Source: Clostridiisalibacter paucivorans DSM 22131 (GTDB taxonomy: Bacteria > Bacillota > Clostridia > Tissierellales > Clostridiisalibacteraceae). From it: a stretch of 58,468 nucleotides of DNA. Positions 1 to 58,468 of the stretch are shown piece after piece. The DNA lies in the NCBI RefSeq assembly GCF_000620125.1, contig NZ_JHVL01000018.1, positions 1-58,468 on the forward strand, read 5' to 3'. Numbering within the stretch: the stretch's first letter is position 1; the number at the start of each line of letters is the position of its first letter. The position numbers were made by a program, and so were the translations under genes. The notes beneath the pieces are model-generated. The model had not been told where the DNA came from and did no database searches. It saw only the letters and a list, made by a program, of their open reading frames with translations.

Positions 1-230
1 CCAAACTTTGTTTTTAGATTCTTTTGTGTGTGACCATTTCTTCGGTTATTAGTTCTTTTGTTTTTCTTATCTCCTTTGTCATATCCTAGTTCTATATCTA
101 ACTCAGCCTCAAGCATTTCCTGTAGAGCATCCTTAAACATTTCTTTAAGGAATGAATGGAGATCATCTGATGTTTTTAAATTTCCCCCTTTAATCATATC
201 TCTTAAAACTTCTTTTGGTAATGTACTCAT
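1..230 (-). CDS. IS256-family (mutator-type) transposase, N-terminal part, cut by the window edge
   Basis: The reverse strand reads from an ATG at 230 for 76 codons without a stop to the window edge. The protein begins MSTLPKEVLRDMI and continues with a run rich in Lys, Glu and Asp that includes LKEMFKDALQEMLEAELD, ELGYDKGD and RTNNRRNGH. This layout, a short helical N-terminus followed by the basic RRNG segment, is typical of IS256-family DDE transposases. The catalytic domain lies outside the window. A good ribosome binding site (AAAGGAG) precedes the ATG. The start lies next to a 12-bp inverted repeat described separately. Family assignment is by recognition of the N-terminus only. Confidence 0.85.
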   Translation of the reverse strand, partial: MSTLPKEVLRDMIKGGNLKTSDDLHSFLKEMFKDALQEMLEAELDIELGYDKGDKKNKRTNNRRNGHTQKNLKTKF

Positions 231-236
231 AACAAA

Positions 237-283
237 ACTCCTTTCTGGTTTAATTATTATTCTAATTATTGCCAGAAAGGAGT
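237..283 (-). promoter_or_regulatory. Inverted repeat that covers the transposase ribosome binding site
   Basis: ACTCCTTTCTGG (237-248) and CCAGAAAGGAGT (272-283) are perfect 12-bp inverted copies with a 23-nt AT-rich loop. Read on the minus strand, the second-transcribed arm contains the AAAGGAG ribosome binding site of the transposase. A transcript entering from outside the element would fold and hide it, whereas one starting inside the loop would not. This is a known protective logic in insertion sequences; its use here is inferred. The outer end of the IS lies somewhere in about 284-335 and cannot be placed without the other end. Confidence 0.6.
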
Positions 284-339
284 AATTTTTTTCACAAAAG
301 CACACATTTTTTTACATTACCGAATACTAGCTACTAAAT

Positions 340-2424
340 TTATATCTTCTTAAGTATATTTTTTTTAATAGCCATTGACATCGATATATTTTTTATGCCT
401 TTGCCTTCAAAGCAGATACTTGCCGTATCTCCTTTTAATTTTTTAATCGTACCTTGTCCAAATTTTATATGTGCTATATTATCACCTTCTACTATATCAT
501 GTTCAGGCATATTATATGAATCTATATCTTCCAACTCTGATATAAAAGTAGATTGTTTAACAGGTTCATTGTTTTTAGACTGTATAGTTAGTAGATATAG
601 TTCTTCCTTAGCTCTAGTCATACCTACATAAAAAAGTCGTCTTTCTTCTTCAAGGAGTTCTCCATTTCCATTTAGATGTTGAGAAATACTAGTAGATGAT
701 GGGAATTCATTTTCGATTAAATCTATTATGAATACTCTCTTGAATTCTAATCCTTTAGATGAATGTATAGTAGACATCCTTAACTTATTAGAATCATGTT
801 TTTTAACTGTATTTGCCATATCATATCTCAATCTGGGTATCTCGTTTAAAAAATCTATCAAACCTAAAGAGTAAAATGCTATAATTTTTAAAGCAGATAG
901 AATAGATTTTATATTGTCATAGGAATGACCAAAGGCTTTACAATTGTCTTTTAAATAGTCATTGTAATTTAAACTAGATAATATGTGTTCCAATCCTTTT
1001 AGTGGAGATAATTTTGATAGTATTTTAAATTCTTTATTGATTCTTTTAATATTTTTTAATTGAAAGCTTTTAAAATCTGGATATAATAACAGTTTATCAA
1101 ATACAGACCTACTTTCATTTGAATTTTTGATAAAATTGATTGCTGATTTTGGAATATAGCCATTCATTTTATAGTAAATTTTCTCCAATGATACTATATC
1201 TGTATTATCTAAGGATAACTTTATAAAAGCAGATATATCTTTTAAAATCCAGTGATTAAAAAAATTGAATTTATTATCGGTTACTGAAAAAGGTATATTA
1301 TTTTCTAATAATGCCTTTGAAAGCGCAATAGATGAAATATTGTTCCTATACAGTATAGCTGTATCAGAGTAATTACTCAGTGATTTTAATTTTTTTATCA
1401 ATTGTTCTAATTGTTGAAATTCATCTTTGAACTTCATAATTTCAATGGGCTTATGTATTTTATTTTTTGTAAAAAGTTTTTTTTCGTATCTAATCTTGTT
1501 ATTTTGAATAAATTTATGGGATACTGACACAATATTTTTAGAAGAACGATAGTTTTCTTCCATAAAAAATATTCTTCCAGATTTAAATTGTTCCTTAAAA
1601 TTTAATAGAATTTCAGGGTATGCACCTCTAAAACCATATATAGATTGATCATCATCTGCAACTATGAATATATTATTATGAGATTTAGACAATAGCTTTA
1701 TAATTTCATACTGTATTTTTGAGGTGTCTTGACCTTCATCTAATTGTATATACTTGTATCTTGACTGATATGTGTTTAGTATATTGGCATTAGATTTTAA
1801 AATGTAATAAGTCATAGTCAGCATGTCATCAAAGTCAATGTAATTATTTATCTTTTTATATTCTTCATATTTTTTAAATATTATTGAGAAGTTTTTTATG
1901 CCAAAATCATTGAATTCTCTAAAATCACCTATATTATACATCATATTTTTTACATATCCTATAGTATTTATTAGTTCCTCTAATTTATCTTCATTTATTG
2001 TAGAACTGTTTGTCCTTTCGTATATCTGCCTTAGAATATTATATTTGTTCATTGATGCTTTTTTTGATTCTAACAATGTATATTTTATTTTTTTAATCCT
2101 ACAATACTGATTGATTACACCATAAGAAAAACTATGGATAGTTGAAAACTTTGTATTTATAGTATCTCCAAAGAGTCCATTGAATCTCTTTTTCATATCT
2201 CTTTCAGAGGCTTTGCTGAAAGTGAGAGATAGAATATTATTTGGTGAGACCCCTTTATTGATAATTAAATTTGCTGTTCTACAGACTAAGAGTGTTGTCT
2301 TTCCTGACCCTGGTACAGCAAGTACTAAAGCTGGACCAGAAACATGATTTATAGCAGATTCTTGAGTAGTATTGAATCTTATATTTTGATTTTTTCTAAC
2401 AATATCAAATAGATTATTTTTCAT
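340..2424 (-). CDS. UvrD/PcrA-like superfamily 1 DNA helicase
   Basis: This 694-aa protein carries the SF1A helicase motifs in order: Walker A (GPALVLAVPGSGKTT, residues about 30-44), motif Ia (LSLTFSKASERDM), Walker B as DEGQD, motif III (VADDDQSIYGFRGA), motif IV (ENYRSS), motif V (STIHSSKGLEFKRV) and motif VI (VGMTRAKEELYLL). The C-terminus (IAHIKFGQGTIKKL) resembles the small Tudor-like tail of PcrA/UvrD that contacts RNA polymerase. It is slightly shorter than canonical PcrA (about 730 aa), so it may be a paralogue rather than the housekeeping copy. It stands alone on the minus strand, divergent from glnA, with an IS remnant behind its 3' end. Confidence 0.88.
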   Translation of the reverse strand: MKNNLFDIVRKNQNIRFNTTQESAINHVSGPALVLAVPGSGKTTLLVCRTANLIINKGVSPNNILSLTFSKASERDMKKRFNGLFGDTINTKFSTIHSFSYGVINQYCRIKKIKYTLLESKKASMNKYNILRQIYERTNSSTINEDKLEELINTIGYVKNMMYNIGDFREFNDFGIKNFSIIFKKYEEYKKINNYIDFDDMLTMTYYILKSNANILNTYQSRYKYIQLDEGQDTSKIQYEIIKLLSKSHNNIFIVADDDQSIYGFRGAYPEILLNFKEQFKSGRIFFMEENYRSSKNIVSVSHKFIQNNKIRYEKKLFTKNKIHKPIEIMKFKDEFQQLEQLIKKLKSLSNYSDTAILYRNNISSIALSKALLENNIPFSVTDNKFNFFNHWILKDISAFIKLSLDNTDIVSLEKIYYKMNGYIPKSAINFIKNSNESRSVFDKLLLYPDFKSFQLKNIKRINKEFKILSKLSPLKGLEHILSSLNYNDYLKDNCKAFGHSYDNIKSILSALKIIAFYSLGLIDFLNEIPRLRYDMANTVKKHDSNKLRMSTIHSSKGLEFKRVFIIDLIENEFPSSTSISQHLNGNGELLEEERRLFYVGMTRAKEELYLLTIQSKNNEPVKQSTFISELEDIDSYNMPEHDIVEGDNIAHIKFGQGTIKKLKGDTASICFEGKGIKNISMSMAIKKNILKKI

Positions 2425-2526
2425 ATATATTCTCCTAATTTTATTATATCTCTAGTATATTGTAATAAAAAAGTAGTGTAAATTTCAAATTAATTTATAG
2501 AAACGCCTTGCATATATATAAAAATA

Positions 2527-2587
2527 GTTATATAATAAAAAAGTGATTTTTTTATAACTAAATTTGAATTGGGCAAAGGCGTCCAAT
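2527..2587 (+). promoter_or_regulatory. Tandem hexaloop hairpins, predicted ANTAR-protein binding site in the glnA leader
   Basis: Two hairpins with six-base loops lie just before a terminator. Hairpin 1 (2527-2558) has loop AGTGAT on a five-base A/T stem, extended after a 4-nt bulge by GTTATA/TATAAC. Hairpin 2 (2568-2587) has loop AAAGGC on the 7-bp stem ATTGGGC/GTCCAAT (one G-U). Both loops have A at position 1 and G at position 4, the signature recognised by ANTAR antiterminators. Bases 2581-2587 of hairpin 2 are also part of the 5' arm of the following terminator, so the two folds exclude each other. The ANTAR regulator gene lies directly downstream of glnA. A TTGCAT-17-TATAAT promoter (2508-2536) would start transcription inside hairpin 1, so the true start is unresolved. 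Confidence 0.7.
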
Positions 2588-2634
2588 AATACAGGGATTA
2601 GTCCCTATATTATGGACGCTATTTTTTATTTTTG
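2579..2634 (+). terminator. glnA: Intrinsic terminator/attenuator in the glnA leader
   Basis: A long stem pairs GCGTCC...AGGGA (2579-2597) with TCCCT...GGACGC (2102 bases before the end of glnA's first kilobase is not involved; the 3' arm is 2602-2619). It has a four-base loop, one mismatch and one bulge, followed by a U-rich tract (2621-2634). It ends about 50 nt before glnA, so it must be read through for expression. Its 5' arm overlaps the second hexaloop hairpin, which fits antitermination. Confidence 0.85.
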
Positions 2635-2686
2635 TAGAAACAGTGCATAATTAATCATTTTAATAAAAATATGGGAGGTAGCTCTT

Positions 2687-4024
2687 ATGGGAAAAAATTA
2701 TACTAAAAATGACATTAGAAGAATTGCTAAAGAAGAAAATGTGGAATTTATTCATTTACAATTTACAGACATTATGGGAGTAATGAAAAATGTATCTATA
2801 ACTATTGAGCAATTGGATAAGGCATTGAACAATGAAATCATGTTTGATGGTTCATCCATTGATGGGTTTGTAAGAATAGAAGAATCTGATATGTATTTGT
2901 ATCCAGACCCTAATACCTTTGAAATATTTCCTTGGGGTTCTCCTAATCAAAAAGAGGCCAGAATTATATGTGATGTGTATAAATCTGATGGTAAGCCATT
3001 TTGTGGATGTCCCAGAAATGTGTTGAAGAATGTACTAAAAGAAGCAGAGGAAATGGGCTTTACTATGAATGTAGGTCCTGAGTGTGAATTTTTTCTATTT
3101 AATACAAACGAAAAAGGAGAACCATCACTGGATACCCATGACAATGCAGCGTATTTTGATTTAGCACCTGTAGATTTAGGTGGAAATGCCAGAAAAGATA
3201 TGATAACAGCATTGAAAAAAATGGGATTCAAGATAGAGGCTTCACATCATGAAGTGGCACCAGGACAACATGAAATAGATTTTGAATATGATAATGCATT
3301 AACTACAGCCGATAATATAATGACATTTAAAATGGCTGTAAGGATAATTGCTCAAAGACATGGTTTGCATGCCACATTTATGCCTAAACCTAAATTTGGA
3401 ATAAGTGGTTCAGGAATGCATATAAATATGTCATTGGCTACATTAGATGGTCAAAATGCATTTTATGATCCAAGTAATGATATGCAATTATCAGAAACAG
3501 CATATTACTATTTAGGAGGAATTATAAAGCATGCCAAAGGATATACTGCTATAACTAATCCAACTATTAATTCATATAAAAGACTTGTACCAGGATATGA
3601 AGCACCTATATTGATAGCTTGGTCAGCTAATAACAGAAGTCCGTTGGTTAGAGTGCCTTCAAAGAAGGGGAATTCTACTAGATTAGAACTTAGAAGTCCA
3701 GATCCATCAGCCAATCCATACCTTGCTTTAGCAGCTACATTAAAGGCAGGACTTGATGGTATAAAAAATAAAATAGAGCCACCAACTCCTGTTATGAGTA
3801 ATGTATATATCATGGATGATGAGGAATTGTTAGAAAAAGGTATAGAGAACTTACCTTTAAACTTATATGATGCATTAAAAGAATTGGAAAAGGATGCAGT
3901 TATAAAAGATGGTCTAGGAGACCATGTATATAATAGATTTAGAGATGCAGTATTGCTAGAATGGAGTGAATACTCTAAGTTCATAAGCCAATGGGAATTG
4001 GATCGATATTTAAGAAAATTTTAG
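2687..4024 (+). CDS. glnA: Glutamine synthetase, type I
   Basis: The 445-aa protein is a full-length class I-alpha glutamine synthetase, which makes glutamine from glutamate, ammonia and ATP in the cytosol. Visible landmarks are the beta-grasp start ([13 protein letters not shown]), the [10 protein letters not shown] segment, the metal-ligand region GPECEFFLF, the ammonia/glutamate site ([17 protein letters not shown]) and the NRSPLVRVP and [16 protein letters not shown] boxes. The insertion typical of adenylylated enterobacterial enzymes is absent, as in Gram-positive feedback-inhibited forms. The SD is GGGAGGT. The leader holds two ANTAR-type hairpins and a terminator, and the next gene is an ANTAR regulator, so nitrogen control by antitermination is inferred. 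Confidence 0.97.
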
Positions 4025-4039
4025 TTTATATGAAAAATA

Positions 4040-4072
4040 AAAACGGCAAAATTTTGCCGTTTTTATTTTTTT
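4040..4072 (+). terminator. Intrinsic terminator after glnA
   Basis: A perfect palindrome (AAACGGCAAAATTTTGCCGTTT) is followed by a T-rich run. It separates glnA from the downstream regulator gene, which has AT-rich promoter-like sequence (TATAAT-type boxes) from about 4072. Confidence 0.92.
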
Positions 4073-4165
4073 ATAATATTATAGTATAATATATATATAA
4101 GTATTATTGAGGGAGTTGAAATTTACAGATTTTGTCTTAATATATAAACTTGTTGGGGTGGTTTT

Positions 4166-4735
4166 ATGAGGCAATATAGTGTAGTGGTTGCAGATAGTAA
4201 TCAATCGTCCAGAAAAAATATAAGTAATCTGTTAATGCAGAGGGGATTAAAAACTTATCAGGCCACAGATGGTGGAAGTGTTTTGAGATTAGTTAGAACT
4301 TCATCTATTGACTTAGCTATAATAGATGTCAATCTACTGGGTATGAATCCCTTTGAAGTAGGAGATATAATAGAAGATGAAAATCTTTCTACTGTCGTAT
4401 TTATGACCAATAATCCTAATGTAGATTTATTTGAACATATGAAAACTATGAAGGTATATGCATATATTACTAAACCTGTTAATCCCAATGAATTATATCA
4501 TATAGTAGAATTTGCAATTGAGAGTGCCTCAAAAATAGATGATTTAGAAAGAAAGGTTAAAAGATTAGAAGATAAATTAGAAGGTAGAAAAAAGGTAGAC
4601 AGGGCTAAGGGTATACTCATGGATAGATTAAAAGTTCAAGAAGATGATGCTTATAAAATCTTGAGAAAAAAAAGCATGGATCAATGTGTATCCATAGAAA
4701 TTATTGCTCAAAAAATTATAGAAAAGTATTCATAG
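4166..4735 (+). CDS. ANTAR-domain response regulator (transcription antiterminator)
   Basis: The 189-aa protein has an N-terminal receiver domain (residues 1-120; phosphoacceptor Asp54 in AIIDVNLLGM, acidic residue at Asp10, conserved Lys in YITKP). A coiled linker follows (about 121-137), then a C-terminal ANTAR three-helix domain (about 138-186; VDRAKGILMDRLKVQEDDAY). ANTAR proteins bind pairs of hexaloop RNA hairpins and prevent termination. A matching hairpin pair lies before glnA, the adjacent gene, as with the clostridial NitR-type glnA regulators. No histidine kinase is nearby, so the input signal is unknown; regulation by glutamine synthetase itself is possible. The SD is GGGGTGG. Family is certain; the target is inferred. 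Confidence 0.9.
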   Translation: MRQYSVVVADSNQSSRKNISNLLMQRGLKTYQATDGGSVLRLVRTSSIDLAIIDVNLLGMNPFEVGDIIEDENLSTVVFMTNNPNVDLFEHMKTMKVYAYITKPVNPNELYHIVEFAIESASKIDDLERKVKRLEDKLEGRKKVDRAKGILMDRLKVQEDDAYKILRKKSMDQCVSIEIIAQKIIEKYS

Positions 4736-4756
4736 AAAATATTGGAGGTGTGAAAT

Positions 4757-5224
4757 TTGGCAAGACCGGTTAAATGGAGAAGGGTAGAAAATCTCCCCCA
4801 ATATAAATATTTTAAACCTGCAAATATTCCTGCGTGTGAATTGGAAGAAAATGTATTGAAGGTGGAAGAATTAGAGGCCATACGGTTACGAGACTTAGAA
4901 GCATTGGATCAGGAATCTTGTGCTGAAAAAATGAAGGTTTCCAGACAGACATTTCAAAGGATATATAATGACGCAAAGAAAAAGGTGGCAGATAGCTTAA
5001 TAAATGGTAAGGCTATTAGTATTAAGGGAGGTAATTATACGCGAAACATTTGTGTTTTAGTATGTGAAAAATGCGGTTATCAGTGGGAAAATAGAGTAGA
5101 AGACTTGGGGAAATATGAACAAGAAAAAAGTTCATGTCCCCAATGTGGAAGTGAAAACACCACATGTCATGAACCAAAGACTGGCAGATTTTGTGGTAGA
5201 CGGTGTAGACATAGAGGAATATAA
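4757..5224 (+). CDS. DUF134 family DNA-binding-like protein with zinc ribbon
   Basis: This 155-aa protein starts at a TTG with GGAGGTG seven bases upstream. The N-terminal 90 residues match DUF134/UPF0251: MARPVKWRRVENLPQYKYFKP, a VEELEAIRLRDLEALDQ sigma-like helix pair and a helix-turn-helix (AEKMKVSRQTFQRIY). The C-terminus carries CEKCGY...CPQCGS, a zinc-ribbon pattern, then a Cys/Arg-rich tail (CGRRCRHRG). The family is thought to be transcriptional regulators; the target is unknown. It lies 21 nt after the ANTAR regulator gene and before a small DUF5320 gene with its own promoter. DUF134 and DUF5320 genes often occur together in anaerobes. Confidence 0.85.
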   Translation: MARPVKWRRVENLPQYKYFKPANIPACELEENVLKVEELEAIRLRDLEALDQESCAEKMKVSRQTFQRIYNDAKKKVADSLINGKAISIKGGNYTRNICVLVCEKCGYQWENRVEDLGKYEQEKSSCPQCGSENTTCHEPKTGRFCGRRCRHRGI

Positions 5225-5227
5225 GTA

Positions 5228-5256
5228 AGACCCTTTAAAAAAGGGTCTATTTTTTT
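5228..5256 (+). terminator. Intrinsic terminator after the DUF134 gene
   Basis: AGACCCTTT (5228-5236) pairs with AAAGGGTCT (5240-5248) and is followed by a run of seven T. It closes the unit that begins at the ANTAR regulator. Confidence 0.92.
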
Positions 5257-5267
5257 AGGGAAGATTG

Positions 5268-5318
5268 TTGACATATGCCTATAACTCTATTATAATATAA
5301 ATATAAAGAGCATATGCC
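5268..5318 (+). promoter_or_regulatory. Consensus sigma-A promoter with flanking direct repeats
   Basis: TTGACA (5268-5273) and TATAAT (5291-5296) are separated by exactly 17 bp, a perfect housekeeping promoter. The octamer CATATGCC occurs at 5272-5279, overlapping the -35 box, and again at 5311-5318, in the transcribed leader. Such a pair could be an operator, for instance for the DUF134 protein encoded just upstream; that is inference. Confidence 0.8.
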
Positions 5319-5340
5319 AATAATTAAGGAGATGATTATA

Positions 5341-5601
5341 ATGCCAAGAAGGGATGGAACAGGTCCAGTAGGTCAAGGACCAATGACAGGATGGGGAAGA
5401 GGATATTGTAGAACAGATGCCTATGATTCTAGGAGAATAGGTTGTGGAAGGAGATTTTTTGGAAGAAGAGGATTTGGTGCTGGTATAAGAAGTATATCTA
5501 GTGACGAAGAAAAAAGCTTTTTGGAAGAAGAGAAGGGTATTCTTAAAAGAAGTTTAGAGGAAGTTGAAAACAGAATCAATCAATTGAATAAGGACGAATA
5601 G
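5341..5601 (+). CDS. Small DUF5320 protein, Gly/Arg/Cys-rich N-terminus with coiled-coil tail
   Basis: The preferred ATG at 5341 has AAGGAG nine bases upstream; an in-frame ATG at 5314 has no such site. The 86-aa product begins MPRRDGTGPVGQGPMTGWGR, followed by GYC and a second Cys in RIGCGRRFFGRR, then a helical Glu/Lys-rich tail (about 55-86) likely to form a coiled coil. This is the DUF5320 layout. Members usually sit next to DUF134 genes or NifX/NifB-like and ParA/Mrp-type iron-sulfur genes, but the function is not established. It is monocistronic, between a consensus promoter and a strong terminator. Confidence 0.85.
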   Translation: MPRRDGTGPVGQGPMTGWGRGYCRTDAYDSRRIGCGRRFFGRRGFGAGIRSISSDEEKSFLEEEKGILKRSLEEVENRINQLNKDE

Positions 5602-5603
5602 TA

Positions 5604-5646
5604 AAAAATAGAGTACGATCTTAAAAAATCGTACTCTATTTTTTAT
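5604..5646 (+). terminator. Intrinsic terminator after the DUF5320 gene
   Basis: AAAATAGAGTACGAT (5605-5619) pairs perfectly with ATCGTACTCTATTTT (5629-5643) and runs into T-rich sequence. The A-rich foot makes it potentially bidirectional. Confidence 0.93.
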
Positions 5647-5726
5647 TTTATAATCATAAATGAGATGAAAATTTGATTTTTTGATACAATAGATTTAAAT
5701 ATGAAATAGTAATTGGGGGTATTCTT

Positions 5727-8700
5727 GTGTCTGTTAAAGATGTATACTACGGTCCATTAAATAATAACTATAAAGAAAAAATTATTGAAAAGGCTAAAAA
5801 ATATTTAATAGAAAATAAAGGAGATAAGTTTTTTTATATATTACCCAGTGGAAATCTGTTGAATAAATATAGAAATATGTTTTTGAAGTCAACTAAAGGT
5901 ACTTTAGATTTAAATATTATAACATTTGACGATATAGTAAAGATGATAGCCAATGGGAAAAAATATATCTTTATTGATGATCCTATTAAAGATACTATTA
6001 TATATAAAGTTGTAAAAAAATTAGAAAAAGAAGATAAGTTGAAGTATTATAAAAAACAGATAGAATCAGAAGGGTTTATACAGGATATTAGTTATATATT
6101 AGGAACAATAAAAAGGTCACTGATTACTCCCGAAGAATTCCATAAAAAGATACCATATATGGATAAATTCAAAGAAATGGGATTGATATATGATTGCTAT
6201 CAAAGATTTATTACAGAGAAAAATATGCTAGATACTGAAGAGGTCTTTATTAAAGCATTAGAGGAAATAAAGAGTTCTAATACCCTATTTAATAATCTTG
6301 AGTTTGTAATAATTGATGAATTTTTTGATTTTAGACCTCAAGAATTAGAGATATTGAAGGCTATGGCATTGTCTGATATAGATATATATATGAATATACC
6401 TTATAAGGTTAAAGAAGAAAGCTATACAGTGATAAATATAATAGAGAAGCTTCGAAATATGGGATTTCAGATTACAAATATTGAAGGTGAAGATAAAGAC
6501 TTTTTTACTAAAATTGGTAACGATGACTTTGGCTTGAATAGTAGTTCGTATAAAAAAAATGAAGATATAAAATTGATAAAGGCTGATACAAGGAGACTAG
6601 AAATAAAAAAGGTATGTGAATTAATAAAAAAAGAAAACAAAGATATTTCCCTAGATAATATAGCATTAATATTGGGAAATGATAATAAGTATAGAGAATT
6701 AGTAATAGACATATTTAATCAAGAAAATATACCTATATCGTTGAGGGAAGAAAAGATGTTAATAGACATTCCCTTGGTAAAAGAGTTGATAAATATACTG
6801 GAACTGAGACTGACTAATTATAATAAAATAACATTATTAAAGGCCTTGAAGTCAGGATACATGGATGTATGTGATGGAAATGATAAGGATAAAATGGAAT
6901 ATGTATTTCATATACTAAATTTAGATGAGAGATGTACAAAAGATAAAGTGACTCATGCTATTGGTAAAGAAAAGAATAGATTGAGACTACTTAAGGGCAA
7001 TAGTGAAAATCCAAACAGAATAGAAAATTTCATGGAAGATTTATCTAATTTAGAATACATTTTAGAGTTGTTATTTGACAAAGTATCAGAAATGGAAAAA
7101 GTAGGTCCTATAGATGAAATTATAGATAAATATATGGAAATTATAGAATTTTATGATATAACAGATAGAATAAAAATTTTATATGAATCTACTAAGGATT
7201 ATTCTATTTTGCATAGAGATTTATCTGCTATAAGTAGATTTAAAGAGATACTTAATGAGGTGAAAGAGATATGTAAACCCATATATGGGAAAGGTATAGC
7301 ATTGGAGGATTTATACAGGCTAATTAAAAGATTATGTGAAAATGAAAGTATATATTTAAATAATTTGCCAGAAAGATGTGTGAATGTACTGACGCCATCT
7401 ACTGCAAGGGGCAGTAGATTTAGCACAGTTTTTATTATGGGAATGATACAAGGGGAATATCCCAATGTTATAAATAAGAGCTGGTTTTTTAGAGATGAGG
7501 ATATAGAAATATTTAAAAATATGGGAATAGATTTTAAGAGTTATCAAGATAGATTGGACAAAGAAAAACTCTTATTTGCAAATGCTATTTCTAGGGCGAG
7601 AAAAAAGTTGTATTTTAGTTATTGCAACGAAGATAACAGTGGCAAAGCACTTATATCGTCTCCATTTTTGGAGCAATTTATAGATGTTTTTAAAGGCGAG
7701 AAAATAGAAGACAAGATTAAAATATTATATGTAGATAAGGATTATATAATAAAGGACGATCTAGATACAGTAACTACGACTAGTGATTTAATTAAAAGTG
7801 TCATATATAATTACTACAAAAATGGAAAGGGGGATATATTTAAGCATATTCCCAGTGCGTATGTGGATACCATTAATGATATAGTAAACAAACTATCTTG
7901 TGAACTTAAAAGATATCAAAAAGGGTTTAACGAATATGATGGAGTAATGGATGAGAAATCTATTAAGGATGAAATATATGAAAGATTTTCACAAGAAAAA
8001 ATGAGTATAACTCAGTTGGAAACCTATGGGAAATGTCCCTTTAGATATTTACTTGAATACATACTGCAGATAAAACCACTGGAAAAGGATATAGATGATT
8101 TTACTCCTATGGACAAGGGCGATATATATCATAGAGTTTTAGCCCAATATTATAGAAAAAATAGTTTGAAATTAAGAGAGATAATAATAAACAATGGAAT
8201 TTTAAATGTAGAAAAAACGAAAGAAGAACTAAAGAAGATTTTAGATAGTGAAATATATAGCATGATGAAAATTAGAGATAAGAGACTCTGGGATTTAAGA
8301 AAAAATCATATGTCAAAAATACTATTAAATGTAATTAAAAAAGATGTGGAGAGACTTAAAGTATACAAAATGATACCTAGAGAGTTTGAATTGGGATTTG
8401 GATATAATGATGATTTTGTTTTAAAATTAGAAAATGGAACAGCTAGTTTTATAGGGAAAATAGATAGGATAGATGTGGACGAATTAGATGGAAAGGTTAT
8501 TATATATGACTATAAAACTTCCAAAGGAAAGGGTATTAATGATATGTTAAAGGGCATATCTCTTCAGACTCCCATATATATACTGTATCAACAAAGTTTA
8601 GGGAAAGATGTGGTTGGTGGAGGATATATAACGATAAAAGATGGAGAGATGTATACTAGTATTTTAAGAGATAAATATAAGGATAGATTTAAATCTAAAA

Positions 8701-8897
8701 AGGGATTAGATAAAGAAGAATGGGACATGCTTTTTTATGAAACCAAAAGATATATTGATCAATATTTAAAGGGCATTTATACAGGAGATTTTAGACTTAA
8801 TCCCAAGGAATGCACAGTGTTTTGTCCATATAAAAATGTATGTAGATATGATATAGAGAGAATAAATGGAAAGGAGTCTGGAGATGAAATTAACTGA
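5727..8897 (+). CDS. addB: ATP-dependent helicase/nuclease subunit AddB
   Basis: This 1056-aa GTG-started protein is the AddB half of the AddAB double-strand-break resection machine (the RecBCD counterpart), which unwinds and degrades ends up to Chi and loads RecA. The N-terminus has the degraded helicase start (FFYILPSGNLLNKYRNMF). The middle has SF1-like segments (LTPSTARGSRFSTVFIMGM; FANAISRARKKLYFSY). The C-terminus is a RecB-type nuclease (IIYDYKTSKGKG) framed by the four Fe-S cysteines (GKCPFRYL near residue 770, and CTVFCPYKNVC near the end). It is slightly shorter than B. subtilis AddB. It overlaps addA by 14 bp, so translation is probably coupled. Confidence 0.95.
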   Translation: MSVKDVYYGPLNNNYKEKIIEKAKKYLIENKGDKFFYILPSGNLLNKYRNMFLKSTKGTLDLNIITFDDIVKMIANGKKYIFIDDPIKDTIIYKVVKKLEKEDKLKYYKKQIESEGFIQDISYILGTIKRSLITPEEFHKKIPYMDKFKEMGLIYDCYQRFITEKNMLDTEEVFIKALEEIKSSNTLFNNLEFVIIDEFFDFRPQELEILKAMALSDIDIYMNIPYKVKEESYTVINIIEKLRNMGFQITNIEGEDKDFFTKIGNDDFGLNSSSYKKNEDIKLIKADTRRLEIKKVCELIKKENKDISLDNIALILGNDNKYRELVIDIFNQENIPISLREEKMLIDIPLVKELINILELRLTNYNKITLLKALKSGYMDVCDGNDKDKMEYVFHILNLDERCTKDKVTHAIGKEKNRLRLLKGNSENPNRIENFMEDLSNLEYILELLFDKVSEMEKVGPIDEIIDKYMEIIEFYDITDRIKILYESTKDYSILHRDLSAISRFKEILNEVKEICKPIYGKGIALEDLYRLIKRLCENESIYLNNLPERCVNVLTPSTARGSRFSTVFIMGMIQGEYPNVINKSWFFRDEDIEIFKNMGIDFKSYQDRLDKEKLLFANAISRARKKLYFSYCNEDNSGKALISSPFLEQFIDVFKGEKIEDKIKILYVDKDYIIKDDLDTVTTTSDLIKSVIYNYYKNGKGDIFKHIPSAYVDTINDIVNKLSCELKRYQKGFNEYDGVMDEKSIKDEIYERFSQEKMSITQLETYGKCPFRYLLEYILQIKPLEKDIDDFTPMDKGDIYHRVLAQYYRKNSLKLREIIINNGILNVEKTKEELKKILDSEIYSMMKIRDKRLWDLRKNHMSKILLNVIKKDVERLKVYKMIPREFELGFGYNDDFVLKLENGTASFIGKIDRIDVDELDGKVIIYDYKTSKGKGINDMLKGISLQTPIYILYQQSLGKDVVGGGYITIKDGEMYTSILRDKYKDRFKSKKGLDKEEWDMLFYETKRYIDQYLKGIYTGDFRLNPKECTVFCPYKNVCRYDIERINGKESGDEIN

Positions 8898-11800
8898 TAG
8901 TCAGCAAATAGCAGTAGATACTATAGATACAAATATGGCAGTGAATGCTGGGGCAGGCTCTGGGAAAACGAAAGTTCTGGTAGAACGATATATAAATATA
9001 TTGAAAAGGGGTAGCCTTAGAGAAAATAAAGAAATTGATTCCATAGTAGCCATAACATTTACAAATAAAGCTGCAGCAGAAATGAAGGAACGGGTAAGAA
9101 ATTCTATTAAGATGTTAAAGGATAAAGATATAAAGTGGAATAGGCTGTATAATGATTTGGATAGGGCAAATATTTCTACAATACATAGCTTTTGTACTGA
9201 GATATTAAAAGAAAATCCCATAGAAAGTAATGTGCCATCTAGATTTAATCTGCTTGATGAACATGAATCTACAGAATTATTATCAAATATAACTAAAAAA
9301 ATAATTAATAATGGAATTAAAAAGGGATGTGAAATATATGATTTTATAGAGTATTTTACCCCCGATTCATTAGATGGCTCCATCTACACCCTAAGTATTA
9401 TAGAAAATATTGTATCTATATATAAAAAGATTAGAACTACAGGCAAGAAATTTATACAGATTAAAGATATAACGTTAAAAAATATTGAAGGCTTAACCGT
9501 TGATATCAGTGAAATAAACAAGATAAGAAAAAATTTTTCGTTTTTAATAGAAAAGGGCTCAAAGAGATCAAAATATAAAAAATTAGAAGATGATATTGTA
9601 TGGGAAAGATTTAGAAGTAGAGATATATCCAATATTGATGTCAATCTGATTGATGAAATAATATATCTGTCTGATTATATTGGCAAAATGAAGAAATATC
9701 AAGATATTGTAGATGAATTAAGTCAATCAGTAAATAATGTAATTATGATTAGAGAGAAATATTATAAAAAGATTTATGAAATACTGTTAGACATATTGAT
9801 AGAATTAGATATAGAGTATAGCAATCAGAAAAGAATATTAGGGCTATTAGATTATGAAGATTTGCAGATAAAGGTTTTGGAACTTTTTGAAGATGATGAT
9901 ATATTAGCTAGATACCACAATAGATTTAGGTATGTAATGGTTGATGAGTTTCAAGATACTGATGAATTACAAAAGAATATAATATATAAATTATGTAGTA
10001 AGTTAAAGCCTCTAGATAGGAAAAATCTTTTCGTAGTTGGAGACCCTAAGCAATCCATATACGGATTTAGAGGGGCTAATGTAGATGTATTTTATAAAGT
10101 TATGGAAGATATAAATAAATTGTATGGAAATGAAACAATAGTTTTAAAAGATAACTTTAGAACAGTAGATACTGTCATGGATTTTATAAATGATATTTTT
10201 CAAAATATAATGTCTAACAAATATACTCCACTAAGATATAATAGTAGATCTGCAAATAGTATAGATGTGGAATTTCTTACAAACGAGGATTTAAAAGTAT
10301 TTGAGGGACAATCTGAAGGAGATTATCAAAAAAGATTTGAGGCAAGTTTAATTGCTAAAAGAATAAGAAAATTGATAAAAGAAGGCTATAATTATGACGA
10401 TATTGCCATACTTTTTAGGTCTTCTTCAGATATAGATATATATGAAAAATATTTACACAAATATGAAATTCCGTATTACACCCTTGTAGGAAATGATTTA
10501 TTAAAAAGACAAGAGATAATAGACATCATCAATTGTTTAAAGACTATAAACAATAAATATGATGACTTATCTTTGCTGGGAGTGTTGAGGAGTCCTTTAT
10601 TTGGTATTTCTGATGAAACCCTATATTATCTTAGAAAATACACAGATGACTATATTATACAGTCTATGGATACAGAAATTGAAGAATTGAAGGTAGAACA
10701 GAAAGAGATGTTAAAAAAGGCATATGAGATTATAGATAGTCTCAATGGTTTTAAATATGTCATGACATTAAAGGAATTAATCAATAAAATTCTTGATTTG
10801 ACTAATTATATGGAGATTTTATTGTTGAAAAAGGAAGGAAAACAATCGATAGCAAATATATATTCATTTATAGATTTGGCAGAAAGATATGAAAAGGAGA
10901 ACAATGGCACAATAAATGAATTTATTGATTATATAGATAATTTGATATCCAATGGGGCCATTCAAGAGCAGGAACAACTTCAGTCAGAGACAGATAATAT
11001 TGTAAAGATAATGACAATACATAGGTCGAAGGGATTAGAATTTCCAGTTGTATTTATTCCTCAAATGGCAAAAAGATTTAATTTGATAAATGGGCCCATA
11101 CTTTTCAATGAAAATTTTGGAATAGGAATAAAGCACCCAAATGATTTAGGAAAATTGGATAAAGATATATCACCTATATATGCTAAATTAAATGAAGTAC
11201 AAAAAAGAAATGATATAGAAGAAAATAAGAGAGTATTATATGTGGCGATGACAAGGGCAGAAAAAAGGCTTATTATGGGTTTACAGCCTATAGATAAATT
11301 TAAATATAGCTTTAAGGGAATAATAGGAAATAATATTCCTAAGGATAAGTGCAAATTTACAGCAGATATTGAATTGGAAAATACAACTGATTTTACTACA
11401 GTGCATATACCTAAAAAGATAATGCTTGATAATTCAAATAAAAAATCTATAGAATTAATGGAATATGATAATTATAATAATAATAAAAATTTCAATAGAT
11501 TTACTATAACTCAATATATGGTATTTAATTATTGTAACAGATATTTCTATATGACATATTATAAGGGAATTCCTATTGCAAATGATTATTATATTGAAAA
11601 AAAGAAAAGTAGTATACTGATAGATAGTGCTACTAGAGGAACTATAGTACATAATATCTGTGAAAGATATATTGATGGAATGGATGCACGGCATATGATA
11701 GAAGAAGAATTATATAAGTATGGATTGCCTTTAGATAAAGCATATATAGATGAAATAATGGTATATATAAAGAATTATATATATTATTATCATGAAGATT

Positions 11801-12216
11801 TTGATATATGTTACAAAGAAAAGGAATTTTATTATAATATATTTGGGAAAAATATTTATGGAATAATAGATAGAATAAATATAAAGGATGGGAGGGCAGA
11901 GATAATAGACTATAAGACCAATAGTGTAAGAAATACCAAAAGTAAATTGAGAAAACAATATGGTCCACAGTTGAGGCTATATGCCAAGGCATTCCAAGAT
12001 ATCTCTAATATTGTAGTGGATAGTGCCAGTATATTATTATTGGAGACAGGAGAAAAAATAAATATTGATATTTCAAATAATAAAATAGAAGAAAATTTAA
12101 ATAATATAAAACAATTTATAGAATTTGTAACTACCCATAGAGATATAAAAGACTATCACAAAAGGAGTTATGGGTGCAAATATTGTAAATTTAACTATAT
12201 ATGTGAGATATATTAA
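8884..12216 (+). CDS. addA: ATP-dependent helicase/nuclease subunit AddA
   Basis: The ATG at 8884 is chosen because AAGGAG lies seven bases before it; an ATG at 8866 would overlap that site. The 1110-aa protein has all SF1A motifs: Walker A (NAGAGSGKTKVLVERY, residues about 21-36), FTNKAAAEMKERV, DEFQDTD, GDPKQSIYGFRGA, DNFRT, TIHRSKGLEFPVVFIP and VAMTRAEKRL. It ends in a RecB-family nuclease domain with AEIIDYKTNS and a CKYCKFNYIC tail. AddA is the 3'-5' translocating motor and 3'-strand nuclease, paired with AddB. It overlaps the end of addB in a two-gene operon. Confidence 0.96.
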   Translation: MKLTDSQQIAVDTIDTNMAVNAGAGSGKTKVLVERYINILKRGSLRENKEIDSIVAITFTNKAAAEMKERVRNSIKMLKDKDIKWNRLYNDLDRANISTIHSFCTEILKENPIESNVPSRFNLLDEHESTELLSNITKKIINNGIKKGCEIYDFIEYFTPDSLDGSIYTLSIIENIVSIYKKIRTTGKKFIQIKDITLKNIEGLTVDISEINKIRKNFSFLIEKGSKRSKYKKLEDDIVWERFRSRDISNIDVNLIDEIIYLSDYIGKMKKYQDIVDELSQSVNNVIMIREKYYKKIYEILLDILIELDIEYSNQKRILGLLDYEDLQIKVLELFEDDDILARYHNRFRYVMVDEFQDTDELQKNIIYKLCSKLKPLDRKNLFVVGDPKQSIYGFRGANVDVFYKVMEDINKLYGNETIVLKDNFRTVDTVMDFINDIFQNIMSNKYTPLRYNSRSANSIDVEFLTNEDLKVFEGQSEGDYQKRFEASLIAKRIRKLIKEGYNYDDIAILFRSSSDIDIYEKYLHKYEIPYYTLVGNDLLKRQEIIDIINCLKTINNKYDDLSLLGVLRSPLFGISDETLYYLRKYTDDYIIQSMDTEIEELKVEQKEMLKKAYEIIDSLNGFKYVMTLKELINKILDLTNYMEILLLKKEGKQSIANIYSFIDLAERYEKENNGTINEFIDYIDNLISNGAIQEQEQLQSETDNIVKIMTIHRSKGLEFPVVFIPQMAKRFNLINGPILFNENFGIGIKHPNDLGKLDKDISPIYAKLNEVQKRNDIEENKRVLYVAMTRAEKRLIMGLQPIDKFKYSFKGIIGNNIPKDKCKFTADIELENTTDFTTVHIPKKIMLDNSNKKSIELMEYDNYNNNKNFNRFTITQYMVFNYCNRYFYMTYYKGIPIANDYYIEKKKSSILIDSATRGTIVHNICERYIDGMDARHMIEEELYKYGLPLDKAYIDEIMVYIKNYIYYYHEDFDICYKEKEFYYNIFGKNIYGIIDRINIKDGRAEIIDYKTNSVRNTKSKLRKQYGPQLRLYAKAFQDISNIVVDSASILLLETGEKINIDISNNKIEENLNNIKQFIEFVTTHRDIKDYHKRSYGCKYCKFNYICEIY

Positions 12217-12226
12217 GGATTTTATT

Positions 12227-12281
12227 CCCCTCCAGAATATTAGTCAATATAATTGACCAGAATATTTATGGAGGGGTTTTT
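12227..12281 (+). promoter_or_regulatory. Long hairpin after addA that includes the SD of the next gene
   Basis: CCCCTCCA (12227-12234) pairs with TGGAGGGG (12269-12276). Inside, AATATT pairs with AATATT, and GTCAAT (12243-12248) pairs with ATTGAC (12251-12256). A short T run follows. It looks like a terminator for addAB, but the 3' arm is also the GGAGGGG ribosome binding site of the 12282 gene, so folding would both stop transcription and mask translation. Confidence 0.75.
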
Positions 12282-12494
12282 ATGATGATTAAAGGGATAT
12301 TTTTTATTTTTTGGGGATTTTTTATGGCAACTAATGATATTTATGATTATAAGAATACTTTATTAAATAAAAAAATTATTAAAAGAACCTTTGAGAAGGA
12401 TAATTATTATGAAGTTAAATTAATAATAGGTATTTTCTCATTTATAGTGGGACTTTTTACTATATTAAGTCATGTTCTAGTTATTAGCTCATAG
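12282..12494 (+). CDS. Small two-helix membrane protein of unknown function
   Basis: The 70-aa product has a hydrophobic N-terminal helix (about residues 4-17, GIFFIFWGFFMA), a polar middle with many Lys, Asp and Tyr, and a second helix (about 47-68, IIGIFSFIVGLFTILSHV). Two consecutive ATG codons (12282, 12285) are possible starts; the second gives better spacing from GGAGGGG. I do not recognise the family. The gene lies between addA and a larger membrane protein 19 bp downstream, with which it may be co-transcribed. Confidence 0.6.
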   Translation: MMIKGIFFIFWGFFMATNDIYDYKNTLLNKKIIKRTFEKDNYYEVKLIIGIFSFIVGLFTILSHVLVISS

Positions 12495-12513
12495 GGAAAG
12501 TGGGATTTGAAAA

Positions 12514-14352
12514 TTGCTTAAAAAAATCATATTAATAGTTATTATAATAATTTGTTTTAAAAATAAATCTTATGCTGCAAATAATGATAAAAATATGTTG
12601 CTGGTATTGGACAATATTGATTATGAAATTATAAATGAATTAATTGTAGACTATAATTGTTCCATAGGTTTAATGAATGCTTGTATAGAAAACTATTTTA
12701 AAGATATAGATTTAGATTCATATTTCATGACTATAGCTTCAGGGGAGAAAATAAAAGCAAAGAGGCAGCTAGATAATATACTGACATTGTCTAAAATATG
12801 TAATGCAAATCATAAGAAATTGAAATATATAGGTAAGGGTAAATCCTCAATATTGATAGATAAAGATTATATATCAATGGAAGAAAAGGAAGGTTTGGAT
12901 ATAATATATAGAAAAGAATGGTTAATAGAGAAAATAGATAATTTTTTTCATGATGGAGATTTATTAATTGTAGACCTTGATATTGATAATATTGAAGAAA
13001 GAAAAGAAGTATTTAAAGATATTTTATCTATATATAATAGAAGAGCCAATATTCTGATAATATCCCAAGGAGTACCACAGAAATTTAGAGTGAGATTTAA
13101 CAAGACTATAGTACCTGTATTATATATAGATAAACATAAAGAAGGGGGGATACTTACTAGCGATTCTACTAAAAGGATAGGTATAATATCTATACTGGAT
13201 TTATTTCCAACAATTATTAAAAATATGGGCATATCTACTACTAATATAACTAGAGGAAGTCCAATATATACAATAAAAGGAAATCCTAATAGATGGGAAA
13301 GTATATTTTTAAATAGTGTAGGTATGAATATTATAAAATATATAATATATGGAGTATTTGTATTTATTCAAAGCACTGTTATAGTAAGATATCTATTGAA
13401 TAATGGATACAAATATATAGATGTTTTTTTGGTGAATACATGTCAAATGGCTATATTTATTTCTTTGGTTATGGGAATTATTATCAAAAACCTTGATATA
13501 TATATATATTTAAGTACAGTTTTTTTTGTATCTATAGGTTGGTCATTTTACAGCAGAAGATCTATAGGAAATATGTTTGATTTATTATCTGTTTTTACAA
13601 ATCTCATTATATTATATGGTGTATTTTTCAATATAGAGATGCTATACAGATCTTTTATTGGTTATAACAATATATTGGCTGGGGGAAGATTTTATGGATT
13701 AAATAATGATATCTTAGGTGTACTATTAGGGACATCAATTATAACTATATTTTATATAAAAAAATATATAGATAATAAATTTTTTTCTAAAATGATAATC
13801 ATATGTTATATTGCCATTATTTATATTGCACTGTCTTCTAGATTTGGTGCTAATTTTGGGGGATATTTGACAGCTATTTTTTCAACTGTTTTTGTGATAT
13901 CTAAGTTTATATTTAAAAGAAGGAATAAGATATCAAGTATTGTTTTTTTAATTATATTGGTGGGGATATTGGTTTTTGTAAATATATATTTAGATTATAT
14001 ATCTTATGATATTGGATATATGGGAAGATTTATATCGAGAATAAAAGAGATAGGGTCTCAAGAAATAGTAGACATGGTTATAATAAAAGCAAAACAAGTG
14101 TTGTTTATGATTATAGTTCCTCCTTGGAGTATAACATTTTTAGTACATATATTTTTTATATTGAATTTATATAGAAAGAGTTATAAACAACATATAAATC
14201 TGTCATATATAGATATTAGTTTTTTTGTAATAATGTTTTTTAGTTTATTACTAAATGATACAGGTGTAACTACTTTTTTTTATATAAACACATATTACTT
14301 AACTTATAAGATAGATATGCAGATGAAAGACCATACATTTAAAATCAATTAG
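12514..14352 (+). CDS. Large membrane protein with secreted alkaline-phosphatase-like N-terminal region
   Basis: This 612-aa product has a TTG start and a weak upstream GTGGG. Residues 1-21 form a signal-like helix ending in SYAAN. An extracytoplasmic stretch of about 250 residues follows; its last part (SDSTKRIGIISILDLFPTII) resembles the conserved end of alkaline-phosphatase-superfamily domains, but I see no clear metal-binding or nucleophile set. The C-terminal half holds about ten hydrophobic helices with the motif GRFYGLNNDILGV, a pattern I have seen only in uncharacterised Firmicute membrane proteins. Function is unknown; a cell-envelope role is a guess. An N-terminal pseudo-enzyme fused to a polytopic domain is the notable feature. 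Confidence 0.65.
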   Translation: MLKKIILIVIIIICFKNKSYAANNDKNMLLVLDNIDYEIINELIVDYNCSIGLMNACIENYFKDIDLDSYFMTIASGEKIKAKRQLDNILTLSKICNANHKKLKYIGKGKSSILIDKDYISMEEKEGLDIIYRKEWLIEKIDNFFHDGDLLIVDLDIDNIEERKEVFKDILSIYNRRANILIISQGVPQKFRVRFNKTIVPVLYIDKHKEGGILTSDSTKRIGIISILDLFPTIIKNMGISTTNITRGSPIYTIKGNPNRWESIFLNSVGMNIIKYIIYGVFVFIQSTVIVRYLLNNGYKYIDVFLVNTCQMAIFISLVMGIIIKNLDIYIYLSTVFFVSIGWSFYSRRSIGNMFDLLSVFTNLIILYGVFFNIEMLYRSFIGYNNILAGGRFYGLNNDILGVLLGTSIITIFYIKKYIDNKFFSKMIIICYIAIIYIALSSRFGANFGGYLTAIFSTVFVISKFIFKRRNKISSIVFLIILVGILVFVNIYLDYISYDIGYMGRFISRIKEIGSQEIVDMVIIKAKQVLFMIIVPPWSITFLVHIFFILNLYRKSYKQHINLSYIDISFFVIMFFSLLLNDTGVTTFFYINTYYLTYKIDMQMKDHTFKIN

Positions 14353-14453
14353 AAAAAAAATTTGCGCAAAAGAGAAAGAAAACTTTTCAATATAATCCAA
14401 ATATTTAAAATATTATTAAAAATACCAATATTCGAAATGAAGGGAAAATGAAG

Positions 14454-14524
14454 CATTTAATGTAAAAAATAAACATATAAATAAATTAAATGAAAATTGG
14501 CAAAAAAATTGCATTTCATTTAAT
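14454..14524 (+). promoter_or_regulatory. Candidate sigma-54 (-24/-12) promoter with repeated CATTTAAT boxes
   Basis: TTGGCA (14497-14502) and TTGCAT (14509-14514) place GG (14499) and GC (14511) exactly 12 bases apart, as in sigma-54 promoters (TGGCAC-N5-TTGCA type). CATTTAAT or its inverse occurs at 14454-14461, 14485-14492 and 14517-14524; the last two form an inverted repeat around the promoter. The window also encodes RpoN. No enhancer-binding activator gene is nearby. The rest of the 254-bp gap (14353-14606) is AT-rich with no ORF. Confidence 0.55.
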
Positions 14525-14606
14525 GTTGAAGGGGGAATAAATTATGACGTAAAAGTTAATGTAAAACTAAGGAAAACATTATCACAAAAATAAGGGGGAA
14601 TTGATA

Positions 14607-16175
14607 ATGGAAGGCGGATATGGTGTTTTAGCAGTATTACCACCTTTGATAGCTATAATATTAGCTTTTGTTACTAAACGGGTGTTGGTTTCTTTATTCC
14701 TTGGTATATTTACTGGTGGAATTATAATTTCTGGAGGCAATCCCTTTGGAGGAGTAGTTTATTCACTAGATAAAATTGTTACGTCTATGACTGATGATTA
14801 TAATGCAAGGTTATTGTTATTTAATTTAATCATGGGTTCAGGTGTGGCATTTATATGGAAATTGGGTGGTAGTGAAGCATTGACAGTATGGGCAAGGGAT
14901 AAAATAAAGAGTAGAAAGTCAGCAGGGGTAGGAGCATGGCTATTGGGAATAATAGTGTTTTTTAATGATTATGTAAATGCAGCTATTGTGGGAAATGTCT
15001 TTAGAGATATAAGTGAAGAGCAAAAGATTTCCACTGAAAAATTATCTTATATATTAGATTCAACTGCTGCACCTGTTGCTACTTTTTTCATATCAGATTG
15101 GATAGCATTTCAAATAGGTATGGTAAAATCGGGAATGGATACAGCTAATATTACTTCTATGAGTGCATTTGAGGGATATTTAAGGAGTGTTCCTTTGAAT
15201 CTATATTGTATATTTGCAGTATTATTTGTAGGCATAGTAGTAATAACAGGAAAAGATTTTGGCCCTATGCTCAAGGCTGAACATAGAGCTATATCTGAAG
15301 GAAAGATAGTAAGGGATGGAGCTAAACCTATGATGGATGTAGGATATGAATTAGGAGAACCTATAAAGACTAGACCCATGATAATAACATTCTTTGCACC
15401 GTTGATTGTATTAGTAGTGGTAACATTGTTTGGATTTTGGTGGACAGGTAGGGGAGCAGGGAATTTAATGGAGATACTAGGAGCTTCAGATCCAGCCACA
15501 GCTCTGTTATGGGGAGCTTTTGCAATGTCTATCACAGGTATAATTATGGCATTAACTACTAAAATTATGAATTTGTCAGAGGCTATGGATACACTTATAA
15601 ATGGATTTAAATTAATGCTTTTGGCATCTGTAATATTAGTAATGGCATGGTCATTAGGTGGAGTTACTGGAGATATGCAATTGGCAGATTTTATAGTTAA
15701 TTCCATAGGAGAGAACACTCCATTTGCCATATTACCTGGTATTATATTTATAATAGGTATGGTTGTAGCCTTTGCCACTGGAACCTCTTGGGGAACTATG
15801 ACAATACTTACTCCAATAGCTATACCATTGGCTTATAAATTGACAGGAGATATAAATTTATCAGTTTCAATGGCCGGTGTAGTATTTTCAGGGGCTATAT
15901 TTGGAGATCACTGTTCACCTATTTCAGATACAACAGTATTGGCATCTATATTTTCAGGGGCTGACCATATAGATCATGTGTCTACTCAAATCCCCTATGC
16001 ATTATCAGTAGCAGTAATATCATTTTTAATGTATTTATTATATTCCTTTGCAGGATTAGGACCAATTATCTTAATTCCAATAGGAATAGTGTTAATGTTA
16101 GTTATGCATTATATACTTTCAGGATATTATGAGAAAAAATATGGTATAGATTCTAGAACTAAAAGAGCAGTATAA
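14607..16175 (+). CDS. Na+/H+ antiporter, NhaC family
   Basis: The ATG at 14607 is preceded by AAGGGGGA at good spacing; a TTG six bases earlier is too close to it. The 522-aa protein has about eleven or twelve hydrophobic helices. NhaC-superfamily hallmarks include FFNDYVNAAIVGNVF, LDSTAAPVATFFISDW, FATGTSWGTMTILTPIAIPL and FGDHCSPISDTTVLAS. It would exchange external protons for internal Na+ (or another cation or organic acid) across the membrane; the substrate cannot be read from sequence. It stands alone, possibly under sigma-54 control, and converges on an MFS gene. Confidence 0.9.
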   Translation: MEGGYGVLAVLPPLIAIILAFVTKRVLVSLFLGIFTGGIIISGGNPFGGVVYSLDKIVTSMTDDYNARLLLFNLIMGSGVAFIWKLGGSEALTVWARDKIKSRKSAGVGAWLLGIIVFFNDYVNAAIVGNVFRDISEEQKISTEKLSYILDSTAAPVATFFISDWIAFQIGMVKSGMDTANITSMSAFEGYLRSVPLNLYCIFAVLFVGIVVITGKDFGPMLKAEHRAISEGKIVRDGAKPMMDVGYELGEPIKTRPMIITFFAPLIVLVVVTLFGFWWTGRGAGNLMEILGASDPATALLWGAFAMSITGIIMALTTKIMNLSEAMDTLINGFKLMLLASVILVMAWSLGGVTGDMQLADFIVNSIGENTPFAILPGIIFIIGMVVAFATGTSWGTMTILTPIAIPLAYKLTGDINLSVSMAGVVFSGAIFGDHCSPISDTTVLASIFSGADHIDHVSTQIPYALSVAVISFLMYLLYSFAGLGPIILIPIGIVLMLVMHYILSGYYEKKYGIDSRTKRAV

Positions 16176-16248
16176 AGATACAATCATTAGATGGTTTAGT
16201 CTAATGACAAAGGTATAAGAATAGTTAATAGCTCGTAGTTGATGGACT

Positions 16249-16294
16249 AAGGGATTCATACCAAACCGTAATAAAAATTTGGTGAGAGTCCCTT
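16249..16294. repeat. Imperfect hairpin downstream of nhaC
   Basis: AAGGGATTC pairs with GAGTCCCTT-type sequence (16249-16257 with 16286-16294, one mismatch), and inside it CCAAA (16261-16265) pairs with TTTGG (16278-16282). It lies in the 145-bp gap before the terminator palindrome. It has no T run and no known function. The surroundings (TAGTTAATAG, CGTAGTTGATG) are reminiscent of the TTAGTAG-rich hairpins elsewhere in the window. Confidence 0.4.
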
Positions 16295-16320
16295 ATTGAT
16301 AGAGTTAAAAGTTTAAAAGA

Positions 16321-16365
16321 ATAAAATAGAAGTTAGTAGTTATTAACTACTAACTTCTATTTTAT
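16321..16365. terminator. Perfect 22-bp palindrome, bidirectional terminator between nhaC and the MFS gene
   Basis: Arms 16321-16342 and 16344-16365 are perfect inverted copies with a one-base centre and a TTAGTAGTTA core. A-rich and T-rich feet on both sides suit termination for both converging genes. The right arm overlaps the stop codon of the MFS gene. The same core recurs in other intergenic hairpins. Confidence 0.85.
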
Positions 16366-17540
16366 ATCTTCAATCTTTTTCTTACTGTAGGATCATTGAA
16401 TACATTTCTAAATATAAATAGAGAGATTAGACATTCTAAAGAAGCTATTCCCATTACCAATCTGTAACCACCAATTTCAAATAGAGTAGGTCCCAATGAT
16501 GTAAATATAATAAATGTTAATGAGTTTGTAAAAAATATAAGGGTCATAAAAGTAGTTCGATTATTTGGATATACTTCAGAACATATGGTTTGAAATGCAG
16601 TCCAACCACCGTCAAGCCCCATGGCAAATAAAAAAGATAGAGGTATAACAGTATATGGAGAACCCATATATGGTATAAATATAAGAGAAACAGTCATGAT
16701 AATAAAACTTATTTTTGAATAAAGTACATCGCTCAATTTATGACTTATAGCTGTATATAATAATACTCCAAATACAGTACCTAGTGCAGTAAATGTATAC
16801 ATAACTCCTATTTCAGATTGATTTAAACTAAAGGTTCTTTTTAACCATATGGAAAAATAGTTTAATGTCAATATAGGTGAAGAGACTATTAGAAACTCAA
16901 TTGCTAAAAATTTCAATGTAATTGGATTTTTAATCATAGATTGAAAATCTTCTATATTAGCTGATTGAATTTCAGCAGAATTATTTCCGTTGGTTTCAGG
17001 AAGCATAAAGCAAAGTATGATTATAATAAAGGATAAAAGAGATAAGGGAAAGTATATAATTTTTAAACCAGAAAATTTAGACATTATTGTTCCGTATATG
17101 GGGCTTAATAAGATAGCTAAAGCAAATGCTATTCTTATAAAACCAGATGCCTTTCCTCTTTTACTGTAGGGAACAAAGTCGCTTATATAAGATATGACAG
17201 ATGCATTTAGTGTAAAATTACCTAATCCTATGAATGTGCGACCTATTGCAAATATCAATGGGAATTTTGCAATAGCACAAAGTATTGTACCTAATAAAAA
17301 AGAAAACATTGAAAAAATTAAGATTCTTTTTTTACTATATTTGTCTGCCCATATCCCCAATAGAGGTACAAGTAGTCCCACTATGGAAAAGCCTATATTT
17401 AAATATATTACACTGCTTTCATTTATATTAAAAATTGAAGAAATATAAGGTATAAGTGGGTTTATAAAATTCATTTCAAGGTATATAATAAATTGAATCA
17501 AAAAAGTAGTAACAAGTATTAAGAATATATTCAAAATCAA
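16362..17540 (-). CDS. Major facilitator superfamily transporter
   Basis: The 392-aa protein has about twelve hydrophobic helices. An MFS signature lies after helix 2 (GIWADKYSKKRILIFSM, residues about 62-78), and a conserved Arg-containing segment after helix 4 (GRTFIGLGN). FVPYSKRGKASG matches the family's helix 4-5 loop. The substrate cannot be read from sequence; drug export or small-metabolite transport are both possible. It is monocistronic on the minus strand with AGGAGG at its start, convergent with nhaC and divergent from an ABC exporter gene. Confidence 0.88.
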   Translation of the reverse strand: MILNIFLILVTTFLIQFIIYLEMNFINPLIPYISSIFNINESSVIYLNIGFSIVGLLVPLLGIWADKYSKKRILIFSMFSFLLGTILCAIAKFPLIFAIGRTFIGLGNFTLNASVISYISDFVPYSKRGKASGFIRIAFALAILLSPIYGTIMSKFSGLKIIYFPLSLLSFIIIILCFMLPETNGNNSAEIQSANIEDFQSMIKNPITLKFLAIEFLIVSSPILTLNYFSIWLKRTFSLNQSEIGVMYTFTALGTVFGVLLYTAISHKLSDVLYSKISFIIMTVSLIFIPYMGSPYTVIPLSFLFAMGLDGGWTAFQTICSEVYPNNRTTFMTLIFFTNSLTFIIFTSLGPTLFEIGGYRLVMGIASLECLISLFIFRNVFNDPTVRKRLKI

Positions 17541-17670
17541 ACCTCCTAAAAATTGACTATTTTTCTGTTGCTTAAACTATTATAGCATGTATTTTCATTT
17601 TTTGATACAATATGTAAAGAATATAATTCTTGGAATATAATGATAAGAGCTAAGAGAAGGAGTGATATAT

Positions 17671-19407
17671 ATGCTTAAAATATTTATTTCTTATTATAGG
17701 CCTCATATGAAGCTGTTTATACTGGATATAATATGTGCCTTTTTAATTGCTGCCATAGACTTAGTTTTTCCAATGGTAACTAGGGCATTTATGAAGGATA
17801 TTATTCCCAATGGCAAGATGGGAACTTTTTATATAATGATATCAGTTTTGATAGTACTCTATATTATAAGAGCAGTTTTTAATTATATAGTTGATTATTG
17901 GGGACATGTAGTAGGGACAAGAATGGAATATAATATGAGAAAAGATTTATTTTCTCATTTACAGACCCTATCCTTTAGTTATTTTGATCAGAATAGAACA
18001 GGTCATATAATGTCTAGGATAGTAAATGACCTTAGAGAGATATCAGAATTAGCACATCATGGACCTGAAGACTTGTTTCTTTCCGTAGTTATGTTGATGG
18101 GATCATTTGTGATATTATTAAATGTTGAATGGAGACTCACCGTTATAATATTTTCATTTATTCCTATAATGATATGTTTTACGTTTATAAAGAGGAAAAA
18201 GATGATTAATGCATTTAGAACTGTAAGAAAAAAAGTAGCAGATGTAAATGCCCAATTGGAAAATAGTATATCAGGAATAAGGGTTGCTAAGTCATTTACA
18301 AATGAAGAATATGAAATGGATAAATTTGATATAGGGAATATAGAATTTAAAGAATCAAGGGAATGGGCATTTAAATCCATGGCGGAGTTTTTTACAGGTA
18401 TAAATTTTTTATCTAACTTATTAAATGCATTGGTTATAGGAGTTGGAGGATATTTTGTATATAAAAAGATAATATTTATGGAAGACTTAGTAGCATATTT
18501 ATTATACGTGAATATTTTTTTACAGCCCATAAGGAGATTAACTCAATTTACACAACAATTCCAATCGGGAATGACAGGGTTTGAAAGATTTGTGGAAATA
18601 CTAAATATAGAGCCTGATATAATTGATAGAGAAGATGCAATAGAATTAAAAAATATTCGAGGGAATATAGAGATGAGGAATGTTTCATTTCAATATGATG
18701 AAAATGAGACGGTTCTTTCAAATATAAATCTGAAGGTGGATGAAGGAAAGACATTGGCTTTAGTAGGTCCTTCTGGAGGAGGTAAAACTACTTTATGTCA
18801 TTTGATTCCCAGATTTTATGATGTTAATTCGGGCGCTATATTGATTGATGGTAAAGATATAAAAGATATAAAGTTAAAATCTTTAAGAAAAAATATTGGA
18901 TTAGTTCAACAAGATGTATTCTTGTTTACTGGTACAGTGAAGGAAAATATATTGTATGGAAACCCAGAGGCTTCAGATGCAGAAGTTATAAATGCTGCTA
19001 AAAATGCCAATATACATGAGTTTATAGAAACATTACCAGATGGTTATGATACTTATATTGGTGAAAAAGGGGTAAGGTTGTCAGGAGGCCAAAAACAAAG
19101 GATATCTATAGCAAGGGTGTTTTTAAAAAATCCTAGTATATTAATATTAGACGAAGCAACATCAGCCCTTGACAATGAAACAGAGATAAAGATACAAAAT
19201 GCGTTGGAACAGTTATCAAAGGGAAGGACTACTATTGTAATAGCCCATAGGTTATCTACTATAAAGAATGCAGATGATATTGTAGTGCTCACAGATAAAG
19301 GTATACAAGAAAAGGGTACACATAAAGAATTATTGGAGAAGGATAATTTATATGCTAAACTATACAAATCTCAATTTAAAGGCTATATACCCGATGAAGT
19401 TCACTGA
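17671..19407 (+). CDS. ABC exporter half-transporter (permease-ATPase fusion)
   Basis: The ATG at 17671 has AAGGAG eight bases before it; an upstream GTG overlaps that site. The 578-aa protein has a six-helix type-1 exporter membrane domain (residues 1-310, with the coupling segment FSYFDQNRTGHIMSR). The nucleotide-binding domain shows Walker A (GPSGGGKTTL), Q-loop (GLVQQDVFLFTG), signature (LSGGQKQRISIARVFLKNP), Walker B (ILILDEATSALD) and the H-loop (IAHRLST). It should act as a homodimer, or pair with an unlinked partner, to export lipids, peptides or drugs. No partner gene is adjacent. Substrate unknown. Confidence 0.93.
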   Translation: MLKIFISYYRPHMKLFILDIICAFLIAAIDLVFPMVTRAFMKDIIPNGKMGTFYIMISVLIVLYIIRAVFNYIVDYWGHVVGTRMEYNMRKDLFSHLQTLSFSYFDQNRTGHIMSRIVNDLREISELAHHGPEDLFLSVVMLMGSFVILLNVEWRLTVIIFSFIPIMICFTFIKRKKMINAFRTVRKKVADVNAQLENSISGIRVAKSFTNEEYEMDKFDIGNIEFKESREWAFKSMAEFFTGINFLSNLLNALVIGVGGYFVYKKIIFMEDLVAYLLYVNIFLQPIRRLTQFTQQFQSGMTGFERFVEILNIEPDIIDREDAIELKNIRGNIEMRNVSFQYDENETVLSNINLKVDEGKTLALVGPSGGGKTTLCHLIPRFYDVNSGAILIDGKDIKDIKLKSLRKNIGLVQQDVFLFTGTVKENILYGNPEASDAEVINAAKNANIHEFIETLPDGYDTYIGEKGVRLSGGQKQRISIARVFLKNPSILILDEATSALDNETEIKIQNALEQLSKGRTTIVIAHRLSTIKNADDIVVLTDKGIQEKGTHKELLEKDNLYAKLYKSQFKGYIPDEVH

Positions 19408-19432
19408 ATGATAAATGCATAAGAGTGTAGAT

Positions 19433-19518
19433 ACAGTTAGAAGTAAGTAGTTAGTAGATTAGTTGATCGGGGAAGTCCTATGGATTTCATCATGAAACTA
19501 ATAACTACTAACTTGTTT
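19433..19518. repeat. Dispersed TTAGTAG-type hairpin (copy 2)
   Basis: A left arm rich in AGTAAGTAGTTAGTAG (from 19433) faces a right arm ATAACTACTAACTT (19501-19514). The centre AAGTCCTATGGATTT (19473-19487) is itself an imperfect palindrome. T-rich sequence follows. It may act as a terminator for the ABC gene. Design and sequence match the element at 25262-25367. Confidence 0.6.
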
Positions 19519-19613
19519 TATATATCATTAAAACTTACCAGTGTATATGATATAATACAATAGGAAAATAATATATGAAATAATAGACAGATACTATAAA
19601 GAGGTGTAAAAAA

Positions 19614-19895
19614 ATGATTGTTGGTACTTGTGAATTAGAGCTTATGGTATATGATGCTATTTCATTAAAGGATAAGAGACAGGTAATTAAAAGTATCATA
19701 GGTAAAATACAGTCAAGATATAATGTATCCATTGCTGAAATAGGGAACAATGATAAATGGCAAAGGACAATTATAGGGTTTGCTTGTGTTACTAATGACA
19801 CTAAGCATGCCAATAGCATAATATCTAATATATTGAAATTTATTGAAAGAGATAGTAGAGTGGAAATTTTTAATCATGATATAGATATTTCCTAA
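19614..19895 (+). CDS. DUF503 (YlxP-like) protein
   Basis: The 93-aa protein matches the DUF503 family: MIVGTCELELMVYDAISLKDKRQVIKS, then SRYNVSIAEIGNNDKWQ, an RTIIGFACVTND strand and a C-terminal helix. Members such as B. subtilis YlxP usually lie in the nusA-infB-rbfA cluster and may help ribosome maturation; here the gene stands alone before nth. The RBS is AGAGGTG. Function is not proven for the family. Confidence 0.88.
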   Translation: MIVGTCELELMVYDAISLKDKRQVIKSIIGKIQSRYNVSIAEIGNNDKWQRTIIGFACVTNDTKHANSIISNILKFIERDSRVEIFNHDIDIS

Positions 19896-19933
19896 TTTCA
19901 ATATTCTACTATGAATAAAAGGAGTAGATAAGT

Positions 19934-20566
19934 ATGTTAAATAAACAGGATATAAAGCAAGTGTTGGAGATATTAGAAGAGACATATCCTAAGGCAAAGT
20001 CAGAATTGAATTTTTCAAATCCCTTTGAACTATTGATAGCAACTATTTTATCAGCTCAATGTACGGATGTAAGAGTGAATAAAATTACTGGGGAATTATA
20101 TAAAATTTATAAAACTCCAGAGGATTTTTTGAAATTAACTGAAGAAGAATTGGGAGTACTGATAAAAAGTTGTGGCTTCTATAGAAATAAGAGTAAAAAT
20201 ATATTGGGAACATGTAAAATACTAGTAGAAGAACATAACTCTCAGGTTCCTAAGACTAGGAAAGAATTGATGGAATTACCCGGGGTTGGAAGGAAAACGG
20301 CCAATGTAGTATTGAGTAATGCCTTTGGTGAAGATGCCATAGCTGTAGATACCCATGTCTTTAGAGTGTCTAATAGAATCGGATTAGCCCATAGTGATAA
20401 TGTGGACGATACAGAAAAAGATTTAATGGAAAATATACCTAAATTTCAATGGTCCGATGCCCATCATTGGCTAATTTTTCATGGTAGAAGGGTATGCAAA
20501 GCGAGAAAACCCAATTGTGATAATTGTCCTTTAACGAATTATTGTGAGTATTATAAATCTTTGTAG
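19934..20566 (+). CDS. nth: Endonuclease III (DNA glycosylase/AP lyase)
   Basis: The 210-aa protein removes oxidised pyrimidines and cleaves abasic sites in base-excision repair. The helix-hairpin-helix (MELPGVGRKTANVVL) contains the catalytic Lys, and the catalytic Asp is in AVDTHVFRVSNR. The C-terminal 4Fe-4S loop is intact (CKARKPNC-DNC-PLTNYC; spacing C-x6-C-x2-C-x5-C). Length is normal. It has a good RBS (AAAGGAG), begins 38 bp after the DUF503 gene and ends 20 bp before the FtsA-like gene, suggesting one transcript. Confidence 0.96.
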   Translation: MLNKQDIKQVLEILEETYPKAKSELNFSNPFELLIATILSAQCTDVRVNKITGELYKIYKTPEDFLKLTEEELGVLIKSCGFYRNKSKNILGTCKILVEEHNSQVPKTRKELMELPGVGRKTANVVLSNAFGEDAIAVDTHVFRVSNRIGLAHSDNVDDTEKDLMENIPKFQWSDAHHWLIFHGRRVCKARKPNCDNCPLTNYCEYYKSL

Positions 20567-20586
20567 TATCTAGGAGGGGATTTAAA

Positions 20587-22569
20587 ATGGGATATGATGA
20601 AGGTTTAAAGATTGACACTGAGAATTTAATTTTTTCCCTTGATATAGGAACTAAAACGGTATTGGGAATAGTAGCTATATGTGAAAATAATAGATTCAAG
20701 ATATTGGCTAGTGAAATAGTTGAACATGAACAGAGATATATGTATGATGGCCAAATTCATGATATTGAAGGTGTTTCTTTAGCAGTTAAAAAGGTTAAAC
20801 ATAAACTGGAAGATAAATTAGGAATAAAATTAGAAAGGGTTGCCATAGCAGCTGCTGGAAGAGCACTAAAGACATATAGAGTTAAAGTGGATAGAGAAAT
20901 AGATATTACTATGGAAATAGATAATAGATTGGTAGATAGTTTAGAGATGGAAGGAATACAAAAGGCTCAAAAGATGTTAGAGGAAAAAAGGCAACAAAAT
21001 GAGGCACAATATTATTGTGTAGGACATACTGTAGTGAATTATTATTTGGATGATAATTTTATGGATAGTTTAAAGGGGCATAGGGGAAATAAAATAGGCG
21101 TTGATTTAATAGCTACATTTTTGCCTCATATGGTAGTAGATAGCCTTTATACAGTTATGAATAGATTGGAATTAGAAATCTCAAATATTACATTGGAGCC
21201 TATAGCTGCTATTAATGTGGCTATAAAAAAGAACTTGAGACTCCTTAATTTAGCCTTAGTAGATATAGGGGCAGGAACATCAGATATAGCAATAAGTAAG
21301 GATGGAGCTATAGTAGCCTACGGTATGACATCTGTAGCAGGAGATGAGATAACAGAAAAGTTGGCGAGGACTTATCTGCTTGATTATGATACTGCTGAGA
21401 AATTAAAAAAGGAATTGAATCAAAAGGATAGTCATGTATTCTATGATGTGGTAGGAATAAAGCATGAATTGGATACTAAAGATATATTGGATAGCATAGA
21501 AGAAGCTATAATATCCCTTGCTAAGAGCATATCTCAGGCAATAATAGAAAATAATCAGAGACCTCCCAGTGCGGTGTTTCTAATTGGTGGAGGGAGTCAA
21601 GTGCCTAGAATTACAGACTACATAGCCCAAGAATTAGAATTACCTAAAGAAAGGGTAGTAGTAAGAAATGTAGATATAATAGATAGAGTAGAGGGTCTTG
21701 AAAATAAGATGATAGGTCCCCATTCGATAACTGTAATAGGAATTGCATCAATAGCTGCAGAAAATAAAAAAGAAGATTTTTTGGAGGTTAATGTAAACAA
21801 TAAAAAGATTAAATTGTTTAATTCAAAGAGTATGAAGGTATCCGATGCACTAGTACTTATGGGATTTAACCCGAGGAAATTAATTCCTAAAAGGGGAAAA
21901 GGCTTAGCAATTACAATAAATGGAAAAAAAGAAATTATAAAGGGGGAAATAGGAGAGCCAGCTAAAATATATGTTAATGATAAACTTGAAAGTTTAGAAT
22001 GTAGTTTGAAAAATAAAGATGTAATTAAAATTATAGAAGCTACTGTAGGTGAAGATGCTTCATGTAATATAAAAAGGATAATAAATACTGATAAAAGGGT
22101 ATTTGTTAATGGAAAGAAAATAAAGACTATAAGGGCTATAAAAATAAATGGAGATATTGCAGATGAGAATACAAAATTAAATGATGGAGATAGTGTAGAA
22201 ACTATTGAAATAACTAATATAAAAGAATTATTGGAATATATGGACATAAAAAATAGTGTAAATGTCTATAAAAACAATGAATTAGCAAGCAATGATACTC
22301 CAATAAAAGATGATGATATTATAACATTTAATAATATAGATATGGGAGAAGATAATTTTGAAGGTAATAGTATAAAATTATATATCAATGGGGAAGAAAA
22401 GATTTTTCAATATGAAAAAGACGAATTTGTATTTATAGATATATTTAATTATATAAACTTCGATTTGTCTAAACCTAAAGGTTCTTTGGTGCTTTTAGTT
22501 AATGACTTAAAGGCCGATTATTATCAAAAACTTAATAGTGGAGATAATGTTAAAATTTATTGGAAATAG
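20587..22569 (+). CDS. FtsA/PilM-like actin-fold ATPase with long C-terminal extension
   Basis: The first 390 residues of this 660-aa protein form an FtsA-type actin fold: phosphate 1 loop (FSLDIGTKTVLGIVA), a 1C-like insert (about 80-170), phosphate 2 (LVDIGAGTSDIAIS) and the adenosine loop (FLIGGGSQVPRITDYIA). No C-terminal FtsA amphipathic helix is seen. Instead about 270 residues follow with repeated short beta-rich units (VNVNNKKIKLFNS, ITINGKKEIIKGE, VFVNGKKIKTIR), perhaps several beta-grasp or SLBB-like modules. No ftsZ is nearby, so this is probably not the main FtsA. A role in envelope or secretion scaffolding is conceivable. SD GGAGGGG. Confidence 0.85.
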   Translation: MGYDEGLKIDTENLIFSLDIGTKTVLGIVAICENNRFKILASEIVEHEQRYMYDGQIHDIEGVSLAVKKVKHKLEDKLGIKLERVAIAAAGRALKTYRVKVDREIDITMEIDNRLVDSLEMEGIQKAQKMLEEKRQQNEAQYYCVGHTVVNYYLDDNFMDSLKGHRGNKIGVDLIATFLPHMVVDSLYTVMNRLELEISNITLEPIAAINVAIKKNLRLLNLALVDIGAGTSDIAISKDGAIVAYGMTSVAGDEITEKLARTYLLDYDTAEKLKKELNQKDSHVFYDVVGIKHELDTKDILDSIEEAIISLAKSISQAIIENNQRPPSAVFLIGGGSQVPRITDYIAQELELPKERVVVRNVDIIDRVEGLENKMIGPHSITVIGIASIAAENKKEDFLEVNVNNKKIKLFNSKSMKVSDALVLMGFNPRKLIPKRGKGLAITINGKKEIIKGEIGEPAKIYVNDKLESLECSLKNKDVIKIIEATVGEDASCNIKRIINTDKRVFVNGKKIKTIRAIKINGDIADENTKLNDGDSVETIEITNIKELLEYMDIKNSVNVYKNNELASNDTPIKDDDIITFNNIDMGEDNFEGNSIKLYINGEEKIFQYEKDEFVFIDIFNYINFDLSKPKGSLVLLVNDLKADYYQKLNSGDNVKIYWK

Positions 22570-22580
22570 AAAAAAAATAA

Positions 22581-22669
22581 CCTCCTGTAAATATACTCAG
22601 TAATATTCCTATGTACTAGTAATATTAATTAATATAGGGAAAGATAACTGTATGTATATTTAAAGGAGG
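22581..22669 (+). promoter_or_regulatory. Hairpin leader sequestering the SD of the VanW-domain gene
   Basis: CCTCCT (22581-22586) is complementary to the AGGAGG ribosome binding site (22664-22669). The pairing extends inward through TAAATATAC (22588-22596) with GTATATTTA (22654-22662), making 15 bp with one G-A mismatch. Further in, CAGT/ACTG and CCTAT/ATAGG can pair. The folded leader would block translation. It could be a regulatory RNA, a thermosensor-like hairpin or an inserted palindrome; no ligand motif is recognised. Confidence 0.6.
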
Positions 22670-22681
22670 ATTAAATATAGT

Positions 22682-24017
22682 ATGCCAAATTCAAATAGAA
22701 GAACTAAATTAGCTATATACATATGTATAATTTTTTTTATTATGACCGCTGTAACAGTAATCTATATTTTATCAATAGATGATATGATTAATGGAGTAAA
22801 TGTGTCTGGTATATCAATAGAGGGTATGAATAAAGAAGAAGCAAAGAAACATTTGAGGGATCAATTACATAATAAATTAAAAGATAGATATATTAAGTTA
22901 AAATATAAAGAAGATGAATATGTACATGATTATGAAAAATTAGGAATAAATTATGATTATGACAAGACGATAGAAAAAATTTATCAAGATATAGACACGA
23001 AAACAAATATAAATAAAATAAAGACATTTTTAACTGGCTTGATTAATGAGAGGGATTATGATATGGAGTATACATATGATATATCTAAACTTGAAGAGTT
23101 TGTAAAATCTATGGAGAAAGATATAAATTCGGAAGCCCAAAATGCCAGTGTGAAAATCGATAATGACAGAATAGATATTGTACCTGAGATAATAGGTAAA
23201 AAAGTGGATAGCGATAGCTTGAAAGAGATATTAATAAATAGTATAGGAAAAGATAGTATTATAGATATACCTGTAATGGAAAAAAGCCCTACAATAGTTG
23301 AGAAAGATATTGAAACTATAAATAGTGTTCTAGGCAGCTTTGTTACTAGATATAATACAAGTAAAAAAAATAGGGTTAATAATATTGTTCAGGCTACCAA
23401 TACTATAAATAATAAAATATTGATGCCGAATGAAAAATTTTCATTCAATAAGGCAACTGGTGTTAGAAATTCAGATAATGGGTATAAAAAAGCCCCTGTA
23501 ATTATAAATGGAGAATTAGTGCCAGAGGTAGGTGGTGGTGTATGTCAGGTATCTTCTACATTATATAATGCAGTATTGCTGTCAGGATTAGACATATTAG
23601 AAAGGCATAATCATTCCTTGCCATTATCTTATATAGGAAAGGGTAGAGATGCTACGGTGGTTTACGATGTATTTAGACTTTAAGTTTAAAAATTCTTTGC
23701 CTGAGGCAATATATATTGAAGCAATATCTGAAAAAGGAAAAATGGAGATAAATATATATGGTAATGAAAAACTTAAGAAAGATATAGAGATAGTGCCTAG
23801 TGTAGTCCAAAGCATAAAACCAAAGCAAGAGGTTGTTGTTGATCCCAATATGAAAGCAGGGGAAAGGAAAGTAATTCAAAAGGGAAGATGGGGCTATAAA
23901 GTAAATACATATAAAATCATAAAACAAGGAAAAGATATACTATCTAAGGAACTTATATCTAAAGATGTATATAAAGGAAGAAAAGAAGTAATAAAAGTAG
24001 GTAAAGAACAGGAGTAG
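22682..24017 (+). pseudogene. VanW/YoaR-like envelope protein with G5 domain, frameshifted
   Basis: The frame from 22682 encodes a single membrane anchor (residues about 9-30), a PG-binding-type repeat region (VSGISIEGMNKEEAKKHL; VKIDNDRIDIVPEIIGKKV) and most of a VanW domain (NTINNKILMPNEKFSFN, EVGGGVCQVSSTLYNAV, GKGRDATVVY). It then stops at 23683. The expected VanW continuation (YLDFKFKNSLPEAIYIEA) and a C-terminal G5 domain (about VVVDPNMKAGERKVIQKG onward) lie in the +1-shifted frame ending at 24017. The shift maps to about 23665-23670, where one extra base separates TAC from TATTTAGAC. Real mutation, sequencing error and recoding are all possible. Intact relatives are cell-wall-linked. 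Confidence 0.75.
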
Positions 24018-24026
24018 GAGGAAAAT

Positions 24027-24707
24027 ATGCTAGAAGAATTATATTACAAAACGATAAATTGTCCGGTATGTAAAAATGAATTTAAGACATTAAAAGTAAA
24101 AAGGTCAAGGGCTAGGGTAGATAAAATAGATACAGATTTTATGAAATATTATAAAGGAGAAAATCCTATAAAATATAATGTAAATGTATGCCCAAATTGT
24201 GGATATTCAGCTATGGATAAGCGGTTCAAATCTATGAATTTTAATGATATAAATATTATAAAAGAAAAAGTTTTTGCACGTTGGAAAGGCAAAAATTATT
24301 GTAATGAAAGGACATTAGGTGCGGCGATTGAAGGGTATAAACTTGCGTTATATTGTGGGGAACTATTGAATTATAAAAAATATGAGATTGGAGGTATAAC
24401 ATTAAGGATAGCATGGTTATATAGATTGAAGCATGAAGAAAAGAATGAGAATAGATTTTTAAAATACACTCTAGATTTATATGAAGATGCATACTCTAAT
24501 GAAGACTTGTCTTATGGTGGAATGGACGAATTAACGGTAGGATATCTAATAGGTGAAATACTGAGACGGTTGGGAGAAAAGAATGAATCTATTAAATGGT
24601 TTGGCAATATAGTATCTGATAGGAGAATAAGAAATAACCCCAGATTGGAAAAAATGGCAAGGGAGCAATGGCAGATAACTAAAGGGGAGCTAAAAGGAGC
24701 AATCTGA
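24027..24707 (+). CDS. DUF2225 zinc-binding protein
   Basis: The 226-aa protein starts with a zinc-ribbon pattern: CPVCKNEFKT near residue 13 and CPNCGYSAM near residue 56. The rest is helical, possibly TPR-like (AAIEGYKLALYCGELL; LGEKNESIKWFGNIV), as in the DUF2225 family of Firmicutes. No function is established. RBS AGGAGG. Its stop codon overlaps the ogt start by one base (TGATG), so translation of the two is likely coupled. Confidence 0.88.
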   Translation: MLEELYYKTINCPVCKNEFKTLKVKRSRARVDKIDTDFMKYYKGENPIKYNVNVCPNCGYSAMDKRFKSMNFNDINIIKEKVFARWKGKNYCNERTLGAAIEGYKLALYCGELLNYKKYEIGGITLRIAWLYRLKHEEKNENRFLKYTLDLYEDAYSNEDLSYGGMDELTVGYLIGEILRRLGEKNESIKWFGNIVSDRRIRNNPRLEKMAREQWQITKGELKGAI

Positions 24708-25237
24708 TGAATATAAAATATTGGGACGTTAAAACTGTATTAGGTGATATGCTTATTGCATATAATGGAGATGAATTGGTAGCTTTGGAATTAAATAAGA
24801 AAAATGAAGACAAGCTATTGGTTTGGCTCAATGATAATTTTAATAAAGTAGAAAAAAAGAAAGAAGACATATATTTTACAGATCAACTGGACCGTTATTT
24901 AAAAGGTGAAAAGATAAAATTTACATATCCTATATTCATGCAAGGAACAAAGTTTCAAAAAAATGTTTGGAGTGAACTTTTAAATATACCTTATGGAGAA
25001 GTTAGAAGTTATGGATATATTGCTGAAAAAATAGGTAATTCTAAAGCTATGAGGGCAGTAGGGATGGCAAATGGCAAGAACCCCATACCTATAGTAATAC
25101 CTTGTCATAGAGTTATAGGAAAGGATGGAAAACTTGTAGGATATAGTGGGGGACTGGAATACAAGATTGAACTTTTGGAATTAGAAGGCCATAAAATAAA
25201 ATATAGTAGAAATGGGATAGCTTATATAGATGGATAG
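24707..25237 (+). CDS. ogt: Methylated-DNA--protein-cysteine S-methyltransferase
   Basis: The 176-aa suicide repair enzyme transfers alkyl groups from O6-alkylguanine to its active-site Cys in IVIPCHRVIG. The helix-turn-helix that binds DNA (IPYGEVRSYGYIAEKIG) and the conserved NGKNPIPI and YSGGLEYKIELLELEG segments are present. The N-terminal Ogt-like domain (about residues 1-85) is shorter and divergent. It is co-translated with the DUF2225 gene. A TTAGTAG-type hairpin follows it and probably ends the transcript. Confidence 0.94.
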   Translation: MNIKYWDVKTVLGDMLIAYNGDELVALELNKKNEDKLLVWLNDNFNKVEKKKEDIYFTDQLDRYLKGEKIKFTYPIFMQGTKFQKNVWSELLNIPYGEVRSYGYIAEKIGNSKAMRAVGMANGKNPIPIVIPCHRVIGKDGKLVGYSGGLEYKIELLELEGHKIKYSRNGIAYIDG

Positions 25238-25261
25238 AAGTCTTTTCTTTTAACTATTATT

Positions 25262-25367
25262 AAAGAGTTAGTAGATAATAGTTAGTAGTAAGTAGTTCAA
25301 TGATAAAATCTATAGGATTTTTTCATTAACTGCTAACCACTAACTAATAGATACTAACTTTTTTTAT
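25262..25367. repeat. Dispersed TTAGTAG-type hairpin (copy 3)
   Basis: A roughly 100-bp imperfect palindrome: AAAGAGTTAGTA and TAGTTAGTAGTAAGTAG on the left face CTAACCACTAACTA and TACTAACTTTTTTT on the right. The centre is AAAATCTATAGGATTTT. A long T run on the right makes it a plausible terminator for ogt. The arrangement is the same as at 19433-19518. Confidence 0.7.
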
Positions 25368-25437
25368 AAGTCTCTAAAAGTTTATGTTTTGCATATAGAT
25401 AATATATACTTTATATTTTTTATTAGGATGTGATTTG

Positions 25438-26733
25438 ATGGGTTATTATAAATATGTAAATAAACCATTAATTTTTATACCAGGTATATTAGGGTCATTG
25501 GGAGAAGATATTATACCTGGATATGGGAAATTTGATTTTGGGATTGCAGAATATATTTATAGGCCCTTTATAGAAGGGCTTATAAATATGGGGTATGAAG
25601 AGGAAAAGGATTTATATATATGTTTTTATGATTGGAGAAAAGAAAATAGGTATTCTGCAAAGCAATATTTACTGCCCATAATAGAAAAAGCCAAGGAAAG
25701 AACAGGAGTAGAAAATGTAGACTTGTTATGTCATAGTATGGGAGGCTTATTGGCTAGGGCATATATACAAAGTGAATTATATATGTATGATATAGATAAA
25801 ATTATAATGATAGCGACTCCCAATGCAGGGTCTGCTAATGCATATTATTTTTGGGAAGGAGGACAGTTACCTGAAAGTACAGTGGGTGATAATCCATTTT
25901 TAAATATGTTGTGGAAAGGATTTGTTTGGTATTTAAAAGCATCGAAAAAAAAGGATGATATGTGTATATTGCACAGTGAATTTCCATCTGTAAAAGAGCT
26001 TTTACCATCAGAAGAATATGGAGATTATTTAATATTTAAAGGGGCTAGTACATTTGTGCCTATAAATAGTATGAAATGTAAAAATACATTTTTAAATATA
26101 TTAAATAGATATAAAGATTTAAGCCATAGCTATGGAGTTTTAACAGATCTAATATGTGGTACAGACAAAAAAACTAATAAATATATACAAGTGAGTAAAA
26201 GTAACACCGAGGAGAAATGGTGGGATGGCCAGCCATATAATAATATAAATACTATTTTTGGAGATGGAACTGTGACCATAGAAAGTGCATGTAATATGTG
26301 TGGAAGAAAACATTTCTTGGAGAGTGATCATACAGATATATTATATGACAGTTTGCCTATTATTAGAGATATATTGAATAGACCAATTTCACCTTACGCT
26401 ATTATGACTAATATGAAAAATAGAATATCTCCTTTATATAGCATAATAATAAAGAATGCAAAAAACATAAATATAAAATTAAATAATATAAATATGAATA
26501 TATGTAATGGAAAAGGAGATATAGAAAGTGAGAAGATATTATTTAAAAAATTAAGCGAAAATGATTATTGGATAATGATAGAAGAAGGTAATATGGAATT
26601 TGTTGATATATTTATTGATTATATAGAAAATGAAAAAGGTACAATAGTTGTTTACAAAAAAGAGTTTGAAGGTGTAAAAAAGATATTGGAAAAAACTTCA
26701 ATCAATTCTTATAAAACAGTATTGTACCACTAA
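25438..26733 (+). CDS. LCAT-like lipase/acyltransferase (alpha/beta hydrolase)
   Basis: The ATG at 25438 is preferred over the adjacent TTG because of its spacing from AGGATGTG. The 431-aa protein has the oxyanion segment PLIFIPGILGS, the nucleophile elbow CHSMGG (Ser100), an acid in FGDGTVTIESA and a His in LESDHTDIL, in the order seen in lecithin:cholesterol acyltransferase-like hydrolases. No signal peptide is visible, so the enzyme is probably cytosolic or membrane-peripheral. The C-terminal 100 residues form a separate lysine- and asparagine-rich region without a recognised domain. Substrate is unknown; lipid deacylation is likely by family. Confidence 0.82.
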   Translation: MGYYKYVNKPLIFIPGILGSLGEDIIPGYGKFDFGIAEYIYRPFIEGLINMGYEEEKDLYICFYDWRKENRYSAKQYLLPIIEKAKERTGVENVDLLCHSMGGLLARAYIQSELYMYDIDKIIMIATPNAGSANAYYFWEGGQLPESTVGDNPFLNMLWKGFVWYLKASKKKDDMCILHSEFPSVKELLPSEEYGDYLIFKGASTFVPINSMKCKNTFLNILNRYKDLSHSYGVLTDLICGTDKKTNKYIQVSKSNTEEKWWDGQPYNNINTIFGDGTVTIESACNMCGRKHFLESDHTDILYDSLPIIRDILNRPISPYAIMTNMKNRISPLYSIIIKNAKNINIKLNNINMNICNGKGDIESEKILFKKLSENDYWIMIEEGNMEFVDIFIDYIENEKGTIVVYKKEFEGVKKILEKTSINSYKTVLYH

Positions 26734-26759
26734 TTATAATATTTATGCCATAGTTTTTA

Positions 26760-27806
26760 TTATAATGATATTCCTGCTTCTTCAAATGTTATCATTTCTT
26801 TATTCATGAAAGTAGATGACTCTATAATATTAAATGCTAAAACTGCACCAGAACCTTCTCCTAGTCTCATATTCATATGGAGCATAGGTTCTAGGCCCAA
26901 TATTGTAGAGGCGGCATATCCACTTTTATCTGCAGATGCATGAGATGGGAAAAAGTATTTTAATGATTTAGGAGCTATTTTAGAAGCTATTATAGCAGAG
27001 ACTGTAGCTATAGTACCATCTATGACTATAGGAACTCTATTTGCGGCACCTGCTAACATTACACCGGTCATACCTGCAATATCTAGTCCACCTACTTTAT
27101 GGAGAACATCTATGGGATCTAATGGATCAGGATTATTTTTATCAATAGCTTTTTTTATGGCATTGATTTTGGTTGGCAGAGACTCTACAGGGAGATTGGC
27201 ACCAACTCCTACAATTGTCTTGGGATCTAAGCTAGCCAATACAGATAAAACAGCTGTGCTAGCAGTGGTATTGGCTATCCCCATTTCTCCAGTAGCTAAT
27301 AAATTTATTCCATTATCTATTTCTTGTTGAGCAATTTCTATCCCTACTTCTATTGCTTTTATGGCCTCGTCTCTAGTCATTGCAGGTCCTTTTGTCATAT
27401 TGGCAGTACCATACCTTATTTTTTTATTGATAACTTTAGAGGAATCTATATCTCTTATAACACCAATATCTACAGGGATTACCTTAGTATTGTTTTGTTT
27501 AGCTAAAGCACATACGCCTGTCACTCCTCTAGCAAAGTTTAATGTCTGTATATAAGTCACTTCTTGGGGAGTAGATGCTACAGACTCTTCAAAAACACCA
27601 TGATCTGCAGCCATAACTATTACAGCTTTATTATCTACTTTTGGATATAATTTACCTGTAATACCACAAAGCTGTATAAGGATATCTTCTAGTTTACCTA
27701 GACTTCCTATAGGTTTTATTAAATTATCTACCCTTTCTCTTGATTTTTTCATCATTTTTGAGTCTAAATCTTTAATATTATTGATAGTTTGATTTAAAAG
27801 TTCCAT
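26760..27806 (-). CDS. cobT: Nicotinate-nucleotide--dimethylbenzimidazole phosphoribosyltransferase
   Basis: The 348-aa enzyme activates dimethylbenzimidazole (or another lower-ligand base) to its alpha-ribotide for the nucleotide loop of cobalamin. Family landmarks include RVDNLIKPIGSLGKLE, VIVMAADHGVFEE, NFARGVTGVCALA, GEMGIANTTAS and the catalytic Glu in MRLGEGSGAVLAF. Length is standard. No other cobalamin genes are nearby, so it may act in salvage or loop remodelling. A cobalamin riboswitch followed by a terminator lies directly upstream on the same strand, so expression should fall when cobalamin is abundant. Confidence 0.96.
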   Translation of the reverse strand: MELLNQTINNIKDLDSKMMKKSRERVDNLIKPIGSLGKLEDILIQLCGITGKLYPKVDNKAVIVMAADHGVFEESVASTPQEVTYIQTLNFARGVTGVCALAKQNNTKVIPVDIGVIRDIDSSKVINKKIRYGTANMTKGPAMTRDEAIKAIEVGIEIAQQEIDNGINLLATGEMGIANTTASTAVLSVLASLDPKTIVGVGANLPVESLPTKINAIKKAIDKNNPDPLDPIDVLHKVGGLDIAGMTGVMLAGAANRVPIVIDGTIATVSAIIASKIAPKSLKYFFPSHASADKSGYAASTILGLEPMLHMNMRLGEGSGAVLAFNIIESSTFMNKEMITFEEAGISL

Positions 27807-27846
27807 ATTTTGACCTCCTCATTTTTTATAAGATATGTTTATAATA

Positions 27847-27896
27847 AAAAAAGTTCGTGGTGTTTTTGTATAACAAAAACACCACGAACTTTTCCA
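27847..27896 (-). terminator. Riboswitch expression-platform terminator before cobT
   Basis: On the minus strand, AAGTTCGTGGTGTTTTTGT and its inverse (arms about 27851-27869 and 27874-27892) form a perfect stem of about 19 bp with a short loop and a U tract. It sits between the cobalamin aptamer and the cobT start. Confidence 0.92.
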
Positions 27897-27914
27897 TCAT
27901 TCGTTAAAAACAAA

Positions 27915-28083
27915 TAACTAAAGGCAGGTCTTCTGGCTCTGGGTCATAATTCTCTTATACCTTCCCATCTTATGAATAAGACAGTGGTTTTAACATAACA
28001 GAACTCACCATTACAGCGGTGGGACCGCTGGAGACTTTCACTCCATTCCCTTTTCACCTATAATATCATAGGCACCTATAGTT
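27915..28083 (-). ncRNA. Cobalamin riboswitch
   Basis: The minus strand shows the cobalamin aptamer landmarks in order: GGTGCC at the 5' end (28070-28075), AAAAGGGAAT and GTGAAA..TCC, the B12-box-like CAGCGGTCCCACCGCTGTAA core (about 28006-28026), and the 3' AGAAGACCTGCC (27923-27934). A strong terminator follows, then cobT. Only about 20 nt separate its 5' end from the proA stop, so its promoter must overlap the end of proA unless transcription runs through from proBA. Confidence 0.95.
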
Positions 28084-28103
28084 AAAATTTAATTTCACTT
28101 AAA

Positions 28104-29357
28104 TTAAGTAGTTTGTCCTTCACCATATCCTATATATTTGATAGTAGTTAATTGATCTAATCCCATTGGTCCTCTGGTGTGAAGTTTTTGAGTGCTTATG
28201 CCTATTTCAGCACCAAATCCATATCTACTTCCATCTGTAAAACGAGTAGATGCATTTACATAGACAGCAGCGGCATCTATTTCTAATAAGAATTTTTGAG
28301 AATTAGTGTAGTTATCAGTTATTATAGCTTCTGAATGACCAGTACCATATTGATATATATGATCTATAGCTTGATCTATAGAATCTACCACTTTAACAGC
28401 TAGTATGAGATCTAAGTATTCTGTATTCCAATCTTTTTCATTGGCATCAATAACATCAGGAATTATAATTTTAGTTTTTTCACATCCCCGTATCTCTACA
28501 TCTAAGTTAGTTAGAGAGTGATATATTTTAGGTAAAAAATCCTTTGCCACATCCTTATGAACCAAAAGAGTTTCCATAGTATTACAAACAGCAGGGCGTT
28601 GAGTTTTAGCATTTATAACTATTTTTTCTGCCATATCTAGATCTGCATAATTATCTATATATATATGACAGTTACCAACACCAGTTTGTATAACTGGAAC
28701 TGTTGAATTATTTACCACATTTTGTATAAGTCCAGCGCCACCTCTAGGTATAAGAATATCAATATATTTGTTTAATTTCATCATTTCATTAACTGCTTCT
28801 CTGTCAGGGATTTCTAATAATTGAATACATCCCTCGGGAAGGCCTGAAGAAATAGCAGCATCAATTATAATATTAGATAGGGCTATATTGGAATTGATTG
28901 CTTCTGACCCACCACGTAAAATAACAACATTTCCTGACTTAAGACATAAGGCAGCAGCATCCACAGTGACATTTGGTCTAGCTTCATAAATCATACCAAT
29001 AACCCCTAAAGGTACTTTGACTTGTCCTATTTTAAGGTTATTAGGTCTTTTCCACATAGATATTACTTCTCCTATGGGATCTTTAAGGTCGGCAATCTTT
29101 CGTAATCCATCAGATATGTCTTTAATTCTATCTTCTGTAAGAAGCAATCTGTCAATTAGAGATTTAGATAATCCTTTATGTCTACCAGCCTCTATGTCTT
29201 TGCTATTTGCTTCTAAAATGAAATCCATTTTTCTAATAAGTGCATCGGACATCTTTAAAAGGGCCTTATTTTTTGTATTGGTATCCATAGTGGCAAGTAT
29301 TCTTGATGCCTTTTTAGCTTTCTTAGCCTTTTCTAATACATAATTTTTAATGTCCAC
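28104..29357 (-). CDS. proA: Gamma-glutamyl phosphate reductase
   Basis: The 417-aa enzyme reduces gamma-glutamyl phosphate to glutamate semialdehyde with NADPH, step two of proline synthesis. Landmarks are GVIGMIYEARPNVTVDAA, LKSGNVVILRGGSEA, the catalytic Cys in QRPAVCNTMETLLVH, and ASTRFTDGSRYGFGAEIGIST. Length is standard. It follows proB by 15 bp with AAGGAGGG between them, so the two form an operon. proC is not in the window. Confidence 0.97.
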   Translation of the reverse strand: MDIKNYVLEKAKKAKKASRILATMDTNTKNKALLKMSDALIRKMDFILEANSKDIEAGRHKGLSKSLIDRLLLTEDRIKDISDGLRKIADLKDPIGEVISMWKRPNNLKIGQVKVPLGVIGMIYEARPNVTVDAAALCLKSGNVVILRGGSEAINSNIALSNIIIDAAISSGLPEGCIQLLEIPDREAVNEMMKLNKYIDILIPRGGAGLIQNVVNNSTVPVIQTGVGNCHIYIDNYADLDMAEKIVINAKTQRPAVCNTMETLLVHKDVAKDFLPKIYHSLTNLDVEIRGCEKTKIIIPDVIDANEKDWNTEYLDLILAVKVVDSIDQAIDHIYQYGTGHSEAIITDNYTNSQKFLLEIDAAAVYVNASTRFTDGSRYGFGAEIGISTQKLHTRGPMGLDQLTTIKYIGYGEGQTT

Positions 29358-29372
29358 AGAAACCCTCCTTCT

Positions 29373-30188
29373 TTATTTTAAAATCTTACAATCTGCGTCA
29401 AATAAAGTTCCTATTTCTTCGCCTTCTAATATAGAATTGATCACATTATAAATGGAACCGTTGGCAATTATCATAGAAGCACCAGCAGATGTAGCTATTT
29501 TTGCTGCATTGATTTTGGTAACCATACCACCTGTACCCAAAATACTACCAGGATTACCAGCCATAGCCTCTAATTGAGGAGTTATTCTATCTACATAGTG
29601 AATAAGGCAAGCCTCATCATACTCTTTAGGATTGCAGTCATATAGACCATCTATATCAGATAAAATTATTAGTAAATCAGCTCCAATCAATTTAGCTACT
29701 AATGCTGATAAAGTGTCGTTATCTCCTACTTTGATTTCATCTACAGCCACTGCATCATTTTCATTTACGATGGGAATAACATGCTTATCAATTAAGGTTA
29801 AGCATGTATTTCGAGCATTAAAAAAACGAGTTTGATGATCTATATCGTCCTTTGTCAGTAAGATTTGAGCTATAGTTTTACCATATTCTGAAAAGAGTTT
29901 TTCATACATATGCAAAAGTATCCCCTGTCCTACAGCTGCTATAGACTGTTTTTCAGGTATGGTTTTAGGTCTTTTTTTCAATCCTAATTTTCCCATTCCA
30001 GCACCTATGGCACCAGAACTGACCAGTACAATTTGTATATCTTGATTATGAATATTGACCAATTGGCGTACTATACTTTCCATACGATTTAAATCTAAAA
30101 GTCCTGTAGGATGTGTTATAGTAGAAGTTCCAACTTTTACTACTATTTTTTTTATATTTTTCAAATATTTTTTTCTAGAATTAGTCAT
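29373..30188 (-). CDS. proB: Glutamate 5-kinase without PUA domain
   Basis: This kinase phosphorylates glutamate to start proline synthesis. The amino-acid-kinase fold is complete: [49 protein letters not shown] and [15 protein letters not shown]. The protein ends after about 270 residues, so the C-terminal PUA domain of E. coli ProB is absent, a common shorter form. The start is uncertain: ATG 30221 overlaps the only GGAGGG, while ATG 30188 (used here) lacks a close SD but overlaps the stop of a possible 8-codon leader peptide (30211-30185). Operon with proA. Confidence 0.92.
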
Positions 30189-30348
30189 AATAAATAACTG
30201 ATTTTCAGCATTTCCCTCCATTTTATTAAAATATATTAATATTGTAATTTTAAAAGGATTATATCATAAATAAATCTTGTATTCAATTTCAATTAGTATT
30301 AAGGTATAATACAGTAGGATATATTAGAAAAAAATGAGGTGTATTTAA

Positions 30349-31167
30349 TTGAATTATAAAATGGTCGCCATTGATATGGATGGAACACTACTTAGTAGTA
30401 GCAATGAAATATCTGAAAGGAATAAGACTGTATTGAAGGAATTATCTAAGAAAGATGTAGATGTGGTAATATCAACAGGAAGAATCTTTACATCTGCATT
30501 ACACTATAGTAAAATACTGGGAATTAAAACTCCCATTATAGCGTGTAATGGTGCATATATAAAATCCCATGAGGATGGAAAGATATTATACGAAAATCCA
30601 GTTGATTATGAGGATTTAAAACAAATATTAGATTGTTTTGAAGAAGAAAATATGTATTATCACTTTTATGATAGTGATACCTTTTATGCCAAAGAATTAA
30701 AATATAATGCATTAAAGTACTATAATTGGAATAAAAAACAACCTAAAGAGGATAAAATAAAAATAAAGGTTATAGATAAAATTGAGGAAATTTTAGAAAA
30801 TAAAGAATTAGATGTCTATAAAATAGTTACAATGGATAAAGAGGAATATAAATTAGAGGATGTGAGAAGACAACTTTCTATTAATCAAGACATAGAAATA
30901 GTAAGTTCTTGGAGAGGCAGTCTTGATATAATGAACAAAGGCGTATCTAAAGGTAATGCATTAAAGGAGTTATGTAATTTATATAGTATAAAACCTGAGG
31001 AAGTAGTGGCTATAGGAGATAACGAGAATGATTTATCTATGTTAAAGTTTGCAGGCATGAGTGTAGCTATGGGTAATGGAGAAAAAATGGTTAAGGATTT
31101 TGCAGATATAATTACTGATACAAATGATAATGATGGAGTTGCAAAAATAATTGAAAAGATATTTTAG
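30349..31167 (+). CDS. Cof-type HAD-IIB family phosphatase
   Basis: The 272-aa protein uses a TTG start seven bases after GAGGTG. HAD motifs are intact: motif I AIDMDGTLL (nucleophile Asp and acid Asp), motif II VISTGR, motif III Lys in GVSKGNAL, and motif IV AIGDNENDLSML. The large C2B cap lies at about residues 85-190. Cof-type HADs dephosphorylate sugar phosphates, nucleotides or cofactors; the actual substrate cannot be told. It is monocistronic, divergent from proB. Confidence 0.93.
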   Translation: MNYKMVAIDMDGTLLSSSNEISERNKTVLKELSKKDVDVVISTGRIFTSALHYSKILGIKTPIIACNGAYIKSHEDGKILYENPVDYEDLKQILDCFEEENMYYHFYDSDTFYAKELKYNALKYYNWNKKQPKEDKIKIKVIDKIEEILENKELDVYKIVTMDKEEYKLEDVRRQLSINQDIEIVSSWRGSLDIMNKGVSKGNALKELCNLYSIKPEEVVAIGDNENDLSMLKFAGMSVAMGNGEKMVKDFADIITDTNDNDGVAKIIEKIF

Positions 31168-31227
31168 AAAACAAAAAATATGGTATAATTTTTTTGAAAG
31201 TATTTTTAGAGAAAATATAGAAATTTT

Positions 31228-31281
31228 AAAATCCATGGAGAAAATATGAGAATTTGTATTTTGAAAGATTCCATGGTTTTT
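31228..31281 (+). terminator. Hairpin after the HAD phosphatase gene
   Basis: TCCATGG-type arms (AAAATCCATGGA at 31228-31239 and TCCATGGTTTTT at 31270-31281) enclose a second pairing, AAAATA/TATTTT. The 3' arm runs into five T. It probably ends the phosphatase transcript, although it lies about 60 bp past the stop codon. Confidence 0.6.
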
Positions 31282-31336
31282 CACTGTCTTAGGAAATTTT
31301 ATTAGAAATATTCGATGAAGGGTAGGAGATGTTATT

Positions 31337-31807
31337 ATGTCACTTAATGTAGTTTTAATTGAGCCAGAGATACCTCAGAACACAGGGAATATAGCAAGGA
31401 CTTGTGCAGCAACAGGTACATCTTTACATTTGGTAAAGCCTTTGGGTTTTTCTGTAGATGATAAGTATTTAAAAAGAGCAGGGCTTGACTATTGGCATTT
31501 ATTAGATATAAATTATTATGATAATTTTGAGCAATTATTAAATAAAGTAGGGGAAGAAAAATTTTTTTATGCTACAACGAAAGGAGGGAATTTTTATACA
31601 AGCATGGATTTTTTCGATGATGCATATTTAGTGTTTGGAAAAGAAACAGCAGGTATACCTATGGAAATTTTAAATGCCAACGAGGAAAGGTGTATGAGAA
31701 TACCTATGATAGAAAACAAAGATGCTAGATCATTAAATCTGGCTACTTCAGCAGGGATAATTATATATGAAGCATTGAGACAAATAAAGTTTCCAAACCT
31801 TGTATGA
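31337..31807 (+). CDS. trmL: tRNA (cytidine/uridine-34-2'-O)-methyltransferase, TrmL-type
   Basis: The 156-aa SPOUT methyltransferase has EIPQNTGNIARTCAATG at the N-terminus, LVFGKETAGIPMEIL in the middle, and the C-terminal knot sequence CMRIPMIENKDARSLNLATSAGI. Length fits TrmL, which methylates the wobble base ribose of certain leucine tRNAs using S-adenosylmethionine. RBS is a weak GGTAGGAG. It lies between a hairpin and the phosphate-transporter gene. Confidence 0.94.
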   Translation: MSLNVVLIEPEIPQNTGNIARTCAATGTSLHLVKPLGFSVDDKYLKRAGLDYWHLLDINYYDNFEQLLNKVGEEKFFYATTKGGNFYTSMDFFDDAYLVFGKETAGIPMEILNANEERCMRIPMIENKDARSLNLATSAGIIIYEALRQIKFPNLV

Positions 31808-31945
31808 GGACACCAAAAAAATATTAAATATATATGAACTATTTAACATGGATTTAACAAAAGTATATAAAAATTATTATATTATATTTATTGTGCGCAT
31901 TTTGGTATGTGTTTTTTAAAACAAGAAAACATGGGAGGATTTGTA

Positions 31946-33547
31946 ATGGACATAGCTTTTGGTGTAGTAGGTGGTCTAGGTTTATTTCTTTATGGAATGA
32001 ATCTTATGGGGATGAGTCTCCAAAAAGTTGCTGGTGAAAGATTAAAAAGACTTATAGAAATTCTAACTAATAATAGGTTTATGGGAGTATTAGTTGGTAC
32101 TGTTGTCACTATGATTATTCAAAGTAGTAGTGCCACCACAGTTATGGTAGTGGGCTTTGTTAATGCAGGATTGATGCAGTTATCCCAAGCTATAGGGGTT
32201 ATAATGGGAGCTAATATAGGAACTACTGTTACAGCACAGCTTATTGCATTTAAATTAACAGATATTGCACCACTGGTAATCGCAATAGGTGTGGCTATAT
32301 GGTTATTTTCTTCAAAAAAGAAACACAAAGAAATGGCTGAAATATTAATAGGTTTTGGTATATTATTTATAGGTATGAGTTTTATGTCAGGGGCGTTAAA
32401 ACCTTTAAGAACTTCTCCAGTATTTAGGGATATTATGATTAGTCTTAAAAATCCTTTTGTAGGGATTTTAGTAGGATTTGGTATTACTGCTGCAGTACAA
32501 AGTAGTAGTGCTTCCATGGCTCTTTTATTGGCATTAGCCAGTGAAGGTTTTATAACAATAGATATGGCCCTTCCAATATTGTTTGGAGATAATATTGGGA
32601 CATGTGTAACTGCTTTATTGTCTAGTATTGGGGCAAGTACAACTGCCAAAAGGGCAGCTATAATGCACTTATTATTTAATCTTATAGGAACTGCTATATT
32701 TATGTTTATATTGAGGTACCCAATACAATCCCTTGTGCAGCGGTTAAGTCCTAATGATATTCAGAGGCAGATAGCAAATGCACATACATTCTTTAACATA
32801 TCTAATGTTGCTATACAATTTCCATTTGCAGGTTTTATAGTAATGGCTGCAAAGAGACTTGTACCAGGAGATGAGCCAGAACCTCAAGGATTAAAATATC
32901 TAGATTCAAGGATAATTGAAACACCATCAATAGCAGTAGGTCAAGCCTCTAAAGAAGTATTGAGGATGGGAAAGATAGTACAATCTTCCTTTGAAATATC
33001 GAGGGATGCATTTTTGAAAAAGGATGAAAATTTAATTAAACAGGTTTTTGAAAGGGAAAAAAATATAAATAGACTAGAGAAGGATATTACTAAGTACTTA
33101 ATTGAGCTCTCTAATGCACCATTGACTAAGGGACAGAATGAAACAGTTAAGACCTTGTTTAATACTATAAATGACTTAGAGAGAATAGGAGACCATGCAG
33201 ATAATATAGCTGAATTGGCCCAATACAGTATAGATGATAATTCAGATTTTTCTGAAGATGCTATAGAAGAATTAGAAAATATGTTCGAAAATGTGGAACA
33301 TGCCTTTAAGGCATCTATGGTGGCATTTAAAAGTGCCAATGGAGATATAGCCAGAGATGTTATCAGATATGAAGAAGAAATTGATTTGTTAGAAAAGAAA
33401 TATAGATCTAATCATATAGAGAGATTAAATATTATGTCATGTGAGCCCACATCAGGGGTAATATTTTTAGATATTATAAGTAACCTTGAACGAATAGCAG
33501 ACCATTCGTCTAATATAGCACTAACCATACTTGATGCGCTAAAGTAG
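31946..33547 (+). CDS. Na/Pi-cotransporter family protein with PhoU-like C-terminal domain
   Basis: The ATG at 31946 is chosen for GGGAGG seven bases upstream; earlier in-frame starts lack one. The 533-aa protein has the twofold-repeated NptA/PNaS core with QSSSATT (about residue 54) and QSSSASM (about residue 190), GANIGTTVTAQL and GDNIGTCVTAL. A cytosolic PhoU-like helical domain follows (about 340-533; TLFNTINDLERIGDHADNIA and DIISNLERIADHSSNIA). It should take up phosphate with sodium and may sense phosphate through the PhoU part. Single gene. Confidence 0.92.
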   Translation: MDIAFGVVGGLGLFLYGMNLMGMSLQKVAGERLKRLIEILTNNRFMGVLVGTVVTMIIQSSSATTVMVVGFVNAGLMQLSQAIGVIMGANIGTTVTAQLIAFKLTDIAPLVIAIGVAIWLFSSKKKHKEMAEILIGFGILFIGMSFMSGALKPLRTSPVFRDIMISLKNPFVGILVGFGITAAVQSSSASMALLLALASEGFITIDMALPILFGDNIGTCVTALLSSIGASTTAKRAAIMHLLFNLIGTAIFMFILRYPIQSLVQRLSPNDIQRQIANAHTFFNISNVAIQFPFAGFIVMAAKRLVPGDEPEPQGLKYLDSRIIETPSIAVGQASKEVLRMGKIVQSSFEISRDAFLKKDENLIKQVFEREKNINRLEKDITKYLIELSNAPLTKGQNETVKTLFNTINDLERIGDHADNIAELAQYSIDDNSDFSEDAIEELENMFENVEHAFKASMVAFKSANGDIARDVIRYEEEIDLLEKKYRSNHIERLNIMSCEPTSGVIFLDIISNLERIADHSSNIALTILDALK

Positions 33548-33627
33548 ATTATTATAATAAACATAGTCTTATTGTTAATCTACTATATAAGCCTTAAGAA
33601 TTTTAATATTTTTAAGATTGTAGAGTC

Positions 33628-33700
33628 GGGAGAAAATAGAGTTGCAAATAGCAATGTAATTCTAATGATTTTCTCCCTTATTTTATATCTATTTTTTTAG
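33628..33700 (+). terminator. Hairpin with U-rich tail after the Na/Pi gene
   Basis: GGGAGAAAAT (33628-33637) and ATTTTCTCCC (33668-33677) pair across a 30-nt loop and are followed by TTATTTTATATCTATTTTTTT. A plausible terminator, though the loop is long. Confidence 0.6.
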
Positions 33701-33733
33701 TATAATATTTAATATAAAAGGGGGAATTATAGA

Positions 33734-34843
33734 ATGGCAAGCAAAGTATTTTTTACTGATTTTAAGACAGGGAGTAAAAAGAATAATATTCCCAATAAGA
33801 TTAAAAGGCTTTTTGACAAGGTAGAAGCATATAAGATTTTAGAAGACAATGATATGACTGCTATAAAATTACATTTTGGAGAAAAAGGGATGAATACTTT
33901 TTTAAACCCTATATTTGTAAGACAGATAGTAGGTAAGGTTAAGGAAGTAGGAGGACAGCCATTTTTGACTGACACAAATACATTGTATACTGGAAGTAGA
34001 ACCAATAGCATAAGCCATATTCAGACTGCTATAGAAAATGGATTTGCATATCCAGTGGTAAATGCTCCCATAATTATAGCCGATGGATTATATAGTAAAA
34101 ATTCTATAGGTGTAAATGTAAATTTAAAGCACTTTGATGAAGTTAAGATTGCAGGAGAGATATATAATGCCAACTCTATGATAGTATTGAGCCATGTAAA
34201 AGGTCATGAGTTGGCAGGATTTGGAGGGACTATAAAGAATTTGGCTATGGGCTGTGCTAGTGCGGCAGGAAAACAGATGCAACATTCAGATGCAAAGCCA
34301 AAGGTTAATCAACAGAAATGTGTAGGATGTAGTGCTTGTGTCCAAAACTGTCCTGTAGATGCAATAACATTGGACCAAAGAAAGGCAGAGATAAGTCCTG
34401 AAATATGTATAGGGTGTGGAGAATGTGTTACTGTCTGTCCTAAAAGGGCTATAAAAGTACAGTGGAAGACAGATAGAGTTGTATTTTTAGAGAAAATGGC
34501 TGAATTTGCCTATGGTGCCATAAAGAATAAAAAAAATAAGGTAGTATACTTTAATTTTGTTATGAATGTAACACCATTATGTGATTGTGTACCATGGAGT
34601 GATGAGCCTATAATTAATGATGTAGGAATTTTGGCATCTTATGATCCTGTAGCAATAGATCAGGCAAGTTTAGACCTTATAGATGCACAAATTGGCCATA
34701 GTAATAGTAATTTGAAATGCAATCATGGAGCAGGAGAAGATAAATTTGGAGGATTACCTTCAGGAGAAAATGGAAGAACGGTTTTAGAATATGCTGAAAG
34801 CATAGGAATGGGATCTAGGGAATATGAGTTAATAGAGTTGTAA
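33734..34843 (+). CDS. DUF362 protein with two 4Fe-4S clusters
   Basis: The 369-aa protein has an N-terminal DUF362 domain (residues 1-190; AIKLHFGEKGMNTFLNP, LTDTNTLYTGSR, VLSHVKGHELAGFGG) and a bacterial-ferredoxin insert: CVGCSACVQNCPVDAI and CIGCGECVTVCPKRAI, both with complete CxxCxxCxxxCP sets. A DUF362 tail follows, including CDCVPWSDEP and SYDPVAIDQASLDLI. The family is thought to be redox or cofactor-related but has no firm function. It sits just upstream of the glycine reductase operon but has its own SD (GGGGG) and is separated from it by a promoter. Confidence 0.9.
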   Translation: MASKVFFTDFKTGSKKNNIPNKIKRLFDKVEAYKILEDNDMTAIKLHFGEKGMNTFLNPIFVRQIVGKVKEVGGQPFLTDTNTLYTGSRTNSISHIQTAIENGFAYPVVNAPIIIADGLYSKNSIGVNVNLKHFDEVKIAGEIYNANSMIVLSHVKGHELAGFGGTIKNLAMGCASAAGKQMQHSDAKPKVNQQKCVGCSACVQNCPVDAITLDQRKAEISPEICIGCGECVTVCPKRAIKVQWKTDRVVFLEKMAEFAYGAIKNKKNKVVYFNFVMNVTPLCDCVPWSDEPIINDVGILASYDPVAIDQASLDLIDAQIGHSNSNLKCNHGAGEDKFGGLPSGENGRTVLEYAESIGMGSREYELIEL

Positions 34844-34913
34844 TTTTGTTAATGTAGGTTATTTTTGTTATATAAATAATAAAAAAATTTAATAAAAAAC
34901 AATTATAGATTTA

Positions 34914-34942
34914 TTGTATAATAGCACACTCTATATTATAAT
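34914..34942 (+). promoter_or_regulatory. Sigma-A-type promoter of the glycine reductase operon
   Basis: TTGTAT (34914-34919) and TATAAT (34937-34942) are spaced by 17 bp. The predicted start, about 34949, lies 45 bases before the first glycine aptamer. No sigma-54 motif is seen here. Confidence 0.7.
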
Positions 34943-34992
34943 AGTACTAAAGAATTATACATAAATTGAATAAATTATAACTGGAGGAAAAA

Positions 34993-35158
34993 TGCGGGAG
35001 AGTTCAAAGTTTTGGCGCCGAAGGAGTAAATCAGAGGTATTGCCGACCTGTGATGATACTCTCAGGCAAAAGGACCGTATTTGGACAGTACTCTGAAGAG
35101 CGAAAGCACCGAAGGGGCAATTCTTGAGGTTTTATTAAAGAAGAAACTCTCAGGTTTA
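34993..35158 (+). ncRNA. Tandem glycine riboswitch
   Basis: Two glycine aptamers are visible. The first opens with GCGGGAGAG and carries GGCGCCGAAGGAG and ACTCTCAGGCAAAAGGACCG (ends about 35078). The second has CTCTGAAGAGC, AGCACCGAAGGGGCAA and AACTCTCAGG. These are the textbook conserved segments of the class. A terminator hairpin follows directly and then the glycine reductase genes, so glycine should turn the operon on. Confidence 0.96.
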
Positions 35159-35210
35159 AAACAGAGATAAGGCACTGGAATTCTAGTGCTTGTTTCTCTG
35201 TTTTTTTATT
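35158..35210 (+). terminator. Terminator in the glycine riboswitch expression platform
   Basis: ACAGAGA..AAG.CACT (from 35160) pairs with AGTGCTTGTTTCTCTGT around a GAATTC-centred loop and is followed by seven T. It lies between the aptamers and grdX. Confidence 0.92.
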
Positions 35211-35259
35211 TACCGTTAAAAGAAATCATTTTCATAAAAAAATTAGGTTGTGATAAATT

Positions 35260-35619
35260 ATGATTATAATAACTAATAATCCATTGATAAGGAATATGGA
35301 TTATGTCAATGGAGAAATATTGTACTATGATGTAAATATAATGGATATATTAATTTTAGCTAGAGATAGAGTTCATCAAGGTCATAAATTAATATCTCAT
35401 CCATTGTTTAGTAGTGTAAAACCCAATGAAAATCCCTATAAGACTATAATTATTTCAAAAGATAAGGGAAAGCTAGATATAAATGGCTTAAAAGTAATAG
35501 AAAATAGTATTAGTGTAGCATCTAAATTTTTAAAAAATTCTGAAATAAAGTGCTACTCTGATGAAATTTTAGAGGATTTTAAATTTATTGACTATACTAT
35601 AATATCGGAAAAATTTTAA
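35260..35619 (+). CDS. grdX: GrdX family protein
   Basis: The 119-aa protein begins MIIITNNPLI and contains ILILARDRVHQGHKLISHPL and VKPNENPYKTIII, the GrdX pattern. GrdX heads glycine and betaine reductase operons; its role is unknown, possibly regulatory or in assembly. It is the first gene after the glycine riboswitch terminator and has only a weak SD (AGGTTGTGA). Confidence 0.9.
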   Translation: MIIITNNPLIRNMDYVNGEILYYDVNIMDILILARDRVHQGHKLISHPLFSSVKPNENPYKTIIISKDKGKLDINGLKVIENSISVASKFLKNSEIKCYSDEILEDFKFIDYTIISEKF

Positions 35620-35678
35620 AAAGAGTGGAAGAGGGTATAAAGATTTTTAAGAAATAAAAATATAGAGGAGATGATATC

Positions 35679-36626
35679 ATGGAAAAAATTTATGATTTGA
35701 TAATAATAGGAGGAGGACCCGGTGGTCTTAGTGCTGGAATTTATGCTGGTAGGTCTAGATTAGATACATTATTAATAGAAAAAGAAAGAGCTGGTGGACA
35801 GATAGTAACTACAGAGGATGTAGAAAATTATCCAGGGGCAATGAAGGATGCTACAGGACCAGCTTTGGTAGATAGAATGGTAGAGCAAGCTGAGGGTTTT
35901 GGTGTAAAGCAAGTAATAGATACTGTTATATCAGTAAATTTAGATAATAAGATTAAAATAATCAAAGGACAAAAAGGTGAATATAAATGCAAATCTATAA
36001 TAATATCATCAGGAGCAAAACCACGTCCTATGGGGATATCTGGAGAAAAAGAGTTTGCAGGAAAGGGTATCTCATATTGTGCCACATGTGATGCACCATT
36101 TTTTGAAGGATTTGATGTATATGTAATAGGGGGAGGAGATTCTGCAGTTGAAGAGGCTATATATATATCAAAATTTGCTAGAAAGGTAACTATAGTTCAT
36201 AGAAGAGATAAATTGAGGGCGGCAAAATCTATTCAAGAGAAGGCATTTAAGAATGAAAAAATTGATTTTATGTGGGATACAATAGTAGAGGAAATAAAAG
36301 GTGAAGGTATTGTTGAAGAAATGATACTTAAAAATAAGAAAACAGGGGAGAATGTAGTTGTTAGAGCAAATGAAGAAGATGGGACTTTTGGAATATTTGT
36401 ATTTATAGGATATATTCCCCAAACAGATTTATTTAAAGATGTTATAAATATGGATGATAGAGGGTATATAATAACTGATGAAAATATGCATACAAATATA
36501 GATGGAGTTTTTGCGGTAGGAGATTGTAGAGTTAAATCTTTAAGACAAGTGGTTACTGCATGTGCAGATGGAGCTATAGCTGCAACCCAAGCTGAAAAAT
36601 ATATAGAAGATAATTTTGAGGAATAG
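35679..36626 (+). CDS. trxB: Thioredoxin-disulfide reductase of the glycine reductase system
   Basis: The 315-aa flavoprotein passes electrons from NADPH to thioredoxin. The FAD site (GGGPGGLSAGIYAGRS, residues about 10-25), redox-active CATC (YCATCDAPFF), NAD(P)H loop (GGGDSAVEEAI) with HRRDKLRA, and the C-terminal FAVGDCR are all present. SD is GAGGAGATG-like, and the gene lies 59 bp after grdX. Its position in the grd operon indicates that it feeds TrxA and then selenoprotein A. Confidence 0.95.
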   Translation: MEKIYDLIIIGGGPGGLSAGIYAGRSRLDTLLIEKERAGGQIVTTEDVENYPGAMKDATGPALVDRMVEQAEGFGVKQVIDTVISVNLDNKIKIIKGQKGEYKCKSIIISSGAKPRPMGISGEKEFAGKGISYCATCDAPFFEGFDVYVIGGGDSAVEEAIYISKFARKVTIVHRRDKLRAAKSIQEKAFKNEKIDFMWDTIVEEIKGEGIVEEMILKNKKTGENVVVRANEEDGTFGIFVFIGYIPQTDLFKDVINMDDRGYIITDENMHTNIDGVFAVGDCRVKSLRQVVTACADGAIAATQAEKYIEDNFEE

Positions 36627-36683
36627 TATGATTTAGTAAGTATAGATTACAAAATTTAATAAAATAAAAAGGGAGGTTTTAAA

Positions 36684-37004
36684 ATGATAGAAGTAGATAA
36701 AAAGACTTTTGAGGAAGAAGTGTTAAACGCTGAGGGTTATGTATTGGTAGATTTTTGGGGAAAAAGTTGTGAACCATGTAAGGCATTGATGCCCCATGTT
36801 GAAGAATTGGCACAAAAGTATGACAGCAAATTGAAATTTTGCAAATTAGATACATCAGCTGCTAGAAGATTAGCTATAAAACAAAAGGTATTGGGATTGC
36901 CAACTATAGCTATTTATAATAATGGAGAAAAAATAGATGAATTGACTAAAGATGATGCTACAGCTGAAAATATTGAAAGTATGATCAAAAAGTATGCTCA
37001 ATAA
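36684..37004 (+). CDS. trxA: Thioredoxin with atypical CEPC active site
   Basis: The 106-aa protein has the thioredoxin fold with LVDFWGKSCEPCKALMPH and the cis-proline segment GLPTIAIY. The active site is S-C-E-P-C instead of W-C-G-P-C; non-standard sites are usual in thioredoxins encoded with glycine reductase. It would reduce the selenoprotein A mixed selenide-sulfide after each turnover. SD GGGAGG. It lies between trxB and grdE in the operon. Confidence 0.95.
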   Translation: MIEVDKKTFEEEVLNAEGYVLVDFWGKSCEPCKALMPHVEELAQKYDSKLKFCKLDTSAARRLAIKQKVLGLPTIAIYNNGEKIDELTKDDATAENIESMIKKYAQ

Positions 37005-37046
37005 AATCAATATAAATTTTTAAATAATTAGGGGAGGTGAATTAAT

Positions 37047-38333
37047 ATGGGTCTTGAAATTGGAAATATTTTCATAAAGGATGTCCAGTTTGCAGAAAGT
37101 ACCGAGGTAAAAGAAGGTGTGCTTTATGTAAATAAAAATGAATTGCAGGAACTTATTATGGAAGATGACAATGTTGCAAATGTAGAAATTCATTTGGCAA
37201 GACCAGGGGAAAGTGTAAGAATTACACCTGTTAAAGATGTAATTGAACCTAGGGTAAAGGTCAATGGCCCAGGGGGGATATTTCCTGGCATACTATCAAA
37301 GGTGGATACTGTAGGCAGTGGAAGAACCAATGTTTTAAAGGGAGCAGCTGTTGTAACTACTGGTAAGATAGTAGGATTTCAAGAAGGAATTATAGATATG
37401 GCAGGGACAGGTGCAGACTATACACCTTTTTCTAAATTAAATAATGTTGTATTGGTTTGTCAACCTAAAGAAGGAATAAAGCAGCATGAACATGAAAAAA
37501 TAGTAAGAATGGCAGGGCTGAAAGCATCAAGATATTTAGCACAGTTTGCCAAAGATGTGGATGCTGATGAGGTATTAACCTATGAATCTTTGTCACTTTT
37601 AGATTCAATATCTAAATATCCTGAGCTTCCCAAAGTTGCATATGTATTAATGCTCCAAAGTCAAGGGTTATTACATGACACATATGTATATGGAGTAGAT
37701 GTGAAAAATATAGTGCCAACTATAATATCACCTACTGAGATTATGGATGGTGCAATAATTAGTGGAAATTGTGTATCTGCTTGTGATAAGAACACAACAT
37801 ATCATCATTTAAATAATCCTATAGTCCATGATTTATATAAAAAGCATGGAAAAGAATTGAACTTTGTAGGGGCTATTATAACAAATGAAAATGTATATTT
37901 GGCAGATAAGGAGAGATCATCTAATTGGACAGCTAGATTAGCTGAATATTTAGGAGTAGATGGAGTTATTATATCTCAAGAGGGATTTGGAAATCCAGAT
38001 ACAGATTTAATAATGAATTGCAAAAAAATAGAAGAAAAAGGTATAAAGACAGTTATAGTAACTGATGAGTATGCTGGAAGAGATGGAGGTTCCCAGTCAT
38101 TGGCTGATGCAGATTCAAAGGCCGATGCAGTTGTTACTGGGGGAAATGCCAATGAAACTATAGAACTTCCTCCAATGGAAAAGATAATTGGCCATATAGA
38201 TTATGTAGATAGGATTGCAGGGGGATTTGAGGGAAGTTTAAAAGATAATGGTTCCATAGTAGTTGAGCTTCAAGCTATAACTGGAGCAACTAATGAACTG
38301 GGATTCAATAAATTATCAGCTAAGAGTTATTAG
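37047..38333 (+). CDS. grdE: Glycine reductase component B, alpha/beta proprotein
   Basis: The 428-aa proprotein is cleaved to give two subunits of substrate-specific component B. The cut is known to occur at an Asn-Cys bond that yields a pyruvoyl (carbonyl) group, which binds glycine as a Schiff base. The expected [11 protein letters not shown] is present, with Cys at residue 242 (37770-37772), the family position. The N-terminal part has [21 protein letters not shown] is GGGGAGG. Specificity for glycine rather than sarcosine or betaine is supported by the glycine riboswitch. Confidence 0.96.
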
Positions 38334-38362
38334 AAAATAAAAATAAGAAAGGAAGTGTAATA

Positions 38363-38839
38363 ATGGGATTGTATGATAACAAAAAGGTAATTATCATAGG
38401 CGATAGAGATGGTATACCGGGTCCTGCCATAGAAGAGTGCTTAAAATCTACTGAAGCAGATGTAGTATTTTCTTCTACAGAGTGTTTTGTCTGAACTGCT
38501 GCAGGGGCAATGGATCTTGAAAATCAAAGAAGGGTAAAAGAAATGACAGAGAAGCATGGCGCTGAAAATGTAGTAGTAGTTTTAGGCGCAGCTGAAGCTG
38601 AAGCTGCAGGATTAGCGGCGGAAACAGTTACAGCAGGAGACCCTACTTTTGCAGGTCCATTGGCAGGAGTCCAGTTAGGACTTAGAGTATATCATGCAGT
38701 AGAGCCTCAATTTAAAGATGAGGTAGATTCAGAGGTATATGATGAACAAATAGGTATGATGGAAATGGTGTTGGAAGTAGATGAAATAATAGAAGAAATG
38801 ACTGATATTAGGGATGAGTTTTGCAAATTTAATGATTAG
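38363..38839 (+). CDS. grdA: Glycine reductase selenoprotein A (UGA-encoded selenocysteine)
   Basis: Read from the ATG at 38363 (SD AAAGGAAG), the frame meets TGA at 38492-38494, codon 44, in the motif [15 protein letters not shown], then continues to TAG at 38839, giving 158 residues. Length and selenocysteine position are those of known GrdA proteins. GrdA receives the carboxymethyl group from component B on its selenol and delivers it to component C, then is re-reduced by TrxA. Sequence after the TGA (TGCTGCAGGGGCA) can form a short stem-loop, a possible bacterial SECIS. Confidence 0.97.
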
Positions 38840-38883
38840 TATATGTTAAAGTAGTTCCCTACAATATAGAGGGGAGGGAAATG

Positions 38884-40194
38884 ATGGATAAAATTAGAGT
38901 TGTGCACTATATCAACCAATTTTTTGCAGGTATTGGTGGTGAAGAAAAGGCGGATATAGGGCCAGAAATAAGAGAAGGTTTTGTAGGACCAGGAATGGAA
39001 TTTAATAAGAGGTTAGGAGATAATGGAGATATAGTAGCTACTGTAATATGTGGAGATTCATATTTTAATGAAAATATGGATGAAGCTAAAGAAAAAATAA
39101 TAGAGATGGTAAAAAAATATCAGCCAGACTTTTTTATAGCAGGACCTGCATTTAATGCGGGAAGATATGGTATTGCTTGTGGTGCAATATCAGAAGAGGT
39201 TCAATCTCAGTTGAATATACCTGTAATAACGGGAATGTTTCCTGAAAATCCAGGAGCAGACATGTTTAAAAAGAAGGTATACATTGTAGAAACTAAGAAT
39301 AATGCTGCGGGTATGAGAAAAGCAGTTAAAAACATGGTTAAATTGGGAATGAAAATTGTAAAAAATGAAAAAATATTAACCCCTAAAGAAGAAGGATATA
39401 TTTCTAGAGGTATAAGAAGAAATTATTTTGCCCAAAATAGAGGCTCTCAAAGGGCTGTAGATATGTTGATTAAAAAGATTAATGGGAAACCATATGAAAC
39501 AGAATTCCCTATGCCAGACTTTGATAGGGTAACTCCCAATCATCCAATTAAAGGATTGGAGTCAATTAAAATAGCCCTTGTAACTTCTGGGGGGATTGTT
39601 CCAAAGGGAAATCCAGATAGGATAGAATCTTCTAGTGCCTCTAAATATGGGAAATATGATATATCTCAGTTTGAAGACTTAACAGATAAAACTCATGAAA
39701 CGGCCCATGGAGGCTATGATCCAGTATATGCCAACGAAGATCCAGATAGGGTATTACCTGTAGATGTAATGAGGGATTTAGAAAGAGAAGGGGTAATAGG
39801 AAAATTACACAGATATTTTTATACTACTACTGGAAATGGAACCTCAGTAGCGAATGCGAAAAGGTTTGCAGAAGAGATTTCAAAAGAATTAGTTGCCGAT
39901 GGAATTGAGGCGGTTATATTGACGTCTACCTGAGGCACCTGTACTCGTTGCGGTGCAACGATGGTAAAGGAAATTGAGAGGGCAGGTATACCTGTGGTGC
40001 ATATGTGTACTGTTGTGCCTATTTCCCTTACAGTGGGTGCTAACAGAATAGTGCCTACAATAGCAATTCCTCATCCATTGGGCAATCCTTCTTTAGATGC
40101 TAAAGAAGAAAAGTCATTGAGGAGAAAATTAGTAGAAAATGCTTTAGAGGCTTTACAAACAGAAGTTGATGGTCAGACAGTTTTTGAAGATTGA
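38884..40194 (+). CDS. grdB: Glycine reductase selenoprotein B, gamma subunit (UGA-encoded selenocysteine)
   Basis: Of two adjacent ATGs (38881, 38884), the second has better spacing from GGGAGG and puts selenocysteine at residue 350, as in the family. TGA at 39931-39933 occurs in LTST-U-GTCTRCGATM, and the frame continues to 40194 (436 residues). Landmarks include RVVHYINQFFAGIGGEEKAD, FIAGPAFNAGRYG and FYTTTGNGTSVAN. With the GrdE-derived subunits it forms component B, which activates glycine and passes the carboxymethyl group to GrdA. No frameshift is seen. Confidence 0.96.
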
Positions 40195-40211
40195 TTTTTA
40201 AATATATGATA

Positions 40212-40249
40212 AAATATAAAGGGTGATATTTTTGTCACCCTTTATATTT
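40212..40249 (+). terminator. Stable hairpin between grdB and grdC
   Basis: AAATATAAAGGGTGA (40212-40226) pairs perfectly with TCACCCTTTATATTT (40235-40249). No T run follows, so it is more likely a partial terminator or an mRNA processing or stability element that sets grdCD levels than a full stop. Confidence 0.65.
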
Positions 40250-40295
40250 AACTAATTAACATGGAAAAACAAAAAAATAGTGTGGGGGTGTGTTT

Positions 40296-41834
40296 ATGTC
40301 CTATGCAGTAGTTAAAGGTGCTAGCTATATCTTGGCTCATACTCCAGATTTAGTAGTACACAATGGTACGACGCAAACTTCAGAAAGACTTATAAATCCG
40401 ACTTCAGAATACCTAAAAAAACTACCAGAATTTTTGAGAAGCTTTGATGAAGCTATGAAGTACCCTCCTAATCAAGTCTATATAGGCAATATTACTCCAG
40501 AAGATTTAGCTCAATATGAGATGCCTTGGCATGATAAGGTTGTAGAAAATGCCAAAAGATATGGGAAATTAGGGGAGATCATGCCTCAAGATGAGTTTTA
40601 TGGATTAATTAAAATTTCTGATGTATTTGATCTAGTGTTATTGGAAGAAGATTTTACAGAGGAGATAAAGAAAAAGTTTAGTGATCATCCATTAATGGAT
40701 AATGGATTAATAGAAAGGCTAAAGGAAGGAGAAAAGGAAGAAACTATAAAAAAATATATAAAAGAACAAAATGCAGAACCCCTTTATAGTAATGATGTCT
40801 TAGTAGGTTGTATAAAAAGGGCCCATGACATAGATTTTAATCTAAATGCCCATACGATTATGGAAAATCTATCTGTAAAGGCATCGGGAGTGTTAGCGCT
40901 ATTAAACCTCTTTAATAAAAATAATATAAATCCTATGGATATAGATTATGTAATTGAGTGTTCAGAAGAAGCATGTGGAGACATGAATCAGAGAGGTGGA
41001 GGAAACTTTGCAAAGGCTATAGCGGAAATAGCAGGTTGTAAAAATGCTACAGGTTCCGATATCAGAGGATTCTGTGCAGCTCCTACCCATGCATTGATAG
41101 AAGCAGCAGCGTTAGTTAAAGCAGGTGTCTATGACAATGTAATAGTTGCTGCTGGTGGAGCTACAGCTAAATTAGGCATGAATGGTAAAGATCATGTGAA
41201 AAAATCTATACCTATACTTGAGGATGTATTAGGTGGATTTGCTATATTAATAAGTAAAAATGATGGTGAAAGTCCAATATTGAGAACAGATTTAGTGGGA
41301 AGGCATACTGTGGGAACTGGCTCATCTCCTCAAGCAGTAATTACATCATTGATTACTGCGCCATTAGATAAAGGGGAGTTAAAAATAACAGATGTAGATA
41401 AATACTCTGTTGAGATGCAGAACCCTGATGTAACAAAACCTGCTGGAGCAGGAGATGTGCCCCTTTCTAACTATAAAATGATTGGAGCACTGGGAGTAAA
41501 GAGAAAAGAAATAGAGAGAAAAGAATTGATGAATTTTGTAAAGAAACATGGTCTATGCGGATGGGCTCCAACTCAAGGCCATATACCATCAGGTGTGCCT
41601 TATATTGGTTTTGCTATTGATGATATGAAAAATGGAAATATAAAGAGGGCCATGATAGTAGGTAAGGGCAGTCTATTTTTGGGTAGAATGACCAATCTGT
41701 TTGATGGAGTGTCTATAATAATGGAAAAGAACGATGGTAAAGAAAAAGATGGTATAGAGGTTTCGGAAAATGAAATAAAAAGGATTATAGCTCAGGGGAT
41801 GAGAGATATAGCATCACACCTACTAGAGGAATAG
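40296..41834 (+). CDS. grdC: Glycine reductase component C, beta subunit
   Basis: The ATG at 40296 lies five bases after GGGGGTG; the GTG at 40290 overlaps it. The 512-aa protein has an N-terminal segment (MSYAVVKGASYILAHTPDLV) and a thiolase/ketosynthase III-like C-terminal half (CSEEACGDMNQRGGGNFAK, GCKNATGSDIRGFCAAP, VIVAAGGATAKLGMNGKDH). With GrdD it turns the Se-carboxymethyl group of GrdA into an acetyl thioester and releases acetyl phosphate. It precedes grdD by 11 bp. Confidence 0.96.
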   Translation: MSYAVVKGASYILAHTPDLVVHNGTTQTSERLINPTSEYLKKLPEFLRSFDEAMKYPPNQVYIGNITPEDLAQYEMPWHDKVVENAKRYGKLGEIMPQDEFYGLIKISDVFDLVLLEEDFTEEIKKKFSDHPLMDNGLIERLKEGEKEETIKKYIKEQNAEPLYSNDVLVGCIKRAHDIDFNLNAHTIMENLSVKASGVLALLNLFNKNNINPMDIDYVIECSEEACGDMNQRGGGNFAKAIAEIAGCKNATGSDIRGFCAAPTHALIEAAALVKAGVYDNVIVAAGGATAKLGMNGKDHVKKSIPILEDVLGGFAILISKNDGESPILRTDLVGRHTVGTGSSPQAVITSLITAPLDKGELKITDVDKYSVEMQNPDVTKPAGAGDVPLSNYKMIGALGVKRKEIERKELMNFVKKHGLCGWAPTQGHIPSGVPYIGFAIDDMKNGNIKRAMIVGKGSLFLGRMTNLFDGVSIIMEKNDGKEKDGIEVSENEIKRIIAQGMRDIASHLLEE

Positions 41835-41845
41835 GGGTGAAAAAA

Positions 41846-43024
41846 ATGGATGAAAAAATTATGAAAAAAGTAATTGGAAATGTGTTGAATGAAATAGCAG
41901 ATAATTTGGAATTTGGTAATGCTGGTAAGAATATTAAAATAGGCATAACTACTTTAGAGAGTGAACATGGTATAGACAATATAATAGCTGGGGCTGAAAT
42001 GGCTCAGAAAAAGGATGATAATCTAGAAGTTCTTTTGATAGGTCCACCAAACAATTCTAGTTTAAAAACTATAGAGGCAAAGGATCTAAAAGAGGCCCAT
42101 CAAAATATGGAAAAATTGTTAGATGAAAATATAATCCAAGGTGCAGTAACTATGCACTATAATTTTCCCATTGGAGTTTCTACTGTGGGAAGGGTTGTAA
42201 CGCCTGGAAAGGGAAGAGATATGTTTATAGCTACTACTACTGGGACATCTTCATCTAATAGGGTCGAAGCCATGGTTAAGAATGCCATATATGGTATTAT
42301 AGCAGCAAAAAGTACAGGAATTATTGCCCCCAAAGTAGGTATATTGAATGTAGATGGAGCAAGGCAAGTAGAAAGGATATTAATATCATTAAAAGATAGT
42401 GGCTATAAAATGGAATTGGCAGAGTCTATGAGGTCTGATGGAGGACATATAATGAGAGGCAATGATTTATTATTGGGAACTCCAGATGTTATGGTAACTG
42501 ATAGCCTTACAGGCAATCTTCTTATAAAGATGTTTTCTGCATATACTACTGGAGGGAGTTATGAATCTATAGGATATGGATATGGACCAGGAATAGGAGA
42601 AAATTATAATAGAAATATATTGATTCTATCTAGGGCATCTGGCATACCAGTTGTTGCTAATGCATTAAAATTTGCTGCCGAAGTAGCCAAGGGCAATATA
42701 TCTAAAGTGGCTAAAGAGGAATTTGAAAGTTCCAAGAATGCTGGTATAAATGAATTATTAGTAGAAGCAACTAAGAAAAAAGGTAGAGAAATAGATAATA
42801 CTGATAAAATGCCAGATAAGGAGGTTGTTACAGCTTCTATAGCAGGTATAGATATAATGGAATTGGAAGATGCCGTCAAGGAACTTTTGAATGAAGGAAT
42901 ATATGCTGAAAGCGGTATGGGTTGCACAGGACCTATAATAATGGTCAATGACCAAAAATTGATTAAGGCAACTGAAATATTGAATAACAAAGGATATACA
43001 GCTAAAGACAATGATATTTGTTAA
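41846..43024 (+). CDS. grdD: Glycine reductase component C, alpha subunit
   Basis: The ATG at 41846 follows AGGGGTGA by five bases; the GTG at 41837 overlaps the SD. The 392-aa protein resembles PlsX/phosphotransacylase-type folds (FPIGVSTVGRVVTPGKGRDM; YGYGPGIGENYNRN). It ends with the conserved Cys motif SGMGCTGPIIMVND (Cys near residue 360), which is thought to carry the acetyl thioester. The product is acetyl phosphate, used for ATP synthesis by acetate kinase (not in this window). Last gene of the grd operon. Confidence 0.95.
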   Translation: MDEKIMKKVIGNVLNEIADNLEFGNAGKNIKIGITTLESEHGIDNIIAGAEMAQKKDDNLEVLLIGPPNNSSLKTIEAKDLKEAHQNMEKLLDENIIQGAVTMHYNFPIGVSTVGRVVTPGKGRDMFIATTTGTSSSNRVEAMVKNAIYGIIAAKSTGIIAPKVGILNVDGARQVERILISLKDSGYKMELAESMRSDGGHIMRGNDLLLGTPDVMVTDSLTGNLLIKMFSAYTTGGSYESIGYGYGPGIGENYNRNILILSRASGIPVVANALKFAAEVAKGNISKVAKEEFESSKNAGINELLVEATKKKGREIDNTDKMPDKEVVTASIAGIDIMELEDAVKELLNEGIYAESGMGCTGPIIMVNDQKLIKATEILNNKGYTAKDNDIC

Positions 43025-43140
43025 AATATTTTTAAAATCTTAAACTTTAAAAAAGAAGGATTTTAAGAAAAAATATCGAAATATAGTACTTATTACTGGT
43101 AATTTAGTCCAGAGAATATAATATTTTGAGGAGGGTTTAT

Positions 43141-44235
43141 ATGTTTAAGAAATTTTTAGCTTTAATACTAAGTGTAGTTTTAGTATTAACAATGGCTGTG
43201 GGGTGTTCCGGTGGTGCAACTGATGACAATGATCCTGGAACAGAAAATGGTGAAGAACAAGAACAACCAGATGAAGGTGATGATCAATCAGCTGAGGATC
43301 CATTGAGAGTAGTTATGGTAACAGATATAGGTGGAGTTAATGATTTATCCTTTAACCAATCTGCTTGGGAAGGATTACAAAAGGCTGAAAAAGATTTAGG
43401 AATAGAAGCCGATTATATAGAATCACATCAAGAGGCTGATTATGCGCCAAATCTAGACACTGCATTAGATGGAGATTATGATTTGATCTGGGGTATTGGA
43501 TATAAGTTTGAAAATACTATGAGAGATGCAGCTGAGCAAAATCCAGACCAAAAATATGCCATAGTTGACTTTACATATGGTGATAAAACTCCCGATAATG
43601 TATTGGGGGTTGTGTTTAAAGATCAACAGTCTTCATTCCTAGTGGGATATATAGCAGGTAAAATGACAGAAACTAATAAGGTTGGTTTCGTTGGTGGTAT
43701 GGAAGGTGTAGTTATAAGTAGATTTGATTATGGCTATCAAGCTGGAGTTAAATATGCAAATCCTGATGTTGAAATCATGAGACAATATGCTGAGTCTTTT
43801 GGTGATGCAGCAAAAGCTAAGGCCATTACTACTAAGATGTATCAAGATGGAGCAGATATAGTGTTCCATGCAGCTGGTGGAGCTGGTATAGGTGTAATAG
43901 AGGCTGCTAAGGAGCAAGATAAATATGCCATAGGAGTTGACAGGGATCAAAATGATAAGGCCCCTGATCATGTTATAACTTCTGCAATGAAATTTGTAGG
44001 TAATGGTATATATCATGTAGTAGAAGATTTGAAAGAAGGAAAATATGAAGGTGGAAGTACCATAGTTTATGGTCTTGAGGAAGGTGGAGTAGGTATTGCT
44101 CCAACATCTGACAAACATGTACCTGAAGAGATATTGGCAGAGGTAGAAGAGCTTAAACAAAAGATTATAGATGGCGAGATAGTAGTGCCTGAAAATGAAG
44201 ACCAGTATGAAGAATATATTGAAACATTAAAATAA
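43141..44235 (+). CDS. BMP-family lipoprotein, nucleoside-type ABC transporter binding protein
   Basis: The ATG at 43141 follows GAGGAGGG; upstream in-frame codons overlap it. The 364-aa product has a lipoprotein signal (LALILSVVLVLTMAVGC, lipid Cys about residue 22), a very acidic Asp/Glu/Gly linker (about 25-55), and a periplasmic-binding fold of the PnrA/BMP family (VVMVTDIGGVNDLSFNQSAW, GFVGGMEGVVISRFDYGYQ, IGVDRDQNDKAPDHVITS). Characterised BMP proteins bind purine nucleosides. The matching ATPase and two permeases follow. The 116-bp gap after grdD has no terminator that I can see. Confidence 0.92.
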   Translation: MFKKFLALILSVVLVLTMAVGCSGGATDDNDPGTENGEEQEQPDEGDDQSAEDPLRVVMVTDIGGVNDLSFNQSAWEGLQKAEKDLGIEADYIESHQEADYAPNLDTALDGDYDLIWGIGYKFENTMRDAAEQNPDQKYAIVDFTYGDKTPDNVLGVVFKDQQSSFLVGYIAGKMTETNKVGFVGGMEGVVISRFDYGYQAGVKYANPDVEIMRQYAESFGDAAKAKAITTKMYQDGADIVFHAAGGAGIGVIEAAKEQDKYAIGVDRDQNDKAPDHVITSAMKFVGNGIYHVVEDLKEGKYEGGSTIVYGLEEGGVGIAPTSDKHVPEEILAEVEELKQKIIDGEIVVPENEDQYEEYIETLK

Positions 44236-44260
44236 TAACAAAATATAAATATATTAAGTT

Positions 44261-44287
44261 ACAGCTCAGGCACTTTGTCTGAGCTGT
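44261..44287 (+). terminator. Hairpin between the binding-protein and ATPase genes
   Basis: ACAGCTCAG (44261-44269) pairs with CTGAGCTGT (44279-44287), with only a weak T stretch after it. It probably attenuates or protects the message so that the binding protein exceeds the membrane components, a common arrangement in ABC operons. Confidence 0.7.
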
Positions 44288-44317
44288 TTAACTCTTACTT
44301 GATTGGAGGTTATTTTG

Positions 44318-45859
44318 TTGGGCAATATTGATTTTGGAGAAAAAGTCGTGGAAATGAAGGGCATAACTAAAAAGTTTGGAGACTTTACTGCCAATGACAG
44401 CATAGACCTGACAGTACATAGAGGAGAAGTCCATGCCCTTCTGGGAGAAAATGGAGCAGGAAAGACAACATTGATGAATGTATTATATGGTCTCTATAGA
44501 CCTACTTATGGAGAGATACATATACAAGGCCAAAAGGTAGATATAGTAGATCCCAATGTAGCCATAAAAAAGGGAATAGGTATGGTACATCAACACTTTA
44601 TGTTGGTACAACCCTTTACTGTAACTGAGAATATAATATTGGGAATGGAAACAACCAATAGGATGGGATATATAGATATGAATAAGGCAATTAAACATGT
44701 AAAAGACATATCTGAAAAGTATGGGTTATATGTGGATCCAATGGCAAAGATACAAGATATATCTGTTGGAATGCAACAGAGGGTAGAGATATTGAAGGCA
44801 TTGTATAGGGGGGCAGAAATACTTATATTAGATGAACCTACAGCTGTATTAACTCCTCAAGAGATAGATGATTTAATTGAAATCATTAGAAATTTGACCA
44901 AGACAGGTAAAACTATAATAATAATCACTCATAAATTGAAGGAAATAAAGAAGGCGGCAGATTACTGTACCATTATCAGACGGGGGAAGAAAATAGATAC
45001 AGTGGAAGTAGATAGTATTACTGAATTGGAACTGGCCTCTATGATGGTAGGTAGAGAAGTAAACTTCGAAGTGGAAAAAGAGGATAAGGAAAAGGGAAAA
45101 TCTGTTTTAAAAATAGATAATATAGTAATTAAAGACAATAGAAATTTAGATGCAGTTAAAGGTCTTTCACTAGAGGTACATGCTGGGGAGATATTGGGAA
45201 TAGCAGGGATAGATGGAAATGGTCAAAGCGAACTTATAGAGGGAATCACTGGGCTTAGACATGTGGAATCAGGAAAAGTCTATATTAATGGCAAAGACAT
45301 AACTAATAAGACACCTAGGGAGATAATAGATAGTAAGGTATCTACAATACCAGAAGATAGACAACGAAGAGGGTTAGTACTTGATTTTTCTTTATCAGAA
45401 AACATGATATTAGAGAATTACAATAAACCTCCCTTTGCTAAAAATGGTATATTACAGTATGAAGAGATTAGAAAATATACCATAGAACTTATAGATAAAT
45501 TTGATGTTAGACCAAGGAATGAAAATCAAAAGGCAGGGGCATTATCAGGTGGAAATCAACAGAAGGCAATAATAGCTAGAGAGGTTTCAAATGACCCAGA
45601 CTTACTCATAGCAGCTCAACCAACTAGGGGATTAGATGTAGGAGCCATAGAATATGTGCATAGATCTTTAGTTAAACAGAGAGATAGAAATAAGGCAGTC
45701 TTATTAGTTTCTTTTGAATTAGATGAAATATTAAATGTATCCGATAGAATAGCTGTTATATATGAAGGAAAAATAGTTGGAGTAGTTGATGCAAAGAATG
45801 TAGATGAAAACACCTTAGGTTTGATGATGGCAGGAGGAGGTGTGAACAGTGGAAAATAA
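44318..45859 (+). CDS. ABC transporter ATPase with two nucleotide-binding domains (nucleoside uptake)
   Basis: A TTG start at 44318 is preferred because GGAGGT ends seven bases before it. The 513-aa protein joins two ABC domains. The first has Walker A GENGAGKTTLMN, signature-like ISVGMQQRVEILKAL and Walker B ILILDEPTAVL. The second has a changed Walker A (GIDGNGQSEL) but a full signature (LSGGNQQKAIIAREV). This is the sugar/nucleoside (RbsA, YufO) design, in which the second site is usually degenerate. It lies between the BMP lipoprotein and two permeases. Confidence 0.93.
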   Translation: MGNIDFGEKVVEMKGITKKFGDFTANDSIDLTVHRGEVHALLGENGAGKTTLMNVLYGLYRPTYGEIHIQGQKVDIVDPNVAIKKGIGMVHQHFMLVQPFTVTENIILGMETTNRMGYIDMNKAIKHVKDISEKYGLYVDPMAKIQDISVGMQQRVEILKALYRGAEILILDEPTAVLTPQEIDDLIEIIRNLTKTGKTIIIITHKLKEIKKAADYCTIIRRGKKIDTVEVDSITELELASMMVGREVNFEVEKEDKEKGKSVLKIDNIVIKDNRNLDAVKGLSLEVHAGEILGIAGIDGNGQSELIEGITGLRHVESGKVYINGKDITNKTPREIIDSKVSTIPEDRQRRGLVLDFSLSENMILENYNKPPFAKNGILQYEEIRKYTIELIDKFDVRPRNENQKAGALSGGNQQKAIIAREVSNDPDLLIAAQPTRGLDVGAIEYVHRSLVKQRDRNKAVLLVSFELDEILNVSDRIAVIYEGKIVGVVDAKNVDENTLGLMMAGGGVNSGK

Positions 45860-46988
45860 TAAAGTAAAAATAAAAAAGAATTTTATATCAAAGGAATTGG
45901 GGTTTACTTTTTTTTCAATAATTATTGGGCTTTTAGTAGGAGGTATAGCACTTAAGATATCAGGATTTAGTCCATTGGAAGCCTATAAGATAATAATTAA
46001 GGGTATATTTAGCAAACCTAAATATATTGCATGGACAGTAATATATTCTACTCCTCTTATCATGACTGGATTATCTGTAGCCTTTGCGTTTAAGACAGGA
46101 TTATTTAATATAGGAGCAGAGGGTCAATTTATCATAGGTGCACTAGTTGCTACATTAGCAGGATATTTTTTGAAATTGCCTCCATTAATACACTTTATAG
46201 TTGTGTTTTTCTTGGCAGCATTGGCAGGGGGCCTGTGGGGATCAATAGCAGGTTATTTAAAGGCCAAATTTGGTATTCACGAAGTAATAGCAACTATAAT
46301 GCTAAATTGGATAGCCTTTTATACAAATAATTATATAGTATTGACAGAAGGATTTAGAAGGGGAGAGAGTGAGTCTTCTCATGAGATAATGGATTCGGCC
46401 AGTATAATGCTATTAGAAGGTTGGAAGAGGTCAGAAGAGGGACGGGCATGGCTGGCTAATCATGAAATAATAAAGGATATATTGAGGGCACCTATAAATT
46501 TAGGCATAATATTTGCTTTTATCTTGGCAATAGTTGTATGGTATATATTAAACAAAACTACATTAGGATACGAATTAAGGACAGTAGGTTTAAACAAATA
46601 TGCAGCTGAATACGGAGGTATAGGAGTAAAGAAAAGCATAATTATGTCAATGTTTATAGCAGGGATATTGGCAGGTTCAGCAGGTGCATTACAGGTATTA
46701 GGGGTATCGAAAAGTGTAAGTTCATTGGCTTTTATGGAAGGGTATGGATTTGATGGTATAGCGGTGTCTTTGATCGGAGGCAATAGTCCTATAGGATGTG
46801 TATTAGCTGCATTTTTATTTGGAGCCCTTAAATATGGAGGCCCTAAGATACAACCGATCCTCCATGCTCCCACAGAGATGATTAATATAATTATAGGAAC
46901 TATAGTATTTTTTGTGGCTATACCTAAATTAATTATTATGGCTACTGCATATATAAAAAGGAAGAAGGGTGATAAGGATGTTAAATGA
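45849..46988 (+). CDS. ABC transporter permease, YufP-like
   Basis: The 379-aa protein starts with GTG at 45849, after AGGAGGAGG, and overlaps the ATPase gene by 11 bp. It has about ten hydrophobic helices and BPD_transp_2 features: GLSVAFAFKTGLFNIGAEGQ and the coupling segment YGGIGVKKSIIMSMFIAGILAG. An extra charged loop (TEGFRRGESESSHEI) lies in the middle. It pairs with the next permease to form the channel for nucleosides or similar solutes. Confidence 0.92.
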   Translation: MENNKVKIKKNFISKELGFTFFSIIIGLLVGGIALKISGFSPLEAYKIIIKGIFSKPKYIAWTVIYSTPLIMTGLSVAFAFKTGLFNIGAEGQFIIGALVATLAGYFLKLPPLIHFIVVFFLAALAGGLWGSIAGYLKAKFGIHEVIATIMLNWIAFYTNNYIVLTEGFRRGESESSHEIMDSASIMLLEGWKRSEEGRAWLANHEIIKDILRAPINLGIIFAFILAIVVWYILNKTTLGYELRTVGLNKYAAEYGGIGVKKSIIMSMFIAGILAGSAGALQVLGVSKSVSSLAFMEGYGFDGIAVSLIGGNSPIGCVLAAFLFGALKYGGPKIQPILHAPTEMINIIIGTIVFFVAIPKLIIMATAYIKRKKGDKDVK

Positions 46989-47904
46989 TTTAGGTTTTAT
47001 ATTAGGGACTACACTTATGTATTCCACCCCTCTCATATATACAGCATTAGGAGGTGTAATGTCTGAGAATTCTGGAGTCGTTAATATAGGTCTGGAAGGT
47101 ATGATGACCATAGGGGCATTTATTGGTGCCACAGTGGGATATTATCTAGGAAATCCTTGGATAGCTTTTTTATGTGCGGGTTTAGCAGGAGGTTTTTTTG
47201 CATTACTCCATGCATTGGCATCGGTAACATTTGCTGCAGATCAAGTAGTCTCTGGAGTAGCAATAAACTTTTTAGGACCTGGAGTGGCATTATTTCTAAG
47301 TCGTATATTTTTCCAAGGTGCCACCGATACTAAATCTATAGAGTTTAAAATTCCTAGACCGTTGAATGGTGTGTTTCCTAGAAATTCATTTTTGGATCAG
47401 ATATTTAATCAGTATGCAACGGTATATTTAGCATTTGTATTGGTAGCTATTGTATGGTATCTGTTGTATAAGACTAAATTGGGACTTAGAATAAGATCGG
47501 TAGGAGAGCATCCCAAAGCGGCAGATACATTAGGTATAAGTGTATATAAAATAAGATACTTTGCAGTTATTATGTCAGGGATTTTTGCTGGGTTTGGAGG
47601 CGCTGCAATGAGTATAGCCGTTGTTTCAAATTTTAGGCCTACTCTTATATCGGGACAGGGATTTATTGCTTTAGCGGCTATGATATTTGGAAATTGGAAA
47701 CCCCAAGGGGCTATGTTTGCATGCTTATTGTTTGGAGCGGCGCAAGGACTAGTCATATATTTGGGAGGTACAAGTATAGCAATATCTTCTCAGCTATTGG
47801 CTATGATACCCTATCTATTAACATTAATTATACTAATGGGATTTGTAGGAAAATCAGTTGCACCAGCGGCCAGTGGAGAGGCATATGAGAAAGATGGTAA
47901 TTAG
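46978..47904 (+). CDS. ABC transporter permease, YufQ-like
   Basis: The ATG at 46978 follows AAGGGTGAT and overlaps the previous permease gene by 11 bp. The 308-aa protein has about nine hydrophobic helices and BPD_transp_2 landmarks (YTALGGVMSENSGVVNIGLEGM; SVGEHPKAADTLGISVYKIRY; GQGFIALAAMIFGNWKP). It forms the heterodimeric membrane channel with the preceding permease. It is the last gene of the transporter operon, closed by a strong terminator directly after the stop. Confidence 0.92.
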   Translation: MLNDLGFILGTTLMYSTPLIYTALGGVMSENSGVVNIGLEGMMTIGAFIGATVGYYLGNPWIAFLCAGLAGGFFALLHALASVTFAADQVVSGVAINFLGPGVALFLSRIFFQGATDTKSIEFKIPRPLNGVFPRNSFLDQIFNQYATVYLAFVLVAIVWYLLYKTKLGLRIRSVGEHPKAADTLGISVYKIRYFAVIMSGIFAGFGGAAMSIAVVSNFRPTLISGQGFIALAAMIFGNWKPQGAMFACLLFGAAQGLVIYLGGTSIAISSQLLAMIPYLLTLIILMGFVGKSVAPAASGEAYEKDGN

Positions 47905-47933
47905 GGATGACATCAAATGTCATCCTTTTTTTT
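47905..47933 (+). terminator. Intrinsic terminator after the ABC transporter operon
   Basis: GGATGACAT (47905-47913) pairs with ATGTCATCC (47917-47925) around a tiny loop and is followed by eight T. Confidence 0.95.
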
Positions 47934-48020
47934 GTACAAATTATAGGACTAAAGACCTATTTTGCCCTAAAATATATTAAGAATAATTAACAAAAATATG
48001 TCGAATAATCTCTATTATAT

Positions 48021-48050
48021 TTGTAGTAAAGTACAAATATCTGGTATAAT
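48021..48050 (+). promoter_or_regulatory. Probable sigma-A promoter of rpoN
   Basis: TTGTAG (48021-48026) and TATAAT (48045-48050) are 18 bp apart. The start would leave a leader of about 115 nt before the rpoN ATG, with no obvious hairpin in it. Confidence 0.55.
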
Positions 48051-48170
48051 AACAGTAGGAACTATCATATAAATATTAATAAAAGACATATATTTGAAAT
48101 TATACTAAATTACAATTTTTAAAATTGGAATAAATATTGCTTGAAAAAACAAATATTTGGGGTGAAGTGT

Positions 48171-49556
48171 ATGAGGTTGGGTTTTGATCTTTCTTTAGAA
48201 CAAGCACAAAAATTAATAATGACACCTGAGCTTAGACAAGCTATAAAGCTTCTTCAATTCAATAGTCAAGAACTTTGGGAGTATATAGACAAACAGACAG
48301 AGGCAAACCCATTACTAGAGGTTATGGATCGTAAAAATGATCATGAGAGCGTGGATGAGTATAATGATAAGCTTGAAAAGATAGACTGGAAAGAGTATTT
48401 TAAACATGATGAATATTCTTCGGGATATAGAGGGGCAGTTAACTACAAGGAAAAGGAATATTCTTTTGAAAATTTTATTTCTACACAGGAGTCTTTACGA
48501 GATCATCTTTTATTGCAACTGGACTTGACAATATTTGACAAAAGCCAGAAACAAATAGGAGAAATGATTATACAGAGTGTGGATAAGAATGGATATTTAG
48601 ATAACTCAGTTCAAGACATTGCAACACAATTAAATATAAATTTAGAAGAGGTTGAAGAAGTTTTAAAAACAATACAGACATTTGACCCTTTAGGAGTAGC
48701 AAGTAGAGATATTAGAGAATGTTTAACAATACAATTGGAGTCAAAGGAAATAAAAGATGAAAATGTATATAAAGTTGTAGACTCATATCTGGAAGATATA
48801 GCTCGTAATAAACTTTGCAAAATATCTAAAGAACTAAATATATCTGTAAAGAGAGTCCAATGGATATGTGACTTAATTAAGTCTTTAGAACCCAAACCAG
48901 GAAGAGGTTTTCCTGATGAAGGTGATGATATAAAATTTGTTACTCCTGATGTGGTGCTACAAAAAGTAGATGGAGAGTATATAATAATAATAAATGATAT
49001 AACAGCACCTCGATTAACTATTAGTAATTTTTATAAAGACATGTTAAACAATTCAGAAGACAATAATACATCTAAATTTATAAATGGTAAATTAAACTCT
49101 GCAATGTGGTTAATAAAGAGTATAGAGCAAAGAAGAATGACTATATATAAAGTAGTTAAATCTATATTGAAATTTCAAGGGGAATTTTTTAAGGATGGAA
49201 AAAAGGCGTTAAAACCTTTGACATTAAAAGATGTGGCGGAGGATATAGGCGTCCATGAATCTACAGTGAGTAGAGCTACAAATGGCAAGTATATTCAGAC
49301 CCCTGTAGGTATATATGAATTGAAATTTTTCTTTTCCAGTGGAGTATCTAGTCAAGGTGGTGGCATTGCATCTACTAGTATAAAAGATATGATAAAAGAC
49401 TTAATAGATAACGAAGACTCTAAAAAGCCATTAAGCGATCAAAATATAGCAAATTTATTAAAAAAGAAAAATATAAAAATATCTAGAAGGACCGTAGCTA
49501 AATATAGAGATGAGCTTAATATACCTTCTTCAACAGGTAGAAGGAGATTCTCTTAA
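48171..49556 (+). CDS. rpoN: RNA polymerase sigma-54 factor
   Basis: The ATG at 48171 follows GGGGTGA; the in-frame TTG at 48141 has no SD. The 461-aa protein has region I (LSLEQAQKLIMTPELRQAIKLLQF; Gln-rich start), an acidic region II, the core-binding region III (SFENFISTQESLRDHLLLQL onward), the helix-turn-helix (TLKDVAEDIGVHESTVSRA) and the RpoN box (ISRRTVAKYRDELNIPSS). It directs RNA polymerase to -24/-12 promoters with enhancer-binding activators, none of which is encoded here. One candidate target is the nhaC promoter in this window. Confidence 0.96.
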   Translation: MRLGFDLSLEQAQKLIMTPELRQAIKLLQFNSQELWEYIDKQTEANPLLEVMDRKNDHESVDEYNDKLEKIDWKEYFKHDEYSSGYRGAVNYKEKEYSFENFISTQESLRDHLLLQLDLTIFDKSQKQIGEMIIQSVDKNGYLDNSVQDIATQLNINLEEVEEVLKTIQTFDPLGVASRDIRECLTIQLESKEIKDENVYKVVDSYLEDIARNKLCKISKELNISVKRVQWICDLIKSLEPKPGRGFPDEGDDIKFVTPDVVLQKVDGEYIIIINDITAPRLTISNFYKDMLNNSEDNNTSKFINGKLNSAMWLIKSIEQRRMTIYKVVKSILKFQGEFFKDGKKALKPLTLKDVAEDIGVHESTVSRATNGKYIQTPVGIYELKFFFSSGVSSQGGGIASTSIKDMIKDLIDNEDSKKPLSDQNIANLLKKKNIKISRRTVAKYRDELNIPSSTGRRRFS

Positions 49557-49560
49557 AAAA

Positions 49561-49593
49561 TAGTGGTTAGTATCTGCCAAGTGCTAACCACTA
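49561..49593. terminator. Terminator-like hairpin after rpoN, related to the TTAGTAG repeats
   Basis: TAGTGGTTAG (49561-49570) pairs perfectly with CTAACCACTA (49584-49593). A runs precede it and an AT-rich stretch follows. The stem shares the ACTAAC motif with the other dispersed hairpins (16321, 19433, 25262). Confidence 0.7.
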
Positions 49594-49635
49594 ATCTAAT
49601 ATATAAATCTATTACCAATTAAAACCTTTAAAGGG

Positions 49636-49664
49636 TTGATATTTTACATTGATTATCTTATAAT
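49636..49664 (+). promoter_or_regulatory. Sigma-A promoter of the glycolytic operon
   Basis: TTGATA (49636-49641) and TATAAT (49659-49664) are spaced by 17 bp. Predicted transcription start is about 49671, giving a leader of about 220 nt before cggR with two GGGAC modules in it. Confidence 0.8.
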
Positions 49665-49696
49665 ATACGTAACAGATAATTTTTTTTGTCTTTGAT

Positions 49697-49732
49697 GGGA
49701 CTGATTTAAACTACAGGGACATTTTGAGTCCC
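49697..49732 (+). promoter_or_regulatory. CggR-type operator, module 1
   Basis: GGGAC at 49697-49701 and 49716-49720 is followed by GAGTCCC (49726-49732). The repeated GGGAC with an inverted GTCCC-like half resembles the B. subtilis CggR operator. It lies about 26 bases downstream of the predicted start site, where a bound repressor could act as a roadblock. The rest of the 334-bp gap before cggR is AT-rich with no ORF. Confidence 0.7.
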
Positions 49733-49837
49733 AAAGTATTATAACAATATGTGAATATTAATATATACTTAATTTAATAATATTATATATAATTAAAAAG
49801 AACAATACTGGGAAACAACCATTTATCTTAATCAGCA

Positions 49838-49872
49838 GGGACTCTAATTGTGTATCAGGGATTTATTGAGTC
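49838..49872 (+). promoter_or_regulatory. CggR-type operator, module 2
   Basis: GGGAC (49838-49842), GGGAT (49858-49862) and GAGTC (49868-49872) repeat the order and nearly the spacing of module 1 (one base longer between the first two units). It ends about 6 bases before the AAGGGAG ribosome binding site of cggR. It may be a second CggR site. Confidence 0.6.
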
Positions 49873-49890
49873 TGTGAAGGGAGTATGTTT

Positions 49891-50928
49891 ATGGATGAAA
49901 ATGTTATAGATGACATTTTGAAATTGCAGCAAAAGGTGATACCAGAGATGCTTGAAATATTAGAAAAAAGATATAATATATTAAGACAGGTAAATTATCA
50001 TCAGCCTGTAGGCAGAAGAACATTATCAGATATTATGGGAATTGGAGAGAGAATAATTAGAAATGAAGTTAACATATTGAAAGAACAAGAATTATTAGAA
50101 ATAAAAACTGTGGGTATGAATATAACTGAAGATGGAAAAAAAATAATAGAGCAATTAAACGAATTTATACATAAAATGAGAGGATTAACGGGGATAGAAA
50201 AAAGATTACAGGAAAAACTAGGTGTGAAAAAAGTTATAATAGTCCCAGGAGATAGTGACAATGAAGAGTATGTTTTAAAGGATGCAGGCAAAACTACAGC
50301 CAATTATATGAAGCATTTAATACAAGATAAGTCTATAATAGGTATAACTGGGGGTACTACTATGGCTAAAGTAGCCCAAGAGATGCCCAGTGCAAAAAAA
50401 GATAAGGGTATATTAGTACTGCCTGCTAGGGGTGGAATAGGTAAAAATGTGGAAATACAAGCCAATAATATTGCAGCTCAATTGGCACAAAGATTAAAAG
50501 GAAACTATAAACTCTTACATGTGCCTGATAATATAAGTAAAGAGGCATTAAAAACACTTATGAAGATTGAAGAAATAAAAGAACTTATAACTTCTATAAA
50601 AAATATGGATATACTTATATTTGGAATGGGCAGGGCAGACGAAATGGCTAAAAGGAGAAAATTACCTGCTGATGTGATATCAGAGTTAATGAATAATGGA
50701 GCTGTAGCTGAAGCCTTTGGATATTATTTTGACAAGAAAGGCAATATTGTAAGGACATCTAAGACTGTGGGGATTTCCCTTGACGACTTCAAGAATATAC
50801 ATACTGTAGTGGGAGTTGCCTGTGGAGGGAAAAAAGCAGAGGCTATAATGGCAATATCTTCTTTAAATAGTAATATGATATTGGTTACTGATGAAGGTGC
50901 TGCAATGTCTATATTGAAAAATAGTTAA
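49891..50928 (+). CDS. cggR: Central glycolytic genes regulator, SorC/DeoR-type repressor
   Basis: The ATG at 49891 is seven bases after AAGGGAG; the one at 49885 is too close. The 345-aa protein has an N-terminal winged helix (GRRTLSDIMGIGERIIRNEV, residues about 35-54) and a SorC-type sugar-phosphate-binding domain (ITGGTTMAKVAQEMP, LPARGGIGKNVEIQANNIAAQLA, ILVTDEGAAMSIL). CggR in B. subtilis represses the gapA operon and is released by fructose-1,6-bisphosphate. Here it heads the same operon order, with GGGAC-type operators upstream, which supports the assignment. Confidence 0.93.
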   Translation: MDENVIDDILKLQQKVIPEMLEILEKRYNILRQVNYHQPVGRRTLSDIMGIGERIIRNEVNILKEQELLEIKTVGMNITEDGKKIIEQLNEFIHKMRGLTGIEKRLQEKLGVKKVIIVPGDSDNEEYVLKDAGKTTANYMKHLIQDKSIIGITGGTTMAKVAQEMPSAKKDKGILVLPARGGIGKNVEIQANNIAAQLAQRLKGNYKLLHVPDNISKEALKTLMKIEEIKELITSIKNMDILIFGMGRADEMAKRRKLPADVISELMNNGAVAEAFGYYFDKKGNIVRTSKTVGISLDDFKNIHTVVGVACGGKKAEAIMAISSLNSNMILVTDEGAAMSILKNS

Positions 50929-50982
50929 AAATGCTACATATACTTTAAAGTAGCTAAATATAAATAAGGGAGGAAGTTTTAA

Positions 50983-51996
50983 ATGACTATGAAAGTTGCG
51001 ATTAATGGATTTGGAAGAATTGGAAGAAATGCTATGAGAATTGCTATGGAAAATGATGTTAAGGATTTTGAAATAGTTGCTATTAATAACTCAGGAAAGC
51101 CTGAAAATTTGGCTCATTTATTTAAATATGATTCATGTTTTGGAAAGTTTCAAGGTACTGTAGAAGTTGAAGGAGACCATATGATAGTAAATGGTCATAG
51201 AATTAAGATATTAGGAGATAGAAACCCAGAAAATTTACCATGGGGAGAGTTAGGGATTGATCTAGTAATTGAAGCTACAGGTGCATTTAGAGATAGAGAA
51301 GGTGCGTCTAAGCATATTAAAGCTGGAGCTAAAAAAGTACTGATTACTGCCCCTGCAAAGGGAGAAGATGTAACTGTAGTAATGGGAGTTAATGAGCAAG
51401 ATTATGACCATGATAAACATACAATTATATCTAATGCATCATGTACAACAAATTGCCTTGCACCTTTTGCTAAGATTATAGTTGAAGAATTTGGTGTCAA
51501 AAAAGGACTTATGACAACAGTTCACTCTTATACTAATGACCAAAAGATATTGGATGGTAGACATAAAAAAGACTTAAGGAGATCAAGAGCAGCTGCGGAA
51601 TCTATAATTCCAACAACAACAGGAGCTACAAAGGCAGTAGGATTAGTAATACCAGAGCTTAAAGGTAAATTAGATGGTATGGCAATGAGGGTGCCTACAC
51701 CTACAGTGTCTGTAGTAGATATCGTATTTGAATTAGAAAAAGAAGCTACAGCAGAAGAAATAAATAATGCATTAAAAAATGCAGCAGAAGGAAAATTAAA
51801 GGGTATATTGGCATATTCTGATGAACCATTGGTATCTATAGACTATAGAAAAGATCCTAATTCATCTATAATAGATGGATTGTCAACTATGGTTATTGGA
51901 AATATGGCAAAGATAGTATCCTGGTATGATAATGAGTGGGGATACTCTGCAAGAGTTGTAGATCTTGCTAAATATATGGCTAATCAGTGGAAATAA
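50983..51996 (+). CDS. gap: Glyceraldehyde-3-phosphate dehydrogenase
   Basis: The 337-aa enzyme oxidises glyceraldehyde-3-phosphate to 1,3-bisphosphoglycerate with NAD and phosphate. NAD-binding NGFGRIGRN, catalytic Cys in [25 protein letters not shown], and [16 protein letters not shown] are present. ATG 50983 has GGGAGGA eight bases upstream. Second gene of the cggR operon; a hairpin separates it from pgk and may raise its message level. Confidence 0.97.
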
Positions 51997-52003
51997 TCAA
52001 CAT

Positions 52004-52040
52004 AAATACCGGCTTTGTAATATATACAAGGCCGGTATTT
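52004..52040 (+). terminator. Stable hairpin between gap and pgk
   Basis: AAATACCGGC-TTTGTA (52004-52019) pairs with TACAAG-GCCGGTATTT (52025-52040): 16 bp with a single G-U. No T run follows, so it is not a full terminator. It could be a 3' stabiliser of the cggR-gap message or a processing site. Confidence 0.7.
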
Positions 52041-52075
52041 AATGAAATACATTGATTTAAAGAGGTGAAAAATAT

Positions 52076-53269
52076 ATGCTAAATAAAAAATCTATAGAAG
52101 ATGTGGACATGACAGGTAAAAGAGTATTAGTTAGATGTGACTTTAATGTTCCAATGGATGAAGCATTAAATATTACTGATGATAGAAGAATAAGGAGTGC
52201 ATTACCCACTATAAAATACATATTAGATAATGGTGGTATGCCTATATTGATGTCTCATTTGGGAAGGCCTAAAGGAAAGGCAGATATGAAATATAGCTTA
52301 GAACCAGTAGCTAAAAGGTTATCTCAATTATTGGGAATAGAGGTCAATTTTATTGACGATGATTTGGTTGTGGGGAATAAAACTAAAGATATGGTTGTTA
52401 AAATGAATAAGGGAGAAGTAATTTTACTACAAAATACTCGATTTAGAAAGGAAGAAAAGGACAATAATGCTGATTTTGCAAGAGAATTGTCTGAACTAGG
52501 TGATTTGTTTGTGAATGATGCATTTGGAACGGCACACAGGGCCCATGCTTCAAATGTTGGGGTAGCTGAGTACCTACCTTCAGCTATGGGATATCTTGTA
52601 AAGGCTGAAATGGATGTTATGGGAAAGGCCATGGCTAACCCAGAAAGACCCTTCGTAGCCATATTGGGGGGGGCCAAGGTTTCTGATAAGATAGCAGTTA
52701 TTGAGAATCTTATGGATAAAGTAGATACTTTGCTGATAGGTGGTGGTATGGCATATACCTTTATTAAGGCAAAGGGATTTGGTATAGGTAAGTCATTATT
52801 AGAAGAAGATAAACTGGAATTAGCAAAAGAATTAATGAAAAAAGCAGAAGAAAAGGGAGTTAAGCTTTTAATTCCTACAGATACTGTTGTTGCTAAGGAA
52901 TTTAAGAATGATACAGCATATAAAACTGTATCTGTTGAAAATATACCTGAAGATATGATGGGATTAGATATAGGAGACGAAACCATAAAATTATTTAGTG
53001 ATGAGATAAAGGCTGGTAAAACTATAATATGGAATGGGCCTATGGGAGTTTTTGAGATGGCTAACTTTGCTAAAGGTACCAATAGTATAGCCAAGGCTAT
53101 GTCAGAATCTCAAGGAACTACAATAGTTGGAGGAGGAGATAGTGCCTCTGCTGTAGAAAAAGCAGGATTCCAAGATAAAATGAGCCATATATCTACTGGA
53201 GGAGGAGCTTCTTTAGAATTGTTTGAAGGCAAAGTGTTACCTGGAATAGATGCAGTTGATGATAAATAG
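52076..53269 (+). CDS. pgk: Phosphoglycerate kinase
   Basis: The 397-aa monomeric kinase makes ATP from 1,3-bisphosphoglycerate. Landmarks are [76 protein letters not shown] and the C-terminal [13 protein letters not shown] and [20 protein letters not shown]. Third gene of the glycolytic operon, 12 bp before tpiA. Confidence 0.97.
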
Positions 53270-53281
53270 GGGGGATTTAAA

Positions 53282-54028
53282 ATGAGGATACCTTTAATAG
53301 CAGGTAATTGGAAAATGAATAAGACTGTTACTGATGCCATAGAATTAGTAAATGAGATAAAAGATGTGGCAAATAATACTGATGTTGAGGTAGTGGTATG
53401 TACACCTTTTATATCTTTAGTAGGTGTAAGTGAAATACTAAAAGATTCCAATGTGAAATTAGGAGCTCAAAACATGCATTGGGAAGAATCGGGTGCCTAT
53501 ACGGGAGAAATTTCTCCAACTATGCTAAAGGACATAGGCGTAGACTATGTTATAATTGGACATTCAGAAAGAAGACAATATTTTAATGAGACCGATGAAA
53601 CGGTTAATAAAAAGATAAAATCTGCATTTATTCATGGTTTAAATCCTATAGTTTGTGTGGGAGAGACATTGGAGCAAAGAGAATCAGGGATTCAGAGGGA
53701 GATAGTTAAAAATCAGATATTAAAAGGAATAGATGGTGTGGAAGAGAAATATTTAAAGAATATAGTTATTGCTTATGAACCCATATGGGCAATAGGGACT
53801 GGAAAGACAGCATCCAGTGAAGATGCAAATGAGATGATAGGATATATAAGAAATATAATAAAAGAAAAGTATGGAGAAGAGATATCTGAGGAGATTAGGA
53901 TTCAATATGGTGGCAGTGTAAAACCTAATAATGTAACAGAAATTATGAATCAAGTTGAAATAGATGGGGCATTAGTTGGAGGAGCTAGTTTAAAGGCTGA
54001 TGATTTTAGAAAACTTGTGGACTTTTGA
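53282..54028 (+). CDS. tpiA: Triosephosphate isomerase
   Basis: The 248-aa TIM barrel interconverts dihydroxyacetone phosphate and glyceraldehyde-3-phosphate. It has AGNWKMNKT (Lys), catalytic His in [11 protein letters not shown], catalytic Glu in [16 protein letters not shown], and the phosphate-binding IQYGGSVKP and [11 protein letters not shown]. Length is standard. It follows pgk by 12 bp with a G-rich SD. Confidence 0.97.
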
Positions 54029-54060
54029 TCCATATTGGCTCATAAGTGAGGAGGATATAA

Positions 54061-55590
54061 ATGAAAAAACCAGTGGCATTAATAGTACTCGATGGTTGGG
54101 GATTAGGTAAAGAGTATGAGGGAAATGCTGTAAAATTAGCTGAAACAAAAAACTTTGATAGATTTATGAAAAGATATCCCCATACTAAATTAACTGCCAG
54201 TGGATTGTCTGTTGGATTACCTGAAGGACAAATGGGGAATTCAGAGGTCGGTCATTTAAATATAGGAGCTGGTAGGATAGTATATCAAGAATTGACTAGA
54301 ATAAACAAAGCTATAGCAGATGGAGAATTTCAGAAAAAAGAAGAATTCATAGCAGCTATAAATAGTGCAAAGAAAAATGGAAAAAGTCTTCATTTGATGG
54401 GGCTTGTATCTCATGGAGGGGTTCATAGTCATATTGATCATCTATATGGATTGTTGGAAACTGCCAAAGAACAAGGAATAAAAGATGTGTATGTACATTG
54501 CTTTTTAGATGGAAGAGATGTATCTCCCAATGCAGGAAAAGGTGATATAATAGAACTTGAAAACAAGATGAAGGAATTAAACATTGGGCAAATAGCCACA
54601 ATATCAGGAAGATATTATGCTATGGATAGAGACACAAGATGGAATAGAACTAAACTGGCATATGATGCCATAACCATGGGAATAGGTAGAGAATCTGATT
54701 CTTCGGAAAAGGCTGTTTTAGATTCTTATGCAGAAAATATTACCGATGAATTTATCGTGCCAACTGTTATAAAAAAAGATGGAAGCCCAATAGCCACTGT
54801 TGAAGATGGGGATTCCATAATATTTTTTAATTTTAGACCAGATAGGGCAAGACAGTTGACTAGATTTTTTGTCGATGAAGAATTTGATTATATTGAAAGA
54901 ACAAAGAAAGTAAACACATATTTTGTAACTATGACTCAGTACGATAAGACTATAAAAAATGTGGTAATCGCATACAAACCTCAAAAATATAAAAATACTC
55001 TAGGTGAATATTTGAGCAAAAATGGGTTAAATCAATTAAGAATTGCTGAGACTGAAAAATATGCCCATGTTACATTTTTCTTTAATGGAGGAGTAGAGAC
55101 ACCAAATCCTGGAGAAGACAGGGCACTTATTCCATCACCTAAAGTTGCCACATATGACTTAAAGCCAGAAATGAGTGCTATAGAAGTAAAGAATGAATTA
55201 ATAGATAGAATTAATAAAGATAAATATGATTTTATAGTATTGAATTTTGCCAATTCCGATATGGTTGGTCATACTGGTGTAATAGATAGTGCTGTAAAGG
55301 CAGTAGAAACTGTAGATAGATGTTTAGGAGAAGTAATAGATGAGATATTAAAGTTTGATGGCAAGGCTATTATTACAGCTGACCATGGAAATTCAGAAGA
55401 AATGTTAGATGAAAAAACTGGCTCAGTTATAACTGCCCATACTACAAACCCAGTACCTTGTATATTGGTAGGTGAAGACAATATTACACTTAGGGAAGGT
55501 ATATTGGCAGATTTAGCACCTACAATACTTGATATTATGGGATTAGGTATTCCCCGGGAAATGACAGGAAAGTCCCTTATAATAAAATAA
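54061..55590 (+). CDS. gpmI: 2,3-bisphosphoglycerate-independent phosphoglycerate mutase
   Basis: The 509-aa two-metal (Mn) enzyme converts 3- to 2-phosphoglycerate. Metal site LIVLDGWGLG, nucleophile Ser in QMGNSEVGHLNIGAG, substrate-binding FLDGRDVSP and NFRPDRARQLTR, and the second metal site ADHGNSEEM with AHTTNPVP are present. SD GAGGAGG. It lies 32 bp after tpiA. Confidence 0.97.
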   Translation: MKKPVALIVLDGWGLGKEYEGNAVKLAETKNFDRFMKRYPHTKLTASGLSVGLPEGQMGNSEVGHLNIGAGRIVYQELTRINKAIADGEFQKKEEFIAAINSAKKNGKSLHLMGLVSHGGVHSHIDHLYGLLETAKEQGIKDVYVHCFLDGRDVSPNAGKGDIIELENKMKELNIGQIATISGRYYAMDRDTRWNRTKLAYDAITMGIGRESDSSEKAVLDSYAENITDEFIVPTVIKKDGSPIATVEDGDSIIFFNFRPDRARQLTRFFVDEEFDYIERTKKVNTYFVTMTQYDKTIKNVVIAYKPQKYKNTLGEYLSKNGLNQLRIAETEKYAHVTFFFNGGVETPNPGEDRALIPSPKVATYDLKPEMSAIEVKNELIDRINKDKYDFIVLNFANSDMVGHTGVIDSAVKAVETVDRCLGEVIDEILKFDGKAIITADHGNSEEMLDEKTGSVITAHTTNPVPCILVGEDNITLREGILADLAPTILDIMGLGIPREMTGKSLIIK

Positions 55591-55606
55591 AAGGAGGAAT
55601 TTTTAG

Positions 55607-56899
<1,293 letters not shown>

Positions 56900-56929
56900 A
56901 TGGTTATATAAAATATCATAAATGGGAAT

Positions 56930-56963
56930 AAAAATAATGAGGGTCGATGCCCTCATTATTTTT
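56930..56963 (+). terminator. Intrinsic terminator after eno
   Basis: AAAAATAATGAGGG (56930-56943) pairs perfectly with CCCTCATTATTTTT (56950-56963). The symmetrical A/T feet make it potentially bidirectional. It ends the cggR-eno operon. Confidence 0.93.
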
Positions 56964-56965
56964 AT

Positions 56966-58160
56966 GGTTATAGGAATTATATTTTTTAAAGTAGCTAATA
57001 GATATTTAGCATTTTAAAATTTTTAAGGGCGATACTCTATTGATTTATAAGCAATTTAAAGTAATTACAATAAAGTATATAAAATTCAAAGTAAAAATTT
57101 CAACTTAAAACAGATTTATACCTTTTGTCTTTTTTACTTCATAATTTGCTGGTTTTATGGAAACCTGTATTTGGTCTTATTTTAAGTAAAGATAAATATG
57201 AAAATATTGCGAAGTTTTTTAGATGGATTAAATTAAATGTAACAGGAGGCTTTTAGAATCATTAAAGGACTTTTACTCATATTATTGGTAGGGGTCGGTA
57301 AGTAGTAATCATGATATTTATGTATAAAAAACATATATTATTCTAATATAAATAAATGAATAGTTATAGTAAAATGAATAATTAAATATATTTCACAATA
57401 CTTGACATATAAAGTAAAAAAATGTTATTCTTTAAACAAGATAAACATTACATTTTTAGAAATATATAGAAAAAATAATTATTGTAACTATAATAGAAAA
57501 GATTAGTACAAGCTTAGGCAGTGTCAAAATGATATTTTAAACTTACCCACAAGAAATTGCTATTAGAGATTTTATTGCTAAAGGATTAGAAGTGTTTTTC
57601 TTACTTTATGCATTAACATAAATGCTATTCAGAAATACAAGCTAGAAATATATCTGAGTTTAATGATATTATATCTCGTACTTTAGTAGTATTGATTTGC
57701 ATAAAAATTTTAATCTAAAATATAGATTTTTCAACTTTAGTTCTTAACTTTAAAATAGATTTCCATTTAAGACTATTTTAGGAAAAAAGTATTATACCTG
57801 TAATTGTGATGAATAGTAAGTTGTTTAATTTTATCAGCAGACCCTCTCCTTTGTGATACTATCAGAAAACATAGGCAATGAATGAGTTATTGTAGGGATA
57901 AGTGAGAACTCCAACCTCATTTAAAGCAGGTTCAAGAAACTGTGAAAAATTTCTAGAGCTTAGACAAATAATAGGCATAATTTTTTTATTGTGTAGATAA
58001 CCATAATTATCATCAGCATCAAAACCAGTATTTCCGATAAAATACTTGTATTTAAAGTTAGGGTGGAGAGTAAAAAAGTTTTAAGAGTACGAATTAGTGA
58101 TTTAAAATCATATGAACTTTTAATCTGTTTATGATATCCTAAAAGTACCCCAAATTCTAA
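56966..58160. other. Long gene-poor, decayed intergenic region
   Basis: About 1.2 kb has no intact gene. Stop-free pieces occur: 57095-57256 (+) encodes a 53-residue hydrophobic run including LWKPVFGLILSKDKYENIAK, with no start codon or SD, and about 57546-57620 (+) reads PQEIAIRDFIAKGLEVF. On the minus strand about 57640-58070 holds transposase debris, described separately. No terminator, promoter or RNA gene stands out. The region abuts a mobile element on its right, consistent with repeated insertion and decay. Confidence 0.6.
57640..58070 (-). pseudogene. Degenerate DDE-transposase remnant
   Basis: On the minus strand, a start-less open stretch (about 58048-57863) reads YFIGNTGFDADDNYGYLHNK and continues with MPIICLSSRN, like the GDxGFD...YxxL and PIIPxNxRN part of a DDE transposase. 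It stops, and the following parts appear in other frames: RRGSADKIKQLTIHHNYR (about 57853-57790), then KVEKSIFRLKF, similar to the Arg/Glu-rich 'RxxVE..FxRLK' ending. Several frameshifts and stops show it is dead. The family cannot be fixed without a search. Confidence 0.5.
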
Positions 58161-58192
58161 TTGAAAATTCCCCTAGAGGAAATATATAATAA

Positions 58193-58216
58193 CCCTATGG
58201 CAATTCATAGGGGAGG
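58193..58216 (+). promoter_or_regulatory. Hairpin covering the istA ribosome binding site
   Basis: CCCTATG (58193-58199) pairs with CATAGGG (58206-58212), adjoining and overlapping the GGGGAGG SD (58210-58216). An alternative CCCCTA (58170-58175) can also pair with TAGGGG. The outer end of the element probably lies near the TTGAAAATTCCCC stretch (58161-58173). Confidence 0.5.
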
Positions 58217-58223
58217 CAAGGGG

Positions 58224-58468
58224 ATGATCAATTTAATGGACAAACAGAAAATAATAATAGCTAGTTTTTTAGATGGTAAATCTCAGTGGGAAATACATAG
58301 AGAAACTGGATTTGCTAGAAAGACAATTAGAAAGTATATTAATGAATATGAAGAAAATAAAGTGAAACTTTTAGAAGGAGATGGAGATAAGTTAATTCTG
58401 ACTGAAGATATTGTAGCTCCACCTAAATATGATATAAGTAATAGAAAGAAAATAAAGCTAACACAAGA
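58224..58468 (+). CDS. istA: IS21-family transposase IstA, N-terminal part, cut by the window edge
   Basis: From ATG 58224 (GGGGAGG seven bases upstream; another in-frame ATG at 58236) the frame is open for 81 codons to the window edge. The protein begins MINLMDKQKIIIASFLDGKS and has a helix-turn-helix (QWEIHRETGFARKTIRKYI), then LEGDGDK and IVAPPKYDISNRKK, the typical start of IS21-type IstA proteins. The DDE core and the istB helper would lie outside. Confidence 0.82.
   Translation, partial: MINLMDKQKIIIASFLDGKSQWEIHRETGFARKTIRKYINEYEENKVKLLEGDGDKLILTEDIVAPPKYDISNRKKIKLTQ

Follow-up and report, generated by a model that had tools for sequence, protein, structure and literature searches.

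The leader of glnA in Clostridiisalibacter paucivorans DSM 22131 is probably a NitR-type ANTAR antitermination switch that works with one hexaloop hairpin, a reading that we draw from comparing a 58,468-nt stretch of contig NZ_JHVL01000018.1 (hereafter the window) with related loci and genomes. ANTAR control of clostridial GS/GOGAT genes by NitR is already known, and it is the single-hexaloop form that appears to be new; in the literature searched, which covered few subscription papers, we came across no account of clostridial ANTAR leaders with one hexaloop. According to excerpts of the published accounts, NitR of Clostridium saccharobutylicum NCP262 induces the GS/GOGAT genes through antitermination when nitrogen is limiting (PMC6316151), and an ANTAR gene in the C. 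thermocellum GOGAT cluster has been noted as a possible antiterminator (PMC4676874). We liken the window protein to NitR by that description, an ANTAR protein tied to GS/GOGAT genes. Two-hairpin targets have been predicted before glutamate, glutamine and arginine synthases (Ramesh 2012, PMC3369931, in part); they share with the window leader the types of gene and the overlap of hairpin and terminator but, unlike the window-type leaders described here, were searched for with a two-hairpin model.

The glnA leader and the adjacent ANTAR gene

The glutamine synthetase gene glnA (2687–4024, plus strand; PF00120 and PF03951) is followed by the gene of a 189-aa receiver–ANTAR regulator of the NitR type (4166–4735, plus strand), which matches PF00072 with 58.3 bits and PF03861 with 66.1 bits, both above cut-off. 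Pfam thus bears out the gene pair named in an initial annotation of this DNA. The two solved structures that match the regulator best by sequence are 1s8n and 6wsh, which we take to be the antiterminator Rv1626 and the response regulator EutV, respectively. The interval between the genes holds a terminator-like hairpin (4040–4063, plus strand; −11.5 kcal/mol, then T-rich DNA) that is absent from the terminator output of the consensus scan, and a UvrD-type helicase gene (340–2424, minus strand) diverges from glnA. The initial annotation had seen no kinase nearby, and we likewise saw none in positions 1–12000 on reading the ORFs of 80 aa or more, five of which were also run through Pfam; a EutW query had no match anywhere in the window. 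As judged by reading the neighbouring ORFs, the locus therefore departs from the EutV/EutW arrangement, in which a sensor kinase lies beside the ANTAR gene. The whole genome has two ANTAR matches, this regulator and one EutV, which has a sensor kinase beside it and shares with EutS and EutP what we read, from the translations, as a eut operon.

Upstream of glnA lies a hairpin of seven pairs (hairpin 2; 2568–2587, plus strand; ATTGGGC-AAAGGC-GTCCAAT), a putative antiterminator of −7.0 kcal/mol when folded alone, whose loop AAAGGC (2575–2580) has A at its first and G at its fourth position (A1/G4). Bases 2581–2587 are common to this hairpin and to the 5′ arm of an intrinsic terminator stem (2578–2620, plus strand; −23.7 kcal/mol, z −6.5) that is followed by a U-rich tract, so that folding confirmed the overlap that the initial annotation had proposed. 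An A1/G4 hexaloop overlapping a terminator is the second element (P2) of a two-hexaloop ANTAR target RNA. A consensus scan of 2400–2700 does not list the terminator, and we take its rule not to fit the bulged stem. Rfam gave nothing above threshold for the leader; three matches fell below it, of which two are on the opposite strand.

The initial annotation also placed a first hexaloop hairpin ahead of this one. Its letters are present, AAAAA-AGTGAT-TTTTT within 2537–2552 (hairpin 1 core, plus strand) with A1 and G4 in the loop, and they form part of an A/T palindrome, longer than the 16-nt element, that pairs in the fold of 2526–2640. The stem consists of A and T only and has 0 kcal/mol alone, and an A1/G4 hexaloop with at least five pairs arises by chance in 5–8% of shuffles of the same A/T-rich stretch. 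The promoter TTGCAT-17-TATAAT (2508–2536, plus strand; 9/12 consensus matches) has its predicted start near 2543, inside the loop of hairpin 1. Other promoters score equally well, and their starts, near 2454 and 2529, would put hairpin 1 in the transcript; the consensus scan lists the one starting near 2454 and not TTGCAT-17-TATAAT, in which TTGCAT matches 3/6. Given these promoters and the scan output, the window sequence by itself leaves hairpin 1 possible, and the case against it is comparative: we prefer TTGCAT-17-TATAAT because its counterpart is conserved in relatives, not because of a higher score. An earlier promoter-scoring rule picked other −35/−10 pairs in the window and in one relative (L034), and the final scores come from a different rule.

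Conservation of the leader at related glnA loci

A protein search gave 60 relatives, none from the window's own family or genus, and 20 loci were taken from them. At 18 of the 20, a match to glnA is accompanied by an ANTAR protein (two, L052 and L053, were confirmed separately), and the linkage of an ANTAR gene to GS/GOGAT genes that characterizes NitR systems is thus found at these 18 related loci; the other two (L050, L051) were read as eutV loci. A related-locus search with a single NitR protein as query returned nothing. With a NitR alignment it returned seven loci, including those of Anaeromonas frigoriresistens, Thermohalobacter berrensis and Caloranaerobacter azorensis, and the two of these three relatives that were looked up in NCBI belong to Tissierellales, class Tissierellia. 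Weak EutW matches upstream of glnA at three loci (L040, L042, L044; ∼48 aa, E 2e-4 to 4e-4) were taken for an unrelated kinase. On the 20 loci, Rfam gave two tRNA matches and no family for the leaders.

The core CAAnGGCGTY, or the variant of it in L049, stands upstream of glnA at 16 of the 18 loci, the exceptions being L052 and L053; the L052 genome does have the hairpin, at a site (L085) upstream on the same stretch, where it precedes a gene read as glutamate-synthase amidotransferase. Across an alignment of 16 leaders (A3, from which L037 was omitted as a near-copy of L035), A1, A2, G4, G5 and C6 of the hairpin 2 loop and the closing C–G pair are invariant (16/16). Ten cells of the stem are double-changed, and none of 500 shuffles reached this number or the covariation score; the count of pairs with a double change was reached in 27 of the 500. 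The terminator shows no excess of covariation over shuffles in this set. For a larger set of 35 leaders, the score and the double-changed cells beat 500/500 shuffles for the hairpin 2 and terminator helices alike, and because these leaders were found by similarity the invariance of their loop letters is partly built in.

No such conservation was found for hairpin 1. Of 16 relatives, none has an A1/G4 hexaloop of at least three pairs in the interval from the predicted start to hairpin 2, and the 17 order-level glnA leaders all lack a first hexaloop after their predicted starts; L044 does contain an A/T-rich A1/G4 hexaloop, but upstream of its own promoter. All 17 leaders have a promoter near TTGCAT/TTGACA-17-TATAAT (scores 8–11 of 12) whose −10 box sits 11–33 nt upstream of the hairpin. 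It had been remarked as an oddity in the initial annotation that the best-looking promoter would exclude hairpin 1, and a similar promoter proves to be conserved throughout. Of the two hexaloop hairpins proposed there, the second stands, being conserved and covarying, and the first does not; the loss of A1 and G4 in relatives, which the initial annotation had named as evidence against its circuit, is seen for hairpin 1 only. Where a two-hexaloop target would have a transcribed and conserved A1/G4 hexaloop as its first element (P1), the window thus has the letters with no conservation and a predicted start within the loop. Hairpin 1 is not conserved and, judging from this comparison, is probably neither transcribed nor part of the system.

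Predicted single-hexaloop leaders and ANTAR genes across Clostridia

The initial annotation had proposed a covariance search with the ANTAR hairpin model. We ran covariance searches with two models of hairpin 2 plus terminator (R1 and R2) in 391 genomes of the window's class, which we take to be Clostridia in GTDB terms, and 196 of these genomes have an ANTAR gene. All 23 further class genomes matched by R1 have one (p 6e-8). R2 matched 99 of the 391, with an ANTAR gene in 93 of the 99 versus 103 of the 292 unmatched genomes; the six without are G071, G097, G172, G265, G289 and G321. When the 19 training genomes are left out, the R2 matches comprise 74 genomes that have an ANTAR gene and six that do not (odds ratio 22.6, p 1e-21). 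The leader of one non-training genome, G088, looks identical to a training leader. A phylum sample gave 65 matches in 338 genomes, 62 of them with an ANTAR gene (exceptions G583, G652 and G672), and 57 versus 3 after removal of five genomes overlapping the class sample (p 4e-17). Among the 60 relatives, matches with E ≤0.1 occur in 23, the eut leaders of G012, G040 and G057 included. Weak matches in G011, beside a tRNA-like stretch, and in G044 were taken as chance, and a second match in the window's own genome (C16:23497, 25.6 bits), which lacks the CAAnGGC core, was set aside as an ordinary terminator.

By our rule, 89 of 92 class leaders have a downstream ORF, and the BLAST clusters of these ORFs were named from one or a few representatives. 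Thirty carry a class-II glutamine amidotransferase domain, read as of the glutamate-synthase type, and 26 are glutamine synthetases, taken as types I and III. Smaller clusters comprise asparagine synthetases (4), GlmS/PurF (4), ammonium transporters (3) and PurC (3), with one CTP synthase, one carbamoyl-phosphate synthase small subunit and one further class-II amidotransferase; a cluster containing DapF has four ORFs, and a citrate synthase, an amino-acid permease, an IclR regulator and an ATP synthase subunit are also found. With DapF uncounted, 73 of the 89 ORFs belong to nitrogen assimilation or to purine, pyrimidine, asparagine and amino-sugar steps, the majority of which consume glutamine.

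The number of hexaloops was compared in the same 92 class leaders, roughly the R2 matches with E <0.005 (L114, L116 and L118 lie outside the set), and in 49 leaders that are a subset of the phylum matches. Counts refer to 88 of the former and 48 of the latter, the others (L136, L174, L179 and L180; L242) having no A1/G4 hexaloop by our rule. Since the models hold nothing upstream of the 5′ arm of hairpin 2, they select neither for nor against a first hairpin. A promoter scoring at least 10/12 was found in 66 of the 88 class leaders and in 5% of shuffles, and a perfect promoter in 26 and in no shuffle. In 51 of the 88, compared with 1% of shuffles, such a promoter (at least 10/12) has its −10 box ending 4–12 nt upstream of the hairpin, a spacing at which the 5′ end of the mRNA would coincide with the hairpin or lie a few bases from it, so that a first hairpin would not fit. 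Promoters of at least 9/12 occur in 79 class leaders; in 62 of these they lie too close for a 12-nt first hairpin, and the remaining 17, with a −10 box at least 20 nt away, can accommodate one. A first A1/G4 hexaloop with at least two G–C pairs within 50 nt upstream is present in only three of the 88 class leaders (L115, L153, L185) versus 12 of the 48 phylum leaders (p 2e-4). Just three of the 48 place the −10 box of a good promoter 12 nt or less from the hairpin. Under a lax rule that required three pairs, allowed A/T stems and reached 45 nt upstream, 17 of the 88 class leaders have a first hexaloop, six of them downstream of the −10 box, versus 9.2 expected from shuffles; given this excess, there are surely some two-hexaloop leaders among the 88.

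The eut leaders serve as an internal control. By reading, the same genome's eutS and eutA leaders have the first hexaloops TGCAC-AATGGG-GTGCA and AACAC-AAAGAC-GTGTT, respectively, and the model-matched eut leaders from relatives (L082, L083, L084) have a first hexaloop too. The second loops of the eut leaders in the window's genome apparently begin with G, not A.

The regulator and the proposed switch

We aligned 31 regulators to EutV positions: the window protein, 10 from its order and 20 from its class, the latter one per leader-matched genome. None of the 31 has both acids of the receiver acidic pair. The window protein keeps D54, T82 and K104 and has D–S at the acidic pair, and so falls short of a complete phospho-acceptor pocket. 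All 11 order proteins (window included) retain D54; the 20 class proteins divide at this position into 13 with N, four with D and three with G. The pocket is complete in the three EutV proteins of the same alignment. Of the residues that contact RNA in EutV, with roles as given in excerpts of PMC8934654, the window protein keeps R142, K143, K149, E160, Y164, R168 and M172 and departs at 147 (R), 173 (D), 175 (C) and 177 (S), the D at 173 being the same in the genome's own EutV. Among the class proteins, the loop-stacking Tyr164 of EutV is replaced by His in 13 of 20 and Arg168 by Glu in 11 of 20, and the RNA contact of those proteins may therefore differ.

Given these incomplete receivers, a kinase-driven switch is unlikely for many such proteins and doubtful for that of the window. 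The opposing view, compatible with antitermination of glnA by this protein, is that NitR works by phosphorylation like an ordinary response regulator, with its orphan kinase encoded elsewhere; we consider this unlikely, because the retention of D54, T82 and K104 that would suit it is offset by the D–S pair, by the absence of a full acidic pair from all 31 aligned regulators, by N or G at position 54 in 16 of the 20 class proteins and by the complete pocket and adjacent kinase of the same genome's EutV. A known pseudo-receiver is that of AmiR, which is described as not phosphorylated (PMC3369936 and PMC8934654, in part). As a conjecture from the linkage to glnA, glutamine synthetase or PII may be the partner of NitR.

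Comparison with characterized systems bears on the number of hairpins. The EutV/EutW system, of Enterococcus faecalis and of this genome's eut operon, shares with the window a receiver–ANTAR protein and an A1/G4 hexaloop that overlaps a terminator, but its leaders, unlike that of the window, have two hexaloops, both described as needed (PMC3369931 and PMC8934654, in part), and EutV has the complete receiver pocket and, in this genome, the adjacent kinase that the window regulator lacks. NasR and AmiR antiterminate nitrogen-related genes as proposed here, but the former carries a NIT domain, the latter is under the control of AmiC, and both leaders are described as having two hairpins. In the portions of these papers that we cite, EutV requires both hairpins in vivo (PMC3369931), two hairpins were enriched in the SELEX of NasR (PMC7496416), actinobacterial ANTAR targets are described as dual (PMC8164766), and the EutV–RNA structure gives one hexaloop as the minimal binding motif, with its authors stating that the part played by single-hexaloop motifs needs further work (PMC8934654).

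A classical two-hexaloop leader, with both hairpins transcribed and both needed, would bring the window into line with all of the characterized ANTAR antiterminators, which have two hairpins as far as the cited excerpts describe them (PMC3369931, PMC7496416). The letters of hairpin 1 exist, and promoters of equal score take them in. We nevertheless regard such a leader as quite unlikely, because hairpin 1 is absent from all 16 relatives, has no stability alone, is within reach of chance, and contains the predicted start of the best-placed conserved promoter. An ordinary terminator or attenuator run by another RNA-binding protein or a ligand, next to an incidental ANTAR gene, would suit the strong terminator that overlaps hairpin 2 and the matched genomes without NitR (6/99 in the class and 3/65 in the phylum sample). 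It would not account for conservation and covariation in the upstream arm and loop of hairpin 2, which lie largely outside the terminator stem, or for the way in which the leader tracks ANTAR genes across genomes, and apart from the two tRNAs no Rfam family was found in the 20 loci or, above threshold, in the window leader. We consider it very improbable. Linkage, conservation of the hairpin/terminator overlap and co-occurrence with ANTAR genes give good support to the circuit put forward in the initial annotation, in which the neighbouring ANTAR protein controls glnA; that this protein operates the RNA switch is probable, and from sequence comparison hairpin 2 seems to act alone, which would make this a case of single-hairpin antitermination.

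The model that fits best joins what comparison provides, namely the linkage, the hairpin, its overlap with the terminator, the promoter position, the co-occurrence with ANTAR genes and the lack of a conserved first hairpin, to a start site, NitR binding, one-hairpin antitermination, a nitrogen signal and non-kinase switching of NitR, all of which we infer. Transcription would start ∼25 nt upstream of hairpin 2, and without active NitR the terminator would form and glnA would go unread. Under nitrogen shortage, NitR in its active form, probably dimeric, would bind the AAAGGC hexaloop hairpin at 2568–2587 as the RNA exits the polymerase and keep bases 2581–2587 from the terminator, allowing glnA to be read. 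NitR itself would take its signal not from a dedicated kinase but from another partner, for which glutamine synthetase and PII are candidates.

On a wider scale, we think it reasonably likely that Clostridia have a large nitrogen/glutamine regulon of ANTAR proteins with pseudo-receivers in which single, often 5′-terminal hexaloops are complete antiterminators. If so, the two-hexaloop rule of EutV and NasR would fail in this regulon, and the binding site of the regulator would be the first thing transcribed in many of its mRNAs. Search models built on two hairpins could miss such single-hexaloop targets, for which Rfam has no family in the 20 loci searched. The receivers without a phospho-aspartate in many of the regulators suggest nitrogen sensing without a dedicated kinase, and the window leader and its relatives offer a natural and widespread set for testing the role of single hexaloops that, in the part of PMC8934654 cited here, was left open.

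Hexaloops and paired genes of the eut operon

In the two leaders of the eut operon carried by the same genome on contig C6 (locus L003, 8186-8250 and 11163-11240), the second hexaloops, judged by reading, seem to have the sequences GAAGAG and GAAGGG, both with G rather than A at position 1. The operon also contains a neighbouring pair of similar genes (L003 12739-14103 and 14115-15497), both of which we read as encoding EutB-like large subunits of ethanolamine ammonia-lyase.

Further RNA elements

In the purC leader L121 the hexaloop hairpin appears to be duplicated in tandem, with the second copy lying further upstream, some 70 nt before the match. An Rfam search of the window, in which matches above the gathering score were counted, returned a cobalamin riboswitch (27906-28094, minus strand), a glycine riboswitch (34985-35087, plus strand) and a SECIS_4 selenocysteine element (39934-39971, plus strand).

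Between glnA and the ANTAR gene

In one relative (locus L036, 3963-6762), two genes intervene between the ANTAR gene and glnA; assigned by reading, they are probably a transporter and a peptidase. In the window, the interval between glnA and the ANTAR gene contains, at 4040-4072, a hairpin of -11.5 kcal/mol with T-rich DNA after it; the hairpin is absent from the list of the scan tool. This arrangement suggests that the regulator gene may have its own promoter in addition.
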